Below are positions 1 through 33,604 of a stretch of 33,604 bases of DNA, piece by piece. The notes beneath the pieces are model-generated. The model did no database searches. It was not told the origin of the DNA and saw only the letters and a program-made list of their open reading frames with translations. Source of the stretch: Desulfarculales bacterium (GTDB lineage: Bacteria; Desulfobacterota; Desulfarculia; Desulfarculales; Desulfarculaceae); the NCBI GenBank assembly GCA_031267815.1, contig JAIRYI010000097.1, positions 1-33,604 of the forward strand. The letters are read 5' to 3'. Within the stretch, counting starts at the first letter, position 1, and each line of letters opens with the position of its first letter. The position numbers and the translations under genes are program-made.

Positions 1-75
1 CAGGGCGGTCATATTTTCGCTGAAAATTTTGTGGAAGACAAAATCATTTTTGGGCGACAGCGGTTTTTTATCCAT
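1..75 (-). CDS. Rpn-family recombination-promoting nuclease / putative transposase, 5' part only
   Basis: Only the first 25 codons are in the window and the gene continues beyond the left edge. The translation begins MDKKPLSPKNDFVFHKIF. The LSPKNDFVF-KIF pattern is the typical N-terminus of Rpn (PD-(D/E)XK) proteins, which are DNA nucleases that promote RecA-independent recombination and were long annotated as transposases. The ATG at 75 follows a strong GGAGGGG ribosome site about 11 bases upstream (near 87-93), which supports this start. The nuclease motifs lie outside the window, so activity cannot be judged. A decayed relative lies just upstream at 165-292. Family assignment rests on a short segment. 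Confidence 0.7.
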   Translation of the reverse strand, partial: MDKKPLSPKNDFVFHKIFSENMTAL

Positions 76-164
76 GGATTATCATTCCCCTCCTGTTAAA
101 GGATAACCCAAACCGGCCCCTGGGGCAAGGGAAGCTATTAGATGCGGCTGGTACTCAAAAATTA

Positions 165-292
165 CTATTCAAAGCGCGCCTTTTCTCTGGCTTCGGCCAG
201 AGCCTGGGCACGTTCGTCCCCGCTCAAAATTTTATGACCTCTTCCAGGCGCTGATATGCCTCGGGCGGCAAATCCAGCACTGCCTGGGTCAG
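165..292 (-). pseudogene. Decayed, internally deleted Rpn-family gene fragment
   Basis: Two reading frames joined by one frameshift give an Rpn-like mosaic. The first part (from 292 to the TGA at 224-226) reads LTQAVLDLPPEAYQRLEEV, which resembles the segment following the N-terminal NDFVF-KIF motif in Rpn proteins. The second part, in another frame down to the TAG at 165-167, reads LSGDERAQALAEAREKARFE, which resembles the C-terminal AEAREKA region of the same family. The middle, which should carry the nuclease core, is absent. The fragment starts exactly where sppA ends and lies just upstream of the intact Rpn start at 75. Recognition is from memory of the family. Confidence 0.5.
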
Positions 293-1152
293 CGGGAGGG
301 CTGACTCAGCGGGGGCAGAATAAAAGCCGGTTGGGAGAAGCTGTAGAAGAGAGAAGTTATTTGCCGGAAGAGGGTTTGAGCCGCCTGACTGCTCAGAGAG
401 TTCCAAAAGCCCGCCCCTTCATCCTGAGGGCAGAATATTTCCGGTTTGCCGGCGCTGAATCCTCCCATTTGCACGGCCTGATCCAGGGCGTCCCGGTAAT
501 TGCCCAACTTGTCAATGAGTTTGTTTTCCAGAGCCTGACGGCCGGTATAAACCCGGCCGTCAGCGAGGACGGCTATGTCTTTTTCCGCCATATTTCTGCC
601 TCGGGCCACATCAGCCACAAATTGACGGTGCAAGTCCTGGGCAATGGATTCCAGCAGAACTTTTTCTTCCGGCCGCAAAGCCCTGGTGCTTTGCCCCGTG
701 CCTTTTAAAGGGGCGCTGGTAAGCACTTCCACCCTGACGCCCAGTTTGGCCAGCAATTCCTCCAGATTGGGAATCGTGGTGATCACTCCGATGGAACCGG
801 TCAGAGTTCCGGGAGCGGCGGTAATAACATTGCAGGCCGAAGCTATATAATATCCGCCGCTGGCCGCCACGTTGCCCAGAGACGCCACTACCGGTTTTTT
901 TATAAGCTGGATGGCCCGGTATATCTCCTGGCTGGCGCCGACCGCTCCTCCGGGAGAATCAATGCGGACCACTATGGCCAGCACCCGCTCGTCATCTTCC
1001 AACTCTTCCAGGGCGGAGAGGATTTCCGTGGCCTCGACGATAGGGCCGGATATGCGCACCAGACCCAGGCGCTGACTGTCAGGCCACCAGGCCCAGGCGC
1101 CTTCCCGTCCGCCTAAAATAAAAAACGCGCCCCCAGCCACCAGAGCCATCAC
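289..1152 (-). CDS. sppA: Signal peptide peptidase SppA, short form (S49 serine protease)
   Basis: Membrane-anchored S49 peptidase that degrades signal peptide remnants and membrane protein fragments. At 287 residues it fits the short, single-domain form. With the GTG start at 1152, the catalytic Ser is residue 98 (NVAASGGYY) and the Lys is residue 150 (APLKGTG). Their spacing of 52 matches the Bacillus SppA dyad (Ser147/Lys199). IDSPGG near 64-69 is also typical. The gene lies 37 bases downstream of rpsA on the same strand, so co-transcription is likely. The start is uncertain: codons in frame upstream of 1152 continue a basic, hydrophobic signal anchor back to the rpsA stop, but contain no ATG, GTG or TTG. 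The end abuts a decayed Rpn fragment, so the last residues may not be ancestral. Confidence 0.93.
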   Translation of the reverse strand: MMALVAGGAFFILGGREGAWAWWPDSQRLGLVRISGPIVEATEILSALEELEDDERVLAIVVRIDSPGGAVGASQEIYRAIQLIKKPVVASLGNVAASGGYYIASACNVITAAPGTLTGSIGVITTIPNLEELLAKLGVRVEVLTSAPLKGTGQSTRALRPEEKVLLESIAQDLHRQFVADVARGRNMAEKDIAVLADGRVYTGRQALENKLIDKLGNYRDALDQAVQMGGFSAGKPEIFCPQDEGAGFWNSLSSQAAQTLFRQITSLFYSFSQPAFILPPLSQPSR

Positions 1153-1189
1153 CAGCAGCGACAGCCCCAGAGATATGGTGAAAGAACGT

Positions 1190-2920
1190 TTAATCCGCCG
1201 GCTCCTCGCCTGTCCCGCTTTTCTGGGCCATACCTTCTTTTAGCAGGTCTCCCAGACTGCTGGTGGCGGATTGAGAGGAATTGACATATTCATTATAAGA
1301 GTTGCCGGCTTCTTCCATGCGTTTCAGGGAAAGGCCGATTTTACGCTCCCGGCGGGATACATTGGCCACTTTGGCTTCCAGGGTGTCTCCGGCTTTATAC
1401 AGATCGTTAATGCCCTTCACCTGTTCCTCGGGCATCTCGCTGATGTGAACCAGCCCCTCCACCCCTTCTTCCAATTCCAGGAACAGGCCGAACTCGGTAA
1501 TATTGGTGATAACTCCCTTGACTTTGCTTCCTACCCGGTAGAGGTTGGGAATATCTTCCCAGGGGTCGGACTCCAATTGTTTGATCCCCAGGCTGAAGCG
1601 TTCATTTTCCCTGTCCACATTGAGGACAATAGCCCGCACCTCGTCGCCTTTTTTATATATTTCCCCAGGATGCTTAAGCCGCTTGGTCCAGGAGATATCG
1701 CTGATATGAACCAGGCCGTCAATTCCTTCGTCAATGCCTATAAACAGCCCGAAGTCGGTAAGATTTTTAATTCTGCCTTCAATTGTGGTGCCGATGGGGT
1801 ATTTTTCCGCGATCATGTCCCAGGGATTGGGGGCCATCTGTTTCATGCCCAGGCTGATTCGTTTGGACTCAGGGTTAATGGCCAGCACCACCGCTTCCAC
1901 CATATCTCCAATATTGACCAGTTTGGAAGGATGGCGCACTTTGCGGCTCCAGGACATTTCACTTACGTGAATCAGCCCTTCCACTCCTTCTTCCACTTCC
2001 ACAAAAGCGCCGTAGTCGGCCAGACTGACCACTTTACCGGTGAGCTTGGAACCCACCGGATAACGCTCGGAAGCGATTGCCCAAGGGTCTTCTTTAAGCT
2101 GTTTAAGTCCCAGGCTTACCCGTTCCCGATCCCGGTCAAAAGAAAGAACTTTGACTTCTATTTCATCTCCCACATTGAACATTTCCGAGGGATGGCCCAC
2201 CCGTCCCCAACTCATGTCGGTTATATGCAAAAGGCCGTCAATACCGCCCAGATCCACGAACACGCCGTAATCAGTAAGATTTTTCACCACCCCGGTCATG
2301 ACCGCGTTTTCTTCCAGCACCTGCAGGGTATCCCGTTTCTTGACCTCACGGTCTTTTTCCAGCAGAGCCCGGCGGCTGAGAACAATGTTGGCTCTTTTGC
2401 GGTTGAATTTGAGAATTTTGAAAGGGTGATTCTGACCAATAAGTGAATCCAAATTACGTACCGGGCGCAAGTCAACCTGGGAACCGGGCAGGAAAGCGGC
2501 TACGCCTATATCAACGCTCATACCGCCTTTGACCCGGCCGGTAATGACGCCGTTGACAATGCCGTCCTCATTGAATATGCGGCTTATTTCGTCCCACACT
2601 TTTATTTTGGCGGCCCGCTCCATGGAAAGGCTGATAGTTCCTTCCTCATCTTCCGAGCGTTCCAGCAATACTTCCACTTCTTGGCCGATCTCAGCTTTTA
2701 TATTGCCTTCAGCGTCTTTGAACTCGTGAATGGGGATATGTCCTTCGGATTTGTAGCCGATATCCACCACTACATAGTCTTTTTCCAGAGCCACAATAGT
2801 GCCTTTGGCCACTTCGCCTTCCTGGATGGTCTGGAAAGACTGCTCATAGAGGCGGGCCAGCTCTTCCTGGCTGATTTCGTCTTCAGGGAAAGGGGTTGGA
2901 TTTTTTTCAATTTCGGTCAT
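1190..2920 (-). CDS. rpsA: 30S ribosomal protein S1
   Basis: S1 binds mRNA and delivers it to the 30S subunit. The 576-residue protein has six S1-type beta-barrel repeats at about 34-100, 119-186, 205-275, 290-362, 377-449 and 464-533. The last four carry the repeated patterns DYGxFV or EFGLFL, followed by GLxHISxMSW. The N-terminal acidic stretch before the first repeat fits the ribosome-binding S2-contact region. Length and repeat number match the full proteobacterial form. The ATG at 2920 is preceded by a structured, pairing-rich leader (2961-2999) that could serve autoregulation, as is known for S1 in enterobacteria. sppA follows closely. Confidence 0.98.
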   Translation of the reverse strand: MTEIEKNPTPFPEDEISQEELARLYEQSFQTIQEGEVAKGTIVALEKDYVVVDIGYKSEGHIPIHEFKDAEGNIKAEIGQEVEVLLERSEDEEGTISLSMERAAKIKVWDEISRIFNEDGIVNGVITGRVKGGMSVDIGVAAFLPGSQVDLRPVRNLDSLIGQNHPFKILKFNRKRANIVLSRRALLEKDREVKKRDTLQVLEENAVMTGVVKNLTDYGVFVDLGGIDGLLHITDMSWGRVGHPSEMFNVGDEIEVKVLSFDRDRERVSLGLKQLKEDPWAIASERYPVGSKLTGKVVSLADYGAFVEVEEGVEGLIHVSEMSWSRKVRHPSKLVNIGDMVEAVVLAINPESKRISLGMKQMAPNPWDMIAEKYPIGTTIEGRIKNLTDFGLFIGIDEGIDGLVHISDISWTKRLKHPGEIYKKGDEVRAIVLNVDRENERFSLGIKQLESDPWEDIPNLYRVGSKVKGVITNITEFGLFLELEEGVEGLVHISEMPEEQVKGINDLYKAGDTLEAKVANVSRRERKIGLSLKRMEEAGNSYNEYVNSSQSATSSLGDLLKEGMAQKSGTGEEPAD

Positions 2921-2960
2921 AATAATTGTAAAGCCTTGGAGTTAGGGGTTAGCGGAAATA

Positions 2961-2999
2961 AACCGCGCCCAACCGCGGGAGTTGGAACGCAGGGCGGTT
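2961..2999 (-). promoter_or_regulatory. rpsA leader with mutually exclusive hairpins
   Basis: On the plus strand AACCGC occurs at 2961-2966 and 2971-2976, and its complement GCGGTT at 2994-2999. In the rpsA transcript the one upstream AACCGC can therefore pair with either of two GCGGTT segments, giving alternative stems 40 to 80 bases before the ATG. S1 represses its own mRNA in E. coli; that this leader does so is inference. Confidence 0.3.
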
Positions 3000-3042
3000 G
3001 TTTTTATTAAAAGCCTATACTCAATCTGAATATTTATAGCAC

Positions 3043-3056
3043 AAAAAAATTTTTTT
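3043..3056. other. A7T7 tract in the rpsA / rmlD divergent intergenic region
   Basis: A perfect A7T7 palindrome sits in a strongly AT-rich stretch (3000-3100) between the divergent genes rpsA and rmlD. Such tracts are intrinsically bent and often act as UP elements. I found no convincing -35/-10 pair for either direction; TTTACA at 3054-3059 with TATGTT 17 bases on is a weak plus-strand candidate. Confidence 0.35.
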
Positions 3057-3160
3057 ACATCATAAATTACAATAATTATGTTCAATTTTATCACTAGAAT
3101 CTTGCGGATAGGGGCGTGCCGGGCGGGCATGCCTCCATTGTTTTGGGAAAGGCCGGCGGC

Positions 3161-4066
3161 TTGAAAATAGTTATATTGGGTAAAAATGGACAGGTGGGAA
3201 CGGAACTGCTAAAAAGTCTGGCCTGCCTGGGCCGGGTGCTGGCTCCGGGCAGAACGGAGTTTGATTTAGGCGACGCAGGGGCTCTGCAAGCTTATTTTCT
3301 CGCTCACCGGCCGGCTATTATCGTCAATGCCGCCGCCTACACCGAAGTGGACCAGGCCCAGAGCCGGCCGCGGGCGGCTATGCTGCTCAACGCCGCCCTG
3401 CCTTCCCGTCTGGCCCGTCTGGCCCGGCAAACGGGCGCCTGGCTTATTCATTTTTCCAGCGACTATGTTTACGACGGCGCCAAAACTTCTCCTTATAAGG
3501 AAGATGATCCTCCCAATCCTCTAAATATATACGGGTACAGCAAACTGGCCGGCGATCGGGCCATCATGCGTTCCGGATCCCGCCATATCATCCTGCGCAC
3601 CAGTTGGGTATATAGCGGGCGGCGGCGCAATTTTGTGCGCTCCATTCTCGGGTTGGCCAGAAAACGCTCCTCGGTGCAGGTGGTCTCTGATCAAAAAGGC
3701 GCGCCTACCAGCGCCGCTCTGCTGGCCCAGGTCACATCCCAGATCATTCCCGCGCTCGTTCGCTCACCTCACCCTGATAATTTGTCCGGGTTATACCATT
3801 TGAGCGCCCGGGGACACATCAGCTGGTACGGCTACGCCCGCTACATAATAAATCAGGCCGGCCGTCTGGGAGGGTGTTTCCCCCTCACCGCCGCGGGGAT
3901 AATTCCCTGCGGCAGCGGGCAGTATCCTTCCCCGGCCCCCCGGCCGGCCAATTCCTGTCTGGATAGCGGTAAATTGGAAAATACTTTTAATCTCAGCCTG
4001 CCGGCGTGGAATTATCATTTGGATATTCTGCTGCAAGAGTTGGCGGAGCAGGACTGGGCAGGGTAA
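3161..4066 (+). CDS. rfbD: RmlD-type dTDP-4-dehydrorhamnose reductase
   Basis: NAD(P)H-dependent short-chain reductase of the RmlD substrate-binding family, which makes dTDP-L-rhamnose from the 4-keto sugar for O-antigen or other surface glycans. From the TTG start the protein has 301 residues, the usual length. It shows the Rossmann motif GKNGQVG (7-13), NAAAYTEVD, SSDYVYDG (99-106) and the catalytic Tyr124-xxx-Lys128 pair in YGYSK. I chose TTG at 3161 because it aligns the protein start with the first beta strand (LKIVILG) and follows GGGAAAGG at 3145-3152. A GTG at 3116 would add 15 unlikely residues. RmlA, RmlB and RmlC are not nearby, so the exact nucleotide-sugar substrate is inferred. 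Confidence 0.88.
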   Translation: MKIVILGKNGQVGTELLKSLACLGRVLAPGRTEFDLGDAGALQAYFLAHRPAIIVNAAAYTEVDQAQSRPRAAMLLNAALPSRLARLARQTGAWLIHFSSDYVYDGAKTSPYKEDDPPNPLNIYGYSKLAGDRAIMRSGSRHIILRTSWVYSGRRRNFVRSILGLARKRSSVQVVSDQKGAPTSAALLAQVTSQIIPALVRSPHPDNLSGLYHLSARGHISWYGYARYIINQAGRLGGCFPLTAAGIIPCGSGQYPSPAPRPANSCLDSGKLENTFNLSLPAWNYHLDILLQELAEQDWAG

Positions 4067-4093
4067 TATTTGCCGGGCCCAATAAGTAAATTG

Positions 4094-4111
4094 CGGCAGC
4101 TTGCCCTGCCG
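4094..4111 (+). other. Hairpin downstream of rmlD-type gene
   Basis: CGGCAG and CTGCCG form a 6-base-pair stem with a 6-base loop 28 bases after the reductase stop. It is not followed by a T run, so it is not a convincing intrinsic terminator. It could be an attenuator or an mRNA 3' stabiliser ahead of the lipoprotein gene. Confidence 0.3.
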
Positions 4112-4148
4112 TTGAACCGGAAATACATTTATAGCACCAGAGCCGGAT

Positions 4149-4601
4149 ATGAAAAGATTTTTTAAACGCCCCCTGTTTATCTGTTTTTTGTTTTTATCTT
4201 CCTGCGGCGGCAGTGATAATATCAGCATGATAAAAGACATCGTCATGCCCGGTTACCCTGACATGACCATCGGTCAGGCTCTGGAGGCGGCCTTTGACGA
4301 TCCTCTGTGGAAATCGGCCGTTCTGATAAACGGAAAGGTTCAAGTGGCTTTTGAAGGCAAAATAAGCCAGGCCACCCACGATCTGGCGGTAAGTGAATAT
4401 CTCCGGCGGGGCGGAGGCAATGATAGCAATCCGGCTTATCTGGATGAAATATGGCCTGTCGGTTCCCAGGCGCTTTTTGTCTGGAGTCACGCCAGGGATG
4501 AAGAAGTTTTCACTTTAATCGAAGTTGTCAATGAATACTGGAATCATAACGCTGTGCCCACCGTAACTATTTGGAATATTGTTCATCGCAGCGGTGACTG
4601 A
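4149..4601 (+). CDS. Small hypothetical lipoprotein
   Basis: I do not recognise a named family. The 150-residue product begins with MKRFFKR, a hydrophobic stretch and a lipobox ending in LSSC (Cys near 19), so it should be lipidated and sent to the inner or outer membrane. The mature part contains TIGQALEAAFDDPLWKS and VAFEGKI. This general look is shared by small secreted proteins with a predicted compact beta-rich fold in enterobacteria, but I cannot name the family. The C-terminal half is rich in aromatics (NEYWNHN). It lies between the reductase and the TonB-family gene on the same strand, with 3 bases to the latter, which suggests joint expression and an envelope role. Confidence 0.75.
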   Translation: MKRFFKRPLFICFLFLSSCGGSDNISMIKDIVMPGYPDMTIGQALEAAFDDPLWKSAVLINGKVQVAFEGKISQATHDLAVSEYLRRGGGNDSNPAYLDEIWPVGSQALFVWSHARDEEVFTLIEVVNEYWNHNAVPTVTIWNIVHRSGD

Positions 4602-4604
4602 CGG

Positions 4605-5330
4605 ATGCGCATGCCCCCGCTCACTGACTTTGCCTGGCGGAAGGATGCGGCGGAAGCATATATCCGCCCCCCGCGCCCGTCCCCCTGGCCCTGGCTGTTC
4701 AGTATTTTTTTGCATGGGCTTTTACTTGCCGCTCTGCTCCAGGGCCTGCCGTCCGGGCCGGCTGATATCAGCTTTCATATTGTGACCCTTGTAGCCGGGC
4801 CGGGAGACAGGGATCAATCCGGATCCGCAAATTCCGAAACTGACCGTAAAGCGCTTGCTCCCGCCGCTGACCCTGTAAAAACTCCGGCCGCGGCGCGGAG
4901 GCCGGGCGGGGAGGTGATTGCTTCTTCCCCGGCTGCCGGGCAGGGGGGAACTGCCTCCGGGAGCGCGGATTCCCAACAGGAGGAGGGGAAGGGAGACGCC
5001 GGGAAGCAGGGGTTTGCTCTTAATTCATCTTCTTACACTGTTGACCAGGTTGACCGGAAGCCGCGGGCTGTTTATACGGTACAGCCGGTCTATCCTTATC
5101 TGGCTCAGCGGCGCGGAATTGAGGGCTGGGTGGAAGTGCGCTTTCTGGTAAACCGGGACGGCCTGATTACCCGGGAGGAAGTCACCCAGGCTCAACCCGA
5201 GGGTATATTTGAAAATTCGGCTCTTAAGGCCCTGCGCGCCTGGCGTTTTTCCCCTGGCCTGATAGGGGGACGGAAAGTGGATACCTGGATGGTGCAGGTA
5301 ATTCGTTTTAAACTTGTCCGGCCAGGGTAA
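4605..5330 (+). CDS. tonB: TonB-family energy-transducing protein
   Basis: TonB proteins couple the proton motive force, through ExbB/ExbD, to outer-membrane transporters. The 241-residue product has a short cytoplasmic N-terminus, one transmembrane helix at about 29-47 containing the SxxxH signature (Ser33, His37), a Gly/Ala/Pro-rich periplasmic linker (about 70-150) and a C-terminal TonB domain from about 158 with [19 protein letters not shown] and the ALRAWRFSP signature. The gene is nearly complete in every expected part. No exbB, exbD or receptor gene is nearby, so the partner is unknown. It sits 3 bases after the lipoprotein gene and 55 bases before arnB. The linker is shorter and less rich in Pro-Lys/Glu repeats than in E. 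coli TonB. Confidence 0.85.
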
Positions 5331-5385
5331 AGGCGTAAAAATCCGGTATACTTCCAAGTTAAAACTTTTGCAGGAGTTTTCGAGT

Positions 5386-6519
5386 ATGAACGATTTTTTG
5401 CCTTTTTCACGCCCGGCGATCGGGGAAGCCGAAATCGCCGCAGTGGAAGAGGTAATGCGCTCGGGATGGATAACCACCGGGGCCAAGAATATTGAACTGG
5501 AAGAGGCTTTTCGCTCAACCCTGGCCTGTGAACACGCCCTGGCCCTTTCCTCAGCCACGGCCGGCATGCATCTGGTTCTGGCGGCGCTGGGCGTAGGCCC
5601 TGGCGATGAAGTTGTCACGCCCTCTCAGACCTGGGTTTCGACTTTGAATATGATTGTGCTTTTGGGTGCTGAACCGGTAATGATTGATGTGGATCGGGAC
5701 ACGCTCATGGTCGGCGCGGAAGCGGTGGAGGCGGCCATTACCCCCCGGACCAAAGCTATTGTGCCGGTACATTATGCCGGGGCGCCTCTTGATATTTTCT
5801 CTTTGCGGGAGGTGGCCGCGGCTCACCGCCTTCCTTTGATTGAAGATGCGGCCCATGCCCTGGGCGCCCGTTGCGGTTCGCAGTGGGTGGGGGAGAAGGG
5901 CACGGCCATATTTTCTTTTCACGCTATAAAAAATGTGACCTGCGCGGAAGGGGGGATGGTGGTCACCGACGATCCTTCCCTGGCTGAACGGGTGCGGCGC
6001 CTTAAGTTCCACGGTCTGGGCGTCGATGCTTTCGACCGTGAACAGCAGGGGCGCAAACCCCAGGCGGAAGTGGTTGAACCGGGATTTAAATATAATCTTT
6101 CCGATATTCACGCCGCCATGGCGGCGGTGCAGTTTTCCCGCCTGTCCGAGTTGAACGCCCGGCGCAGAATGTTGGCGGAGCGTTATCTGGCGGCGTTGCG
6201 CGGTTCTCCGTTTATGCCCCTGGCCCTGCCTGCCTATTCTCATCTGCATGCCTGGCATTTATTCATGATCCGGGTGGATGAGAAGCGCTGCGGTTTTGGC
6301 CGGGATGTTCTGATGGAACGCCTTAAAGAGGCGGGCATTGGCACGGGCCTGCATTTCAGAGCCGTTCATACTCAGAAATACTACCGCCAGCGCTATCCGG
6401 GCCTGTCTCTGCCTCATACAGAGTGGAATTCCGAACGCCTGTGTACTTTGCCTCTGTTCCCGGACATGGACGAAAGCGATGTGGACAGAGTGATTCAAAC
6501 TTTATTTGCTTTAGTGTAA
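5386..6519 (+). CDS. arnB: UDP-4-amino-4-deoxy-L-arabinose aminotransferase
   Basis: PLP-dependent DegT/DnrJ/EryC1-type aminotransferase that converts the UDP-4-keto-pentose made by ArnA to UDP-L-Ara4N, using glutamate. The 377-residue protein starts [17 protein letters not shown], as in enterobacterial ArnB. The PLP lysine is residue 182 (FSFHAIKNV), and the cofactor-binding EDAAHALG lies at 153-160. The ATG at 5386 follows CAGGAG at a good distance. A GTG at 5314 in the same frame would overlap tonB and is rejected. This is the first gene of the arnBCADT block, and arnC begins two bases after its stop. Confidence 0.95.
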
Positions 6520-6521
6520 TT

Positions 6522-7499
6522 ATGGATAAATGTGAAGGTATCAATAAAATATCGGTGGTAATTCCCGTTTTTAACGAACAGGAATCTCTGCCTCAGCTTT
6601 TAGAGCGCACCGCCGGCGCCTGCGCCGGCCTTAATCTCGCCTACGAGATAATTCTGGTGGATGACGGCAGCGATGATGATTCGGCCTCTTTAATCACCCA
6701 GGCCGCCGCAACCCCGCAAAGCCATGTGGTGGCGGTTATTTTGAACCGCAATTACGGCCAGCACGCGGCGGTGATGGCCGGTCTGAGCCAGGCGGAGGGA
6801 GATCTGATCATAACTATGGATGCTGATTTGCAAAATCCTCCGGAAGAAATTCCCCGCCTGGTAGATGTGGCAAAGGAAGGATATGATGTAGTGGGTACGG
6901 TGCGGGAGAACCGTCAGGATTCCTGGTTTCGCCGGGTCTGCTCCTATCTGATCAACCGGATGATTCAGCGGGCCACAGGCAAAGCCATGAGCGATTACGG
7001 CTGTATGCTGCGAGCCTATCGCCGTCACATAGTGGAGGCTATGCTGCTCTGCCGGGAACGCAGCACTTTTATCCCCATTTTGGCCAACTCCTTTGCCCGG
7101 CACAGCCAGGAGATCAAAGTTACTCACGCTCCCCGGGAGTTCGGCTATTCCAAATACAGCCTGTTCAAACTCATCAACCTGATGTTTGATCTTGTGACTT
7201 GTCTCACCACCGCCCCTCTGCGTCTGCTCAATCTGCTGGGCTGCCTTGTTGCCTGCTTTGGTTTCCTGCTGGCCTTTACCATTGTGGTGCTGCGTTTTCT
7301 TTTGGGGCCGGAATGGGCGGCAGAGGGGGTGTTTATGCTTTTTGCTATTTTGTTTATTTTTATCGGCGCCCAGTTTGTGGGCTTGGGGCTTCTGGGCGAA
7401 TATATCGGCCGTATTTATACTGACGTCCGCGCCCGGCCCCGTTATTTTATTCAGGAAATCATTGGCAAGCCTATGGTTGAAAATAAATGGAGCGACTGA
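6522..7499 (+). CDS. arnC: Undecaprenyl-phosphate 4-deoxy-4-formamido-L-arabinose transferase
   Basis: Inner-membrane GT2 glycosyltransferase that moves the formylated Ara4N from UDP to undecaprenyl phosphate on the cytoplasmic face. The 325-residue protein has [10 protein letters not shown] at 11-20, VDDGS near 46-50, the metal-binding DAD at 100-102, and two C-terminal transmembrane helices at about 235-260 and 268-292, exactly the ArnC layout. The ATG at 6522 lies two bases after the arnB stop. An in-frame ATG at 6423, inside arnB, is rejected. Its TGA overlaps the arnA ATG (TGATG), which indicates translational coupling. Confidence 0.95.
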
Positions 7500-9472
7500 T
7501 GAGAGCGGTAGTGTTTGCTTACCATGACCTGGGCTGTATCGGCTTGCAGGCATTGATTGATTCAGGTTATCAGATAGAGGCGGTTTTCACTCATGTGGAC
7601 GATCCCGGGGAAAAACAGTTTTTTTCTTCGGTGGCCCGTTGGGCGGCCGGGTTTAAGCTGCCGGTTTATGCCCCTGACGACGTCAACCACCCTATCTGGC
7701 GGGAAATGATCCGAAAAATAAACCCTGAAGTTATATTTTCTTTTTATTACCGCCGCCTGCTCTCAGAAGATCTGCTGGCTCTGGCCGGCCGGGGCGCCTA
7801 CAATCTGCACGGGTCCCTGCTGCCCCGCTACCGGGGCAGAGCCCCGCTTAACTGGGTGCTTATAAACGGTGAGAAGCAAACCGGAGTCACTTTGCACAAA
7901 ATGGTCAAAAAGCCGGACGCCGGAGATATAGCCGGGCAGGAGGCGGTGCCCATCAGCGATGATGATGACGCGCCCGGTCTGCACGGCAAAATATGCGCGG
8001 CGGCCAAAACGCTTTTGGCCGGGGTTTTGCCGCGGATAAAAGACGGCTCATTGCTCCTCACCCCGCAGGATGAAAGTAAAGCCAGCTATTTCGGCCGGCG
8101 CACTCCCGCGGACGGCGCTATCGACTGGAGCAGGCCGGCGGCGGAAATCGGCAATCTTATCCGGGCGGTGACCGAGCCCTACCCAGGCGCTTTTACCAAT
8201 CTGGGCCAGCGCCGCCTGATCATATGGAAGGCAAGGCCTCTTGACCGGCAGCACAGTAAAGCTCCGGGAACGGTGTTGACGGTTGATCCTCCGATCATTG
8301 CCTGCGGGCAGGGCGCTCTGGAAATTATAAGCGGCCAGGCGGAGGACGGACTCTATCAGGAAGGAAGTTTTCTGAGCAAGGCTCTGAACCTGACCGTGGG
8401 CTTACGTTTTGTAGAAAACGTAAGCCTGCCGCCCGCGCCCCAACGGCGCACCCGGGTGCTGATTCTGGGGGTTAACGGTTTTATCGGCAATCATCTTACC
8501 GAGCGCCTGCTGAACGAAGACAATTATGAGATTTACGGTCTGGACATTGCTTCCGACGCCATCAGCCGTTTCCTGAATCACCCTCATTTTCATTTTGTGG
8601 AAGGTGACATCGGCATTCATACGGAATGGATTGAATACCATATCAAGAAAAGCGACGTGATCCTGCCTTTGGTGGCTATTGCCACTCCTATTGAGTATAC
8701 CCGCAATCCTCTGCGGGTATTTGAACTGGACTTTGAGGAGAATTTAAAAATAGTGCGCTATTGTGTGAAATATAAAAAGCGTATTGTTTTCCCCTCCACC
8801 TCGGAAGTGTACGGTATGTGCGACGATGACGAGTTTAATGAGGACTCGTCCCGTCTGATTCTTGGCCCCATCAATAAACAGCGCTGGATATATTCAGCTT
8901 GCAAACAGTTGCTGGACAGGGTTATCTGGGCTTACGGGGCCGGTCAGGGTTTGCGCTTTACTCTGTTCCGCCCCTTTAACTGGATGGGGCCGCGCCTGGA
9001 TACTCTGGATTCGGCCCGGATAGGCAGTTCCCGGGCCATTACCCAGCTTATTCTCAATCTGGTGGAGGGATCGCCCTTTAATCTGGTTGACGGCGGAGCG
9101 CAGAAGCGCTGTTTTACGGATATCCATGACGGTATTGAAGCCCTGTTCCGCATAATCGAAAACCGGGCGGGGGTTTGCGACAGCCAGATTATCAACATCG
9201 GCAACCCTCATAATGAAGCCAGCATCAGTGAACTGGCCAAGCTGTTGCTGGATTGCTTTGAGGCTCATCCCCTGCGCGGCTGTTTCCCTCCTTTTGCCGG
9301 GTTTAAAATCGTGGAGAGCAGCAATTATTACGGACAGGGTTATCAGGACGTGGCCCATCGCCGTCCCAGCATCGCCAATGCCCGCCGCCTGTTGGGCTGG
9401 AGCCCCGGAATCCCCCTGCGCAAGACCGTGGAAGACACATTGGATTTTTTTCTGCGCTCCGTGGCGGAATAA
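7499..9472 (+). CDS. arnA: Bifunctional UDP-L-Ara4N formyltransferase / UDP-glucuronate 4-decarboxylase
   Basis: Cytoplasmic two-domain enzyme of 657 residues, the normal ArnA length. The N-terminal half (about 1-300) is the formyltransferase, with [12 protein letters not shown]. Asn102, His104 and Asp140 fall at the same numbers as the catalytic residues of E. coli ArnA. The C-terminal half (about 317-657) is the NAD-dependent decarboxylase, with [10 protein letters not shown] (324-333), STSEVYG (433-439; catalytic Ser435/Glu436), Tyr465-xxx-Lys469, and the Arg in [10 protein letters not shown] that matches the key Arg of the family. The decarboxylase oxidises UDP-glucuronate and the N-domain formylates the ArnB product. 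The start overlaps the arnC stop, and I preferred this ATG to one 12 bases upstream. Confidence 0.97.
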
Positions 9473-9478
9473 CAGAAG

Positions 9479-10381
9479 ATGAGAAAAATCGGCCTGCGGG
9501 TGGATGCTGATACTTTCACCGGCACCAGGGACGGGACTCCTCGCCTGTTGGAGATGCTGGCCCGCCACAATATCAAAGCCAGTTTTTTTTTCAGCGTGGG
9601 GCCGGACAATATGGGCCGCCATCTGTGGCGTCTCTGCCGCCCCGCCTTCTTGCGCAAAATGCTGCGTTCAGATGCTTCGTCCCTCTATGGCTGGGATATT
9701 TTATTGGCCGGGACCGCCTGGCCGGGCAGGAGAATCGCTTCCCGTCTGGGCGCCGTATTGCGCCAGACTATGGCCTGCGGCCATGAGATAGGTCTGCATG
9801 CCTGGGATCATTATGCCTGGCAGACTTGGATTGAACACTGGCCGCGGGAAAAAATAGAACAGCAGCTGCGCCTGGGCCTGGACTCCTTGCAGCAGTGCCT
9901 GGGAGAAAAAGTGAATTGTTCGGCCTCTCCCGGCTGGCGGGCGGATCAGCGGGTGGTTGCGGTCAAGGAATCTCTGGCCATGCGCTATCACAGCGACTGC
10001 CGCGGGTTTACGCCCTTCCGCCCTGTATTGGACCACGGAGCGGGCGCCGCTGCCGTTCAGATTCCGGTCAGCCTGCCCACTTTTGATGAAGCTGTGGGCA
10101 GGGTCGTCAGTCAGGATGATTTTAACAGTTATATTATGCGGGCTTGGGCGGAGTGCGATGGGACTCCGGTTTACACTATTCATACTGAAGTGGAAGGCGT
10201 TTCCCGGGCCGGCCTGTTCGCCGCTCTGCTGGAGCGGGCCTGGGAGCGCGGTTTTACCTTTTGCCCTCTGGGAGCGTTGCTGCCCTCTGATCTCCATTCC
10301 CTGCCCTTGGGCCGGATAGAAAAATCCCTCTTCCCCGGCCGGGAAGGCTGGCTGGGTTTGCAAGCCGGGTTGCCGGTATAA
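9479..10381 (+). CDS. arnD: Undecaprenyl phosphate-4-formamido-Ara4N deformylase
   Basis: Metal-dependent polysaccharide-deacetylase-family enzyme that removes the formyl group from the lipid-linked Ara4N, making the arnC step irreversible. The 300-residue protein has the expected RVDAD motif (Asp9, Asp11) and GHEIGLHAWDH with His102, His107 and His111 near the metal site. Length matches the family. It begins six bases after the arnA stop. It is followed by a 103-base gap before arnT, the only loose junction in the arn block. Confidence 0.94.
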   Translation: MRKIGLRVDADTFTGTRDGTPRLLEMLARHNIKASFFFSVGPDNMGRHLWRLCRPAFLRKMLRSDASSLYGWDILLAGTAWPGRRIASRLGAVLRQTMACGHEIGLHAWDHYAWQTWIEHWPREKIEQQLRLGLDSLQQCLGEKVNCSASPGWRADQRVVAVKESLAMRYHSDCRGFTPFRPVLDHGAGAAAVQIPVSLPTFDEAVGRVVSQDDFNSYIMRAWAECDGTPVYTIHTEVEGVSRAGLFAALLERAWERGFTFCPLGALLPSDLHSLPLGRIEKSLFPGREGWLGLQAGLPV

Positions 10382-10484
10382 AAAAAGACGCTGCCCCGCC
10401 CGCCGGATAAACAACCCCGGCAGATCAGTCCGCAGCGGGGCGGATATGGTTTCATGATATTTTGTTTTTAAAATGGCATAGCTA

Positions 10485-12230
10485 ATGAGTTCTTACGCGC
10501 GATACAACCAGGATCTCCCCTGTCCTTATTCCTCCGCCCAGGAGGCGAAAGGCCTGCGGATAACTTCTTCTTTCACCGTGCCCTGGGCGGCGTTGCTGCT
10601 TTTCCTCTACCTGCTGATTTACATTGTGCCGCTTAATAACACCTATCTCTGGGAACCTGACGAAACCCGTTATTCGGAAATAAGCCGGGAAATGCTGAAC
10701 AGCGGAGATTGGGTCGTCCCCCATTTTCTGGACATACGCTATTTTGAGAAACCCATTGCCGGTTACTGGATCAACAGTTTAAGCCAGATGTTTTGGGGAG
10801 ACAGCAATTTCGCGGTGCGCTTCGGTTCCGCTTGCAGCACAGGCATAAGCATAATCCTGGTCTACCATCTGGCCCTGCTCATGCGCCGCCGCCAGGCGGC
10901 GGCCTTTAACGCCGCCCTGATCTATATGACCCTGTCTCTGGTGGCGGGAGTGGGAACATTCAGCGTGCTGGATCCTATGCTGACCATGTGGATGAGTCTG
11001 GCTCTGCTGTGCCATTATCTTTCCGTGCGCGCCTCCAGCCGGAGAGGCAAAGCCGGAGCCTACGCCCTGTTGGGTCTGGCCTGCGGCATGGGATTTTTAA
11101 CTAAAGGTTTTTTGGCTTTGGCCATTCCCGTTGTTTCCGCGTTGCCGGTGGCCTTGAGTCAGAAAAAATTCAAAGAATTGATCTGCTATGGCCCTATAGC
11201 CATTGTCAGCGCCGGTATAATAAGTCTTCCCTGGTGTCTTGCCGTGGCCTGGGCCGAACCTGATTTCTGGCATTACTTTTTCTGGGTGGAACATATCCAG
11301 CGCTTTGCTCTGGAACAGGCCCAACACAGCGAACCCTTCTGGTTTTATATCCCTGTTTTTATAGGTCTGTCTCTGCCCTGGATCGGGCTGCTGCCCGGCG
11401 CCCTGGTTACAGCCTGGCAAAGGCGGATTAAAGAGCCGGAGTCTTTTTTTCTGCTCAGTTGGCTGATTATGCCCTTTTTATTTTTTAGCGCCGCCAACGG
11501 TAAACTGATAACCTATATTCTGCCCTGCATGGCCCCTCTGGCCCTTTTGATGGCTTCTTACATCGAAGAAAGCGGCGCAAAAGGGAATTGCCGGGGATTG
11601 AAAATAAACGGTTTGATTATTTTGATTCTGGCCTTGCTGGGTCTGTTATCTCCTCTGGTTCTGACTTCCGATTTCTGGCTGAAGGAAATACTTTATTCAC
11701 CTCAGGAATGGTTCAAGCTGGCGCTTATGGTAATGATCTGTCTGCTTTGGGCTGGGGCCGGCTGGTTAGCCTGGCGGCGTTCCGCCTCATTTTGGCGTTT
11801 GGCGGTCATCTGTCCTTTGCTGGCTTTGACGCTGGACGGATTTATTCTTCCTGATGTGATAATTGACCGCAAACAACCCCAGCGATGTATTCGGGAAAAC
11901 CTTGACGATTTAGCCAAGACGCCTTATCTGGCGGCGACCGCTCCGGAACTGGGCGCGGCTCTGGCGTGGGAATTGAAACGGGCTGATATCGAACTGATTC
12001 AGTCCAAGGGAGAACTCAGCTACGGTCTTGATTATCCTGACAGTCAAAACCGTTTTCTGCGGGCGGAGCAATTTAAAGGCTGGCTGGAAAATACCAGAAA
12101 GCAGGGCGAAGTGGCGGTAATGACCGCTTGCGCTCCGGAAAAATCTCTGCCATCCTATCTTCCTCCTCCCGATCGGCTGGAGCGGAAGGGGAATCATGTT
12201 TTATTGTTCTACGGGCAAAGAGGAAGTTGA
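10485..12230 (+). CDS. arnT: Undecaprenyl phosphate-Ara4N transferase (lipid A 4-amino-4-deoxyarabinose transferase)
   Basis: Polytopic inner-membrane glycosyltransferase (GT83, related to PMT/GT39) that moves L-Ara4N from undecaprenyl phosphate to lipid A phosphate on the periplasmic side. At 581 residues it is close to the E. coli enzyme. The first periplasmic loop carries EPDETRYSEISREML, then GDWVVP, then RYFEKPIAGYWIN, all hallmark ArnT motifs with the acidic residues thought to be catalytic. About a dozen hydrophobic segments follow, then a soluble C-terminal domain. It has a longer N-terminus (about 30 residues before the first helix) than the E. coli protein. Its last 30 bases overlap the 3' end of the convergent dinG-type gene. 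Confidence 0.95.
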   Translation: MSSYARYNQDLPCPYSSAQEAKGLRITSSFTVPWAALLLFLYLLIYIVPLNNTYLWEPDETRYSEISREMLNSGDWVVPHFLDIRYFEKPIAGYWINSLSQMFWGDSNFAVRFGSACSTGISIILVYHLALLMRRRQAAAFNAALIYMTLSLVAGVGTFSVLDPMLTMWMSLALLCHYLSVRASSRRGKAGAYALLGLACGMGFLTKGFLALAIPVVSALPVALSQKKFKELICYGPIAIVSAGIISLPWCLAVAWAEPDFWHYFFWVEHIQRFALEQAQHSEPFWFYIPVFIGLSLPWIGLLPGALVTAWQRRIKEPESFFLLSWLIMPFLFFSAANGKLITYILPCMAPLALLMASYIEESGAKGNCRGLKINGLIILILALLGLLSPLVLTSDFWLKEILYSPQEWFKLALMVMICLLWAGAGWLAWRRSASFWRLAVICPLLALTLDGFILPDVIIDRKQPQRCIRENLDDLAKTPYLAATAPELGAALAWELKRADIELIQSKGELSYGLDYPDSQNRFLRAEQFKGWLENTRKQGEVAVMTACAPEKSLPSYLPPPDRLERKGNHVLLFYGQRGS

Positions 12231-14123
12231 GAAAAATTCTTCCACTGCCTGCAAATGCTCAGTTACCGGAACCGGTCTGAGAGCCTGCAAGAATCTTTTA
12301 CCGTAATTTTTGCTCCAGACCCGGCTGTCCAGCACGGCCAGCAACCCTCTGTCCTGAGGACTGCGGATCAGGCGGCCCAGGCCTTGCTTGAGAGACAATA
12401 TGGCTTCGGGTAAAAGAATATGGGCAAAACCGCTCTTGCCCTCCTCTTCCGCCAATTGGCAGCGGGCGGCGATCAGGGGGTCGTCAGGCGGGGCGAAAGG
12501 CAGTTTGTCAACAATAACCGCCGACAGGCTGGGGCCGGGAATGTCCACTCCCTGCCAGAAGCTGGCGGTGCCCAGGAGTACCGCCGGCGAATGCTCTATA
12601 AACTGCCGCAGCAGCATTAATTTGGGCGCCTGGCCTTGCACCAGCAGAGGAAAAGGCAGTTTGCCCTTCATTTGCGCCGCCGCCTGTTCCAGATTGCGGT
12701 GCGTGGTGAAGAGGACAAAGGCCCGTCCCTGGCTCAAAAACAGCAATTTGTTCAATTCTTCCCAGAGAGCGGGGGAGAACAGAGGATGTCCGGGAGCGGG
12801 CAGAGACCTTGGCACATAGAGCAGAGCCTGTCTGGCTAAATCAAAAGGCGAGGGCAAACTCAAATCCACAGCCAGCTCCGTGGGCAGCCCCATACGCCGG
12901 CGAAAAGGAGTCAAGTCGCTTAAAGGGGCCAGGGTGGCGCTGGTGAAGACCAGACGCGTTTCCTGGCTGTAGAGATATTCTTGTAGATGAGCGCCTATTT
13001 CTATAGGCGACAAAAGCATGGCCGGAAAATTGCCTTTGGTGCGCGCCCAGGCCACGCTATGGCCGGGGAGGGAGTTGGGCAGGCTCTGCAAATCCTGTCC
13101 CAAAAGGCCGGCCCTTGCGGCCAGATTTTCGTCATGTTCGGATCCTCCCAGTAAACCGATCAGGCTTTGCAGGCTGTTTTCCAGGCTTTCCAAGTGGGGG
13201 CGGAGAATTTTTAAATGTTTTTTACTCAAGCCCACTCCGGGGCTACGGCCCAGGAGGCGGGTAAGGCTGATAAATAAATTATCCGCAGCCTGGCGGGCGG
13301 CCATAAGAGCGGCGGCCAGCAGGGCGGGTTGAGAAGATTCCCTGGCAATATCTCGCAAAATAGACATCACTCGCTGCTGGCTGATTTGCACTCCAAAAGC
13401 CTGAGTGGCTATTTCCGGCAATAGATGGGCTTCGTCAAATATGGCCGCCTGCCAGCGGGGCAGTATCTGTCCGTGGCCCTGGCTTTTAAGCGCCAGATCC
13501 GCCATGAACAGATGATGGTTGACCACCGCTATATCGGCTAGAGACGCTTTGCGCCGTGCTTCCATAAGAAAGCAATTATCTCTCTCCGGACAGTGCGCGC
13601 CCTGGCATTGTTCACTGGTGCTGGTGATTTCCTCGGCCAGGCCGGCAGGCAGAAAATCTCTGATTTGGTCCAGATCCCCATCTTGGGTATCGCGCCGGAA
13701 TTTTTGGAGCATGGCGCCCGCGCCTTCCGAGTTTAAAGGCAGTTCCGGATGGCTGAAGTATATTTGCGCCCGGCGCGCGCACAGATAGTTGGCGCGCCCT
13801 TTCAATACCGCCCAGCGCAGATCCGGGGCCAGAGTTTTTTGCAGAAGAGGAAGCTCTTTTAAACTTATCTGTTCCTGCAGCGTTTTAGTGCCGGTGGAAA
13901 TAATGACTTTAAGTCCGCTCAGCACCGCTGGCGTCAGGTACCCCAGCGTTTTGCCCGTGCCGGTGCCGATTTGGGCTACCAGGGGGGTGGAATCGGCAAA
14001 GGCCCGGCTGATGGCCAGGGCCATGGTCAATTGTTCCGGACGCGGTTGAAAAGAGGTCAAACAAGAACTAAGGGGGCTTTTTGCCCCCAGAGCCATTTGT
14101 AGAATTTCCTGAATCTCGTCCAC
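12201..14123 (-). CDS. dinG: DinG/YoaA-type ATP-dependent DNA helicase with Fe-S cluster
   Basis: XPD-like superfamily 2 helicase, 640 residues. Visible motifs are the Walker A GTGTGKT (53-59), the DEAH box at 230-233 (FDEAHLLPE), four cysteines in the Fe-S arrangement at 115, 173, 178 and 184, VNHHLF (201-206), and a C-terminal motif VI region ending QGLGRLIRS. These place it in the DinG/YoaA group that unwinds DNA with 5'-3' polarity in repair or replication stress. DinG and YoaA cannot be separated by eye. The GTG start at 14123 is one base after the motE-like stop, so it is probably translated from the flagellar transcript, an odd partner for a repair helicase. Its 3' end overlaps arnT by 30 bases. 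Confidence 0.92.
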   Translation of the reverse strand: MDEIQEILQMALGAKSPLSSCLTSFQPRPEQLTMALAISRAFADSTPLVAQIGTGTGKTLGYLTPAVLSGLKVIISTGTKTLQEQISLKELPLLQKTLAPDLRWAVLKGRANYLCARRAQIYFSHPELPLNSEGAGAMLQKFRRDTQDGDLDQIRDFLPAGLAEEITSTSEQCQGAHCPERDNCFLMEARRKASLADIAVVNHHLFMADLALKSQGHGQILPRWQAAIFDEAHLLPEIATQAFGVQISQQRVMSILRDIARESSQPALLAAALMAARQAADNLFISLTRLLGRSPGVGLSKKHLKILRPHLESLENSLQSLIGLLGGSEHDENLAARAGLLGQDLQSLPNSLPGHSVAWARTKGNFPAMLLSPIEIGAHLQEYLYSQETRLVFTSATLAPLSDLTPFRRRMGLPTELAVDLSLPSPFDLARQALLYVPRSLPAPGHPLFSPALWEELNKLLFLSQGRAFVLFTTHRNLEQAAAQMKGKLPFPLLVQGQAPKLMLLRQFIEHSPAVLLGTASFWQGVDIPGPSLSAVIVDKLPFAPPDDPLIAARCQLAEEEGKSGFAHILLPEAILSLKQGLGRLIRSPQDRGLLAVLDSRVWSKNYGKRFLQALRPVPVTEHLQAVEEFFSTSSLPVEQ

Positions 14124-14124
14124 G

Positions 14125-15132
14125 TTATGAATTGTCAGGGGCGGAGGAATTGGCGGCCGGGGCAGGCGGAGGCGCCGGTCTGGCCGCCTGAGAGGCTCTG
14201 TTGCCGGCGGCCTGCAGGGCCTCGTCCAGTTCCTTGACGAGTTGGTTCTGATTATCTTCCGCCGCCGCCACTTTATTCTGGCTGGCCATGAGCGAACTTA
14301 CCACCGCCGCTTTTTCCGGAGGCATGGCATTCATGATCCGGCCGGCTATCCGGGGAGAGAGCTTGCTCACCACTTCCACCGCCAGGTCGTTGCGCAGCAT
14401 GGTTATCACACTGGCGCCGGCCGCCGGTTTCATCTGGCCTATTATCTTGCTAACCTGCAAAACCTTGGTTTCGCGCTCTTCCATGGACATTTTGATGTCA
14501 TCCGTGGCTTTTTCCTGCTGTTCACCAATACTGGTTACAGCTTCCATTGCCGCTTGCACCTGTTTCAATTCGGCCAGACGGGCTTCAATATCGCCTCTGA
14601 GCTGTTCCATGCTCTGCCGTTCCAGATTAAGCCTGGCCTCTTCAGCGGCCAGCAAGGCTTTTTTATCTTCCAGCTCCTGGTCAATATAAGGCTGTACCGC
14701 CTGCGATTGGGCCTCTGCCTGAGATTTGATCTCCGCCAGGGTAAGAGAATCCGAATCAAACTCATTTTCCTGCGCCTCTTCTCCACCCAAGTCAAGCGGT
14801 TCCACGCTTAGGGCCAGATTACGGCGCAGACGTTCCAGCTGTTCCCTTTTTTCCGGACTCAAATCAGAATCAGAAATTTCATCTTCCTCGGGCGCGGAGT
14901 CGAAGGAAGGCAGCCCTTCCGCACGGTGGCGGGTCATTTCCCGGCTGATGCTGTTCTGCAATTCCACCAGTTGCTGGCGGGCGGCGTTGGCCGCGGCTTC
15001 CTCTTCCCGCGAAGCCGCGTCAGAAACAGGAGGCGAAGGAGAGGTTATAGCCAGCGCCAGCAAAACCGCCATAGCCAGAACTCCGATTTTAAGGAGCATA
15101 TTAAAAGGAGATGAATGCTTCTTTTTGTTCAT
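14125..15132 (-). CDS. MotE-like flagellar protein with MgtE-N-type domain
   Basis: 335-residue protein with a short basic N-terminus, one hydrophobic anchor at about 12-30, a long acidic and coiled-coil region (about 40-220), and a C-terminal segment (about 225-290) resembling the MgtE intracellular N domain (VSKLSPRIAGRIMNAMPPEKAA is split across it). A Pro/Ala-rich tail follows. Proteins of this layout follow fliJ in many deltaproteobacteria; the alphaproteobacterial MotE is a periplasmic chaperone for MotC. The anchor suggests a mostly periplasmic protein acting near the motor. Its start overlaps the fliJ stop by four bases, and dinG follows one base after its stop. The exact role is inferred from family and position. 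Confidence 0.8.
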   Translation of the reverse strand: MNKKKHSSPFNMLLKIGVLAMAVLLALAITSPSPPVSDAASREEEAAANAARQQLVELQNSISREMTRHRAEGLPSFDSAPEEDEISDSDLSPEKREQLERLRRNLALSVEPLDLGGEEAQENEFDSDSLTLAEIKSQAEAQSQAVQPYIDQELEDKKALLAAEEARLNLERQSMEQLRGDIEARLAELKQVQAAMEAVTSIGEQQEKATDDIKMSMEERETKVLQVSKIIGQMKPAAGASVITMLRNDLAVEVVSKLSPRIAGRIMNAMPPEKAAVVSSLMASQNKVAAAEDNQNQLVKELDEALQAAGNRASQAARPAPPPAPAANSSAPDNS

Positions 15133-15575
15133 GAAATTTTCCCCCGCGCGTAAGCGCCCACCGCCACTTCATCCAACAGGTTGCGTTCCATGGCGGCCAA
15201 GGCCTTTTCATATTCTTTTTTATCCCGTTCCATTAACAAATCCAGAGCTTTGCGGTTTTGCATGGCTTCTACCAGCGCGCTCCGGGCCTGATTGCTCTGA
15301 GCAATGAGCAAAGGCAGTCTGGCTTCTTCGCGCAGCGCTTGCAAACGCAGCAAGGTTACATATTCATTATTTAGAATAAAACTGCTGGCATCCATGCCGG
15401 CCTGTTCCTGGGCGGTCATATTGCGGCGGATGCGCAGCATTTCCTCCCGCAGCCAGATTACGCGCTCTTCACATTGCTTTTGCGCCTGCAAACATAACCC
15501 CAGTTCAGCTTTCGCTTTATCTTCCAAATGGAGGCGGTGGTTTAAAACTGATTGCAGGCGAAATTTAAAGGCCAT
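15129..15575 (-). CDS. fliJ: Flagellar export protein FliJ
   Basis: Small, fully helical coiled-coil protein (148 residues) of the flagellar type III export apparatus. It sits in the FliI ring like a rotor stalk and escorts chaperone-substrate complexes. It begins MAFKFRLQSVLNHR, the typical FliJ N-terminus, and stays strongly charged and heptad-like to about residue 130. The ATG at 15575 is preferred to in-frame TTG codons at 15584 and 15581, because an AGGATT ribosome site fits it and the motif starts there. It overlaps the motE-like gene by four bases. It is separated from fliI by an inserted SGNH hydrolase gene, but a sigma-54 site at 15624-15639 can drive it. Confidence 0.9.
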   Translation of the reverse strand: MAFKFRLQSVLNHRLHLEDKAKAELGLCLQAQKQCEERVIWLREEMLRIRRNMTAQEQAGMDASSFILNNEYVTLLRLQALREEARLPLLIAQSNQARSALVEAMQNRKALDLLMERDKKEYEKALAAMERNLLDEVAVGAYARGKIS

Positions 15576-15584
15576 TGGCAACAA

Positions 15585-15959
15585 TCCTGTAAAATTTCAA
15601 ATCATCTATGTCAATAGTTAATATGCAATATCTGTGCCTTAACCCGGATAAAAGCATGGGCCAAAGGCATTCCCGCTTAATGGCTGCCGTCGCTACGTTT
15701 TCACAGTAATGACGGAGAAGTTGAGGAAGCGCTGATTAATTCGCTTAACTGCATAATTCAGCCCGCTTCCGGATTGCACCGAACGCTTACGCGCGCCACT
15801 CGCAATGACGGGAAGACCGTGAAAATTCACGCGATTTTTCATCCGTCATTCCGTGGCTCCTTTGAAAACGCTTAAACGTGTTTCCGCTGGAGCGGTCTGC
15901 TCCTGTTCAAGAAAAGGGTCAGGATCTTTGGCGCATGCTCTGAGCAGCAATCCTGGCTG
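15585..15959. repeat. Non-coding region with two diverged copies of an interspersed repeat
   Basis: No gene is visible between fliJ and the SGNH hydrolase. Two stretches, about 15678-15716 and 15771-15812, both end in AATGACGG and resemble the widespread bacterial intergenic repeat running from ATTGCTTCG to TCGCAATGACGG; the second copy has GGATTGCACCG at its left and CTCGCAATGACGGG at its right. An inverted CCGTCATTCCG follows at 15843-15853, and CGTGAA/TTCACG forms a small hairpin at about 15817-15830. The family resemblance is from memory; copy number elsewhere cannot be judged here. Confidence 0.5.
15624..15639 (-). promoter_or_regulatory. Sigma-54 promoter for fliJ-motE-dinG
   Basis: Minus-strand AGGCACAGATATTGCA matches the sigma-54 consensus TGGCACG-N4-TTGCW with intact GG (-24) and GC (-12) elements and exact spacing. 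It lies about 49 bases before the fliJ ATG. RpoN-dependent flagellar promoters are well known in proteobacteria. No activator site was identified. Confidence 0.7.
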
Positions 15960-16730
15960 TTACGGCAATATCTGCTTTATCCTGGCCGCCAGCGCCTGTC
16001 CCAGCCTGGCGTTGGCTTCGGGAGTAAAATGTATGCCGTCAATGCCGTCAGCCACCGGGATTATGCTGGCGGCGTCAAAAAATTCTACCTTTTCGCTTTG
16101 GGCTATGGCCTGATAAGCCGGAGCCAGCTGCCGGGCCAGTTCATAACCTCCACCAAAAAGGCTGTTCATTCTCTCTGACTTGCCCTCTGTCACCGGAGGT
16201 GGCGCCACCAGTAATATTTTAGGCTCAACTCCGCGCGTTGCGCCCAGTTTAACTATCCTGATCAAATGAGTGACAGAGGCCTTTATGCTGTCCAAATTTT
16301 GCTGGTTGTAGGGCCGGATATCATTGGTGCCCAGCATGATCAGCACCAGAGCCAGAGGTTCATGGCTCCTGATAATCGGCAGCAAGGTGGGGCGGCCGTT
16401 TAGATTTAAATCATTCTGGATAGACGAATCCAGCGATTTGGCGGCCGAAAAATCATCAACCCCGGCATTACGGCCGTTCAGCCCTTCTTCTATGACCACA
16501 AAATCCGCGCCTAACTGGTTCTGCAAAACCCCCGGCCAGCGAATCTCATAAGGAAAACGCTGAGGCGGCGACGGATTTTCCAAAGGCACAAATCCCCAGG
16601 TGAGCGAATCACCGTAAAGCAATATTCCGGCTTTCTCGGGCGCCGCGGCGCAAGCCAGGCCGACGCTTAATAGGATAATCAATAACTGGCTGAAAATTAT
16701 CTGTTTTAATCTCTTTTTACTGGAAAACAT
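15960..16730 (-). CDS. Secreted SGNH/GDSL hydrolase, arylesterase/acyltransferase type
   Basis: 256-residue SGNH hydrolase with an N-terminal signal peptide (basic start, hydrophobic 10-27, likely cut in the ACAAA region; a lipidated Cys27 is less likely because -3 is Gly). The four family blocks are present: GDSLTWG with nucleophile Ser42, EEGLNGRNAG (81-90), GTND (134-137) and DGIHF with Asp231 and His234. The wording of these blocks closely resembles the Mycobacterium smegmatis arylesterase/acyltransferase (MsAcT) rather than TesA. The natural substrate is unknown; esters of surface glycans are one option. It splits fliI from fliJ, has its own ribosome site (AAGGAG) and AT-rich promoter region, and is flanked by repeats. 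This looks like an insertion into the flagellar block. Confidence 0.88.
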   Translation of the reverse strand: MFSSKKRLKQIIFSQLLIILLSVGLACAAAPEKAGILLYGDSLTWGFVPLENPSPPQRFPYEIRWPGVLQNQLGADFVVIEEGLNGRNAGVDDFSAAKSLDSSIQNDLNLNGRPTLLPIIRSHEPLALVLIMLGTNDIRPYNQQNLDSIKASVTHLIRIVKLGATRGVEPKILLVAPPPVTEGKSERMNSLFGGGYELARQLAPAYQAIAQSEKVEFFDAASIIPVADGIDGIHFTPEANARLGQALAARIKQILP

Positions 16731-16797
16731 TATCTTTTCTCCTTAAATTTCATCGACGTCAAAGATTGCACGTTTAATGCATATTAAATACATATGA

Positions 16798-16832
16798 ATT
16801 ATATACATTGACACGAATTCTATCTTTGTCAA
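16798..16832 (-). promoter_or_regulatory. Candidate promoter and operator-like inverted repeat for the SGNH hydrolase gene
   Basis: On the minus strand a perfect TATAAT (16798-16803) lies about 70 bases before the start codon. Immediately upstream is an inverted repeat TTGACA-N13-TGTCAA (16808-16832) that covers where the -35 box would be. TTGACA itself is 23 bases from TATAAT, too far for a standard pair. A regulator binding the repeat is inference. Confidence 0.4.
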
Positions 16833-16849
16833 GGCCCTGTTTTATTTAC

Positions 16850-16864
16850 CGCCCCATTGGGGCG
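16850..16864 (-). terminator. Hairpin after fliI
   Basis: CGCCCC-ATT-GGGGCG is a GC-only 6-base-pair stem with a 3-base loop, 48 bases downstream of the fliI stop. On the minus strand it is followed by GTAAATAAAAC, not a clear U run. It may end the flgB-fliI transcript before the SGNH gene, but termination efficiency is doubtful. Confidence 0.35.
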
Positions 16865-16911
16865 CGGAAAAGTAATTTTTAGCGGGAATTAAAATAAGCC
16901 GCCTCATCCGC

Positions 16912-18255
16912 TTATCTTCGGCGCATGAGTTCCGAGTCCGGGGTGTTGATGAGTTCCAAAAGCTGCTGGCGGCTGGCGTTGACGTCAACCTTTTGATGCT
17001 GCTCTTGGGTGAGGAAAGCGTTAATGCGATCCTGCAGGCGGCGGGCCCGGTCTATTTTAGGATTGGAGCCTTCCACGTAAGCGCCGATATTGATCAGATC
17101 CTCAGCCTTTTGGTAGGCGGACATAAGTTCCATTAGCTGGCGGGCGGCGGCTAAAACCGGAGGAGGGTTGAGAGTGGTGATGAGACGGCTTACCGAACCG
17201 GTCACTTCCACCGCCGGATAGTGGCCTTGATCCGCCAGGCGGCGGCTCAGTAGTACATGGCCGTCCAGAATGGAGCGCATGGCGTCGGCTACCGGTTCGG
17301 TGACGTCATCGCCTTCCACCAGCACCGTGTAGATGCCGGTAATGGAGCCTTGCCCCCGGCAAGTTCCGGCCCGTTCCAGGAGACGGGGAAACTGCGCGAA
17401 GACACTGGGAGTATAGCCTTTAGTGGTGGGGGGTTCGCCTATGGACAGGCCGACCTCCCTGGCGGCCATGGCAAATCTGGTTACAGAGTCCATCATCAGC
17501 ACCACGTCGCGGCCCTGATCACGAAAATATTCGGCAATGGAAGTAGCCATGTAAGCGCAGCGGATGCGCACCAGGGCCGGCTGATCGCTGGTGGCCACAA
17601 CCACCACGCTGCGTTTAAGTCCCTCTTTGCCCAAGTCGTTTTCCACAAATTCCCGTACTTCCCGGCCCCGTTCGCCAATGAGGCAGATAACGCTGACGTC
17701 AGCGGCGGTGTGCTGGGCTATCATGCCCATCAGGGTGGATTTGCCTACGCCGGAGCCGGCAAAAATGCCGATGCGCTGTCCTTTGCCCAAAGTAATAAGG
17801 CTGTTGATGACCCTGACCCCCACATCCACCGCCTCGGTAATAAGTTTGCGGCCCATAGGGGAAGGCGCCTGCTGATAAAGAGGATAGAGATCGGCATAAT
17901 CAGGCTCCGCCCCGCCGTCAATTGCTTGACCAAGTCCGTCAATAACCCGGCCTAAAAGTCCCGGCCCCACCCGCACCAGGTTTTCCCGATCCGCCGGAGA
18001 TACCAGACAACCCACCGCCAAGCCTCTGGTCTCGGCATAAGGCATGATAAGCATCCGTTCTCCCCGGAAACCTACAACTTCTCCCAGAATTTTCTCCTGA
18101 CCGTCAATATGAATGAATACGCCCGCCCCCACGGGAAGCTTTATCCCCTGAGCTTCCGCCACCAGACCGACCACCTGAGTTATCCGGCCTCTCTGGAGGA
18201 CAGGGTCAAAATCATTTAAGGCGGTTAAATAGTCATGAAAACAAGATGGGGTCAC
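16912..18255 (-). CDS. fliI: Flagellum-specific ATPase FliI
   Basis: Cytoplasmic hexameric ATPase of flagellar type III export, related to the F1 beta subunit. 447 residues, normal length. It shows the Walker A motif AGSGVGKS (166-173), the GERGREVREFVENDL motif, Walker B DVVLMMDSVTRFAMAAREVGLS (broken here as VVLMMDS then VTRFAMA), and the family sequence GEPPTTKGYTPSVFA. The start overlaps the fliH stop by four bases (ATGA), so translation is coupled. FliJ, its stalk partner, is not next but beyond the SGNH hydrolase gene. Confidence 0.97.
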   Translation of the reverse strand: MTPSCFHDYLTALNDFDPVLQRGRITQVVGLVAEAQGIKLPVGAGVFIHIDGQEKILGEVVGFRGERMLIMPYAETRGLAVGCLVSPADRENLVRVGPGLLGRVIDGLGQAIDGGAEPDYADLYPLYQQAPSPMGRKLITEAVDVGVRVINSLITLGKGQRIGIFAGSGVGKSTLMGMIAQHTAADVSVICLIGERGREVREFVENDLGKEGLKRSVVVVATSDQPALVRIRCAYMATSIAEYFRDQGRDVVLMMDSVTRFAMAAREVGLSIGEPPTTKGYTPSVFAQFPRLLERAGTCRGQGSITGIYTVLVEGDDVTEPVADAMRSILDGHVLLSRRLADQGHYPAVEVTGSVSRLITTLNPPPVLAAARQLMELMSAYQKAEDLINIGAYVEGSNPKIDRARRLQDRINAFLTQEQHQKVDVNASRQQLLELINTPDSELMRRR

Positions 18256-19517
18256 CAGTCTCCCTCCCCGGCCGGCGCGGTGGCCTGGCCCGCGCCCGCC
18301 GGCTCATTCCAGGATTCGTCATTCCAGGAGTCATCATTCTGTGGGTCATCCTCGGTTGTGGGGGCAGCGCCAATTGCCTGGGGAGGTGATACTTCTTCCG
18401 CCAGCTCTTCCTTCGCCCGGTTTAAAATTTGTTCCAGATTAACTCCGGAGATGCTGTTCTGTTTTGCCATACCTTCCAGTAACCGGAAAATCCTTTCCCT
18501 GCGGGTGGCGACGGTGGCGTCAATCTGGGTGATGGGGGTGTCAATAATACAATCTCCGGCATGGAGATTGGCGTCAGCCACAAATGACGCCTTGGGCAGA
18601 TTTTTTAATTCACGCCATATTTCCGGAGCCAGGCGGGCCATTTGTTCCATGTTGCCTGGGTTAAGGCGGACCGTTATCCGTTCGTCGCTGTCCAGGCGGC
18701 TGATCAATTCTTTTATAATTCGGGATGTCAGGCTCGCGTCCACGCTGTTGGCGGCCAGAAAAAAACGGTCCAGACAGGCTTCGAGCAATCCGGTCAATTC
18801 CTCTTCCATGGCTGCCAAAACATGGCCCCGAATCTGGCCGGTTTTTTTCACCACGGCCGCAAAATCCAGAATCAAGGCTTCCACCCGGGCCTTACCGGCC
18901 ATGAGTCCCTGATCTTCACCGTCTTTATAACCGCTGTTGAAACCTTCTTCTTTGGCCTCCTGCAAGATACGGGGGGCGTCGTTTCTGGCCTGTTGCAGTA
19001 TTTCCTCAGCCTCATTTCGCAGGCGGGAACTCTCTTCCTCGCGGGAGCGCGCGGCCGCTTCGGCGTTTTGCAGAGTCTGTTCAGCGTTATTCAGCATTTC
19101 CTCAGCTTGGGCTTTGGCCTGAGCGCGCATGATATCCAACTCCCGTTTAACCGCTTGAACCGGATCTTCATCTTCGTCATCGGTGATTAAAGGCAGGAAT
19201 ATCTTCTCTTTGATCTGGGCATATTTGCGGACTTTGCGGTCAGGAGAAATTTCTTCGTCTGCGCCCAGGGAAGGCAGCGGAAAAGGTTGCGGATCAGGTT
19301 CCTGGGGACCGGGTTCATTTTCAGGCGGGGACGCCCCGGCCCCGGTTTCACTGTCCGCGCTTGCCGTCAACTCGTCAAAAGCCGGCATGACAAAAGGCTG
19401 GGGCGCTTTCGGCAACGCAACCGCGACCGGGACGGGCTGTTCCACCTGGCCGTCATTGATCAGGTTTTTGAAAATTTCGGCGGAGCGCCTGTCCGGAGTG
19501 CCGTTGCTCATAATCAT
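18252..19517 (-). CDS. fliH: Flagellar assembly protein FliH, long form
   Basis: Regulator of FliI that also links the ATPase to the C-ring. The C-terminal about 170 residues carry the FliH/YscL pattern (VDASLTSRIIKELI, RLNPGN, DADLHAGD-like ADANLHAGDCIIDTP), preceded by an Ala/Glu-rich helical stretch at about 120-185. At 421 residues it is much longer than the 230 or so of E. coli FliH. The extra length is a Pro/Glu-rich, likely disordered N-terminus (20-100) and an acidic, Asn/Trp-rich C-terminal tail. Two starts are possible (ATG at 19517 or 19511). It follows fliG by about 80 bases. Confidence 0.9.
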   Translation of the reverse strand: MIMSNGTPDRRSAEIFKNLINDGQVEQPVPVAVALPKAPQPFVMPAFDELTASADSETGAGASPPENEPGPQEPDPQPFPLPSLGADEEISPDRKVRKYAQIKEKIFLPLITDDEDEDPVQAVKRELDIMRAQAKAQAEEMLNNAEQTLQNAEAAARSREEESSRLRNEAEEILQQARNDAPRILQEAKEEGFNSGYKDGEDQGLMAGKARVEALILDFAAVVKKTGQIRGHVLAAMEEELTGLLEACLDRFFLAANSVDASLTSRIIKELISRLDSDERITVRLNPGNMEQMARLAPEIWRELKNLPKASFVADANLHAGDCIIDTPITQIDATVATRRERIFRLLEGMAKQNSISGVNLEQILNRAKEELAEEVSPPQAIGAAPTTEDDPQNDDSWNDESWNEPAGAGQATAPAGEGDW

Positions 19518-19596
19518 TCAGGAAAAAAGGTTAAGGTCAGACTGTTGCGGGAACAGACGGGGCGGAATAAATCTGCCGCCGGATTCCCCTTCCCCT

Positions 19597-20607
19597 TCAG
19601 ACCAGGGCATCGCCTTCTCCCCGGCCGCTTATAACCAACTTGCCTTCCCGTTCCAGTTTGCGGGTGGTTTGAATGATTTTCTGTTGGGCCGTTTCCACTT
19701 CGCTGACCCGTACAGGACCCATAGCTTCCATGTCTTCTTCGATCATGGCGGCGGCGCGCTCGGATACGTTGCTTAAAATTTTGTGTTTCATGGCATCGCT
19801 GGCGGTTTTGAGGGCCAGAGTCAGATCCTCGTTGCGCACCTCTTTGAGCAGAGTGCGGATGCTGCGGTCGTCCAGGCTCAGCAAGTCTTCGAATACAAAC
19901 ATGAGCTGGCGGATTTGTTCGGCCAAATCCGGATCTTCTTCTTCCAGGCGGCCGAAGATGCGTTCTTCTGTGGCTTTGTCAGCGCTGTTGAGCAATTCAG
20001 CCACTGCCTCCACCCCGCCCAAATGACTGATTTCGCCGGCCATAGTTGCGACTACTTCACGGTTGAGTACGGTGTCGATTTCTTCAATGATGCCGGGAGG
20101 AATTACATCCAGAGCACTGATGCGTTTAAATACTTCATATTGCAATGGTTCAGGGAACAAGCGCAGGACTTCAGCCGCTTTCGATTTAGGCAGGTGAGCT
20201 AAAATGACCGCAATGGTCTGAGGATGTTCGCTTTTAATAAAACCGGCCAGGGTTTTACTGTCCGCGGTTTTGACTTTTTCAAAAGGAGGCAATTGCGCCC
20301 CTTCGCCGATTTGCGCCAGCAAACGCCTGGCTTTTTCATCGCCCATGGCCATTTGCAGGGCTTTGCGGGCAGCGCTTTCCCCGTCAAACAGAGGCAAAGC
20401 GTCGGACTGGATTTTTTCTAAAAATTCTTTCAGGGAGGCCTCGATAACCGCTGGATCCACCTGATCCATTTTGCTCATTTCCCCTCCGACTTTGCGAATT
20501 TCATCCATTTCCAGTTTTTTGAACATTTCCGCGGTAAACTGTTCACCCATGGCCATGAGTACCACCGCCGCTTTTTTCAGATTGGGAATTTTATTGTCTG
20601 TCGGCAT
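19597..20607 (-). CDS. fliG: Flagellar motor switch protein FliG
   Basis: C-ring protein that meets the stator and sets torque and direction. 336 residues, the normal length. The N-domain (KKAAVVLMAMG) binds FliF. The middle domain holds EHPQTIAVILAHL (from 127). The C-domain carries the charged torque helix with RTLLKEVRNEDLTLALK and IEEDME. All parts are intact. It starts 17 bases inside the end of fliF, so the two are translationally coupled, as the proteins are physically joined. Confidence 0.97.
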   Translation of the reverse strand: MPTDNKIPNLKKAAVVLMAMGEQFTAEMFKKLEMDEIRKVGGEMSKMDQVDPAVIEASLKEFLEKIQSDALPLFDGESAARKALQMAMGDEKARRLLAQIGEGAQLPPFEKVKTADSKTLAGFIKSEHPQTIAVILAHLPKSKAAEVLRLFPEPLQYEVFKRISALDVIPPGIIEEIDTVLNREVVATMAGEISHLGGVEAVAELLNSADKATEERIFGRLEEEDPDLAEQIRQLMFVFEDLLSLDDRSIRTLLKEVRNEDLTLALKTASDAMKHKILSNVSERAAAMIEEDMEAMGPVRVSEVETAQQKIIQTTRKLEREGKLVISGRGEGDALV

Positions 20608-22294
20608 CTATTCCTCGCGTTTCCTCGTTAACCTCTCTCACCCAGGATTTAAGCACGGCCACTACCCGTTCCGGATTCTGTTGCATTACCATCAAGATCT
20701 GTTCACGCAAAGACAGGCGGTGCGGCGGTTCGTCCTCTTCCAGTATCTCCGATTCCAGAAGATCCATATTGCCGCCCGCGCCCGGAGGCAGAGCTTCGCC
20801 GGGGCCTACTGTCCGCAATACGCTGGAACCGTGACCGGGCGCCTGGGCCTGTCTGCTGTTAAGAAATTTTAACAGGGGCCTGGTCAGGAGAAACAGGGCC
20901 AGGAGTACCGCCAGAACGATAAAGGCAGGTTTACCGTAATCGAAGACATAATCTTTGATAGTGGGAGGCTGGGGCAGGACGGCTTCCAGGGAAGCGGCGA
21001 AAGGCACATTGGCCAGAGTCAGCTCATCGCCGCGTTCATCGCTGAATCCCATTGCCCGGCGCACCAGATCGGTTAATTTCTGCATTTCTTCATCGGAACG
21101 GGGAAGGAAATTGCGGACCAGACGACTTTCGTCGTTTAATATTTCAGTGTACGGGCCATCCACCACTACGGCTACATTGAGGCGTTTTAGTCCGCCCAAA
21201 GCCTGATTGACATGGCGCTGGGTGCGGCTTACTTCATAATTGGTCTGGCCGCTTTCAATATTCTGTTCCGCCCCTCCCTGATCCAAATTAGGATTGGCGT
21301 TGCGCTGCGCCAGAGTGAAGCGCTGGTCAGGAGACCCGGCAGGACCCAAACCCATATTGCGGCTGTTTTCGGTCATGGTGTTTTCCGAAATAGGGGCTAT
21401 CTGATCCGGATCCACCAACATCTGGGTGGTGGTGGTACGGGTGAAGTCGATGTCCGCCGCCACTCTGACCACGGCCCGCCCCTGTCCCACCACATCCTCC
21501 AGCATGCTTTCTATTTTATTTTTCAGCAATTGCTCAAAATTTTTCTGATAATCAAGTTGCGTGCCGGACAGCCCGGCGGCAAAGTCCGGACTGTCCACGG
21601 CTTTGCGGTAGAGCAGGTTGCCGCGGTTGTCCACAACAGTTATGCGCTCATCAGTCAGATCAGGCACCGATGAGGCCACCAGATGCACTATACCGGCAAT
21701 CTGGCTTTTGCTTAAAGTGCGCCCCGCCGCCAGGTTTACCACCACCCCGGCACTGGGTTTTTTTTCCTCTTCCACAAACAGGGAATCGCGGGGCATGACA
21801 ATATGGACTTTGGCGTCCATGACTTCAGCAAAGCCGGAAATGGTGCGGGCCAGTTCTCCCTGCAAGGCGCGCTGATAATTTATTTTTTGTACAAAGTCAG
21901 TAGTGCCCAGCTCCACTTTATTGAATACTTCAAAACCTACCCCCTGGCCCTTGGGCAGGCCCTCCGAAGCCATGCTCAGGCGGGTTTCATAGACCGCGCT
22001 CTGAGGGACGCTGATAACGCTGCCGTTGGCCTCCAAACTGTAAGGCACTTTCAGGTCGCGCAGTTTGCTCACCACCTGAGACGCGTCCTGCTGATTCAAG
22101 CCGGAATAGAGAACCTGATAGTCTTCTTTGAATCCCCACATAACCCCAGCCCATATTACCGCCCCGAACATGGCGGCAATAACCATGATCAAAAGTTTAC
22201 GGAATAAAGACATATCTTTGTAAGCCTGCTTGGCGTTGCCGAAGCGGGGAGATGAAGGTGCGGGAAGCGGAGTATTGGATAATGCGTCAGCCAT
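20591..22294 (-). CDS. fliF: Flagellar MS-ring protein FliF
   Basis: Inner-membrane ring protein on which the basal body is built. 567 residues. It has a transmembrane helix at about 34-55, a periplasmic ring-building part with YSGLNQQDASQVVSKL and YQRALQGELARTI, and the TVVDNRG-like ITVVDNRGNLL segment. A second membrane helix lies at about 460-482. The cytoplasmic tail ends in the FliG-binding region (REQILMVMQQNPERVVAVLK split over 535-555). Length and order match the family. fliE lies 34 bases upstream and fliG overlaps the end. Confidence 0.97.
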   Translation of the reverse strand: MADALSNTPLPAPSSPRFGNAKQAYKDMSLFRKLLIMVIAAMFGAVIWAGVMWGFKEDYQVLYSGLNQQDASQVVSKLRDLKVPYSLEANGSVISVPQSAVYETRLSMASEGLPKGQGVGFEVFNKVELGTTDFVQKINYQRALQGELARTISGFAEVMDAKVHIVMPRDSLFVEEEKKPSAGVVVNLAAGRTLSKSQIAGIVHLVASSVPDLTDERITVVDNRGNLLYRKAVDSPDFAAGLSGTQLDYQKNFEQLLKNKIESMLEDVVGQGRAVVRVAADIDFTRTTTTQMLVDPDQIAPISENTMTENSRNMGLGPAGSPDQRFTLAQRNANPNLDQGGAEQNIESGQTNYEVSRTQRHVNQALGGLKRLNVAVVVDGPYTEILNDESRLVRNFLPRSDEEMQKLTDLVRRAMGFSDERGDELTLANVPFAASLEAVLPQPPTIKDYVFDYGKPAFIVLAVLLALFLLTRPLLKFLNSRQAQAPGHGSSVLRTVGPGEALPPGAGGNMDLLESEILEEDEPPHRLSLREQILMVMQQNPERVVAVLKSWVREVNEETRGIDADRQ

Positions 22295-22328
22295 TGGCTT
22301 TCATCCCTTTGAAAATCGAATCGGGCTC

Positions 22329-22631
22329 TTAGAACTGCATGCGCATGATTTCCTGGTAGGCGCTTATGATTTTGCCCCGCACCGCCATAAGCATGCGAAA
22401 GGAAATATCAGCCTGTTCCACGGCAATCATGGTTTCGTGGAGGGTTTTCCTGCGTCCGCTGGCCAGATCATTGATGGATATATCTCCGGCTTTCTGCATA
22501 TTGTCCACCTGCTCCACTTGCTGCTTCAGTGTTTCCACAAAACCGGTATTGCCGCCGGTCTTGGCGGGGCGCGAGAACTCGGGCGGCGCGTGCAACCATA
22601 AATTGGCGGCGTTAGGTCTCAGATTATCCAT
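22329..22631 (-). CDS. fliE: Flagellar hook-basal body complex protein FliE
   Basis: Small export substrate that joins the MS ring to the proximal rod. 100 residues, as expected. The C-terminal half shows the FliE signature (HETMIAVEQADISFRML, then VRGKIISAYQEIMRMQF). The position between flgC and fliF is the classical order. Its start lies 30 bases after the flgC stop, with a GATGAGGG stretch as ribosome site. Confidence 0.95.
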   Translation of the reverse strand: MDNLRPNAANLWLHAPPEFSRPAKTGGNTGFVETLKQQVEQVDNMQKAGDISINDLASGRRKTLHETMIAVEQADISFRMLMAVRGKIISAYQEIMRMQF

Positions 22632-22661
22632 GGTTTTCCCTCATCATCTTTAAGTTTAAGC

Positions 22662-23108
22662 TTAAGCGCGTCCGATTTCCAGAGCTTTCATAGCCATATT
22701 TTTGCTGGCCTGCACCGCGCTGACATTAGCGTCGTAAGAGCGGGATGCGTTAATTAAATTGGTCATCTCCGTCACTATTTCCACGTTGGGCAGATTTACA
22801 TAACCTTCGTCATCGGCGTCAGGGTGGGACGGATCGTATACCCGTTTGAAGGGGCTGGGGTCGCTTTTCACTTCATTGACCAGCACACCCCTTCTTGGGT
22901 CAGCCCGGTAGAGGGGCTGGTCTATGGCTTTACGCAACTGGTTTGTGAAGGGTTCGGCGGAGAATACGGTTATCTGGCGCCGATAGGGTCCCCCTTCCGC
23001 GGTGCGGGTGACATTGGCGTTGGCCAGATTTTGGCTGATGATGTTCAAGCGGGTGCGTTGAGCGGAAAGCCCGCTGGCGCTTATTTCCATTGAACTGATG
23101 AAATCCAT
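22662..23108 (-). CDS. flgC: Flagellar basal-body rod protein FlgC
   Basis: Proximal rod subunit, 148 residues. The N-terminal rod signature is present (ISASGLSAQRTRLNIISQNL and ANANVT). The C-terminal signature MTNLINASRSYDANVSA follows, with a final NMAMKALEIGRA. The ATG shares its A with the flgB stop (TAATG), which suggests coupled translation. Confidence 0.97.
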   Translation of the reverse strand: MDFISSMEISASGLSAQRTRLNIISQNLANANVTRTAEGGPYRRQITVFSAEPFTNQLRKAIDQPLYRADPRRGVLVNEVKSDPSPFKRVYDPSHPDADDEGYVNLPNVEIVTEMTNLINASRSYDANVSAVQASKNMAMKALEIGRA

Positions 23109-23512
23109 TATCTGTTACCTCCGTCGGCGATAGCGGTTTTAAGCAGGGTATATTTTTTATTGAGCAGTTGTATCATGGCGTTGAACATGATATTGTTCTC
23201 CGCCAGTTTGCTCATCTCAATATCCAGGTGTACGGCTCCGGTGTTTTTATAGACTGACGCCGCGTGACCAAATGGTTCGTCCTGTTCAGGAATAGATATA
23301 TGACGGGGATCAGTGCGTTTCATGGGCTGAGGAAGTATTCCTCCACTTAAAGCGGTGCGCAGTTGTTTCTCAAATTCCAAGCCGGTGCCGGTATAATTGG
23401 GAGTGTCAATGTTGGCCAGATTACGGGCTATCAGACGGTTGCTCACAGAACGGCGGTTCATATTGGCATGAAGCAGATTGCTGGTCTGATCGAATAAATT
23501 AGTAATTGCCAT
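23108..23512 (-). CDS. flgB: Flagellar basal-body rod protein FlgB
   Basis: Proximal rod subunit, first gene of the flagellar block, 134 residues. It has the N-terminal rod motif (NRLIARNLANIDTPNY) and the C-terminal helix (NNIMFNAMIQLLNKKYTLLK). I chose the ATG at 23512 because it follows AAGGA at a normal distance and gives the usual N-terminus (MAITNLFDQ). An upstream start at 23563 would run through the sigma-54 promoter and is therefore rejected. Confidence 0.96.
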   Translation of the reverse strand: MAITNLFDQTSNLLHANMNRRSVSNRLIARNLANIDTPNYTGTGLEFEKQLRTALSGGILPQPMKRTDPRHISIPEQDEPFGHAASVYKNTGAVHLDIEMSKLAENNIMFNAMIQLLNKKYTLLKTAIADGGNR

Positions 23513-23551
23513 ATCCAGATTCCTTATTGTAATGAATGCAATAGGCTTATA

Positions 23552-23567
23552 TGCAACTAACATGCCA
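23552..23567 (-). promoter_or_regulatory. Sigma-54 promoter for the flgB-fliI operon
   Basis: Minus-strand TGGCATGTTAGTTGCA matches the RpoN consensus TGGCACG-N4-TTGCW at 15 of the 16 positions or free positions, with -24 GG and -12 GC and exact spacing, 40 bases before the flgB ATG. Class II flagellar operons in many proteobacteria use such promoters with an FlrC/FleQ-type activator. Confidence 0.82.
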
Positions 23568-23858
23568 TAGGTTGGAAATAGAGAGAAACTGTTGTTTCAA
23601 AGCGTTTTTAAAGAAGTTGAGACTTCCGCATATTCAAATATAACGACAATGATTTTACAAATATTTATTGCGGCAGCATAGTTGGCAAAACGCGCTTTGG
23701 GTGGCATTAAAAAAGTACGAAAGCGGGCGTCCGGCGGACAATATTTTTACGGCTATAGTCAAAAAAATGACAGCATTGAGTTTTGTGTCAATATTTTGAA
23801 TGTATTTATTGGCACTTAAGGCTTAAACTTAAGGCATGCTATTCCAATTCCCGATGTT
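23568..23858. other. AT-rich gap between comEC and flgB
   Basis: No gene is visible. The stretch is AT-rich, upstream of the sigma-54 promoter, and is where activator (enhancer) sites would be expected; none is recognisable. A direct repeat of CTTAAGG spaced by six bases lies at 23815-23834, and a near-identical inverted copy lies at 22650-22666 by the flgC stop. Confidence 0.5.
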
Positions 23859-26351
23859 TTAAAGACCTTCCGCCTGGCGGCGCAAAATAAGCTGAGAGGG
23901 GAGAGAAAAGGGGCAATGCCTGGGTGAAGAGAGAAAAGGGGTTATTTGCCAGCCTTCATCCTGGGCTTGCGCATGCAGGCATCCCTGGTTGGCGGTGGTA
24001 TAAATCATGGCGCCCGCGCCAGCGCTCCGGGCCAGGGAGTCGGCCCTGGGCATGCCGTGGCTGTTGACGCATCCGGCGGAGAAAATGACCGCTTGCGGCC
24101 GCAAACGCTCAAGAAACTCCTTGCCGCAGGAGTCTTTGCCGCCATGATGAGGGGCCAGGAGGAGATGTTTTCCCGAAGGAAAATCCCGCAGGTTCTTTTC
24201 CACCGCCGGGCCGTTGTCGCCGCTCAGCCAGAGCCAGTTATTCCGGCAGCCTATTCCCAGCCACAGGCTTAAGTCGTTGCTCCTTGGCGATGAATAGGTT
24301 TGAGGAGGCCACATAATCATAATTTCAGCTCCTCCCAGATCTGTTTTGCCCTGGCTCAGAACGCGTACTTTTACCTCTCTCTGCCGGGCCATATCCAACA
24401 AGGCCGCGTAGTTGAGGTTATTCTGTTCCCGGCCGTTTATCCATAGTTCTTTGGGGTTGAACCAGCGCAGTAAAAAAGGCATGCCGCTGAAATGATCATT
24501 TTCCGGATGGGATATGACCAGGATATCCAGGCGGCTGATCCCCATGCTCCACAAAAAAGGGGCGGCTATGCGCTGGCCGGGATCCAGAGATCCAGTAGTG
24601 CCGCAGTCAACCATCATCAGCTTTCCATCGGGCAGCTTGACCAGGGTCGCGCTGCCCTGGCCTACATCCAGAACCCAGGCTTCCAGGCGTTCATTATGGC
24701 TGGGGGAAGCGCTGGGGAGCAGCCACAGGCTTAAAGACAGAGCCAAGAGCAGTCCGGCGATCCACAGCCGCCACCTGAACGCGCCCGTCACCAACAGCAG
24801 GGAGGCTAAGTAAAATAAAATGACGCTGGGCAATCCGGGCCCGCCTATATAACTTACCGCTATGGGCAGCTTTGCCATTTCTTGGGCTATAGTCACCGTT
24901 AGCTGCGCCGGATACCAGACCAGACCCGTCAGCCAGGCTCCAAGGATGGGCCATAACAGGCTTGTCAGTCCTGCCAGCAGAGCCGCGGGCAGAAGCAGGG
25001 CGCCGGTAAGGGGAATAAAAATGAGATTGGCCAGTATGCTTAACCATGGTACCTGATGGAAATTAATTACCGTGACCGGCCAGAGAAAAACAGTGATAAT
25101 CATATTGAAAATGATGAAGCTCAAAGCAAGGGAGACAAGAGGGGGCAGTTTGAGCTTGTATCTGAAAAAGTCGGAAGCGGGCCGGGCGGCGGTTATGATG
25201 GCGCCGACCGCGATAAAGGAAAGCTGAAAGGAAATCGTAAACAGGGAATCGGGCCATAGGGCCAGGAGCAGGAGCGCGGCTATGCACAGCCCTCCGCCGG
25301 GCAGATAAGGGCGCTTGATCCACAGACTGGCGGCTATGCAGGCGGCCATGATTAGAGAGCGCAAGGTGGGAATAGAGGCGCCGCTCAACAAGGCGTAAGC
25401 CAGGGCGGGAATAAAAGCCAGAGATAAACTCAGGCGAGGCAGGTTGCAGTGGAGTAAAAGCCAGGTGGAGCGGCTGAATAAGAAACGTAAGATCATTGCC
25501 CCCCATCCCCACACCAGAGCCAAATGCAGGCCGCTGATGGAGAGCAAATGGGCAATGCCCAATTCGGAAAAAATATTGTTCAATTCGGGGCCGGTTTCGC
25601 TCCTTTGCCCCAAAGTCAGAGCTCTGATCAGGCCCCGGACAGGTCCGGGCGGCAAAGACTCCAGGCTGGCGGCCCATCGAAGGCGAATTTCTTCCAGCTT
25701 ATAATTAAAACCGTCCTTTTCCCCTACTAAAGTCAAAGCCGCTTTTTTGCCCGCGTGGGCCAGGGCATAGATATTTTCTCCGGCTCTGATTTTTACCCAG
25801 TCCGGGCTGCCGGGGTTGGCAAAATTGCTCAGGGGCCGTAAGCGCACCCAGGCGTTTATCACCTGGCCGGGACGCGGGCAGACAGAGTCGTGGCCTCCGG
25901 ACAGTTGCATGCCGCCCTGGGTTGGTTTGCCGTCCACATTTAAAGCTTCAGCCCTGACCTGCCAGCCATATTGGTTAGGCTCCCCGGCCCGGATTATTTC
26001 CATTTCCAGGCGGTGGTACTGATTGTCGGCAAAGTAACTGATATTATTGGGCGGCAATGGCCGCGTCTGCTGAAATCCCATCCAGAACGCGCCCAGGCAT
26101 AAAAAACTTAAGCTTAACAGAAGGATGGGAAAATATCCGCTGCGGCAGGCTGTCAGAATGCTCGCCAGCAAAGCGGCCAGGCCGGCCAGGAGCAAAGGAA
26201 ACCAAGGCAGGATATAGTTTCCGCTTACGCCTATGCCCAGGATCAGAGCCGCCAGCGGCATTGACAGGGGATGGGGCTGTTTGAAGGCTGCCAGGGTTTT
26301 GCTTAACAGGTTGCGGCCGGACAGAGGTATGGAGATGACAGGCAATGACAT
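23859..26351 (-). CDS. comEC: ComEC/Rec2-type DNA internalisation channel
   Basis: Inner-membrane channel for uptake of single-stranded DNA in natural transformation. 830 residues. The layout is N-terminal membrane helices plus a DUF4131-like soluble part (about 30-220), the Competence membrane domain with LLSISGLHLALV near 269-280 and many helices to about 550, then a C-terminal metallo-beta-lactamase-like domain with LDVGQGSATLV, HPENDHFSG near 615 and APHHGG. All three parts are intact, so the protein should be functional. No ribosome site is clear for the ATG at 26351; Met31 is an alternative start. No other competence gene lies in the window. Confidence 0.94.
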   Translation of the reverse strand: MSLPVISIPLSGRNLLSKTLAAFKQPHPLSMPLAALILGIGVSGNYILPWFPLLLAGLAALLASILTACRSGYFPILLLSLSFLCLGAFWMGFQQTRPLPPNNISYFADNQYHRLEMEIIRAGEPNQYGWQVRAEALNVDGKPTQGGMQLSGGHDSVCPRPGQVINAWVRLRPLSNFANPGSPDWVKIRAGENIYALAHAGKKAALTLVGEKDGFNYKLEEIRLRWAASLESLPPGPVRGLIRALTLGQRSETGPELNNIFSELGIAHLLSISGLHLALVWGWGAMILRFLFSRSTWLLLHCNLPRLSLSLAFIPALAYALLSGASIPTLRSLIMAACIAASLWIKRPYLPGGGLCIAALLLLALWPDSLFTISFQLSFIAVGAIITAARPASDFFRYKLKLPPLVSLALSFIIFNMIITVFLWPVTVINFHQVPWLSILANLIFIPLTGALLLPAALLAGLTSLLWPILGAWLTGLVWYPAQLTVTIAQEMAKLPIAVSYIGGPGLPSVILFYLASLLLVTGAFRWRLWIAGLLLALSLSLWLLPSASPSHNERLEAWVLDVGQGSATLVKLPDGKLMMVDCGTTGSLDPGQRIAAPFLWSMGISRLDILVISHPENDHFSGMPFLLRWFNPKELWINGREQNNLNYAALLDMARQREVKVRVLSQGKTDLGGAEIMIMWPPQTYSSPRSNDLSLWLGIGCRNNWLWLSGDNGPAVEKNLRDFPSGKHLLLAPHHGGKDSCGKEFLERLRPQAVIFSAGCVNSHGMPRADSLARSAGAGAMIYTTANQGCLHAQAQDEGWQITPFLSSPRHCPFSLPSQLILRRQAEGL

Positions 26352-26868
26352 TTAACTTGCCGGTTCAGCGGCACTTCAGGCAAAAGCTCATAGAAATGAG
26401 ACAGCGCGGCCAGATCGCTTGAGGCATGAGTTTGCTCCTTACTTGGCCTGCGCCCCCAGTTTAAGAGGGCGGGCAAATAATTTTACCCTTAAATCAAACA
26501 GGCGGCTTTGAAAAATATAAAATGTACTGATATTACAGCATAATTTTAGGAAAAGGCCTATTTTTCACGATAACTGCGGCCAGATTTGTAAGCAGTATTA
26601 CGGTCTGAAGACCGCGGATGACATACAAGGTATGTTGAAGGAGATGTTGGGCGGCATGCTCCAGGAGATGCTTTAAGCGGCGCTCCTTACTCGGGGTCGA
26701 AGATGTTTCTTAGCCGCCAGAAGCCGGGAACTAACCGTCATGACTAAACCGCTTTTACGGGTGGCCGGTTTATGAGCGGGGCGGGCAGCAATTTGCGCGT
26801 CTCCTGGAATATTTTAATCCGGCTTTGGAGGTAATTTTTCTGTTCAGTGATGACGCGGCCAGTCAGGC
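26352..26868. other. Gene-poor gap between comEC and rpsI with decayed sequence
   Basis: No intact gene is visible in about 517 bases. The middle holds an IS256-type transposase remnant (26590-26676). A second plus-strand open stretch ends at 26873 and reads as plausible protein (YERGGQQFARLLEYFNP and ending [10 protein letters not shown]) but has no clear start and no family I recognise. On the minus strand just above comEC, AAGGAG followed by an ATG leads only to a 20-codon frame. Confidence 0.5.
26590..26676 (+). pseudogene. Remnant of an IS256-family transposase, N-terminal part
   Basis: The frame reads KQYYGLKTADDIQGMLKEML then GGMLQEML and stops. IS256-type transposases have near their N-terminus a segment of the form KTAEDIQ-x-LKDL-GxTIQEMLEAEM. 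The match is ordered and close, and the TAA at 26674-26676 falls where GAA (Glu) would be expected, so a single G-to-T change could have made it. Nothing recognisable as IS256 follows, so the rest has been lost. Short length limits certainty. Confidence 0.55.
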
Positions 26869-27261
26869 TTAACGTTTGGAATACTGGAAACGGGCTCTGG
26901 CGCCGCGCTGTCCGTATTTCTTCCGTTCTTTTTTGCGTGAGTCTCTGGTGAGAAAGCCGGATCTTTTAAGCAGTTGCCGCAAATCAGGATTGAAGTTAAG
27001 CAGGGCGCGGGCAATGCCATGGCGGATAGCACCGGCCTGCCCGCTGGCGCCGCCGCCGCGCACAGAGGCAATGACGTCGAATTTATCCGCTGTTTCAGTG
27101 AGAACCAGGGGGTTACGCAAAATCATGGAATCAGTCTGGCGACCGAAAAACTGTTCCACCGGACGGGTATTGACCGTCACTTTACCTGAACCTGCCACCA
27201 GCCAGCAACGGGCTACCGCCGTCTTTCTTCTGCCGGTCGCGTAATAACGGGTCTCAGCCAT
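26869..27261 (-). CDS. rpsI: 30S ribosomal protein S9
   Basis: 130-residue small-subunit protein whose C-terminal tail contacts the P-site tRNA. It shows the [12 protein letters not shown] start, [19 protein letters not shown] and the conserved end [17 protein letters not shown]. It lies one base after the rplM stop, the standard rplM-rpsI pair. Confidence 0.98.
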
Positions 27262-27262
27262 A

Positions 27263-27703
27263 TTACAATAACTCCTTCAACGATAACTCAGCCGGCTGCT
27301 GGGCTATATGGGGATGGGCAGGCCCGCTGTATATTTTAAGTTTTTTGATAAGCTGGCGGCCCAGGCGATTTTTGGGCAACATACCCCGCACCGCTTCTCT
27401 GAGCAACTTTTCCGGAGTCTTTTCCTGGAGGTTTTTGGCTGTAACCGAAGTCATGCCGCCCGGATAGCCGCTGTGCTGATAATACATCTTTTGCTCCGGC
27501 TTGCGGCCGGAGAGTTTTATCTTTTCGGCATTGACCACCACTATAAAATCGCCGGTGTCCAGATGGGGGGTGAAAATAGCTTTATGTTTGCCCCGCAGGC
27601 GGGATGCCACAATACTGGCCAGCCGGCCCAGAACCGCCTCCCGACCGTCTATGACAAACCATTGCCGTTGGATTTTATCAATTTCAGGTAAATGAGTCTT
27701 CAT
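27263..27703 (-). CDS. rplM: 50S ribosomal protein L13
   Basis: 146-residue large-subunit assembly protein. Typical motifs are present: [36 protein letters not shown] split around 39-59, [13 protein letters not shown] and the C-terminal [15 protein letters not shown]. It is first in the rplM-rpsI operon, with a clear promoter about 110-135 bases upstream. Confidence 0.98.
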
Positions 27704-27810
27704 GGGCCGCCTTCAATACTTAAAAAATATGTTAATAACCCGAGCTTATACCCTGTCTGCCCTGACGGGGCTTGTCATAAGGACTGCCTATTGCGCGTAT
27801 TAAAGTCATA

Positions 27811-27839
27811 TTTATACGGTATTGCGTTGGTAATGTCAA
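27811..27839 (-). promoter_or_regulatory. Sigma-70 type promoter for rplM-rpsI
   Basis: On the minus strand TTGACA (27834-27839) and TATAAA (27811-27816) are separated by exactly 17 bases. Transcription would start near 27804, leaving a leader of about 100 bases before rplM. The leader contains a short GCCC/GGGC stem at 27759-27771; L13 autoregulates its leader in E. coli, but that is only a suggestion here. Confidence 0.8.
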
Positions 27840-27989
27840 GATAAAAAAGTCTTCGCGTCTTTTTAAAACCGTTTCATTGCAAGCGCGGCCTCTTGGTGTA
27901 AACGGCTCTAAAGGGGATCTCAACTGTTTATGACTTCCCGCCTTTCCAGAGATTGCTCCGCCTGTGAGGCAGATTGGGAAAAAGTGTTT

Positions 27990-28838
27990 TCAGGCAACGG
28001 TTATGTCCATGTTGTCAATCAGGCGTACCGGCCCCACCTGAGCCGCTATCAGTATCCGGGCCGGGCCACCCAGGCGGGCGACTGGCTGTAAGGTGTGGGC
28101 GGATACTATTTCCAAATAATCCAGGGTCAGGCCGGCCTGTCCGGTCAGGGCCTGTTTCCCTAATTGCAGCAACTTGCCGACTTCGCGCTCGCCGGCATGA
28201 GCCGCCTCGGTCACGGCGGTAAGCGTCTGACTTAAAATCAGGGCCTGTTTTTTTTCTTTTTCATTCAAACGCAGGTTGCGGCTGCTTAGAGCCAGACCGC
28301 TTTCTTCCCGGATTATAGGAACGGACAGGGGTTTTATGCTTAAATTAAGGTCGCGCACCATTTGTTCCACAATTTTGAATTGCTGAAAATCTTTTTCCCC
28401 GAACCAGGCGTAATGGGCCAGAGAGGCGTTAAAAAGTTTCAACACCACTGTAGCCATGCCGTCAAAATGGCCGGGGCGGGAAGCTCCGCACAGCCGGGCG
28501 GCCATTTCTCCAATATGTACTTTAGTTTGAAATCCCTGCGGGTACATGGCCTCCACTGTCGGAGCATAGATTACATCAACTCCCTGGGCTTCACAGACGG
28601 CCACGTCTTTGTCCCAGGAGCGGGGATAGCCGGCCAGATCGGAAGGGTTGTCAAATTGAATGGGATTGACGAATATGCTGACTGTCAGAACATCACAGGC
28701 CGGTCTGGCCGTGCGGAAAAGACCTGTATGGCCGGCGTGCAACGCTCCCATGGTGGGCACCAGGCTGATAATTTTGCCTTGTTCCCGCAGGGTTCGCATC
28801 CTTTTCTGCAATTCCTGGGGTGAGCGGAATATTTCCAT
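27990..28838 (-). CDS. panC: Pantothenate synthetase
   Basis: Joins pantoate and beta-alanine using ATP to make pantothenate (vitamin B5) for coenzyme A. 282 residues from the chosen ATG. The nucleotidyltransferase motif is PTMGALHAGH (His34 and His37 of the HxGH type), followed by VSIFVNPIQF, GxxRPGHFDG (ASRPGHFDGMATVV) and SSRNLRL, which acts like a KMSKS motif. I took the second ATG because AAAAGG lies eight bases before it, whereas the first ATG at 28844 is only two bases from that site. panB and panD are not in the window. Confidence 0.96.
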   Translation of the reverse strand: MEIFRSPQELQKRMRTLREQGKIISLVPTMGALHAGHTGLFRTARPACDVLTVSIFVNPIQFDNPSDLAGYPRSWDKDVAVCEAQGVDVIYAPTVEAMYPQGFQTKVHIGEMAARLCGASRPGHFDGMATVVLKLFNASLAHYAWFGEKDFQQFKIVEQMVRDLNLSIKPLSVPIIREESGLALSSRNLRLNEKEKKQALILSQTLTAVTEAAHAGEREVGKLLQLGKQALTGQAGLTLDYLEIVSAHTLQPVARLGGPARILIAAQVGPVRLIDNMDITVA

Positions 28839-28939
28839 GATCATAACCTTTTAACTATATGTTTGCTTAAGCGTTTCCGGGTACAAGAATACTCTTGGCA
28901 ACCGGTAAAATTCAAGTTAAAAATCATCGGGAGTTATTA

Positions 28940-29770
28940 TTATTTGCGCAACCCGCGCAGTGCCTGGGCCAGCCGCCGCAGGCCGGCTATGTCCAGAGTT
29001 TCACCCCGGCACTTGAGGTCAAAGCCGTTTTCCTGCAACAGCGAGGCCAGCCGGTTTTTATCCTCCGCCAGAGAGGCGCTCAAACTGTTAAGCAATATTT
29101 TGCGCCGGTTGGCGAAAGCGGCGCGCACCACCTGGCTGAACCACGCGTATTCCTCGTCCGGCACCAGAGGCGAAGGGAGAGGAGTCAGGGTCAATACCAG
29201 ACTGTCCACCGCGGGCCGGGGGAAAAAATTATCCGGTCCCACGTAAAAATGCTCTTCTATCCGGCACAGGCTCTGCACCATTACGCTTAAACGGCTGTAA
29301 ACCCGGGCGCCGGGACGGGCGTTCAGGCGCAGGGCCAGATCTTTTTGCAGCATTAAAGTGGCGCTCTGCCAATGCGGTATATTTTCCATCATGTTAAATA
29401 AAAGAGGGCTGCTGAGGGCATAAGGCAGATTGGCCACAATTTTTACCTGCCGGGTCAGATCCTTCCAGGTAAAAGTCAAAGCATCCTGGAGTACGGCCCT
29501 GGCTTGGCCGTAAGAGGCCAGCATCCGCTCCAAAATTTGATATACGCCCCGATCTATTTCCAGGGCGATAACCTGCCCCGCCTGCTGGGCCAGAGGTACA
29601 GTCAGAGCGCCCAGGCCGGCGCCGATTTCCACTACTGTATCCTCACTTCTGACGCGCGCGGCATTGACAATTGCCGAGGCAATAGCCGGGTTGGTCAGAT
29701 AATTCTGTCCTTTGCGTTTGCTGGCGTAGAGACTGTGTTCTTTTAGCACAGAAGCGGGATGGCGCGGCAT
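28940..29770 (-). CDS. rsmA: 16S rRNA dimethyladenosine transferase RsmA/KsgA
   Basis: Methylates the two adjacent adenines near the 3' end of 16S rRNA late in 30S assembly. 276 residues. It has GQNYL (21-25), the SAM-binding EIGAGLGALT (48-57), LEIDRG and the catalytic NLPY (114-117). Its ATG shares one base with the tsaD stop, so the two are coupled. Confidence 0.97.
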   Translation of the reverse strand: MPRHPASVLKEHSLYASKRKGQNYLTNPAIASAIVNAARVRSEDTVVEIGAGLGALTVPLAQQAGQVIALEIDRGVYQILERMLASYGQARAVLQDALTFTWKDLTRQVKIVANLPYALSSPLLFNMMENIPHWQSATLMLQKDLALRLNARPGARVYSRLSVMVQSLCRIEEHFYVGPDNFFPRPAVDSLVLTLTPLPSPLVPDEEYAWFSQVVRAAFANRRKILLNSLSASLAEDKNRLASLLQENGFDLKCRGETLDIAGLRRLAQALRGLRK

Positions 29771-30816
29771 CAGGGCAAAGCCCCTCCCCGGGGCAGGCGG
29801 CTGACAGCGTCAGCCGCCGGGTCAAGACGCCGGCCGGCGCGCAAAGCGTGAGCCCCGGCTGCCGCGATCATGGCCGCGTTGTCCGTACACAGCTCAGGGG
29901 GAGCCAGACTGACGCCCAGTCCATGTTCGGAGGCTGCCTGCCGGAAAGCTTCCCGCAGGCGGGAATTGCAGGCTACTCCGCCTGACAGAGTCCAATGCTT
30001 CACCCCGGTCCGGCTGGTGGCGGCCAGCATTTTGCGAACCAGGATATCTACTATGGCTTCCTGCAGAGAAGCGCAAATGTCCGCCAGATTGGCGCTGATA
30101 TAGTCCTGGCCGTGGCTTTGCCGGAAATGCCAGACAGCGGTTTTAAAGCCGGAGAATGAAAAATTGAGACTGCCGTCATGCGCCAGGGGACGGGGAAATT
30201 CATAGGCCCGGCGATTACCCTGACGCGCCAGATGGTCTATAGTCACCCCGCCCGGATAATCCAGGCCCAGAAGTTTACCTGCTTTGTCAAAGGCTTCTCC
30301 CGCCGCGTCGTCTACCGTGCGGCCCAGTTCGGTGCGTGTAAAATGGTCCCGCACCAGATAGATGCTTGTATGCCCGCCGCTGACCAGAAGAGCCAGATGA
30401 GGAAACGGCGGAGGGTTCGCGCTTAATTCCAGGGCGCACAGATGACCTTCCAAATGGCTTACTCCCACAATAGGCAGCCCCGCGGCAAAAGCCGCCGTCT
30501 TGGCCCAGGAAAATCCCGTAAGCAGCGCGCCCAAAAGCCCGGGGCCCTGGGTTACGGCAATGCCGCTTAAATTTTGAAAAGTTAAGCCGGTCTGACGCAG
30601 GGCGCCGTCAACCAGCGGCAGGATATTATGGAGATGGCGGCGGCTGGCTATTTCCGGGACCACTCCGCCAAAGGGGGCATGATCTTTTATCTGGCTGGCG
30701 ACAAGGCTTACCAGTATCTGCCGTCCGGAAGCCACAATTGCCGCCGCGGTTTCATCGCAGGAAGTTTCTATGCCCAGCACCAGACGGCCGGGATCGCGGT
30801 CAGGGGAGTTTACCAT
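29770..30816 (-). CDS. tsaD: tRNA N6-threonylcarbamoyladenosine transferase TsaD
   Basis: Transfers the threonylcarbamoyl group to A37 of ANN-decoding tRNAs. 348 residues. It shows the ASKHA fold motifs GIETSCDETAAA (15-26), the metal-binding His121 and His125 in SHLEGHL, VSGGHTSIYLV, DDAAGEAFDK and LSGGVACNSRLR. No ribosome site is clear for the ATG at 30816. tsaE lies three genes upstream on the same strand; tsaB is not in the window. Confidence 0.97.
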   Translation of the reverse strand: MVNSPDRDPGRLVLGIETSCDETAAAIVASGRQILVSLVASQIKDHAPFGGVVPEIASRRHLHNILPLVDGALRQTGLTFQNLSGIAVTQGPGLLGALLTGFSWAKTAAFAAGLPIVGVSHLEGHLCALELSANPPPFPHLALLVSGGHTSIYLVRDHFTRTELGRTVDDAAGEAFDKAGKLLGLDYPGGVTIDHLARQGNRRAYEFPRPLAHDGSLNFSFSGFKTAVWHFRQSHGQDYISANLADICASLQEAIVDILVRKMLAATSRTGVKHWTLSGGVACNSRLREAFRQAASEHGLGVSLAPPELCTDNAAMIAAAGAHALRAGRRLDPAADAVSRLPRGGALP

Positions 30817-30859
30817 GGCTTAAAGTAAAGCTTGACAGTTGTCCTGCCGGCCGGGACCG

Positions 30860-31894
30860 TCATGTTTTTTCTCCCAGACGGCCGGCGTAAAATTGCTCGG
30901 CCAGGGTTACTTCCTCACGGCTGCCGATAATCAGAGGCACTCGCTGGTGCAGTTTCTCCGGTTCTATATCCATGATTCTTTCCCGTCCGGTGGAGGCTAC
31001 TCCTCCCGCCTGTTCGGCGATAAAGGCCAGAGGCGCGCATTCATAGAGAAGTCGCAGCTTGCCGGTGGGTTTTTTGGGGTCACGGCTGTCCGCCGGGTAG
31101 AGAAATACGCCCCCATAAAGAAGGGTGCGGTGAAAATCGGAGACCAGAGAACCTACATAGCGCAAGCTGTATGCCGGCTTGGCGCCCATCGGCGAACGCA
31201 GATGGTTGAGATAATGTTTGGTGGCCGGCTCCCAGTAATCCCAGTTGCCCATATTGGCGGAAAATATGTTGCCGGGCGAAGGCATTTTTATATTGGGATG
31301 GCTGAGCAGAAAATCGCCGATGGAAGGGTCAAGGGTAAAGCCGCTGACGCCGGTGCCGGTGGTGTAGACCATCATGGTGGAAGATCCGTAGAGAAAATAG
31401 CCGGCCGCCACCTGCATATAGCCTGGCTGGAGGATGTCGCTCTCATCATATTTCCCCGCGGGCGTGTCGCTGCGCTTGCGCAGGATGCTGAAAATAGTGC
31501 CTATGGGGATATTGGCGTCGATATTGCTGGAGCCGTCCAGAGGATCAAAAAGGACTATATAGTTGCCGCTCCGGTAGCCGTCGGGAACGTTCATGGGTAC
31601 CGGTTCTTCCTCCGAACCAAGAGCGCAAATGTGGCCGCTGTGGAATAAGCGGCGGGTGACCACATCGTTGGCGAAATCATCAAGTTTGCGTACCTGTTCT
31701 CCCTGCACGTTATCATTGCCGGTCAGTCCCAGAATTTCCGCCAGACCGGCCTTGTTGACCTCGCGGTTGATGATTTTAGCCGCCAGAATAAGCTCATTGA
31801 TAAGGCGGGTAAAAGCTCCGGTGGCTCCGCCGTGTTCAGCCTGCTGGCTGAGCAGATGCTGGGTTACCGTTGTGCCTATTTCGCCAGCACTCAT
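30860..31894 (-). CDS. fbp: Fructose-1,6-bisphosphatase, class I
   Basis: Gluconeogenic phosphatase, 344 residues. It has the metal-binding FDPLDGSSN (116-124), GSEEEP (93-98), YRSGNYIV, and the C-terminal GGVASTGRERIMDIEPEKLH that completes the substrate site. A GGAGG ribosome site lies seven bases before the ATG. lysC is 30 bases upstream on the same strand. Presence of this enzyme fits growth on organic acids or CO2, without proving it. Confidence 0.97.
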   Translation of the reverse strand: MSAGEIGTTVTQHLLSQQAEHGGATGAFTRLINELILAAKIINREVNKAGLAEILGLTGNDNVQGEQVRKLDDFANDVVTRRLFHSGHICALGSEEEPVPMNVPDGYRSGNYIVLFDPLDGSSNIDANIPIGTIFSILRKRSDTPAGKYDESDILQPGYMQVAAGYFLYGSSTMMVYTTGTGVSGFTLDPSIGDFLLSHPNIKMPSPGNIFSANMGNWDYWEPATKHYLNHLRSPMGAKPAYSLRYVGSLVSDFHRTLLYGGVFLYPADSRDPKKPTGKLRLLYECAPLAFIAEQAGGVASTGRERIMDIEPEKLHQRVPLIIGSREEVTLAEQFYAGRLGEKT

Positions 31895-31924
31895 AAGCTG
31901 CCTCCATAAGTTATGGGGTTGTGG

Positions 31925-33166
31925 TTATGCCTCGGCCTGGGGCGGATTGTCCTTGTCCAGGCCAAAGGCCTCATGGAGGCTGCGCACCGCCAGTTCCGTA
32001 TATTTTTCGTCAATCACACAGGATATTTTTATCTCGCTGGTGGATATCAACTGAATATTAATATTTTCGCGGGCAAGCACATCAAACATTTTAGTGGCCA
32101 CTCCGGAGTGATTGCGCATACCTATGCCCACAATGGAAACTTTGGCGATATCAGTATCGCCTTCCAGTTTGCCGGCTTTGAACATAGGGATTATCTGACT
32201 TTCCAGAATGGTCATGGCTCGCTGGAAATCGGTTTTGGGCACAGTGAAGGTGAGGTCGGTATAGCCTTCTTTGCTTATGTTCTGGACGATGACGTCTATA
32301 ACAATGCCGGCTTCGGCAACAGGAGCAAAAAGCTTATAGGCTGTTCCCGGATGATCCGGCACCTGGGAGATGCGGATGCGGGCGTCGTTTTTATTATAAG
32401 TGACGCCGCGAACGGTAAGTTTTTCATCAATAATATTCTCAGGTACAACCATGGTGCCCTCCTGGTCGCTGAAAGTGGAACGGACATGAACATGGACTCC
32501 GAATTTGGCCGCCATGGCCACAGAGCGGATATCAAGAACTTTAGCGCCCAAAGAGGCCATTTCCAACATTTCTTCATAGGATATTTGGCGGAGTTTCCTG
32601 GCTTTGGCAACCATGTTGGGGTCGGCGGTATAGACTCCTTCCACATCGGTGTAAATTTCGCATAAATCGGCCTTGAGGGCAGCGGCCAGGGCCACCGCGG
32701 TGGTGTCGCTGCCGCCCCGGCCCAAGGTAGTGACGTCGCCCTGGGTGTCCAGGCCCTGAAAACCGGCCACCGCCACCAGCACCCCCCGGTTAAGCATATC
32801 CTCTATGCGGGCGGTGTTTACGCTGGTAATGCGGGCCCGGCCGAACATGTTATCGGTTTTTATGGATGCCTGGAAGCCCAGCAACGAGTGGGCGTGCATT
32901 CCCAGATCTTTGGCGGCCATGCTGAACAAAGCTATGGATTGCTGTTCGCCGGTGGCCATGAGTACGTCAAGTTCTCTGGAATCAGGCTGGGGGCTCATCT
33001 GATGGGCCAAATTTATGAGGGCATTGGTGACCCCGGCCATGGCCGAAAGCACTACCACAATTTTGTGCCCTTGCTCATAAACCGTCTTGACCCGTTGGGC
33101 CACATTTTTGATGCGTTCAATGTCGCCTACCGAGGTGCCGCCGTATTTTTGGACAATCAGGGCCAT
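31925..33166 (-). CDS. lysC: Aspartate kinase
   Basis: First step of the lysine, threonine and methionine pathway. 413 residues. It has the N-terminal KYGGTSVG (7-14), VVVLSAMAGVTNALI, TLGRGGSDTTAVALAA and YTDVEGVYTADPN of the amino-acid kinase domain. Two C-terminal ACT domains (about 265-335 and 345-405) are present, which indicate allosteric control by lysine and/or threonine. It is the monofunctional alpha-subunit type. tsaE ends nine bases upstream, so the genes are probably co-transcribed. Confidence 0.97.
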   Translation of the reverse strand: MALIVQKYGGTSVGDIERIKNVAQRVKTVYEQGHKIVVVLSAMAGVTNALINLAHQMSPQPDSRELDVLMATGEQQSIALFSMAAKDLGMHAHSLLGFQASIKTDNMFGRARITSVNTARIEDMLNRGVLVAVAGFQGLDTQGDVTTLGRGGSDTTAVALAAALKADLCEIYTDVEGVYTADPNMVAKARKLRQISYEEMLEMASLGAKVLDIRSVAMAAKFGVHVHVRSTFSDQEGTMVVPENIIDEKLTVRGVTYNKNDARIRISQVPDHPGTAYKLFAPVAEAGIVIDVIVQNISKEGYTDLTFTVPKTDFQRAMTILESQIIPMFKAGKLEGDTDIAKVSIVGIGMRNHSGVATKMFDVLARENINIQLISTSEIKISCVIDEKYTELAVRSLHEAFGLDKDNPPQAEA

Positions 33167-33174
33167 TTGCTTAA

Positions 33175-33604
33175 TTATTCCTTCATATTAATCCCGGCGG
33201 GCGCGGAAGCCCGGCGGGCGCGGAAATCTGCGGCCATTATACTTTGTATTTTATCGCTTAATTGCCGCGATGCCAATATATTGACCCGTCTGGCTCCGGG
33301 GCCGCAATAATCAAGAGCAAGGCATAAGTCGCCGCGCTCGCTCAAGACGGCGTTTTTACACCATTCCACCGCCAATATTCCGTTGCGCGCCTCTTCGACG
33401 AGATCCAGGTCAGCCGCTTCGAAAGCGGATAAACGGTAACAGTCGGCATGATAGAGAGGGATGGCGGTGGGATATATGTTGAGCAGGGCAAAGGTCGGGC
33501 TGAGTACATCGTATTCTCCGCTCAGTCCCAGGCCATGGGCCAAGCCGCGCACTAAAGTGGTTTTACCGGAACCCAGAGGCCCGTCCAGCAATACTATGGC
33601 GCCG
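33175..33604 (-). CDS. tsaE: tRNA threonylcarbamoyladenosine biosynthesis ATPase TsaE, 5' end outside the window
   Basis: P-loop ATPase of the TsaB-TsaD-TsaE complex for t6A. The visible part begins inside the protein with VLLDGPLGSGKTTLVRG (Walker A GSGKT), then SPTFALLNIY, the HADCYRL motif and AVEWCKNA. The N-terminal helix region normally preceding the P-loop is cut off by the right edge, so a TTG at 33591 should not be taken as the start. It ends nine bases before lysC. Confidence 0.93.
   Translation of the reverse strand, partial: GAIVLLDGPLGSGKTTLVRGLAHGLGLSGEYDVLSPTFALLNIYPTAIPLYHADCYRLSAFEAADLDLVEEARNGILAVEWCKNAVLSERGDLCLALDYCGPGARRVNILASRQLSDKIQSIMAADFRARRASAPAGINMKE

Follow-up and report, generated by a model that had tools for sequence, protein, structure and literature searches.

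Enzymes of the Est24/M. smegmatis arylesterase group assemble into oligomers and hydrolyze short-chain esters or transfer acyl groups. LaSGNH1, a different SGNH esterase, is reported to act on both glyceryl tributyrate and glucose pentaacetate (PMC6981805). We analyzed a gene for an exported-type relative of the Est24 group that lies between the flagellar genes fliI and fliJ of a Desulfarculales bacterium; a search of the literature, at the level of titles and the starts of abstracts, returned no account of a hydrolase placed with these two genes. The insertion is confirmed, its horizontal gain is well supported, and the enzyme itself is ordinary.

The genome is a 2.38-Mb draft in 109 contigs that is 92% complete, and the stretch that we analyzed, called the window here, is one entire contig (C76, 33,604 bases). 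On its minus strand, the order is fliF, fliG (identified by eye), fliH, fliI, 181 nt of AT-rich sequence, the hydrolase gene, a 384-nt stretch containing a repeat, fliJ, and a motE-like gene. The hydrolase open reading frame (ORF; 15960 to 16730, minus strand) is complete, with an ATG start and 256 amino acids. Its product scored above the cut-off for both Pfam GDSL families, and the identity of FliI and FliJ on its two sides was confirmed. A reading made earlier from the letters of the window (the sequence-only reading) had proposed a 256-residue secreted SGNH hydrolase gene at this place, and these results bear it out. Both fliI (16912 to 18255, minus strand), which encodes the flagellar export ATPase, and fliJ (15129 to 15575, minus strand) are intact. 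The true fliJ start is probably the ATG at 15575, from which the product begins MAFKFRLQSVL as in relatives, and not the TTG at 15584. Coupled overlaps of 4 nt join fliH to fliI and fliJ to the motE-like gene (14125 to 15132, minus strand), as had been noted, whereas the gap from fliI to the conserved fliJ ATG is 1336 nt. Opposite the flagellar block, on the plus strand at 3116 to 12230, are sugar-nucleotide and lipid A-modification-like genes (RmlD-like, DegT aminotransferase, GT2, formyltransferase/epimerase, polysaccharide deacetylase, and PMT), which we take to resemble an L-Ara4N (arn) cluster. A 2026 report describes ciliate endosymbionts, one of them a member of the Desulfarculaceae, that have reduced genomes and no flagellum (PMC13103400). 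The genome of the window is small as well, yet it has kept flagellar genes, and we claim no tie to the ciliate endosymbionts.

The full-length catalytic domain matched solved esterases with an E value of 5e-46, so that a chance match is not a concern. All of the SGNH blocks that we looked for are in place, namely, the GDS(L) serine of block I, the Gly of block II, the G-x-N-D of block III, and the D-x-x-H of block V. The triad consists of Ser42, Asp231, and His234, and the oxyanion-hole positions are Gly86 and Asn136. Among 29 aligned sequences, Gly40-Asp41-Ser42, Gly134-Asn136-Asp137, Asp231, and His234 were invariant, and Gly86 was present without being invariant. When aligned with the M. 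smegmatis enzyme (2q0q), Ser42, Asn136, Asp231, and His234 correspond to its Ser11, Asn94, Asp192, and His195, whose roles in catalysis we assume. An AlphaFold model built with the 29 sequences had a pLDDT of 89 and the SGNH alpha/beta/alpha fold. A fold search with this model gave 133 PDB matches at an E value of ≤0.001, with SGNH enzymes at the top ranks and the best folds, 5hoe (Est24) and 2q0q, at 1.8 to 1.9 Å. Ranks 1 to 10 were all members of the Est24/M. smegmatis arylesterase group (E ≤ 1e-18), and the next match was at 1e-9. By sequence and predicted structure, the enzyme is closest to this group. By eye, the N terminus is a Sec-type export signal (approximately residues 1 to 29; 16644 to 16730, minus strand), with a helix at residues 4 to 25 in the model. 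The hydrolase is probably exported, and cleavage is likely by signal peptidase I, with a lipobox that is non-canonical.

We compared the junction between fliI and fliJ across relatives. We searched 26 genomes for FliI; of the 15 other family genomes among them, 9 gave a clear match and six had no FliI-level match. In each of the eight readable same-family junctions (L004 to L010 and L012), fliJ starts 2 to 12 nt past the fliI stop, in keeping with the statement of the sequence-only reading that the two genes are normally adjacent, and a locus from the same order (L011) has a gap of 7 nt. None of these eight junctions contains the hydrolase, which is thus not a conserved member of the flagellar cluster. 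The count excludes L013, where the FliJ match is weak, L014 to L020, where fliI is not followed by a FliJ match, and L021 (G013), the ninth family member with a clear FliI match, which stops within fliI. The loci L014 to L020 belong to class relatives of family f4, in which the flagellar order or the FliJ sequence differs. Five g4 genomes of the same family (G003, G007, G010, G012, and G014; L022 to L026) had best FliI matches of 32 to 33% and seem to be without flagella. No other genome of the same genus was among those turned up by our searches. The sequence-only reading had suggested comparing this junction in related genomes and had taken a clade-wide presence of the hydrolase as the mark of an old member; the gene proved not to be clade-wide.

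Since fliI and fliJ are both intact, the additional 1336 nt (15576 to 16911, minus strand) are a clean insertion of extra sequence relative to the adjacent genes of relatives. For same-strand ORFs of at least 90 amino acids, the segment holds the hydrolase ORF and, besides that, only the dispersed repeat. At the ends of the segment, we found neither an integrase or transposase gene nor terminal repeats or a duplicated target site. Two pairs of inverted repeats were considered as boundaries of the whole segment and rejected, as they were short or imperfect and inconsistent in order.

Searches of related genomes showed that the hydrolase is rare among them. Counting its own genome in every case, 1 of 60 relatives carried it, as did 1 of the 63 genomes of the class and 4 of the 395 of the phylum; the three other relatives in the phylum had 30 to 38% identity to it. 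Matches were present in 106 of 72,556 plasmid records (best, 41.5%, from Sinorhizobium), and distant ones were present in 3 of 50,697 phage records. Single-protein scans of genome contigs and viral contigs, for which the peptide patterns used were poor, returned no relative. When one genome per species was scanned by alignment, 79 loci were retained, and among the matches listed none exceeded 44%. From one of these, Anaerovibrio locus L075, we searched its family (5 of 189 genomes) and next the class to which a better match belongs, that of G455, which we presume from the Anaerovibrio label to be the Negativicutes. This class had kin in 8 of 380 genomes, the best of them L158 (52%) and L154 (50%). 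Six of the kin, from Selenomonadaceae and class-mates (L154 to L159), are 40 to 52% identical to the window protein and have in common with it a 10- to 12-residue insert after block II that is followed by LN[LF]NG.P[ST]..P. The distant relatives within the phylum of the window differ in the region of this insert and motif.

The window protein and the six kin formed a seven-member clade with support of 100/100 in a tree of 50 rows and 100/99 in a tree of 21 rows (out of 77, without L075). In the 21-row tree, p-AU was 0.43 with the six kin held together and 0.41 with the window protein joined to L154 and L158, so the tree gives no direction of transfer, and kin that are just 40 to 52% identical do not pick out a particular donor. 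In an initial tree of 68 rows, from which mainly redundant rhizobial members of the 79 loci had been left out, the gene grouped with L075 alone and with weak support (82/93); this placement was abandoned when L075 was dropped for a deletion. L075 (G441, 4977 to 5672) has the motif NGRPTL and is missing about 23 residues, among them the GR motif of block II; it is either a broken copy or the product of an assembly gap. Another locus from the class of G455, L160 (G640), pairs with L049 (G196) from the phylum of the window at 100/100, outside the window clade, which is perhaps another exchange between the two groups. These results show the closest known kin to be a small hydrolase subfamily, patchily distributed and mostly with export signals. 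Transfer of the gene between lineages is well supported by the sequence comparisons, and the proposal of an acquired gene is supported by the eight junctions without it, its absence from the rest of the class, and the finding of close kin only in a distant phylum, with which a phylogeny of the hydrolase, also suggested at the outset, groups it.

The 181 nt between the fliI stop and the hydrolase start (16731 to 16911, minus strand) contain 37% G+C, compared to a mean of 55% across 189 ORFs, which agrees with the AT-rich upstream region described before. This region has a ribosome-binding site, AAGGAG (16739 to 16744, minus strand), a TATAAT hexamer (16798 to 16803, minus strand), and, just upstream of TATAAT, the operator-like inverted repeat TTGACA-N13-TGTCAA (16808 to 16832). 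These signals of the sequence-only reading are therefore present, but as a promoter the match is poor and adds no weight to the proposal of acquisition. The 23-nt spacing of TTGACA and TATAAT makes them not a canonical sigma-70 pair, and no sigma-70-like site with a spacing of 16 to 18 was found, against a mean of 1.6 in shuffles. The inverted repeat, a motif chosen post hoc, had no further occurrences (N11-15) across 242.7 kb of other DNA of the genome and may be an operator. Another TTGACA, at 15609 to 15614 on the 5' side of fliJ, is followed by a similar AGAT stretch. Scanning the coding strand gave no terminator-like site, the region after fliI folded no better than shuffles (z −0.64), and an Rfam scan gave a single match (E value, 0.09) far under the gathering score.

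We rejected composition as evidence of foreign origin. The hydrolase gene, with 52.0% G+C, is at the 26th percentile for G+C and the 22nd for codon usage among the 189 ORFs (about 276 kb of the genome), and this ordinary composition implies a donor of like composition or an ameliorated transfer. The repeat between the hydrolase and fliJ (about 150 bp; 15721 to 15871) has a sharp 3' end (gcgcttccttaa) and is one of 16 matching places in the genome, several of the other copies being near contig ends. It was absent from the 19 other family genomes searched. The 15 other places mark it as a genome-wide dispersed element and not as a scar specific to the insertion; the repeat that had been cited on the fliJ side is there, but as an argument for acquisition it has no weight.

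The genes around the kin bear on function. At the closest homologue (G699), an antiterminator, the hydrolase, glycerol kinase, and a lipase-like alpha/beta hydrolase follow one another on one strand; the antiterminator is glycerol-3-phosphate responsive, and the glycerol kinase is above its family cut-off. The window genome encodes a full-length glycerol-kinase homologue on another contig, at 396 bits under a cut-off of 590, two genes from a glycerol-3-phosphate-oxidase-like gene. Other kin adjoin ABC-transporter genes (G711 and G455) or a metallophosphoesterase gene (G454 and the Anaerovibrio loci), and glycerol is pointed to by the one homologue context only. Flagellar neighbors were absent from every homologue context examined, and carbohydrate-active neighbors were absent from the close-kin loci examined.

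Based on these results, we think it probable that a secreted short-chain esterase with an ester-scavenging role was gained horizontally in this genome's own lineage and sits in the flagellar block incidentally. The gene, of the Est24/M. smegmatis arylesterase type and bringing its own leader, was inserted between fliI and fliJ and harmed neither, and fliJ and motE would then be reached via read-through or from a new upstream start. From the conserved residues and the fold, Ser42 would attack the ester carbonyl, Asp231 and His234 would complete the triad, and Gly86 and Asn136 would hold the oxyanion. The enzyme would work outside the cytoplasm, where it would deacylate small substrates that bear acetyl groups or other short chains. 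More tentatively, as the closest homologue is in a glycerol cluster, these substrates may be acylated glycerol or sugars that serve as nutrients. The position in the flagellar block would most likely be incidental.

A rival on the substrate alone, which keeps the same acquired gene, is that the enzyme acts on acetylated carbohydrates, such as plant or host glycans, and not on glycerol esters. We regard this as possible though doubtful: the top fold match, Est24, is titled a carbohydrate acetylesterase, and there is a weak similarity to the acetylxylan esterase AxeA1 (29 bits against a cut-off of 700), but the close-kin loci examined have no carbohydrate-active neighbors, and a glycerol cluster surrounds the closest kin. 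A flagellum-linked job, in which the enzyme deacylates flagellar or surface glycans or takes O-acetyl groups off peptidoglycan to let the rod cross the wall, is improbable. The gene is on the same strand within the flagellar block, its product is probably exported, and peptidoglycan O-acetylesterases are among the SGNH enzymes, with one structure, 4k3u, low in the fold list. However, no homologue context examined is flagellar, so the glycan role that the sequence-only reading had offered as speculation gains nothing from the kin, and the gene is missing from relatives that have fliI and fliJ. A search of the genome (92% complete) for acetyltransferases of the MBOAT (PatA) type found none, which is of mild weight against a peptidoglycan O-acetyl role.

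We give little credence to recruitment of the acquired enzyme to flagellar assembly, cotranscribed with fliI and fliJ and stripping O-acetyl groups for rod passage or trimming filament glycans. Such service would raise the importance of the gene if true, and nothing here points to it. It is comparably hard to see the hydrolase as an old resident of the site that relatives have lost; its ordinary composition would fit, but this account requires loss from all eight readable family junctions and everywhere else in the class, and the closest kin belong to another phylum. A false join through the dispersed repeat is extremely unlikely, for although a copy is exactly there and several others are near contig ends, non-repeat sequence joins fliI to the hydrolase, the flagellar gene order on either side is as in relatives, and this copy shares no exact stretch longer than 46 nt with any of the 15 other places.

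The locus is a clean example of a lone metabolic gene inside a comparatively well-conserved bacterial gene neighborhood with the neighbors unbroken. The comparison also delineates a small family of exported hydrolases, patchy in distribution, that is common to a Desulfobacterota lineage and relatives in the Selenomonadaceae, and the glycerol cluster is a first hint at the substrates of this family.

Compared to Est24 of Sinorhizobium meliloti (5hoe), the window protein has a like catalytic domain, with 41% identity across the aligned fold, a root mean square deviation of 1.8 Å, and a sequence match at an E value of 5e-46, to which it adds an N-terminal export signal and the 10- to 12-residue insert. 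The triad and oxyanion positions also align with those of the M. smegmatis aryl esterase/acyltransferase (2q0q; 42% identity), from which the window protein differs in its predicted export and in the insert. The hydrolases of the Selenomonadaceae and class-mates (L154 to L159; 40 to 52% identity) have a like insert and the NG.P[ST]..P motif, and L155 to L159 have an export signal by eye, L154 being cut at a contig edge. Unlike the window gene, those among them whose loci were examined are in non-flagellar surroundings, and L158, the member in the glycerol cluster, has a lipobox-like LASC.
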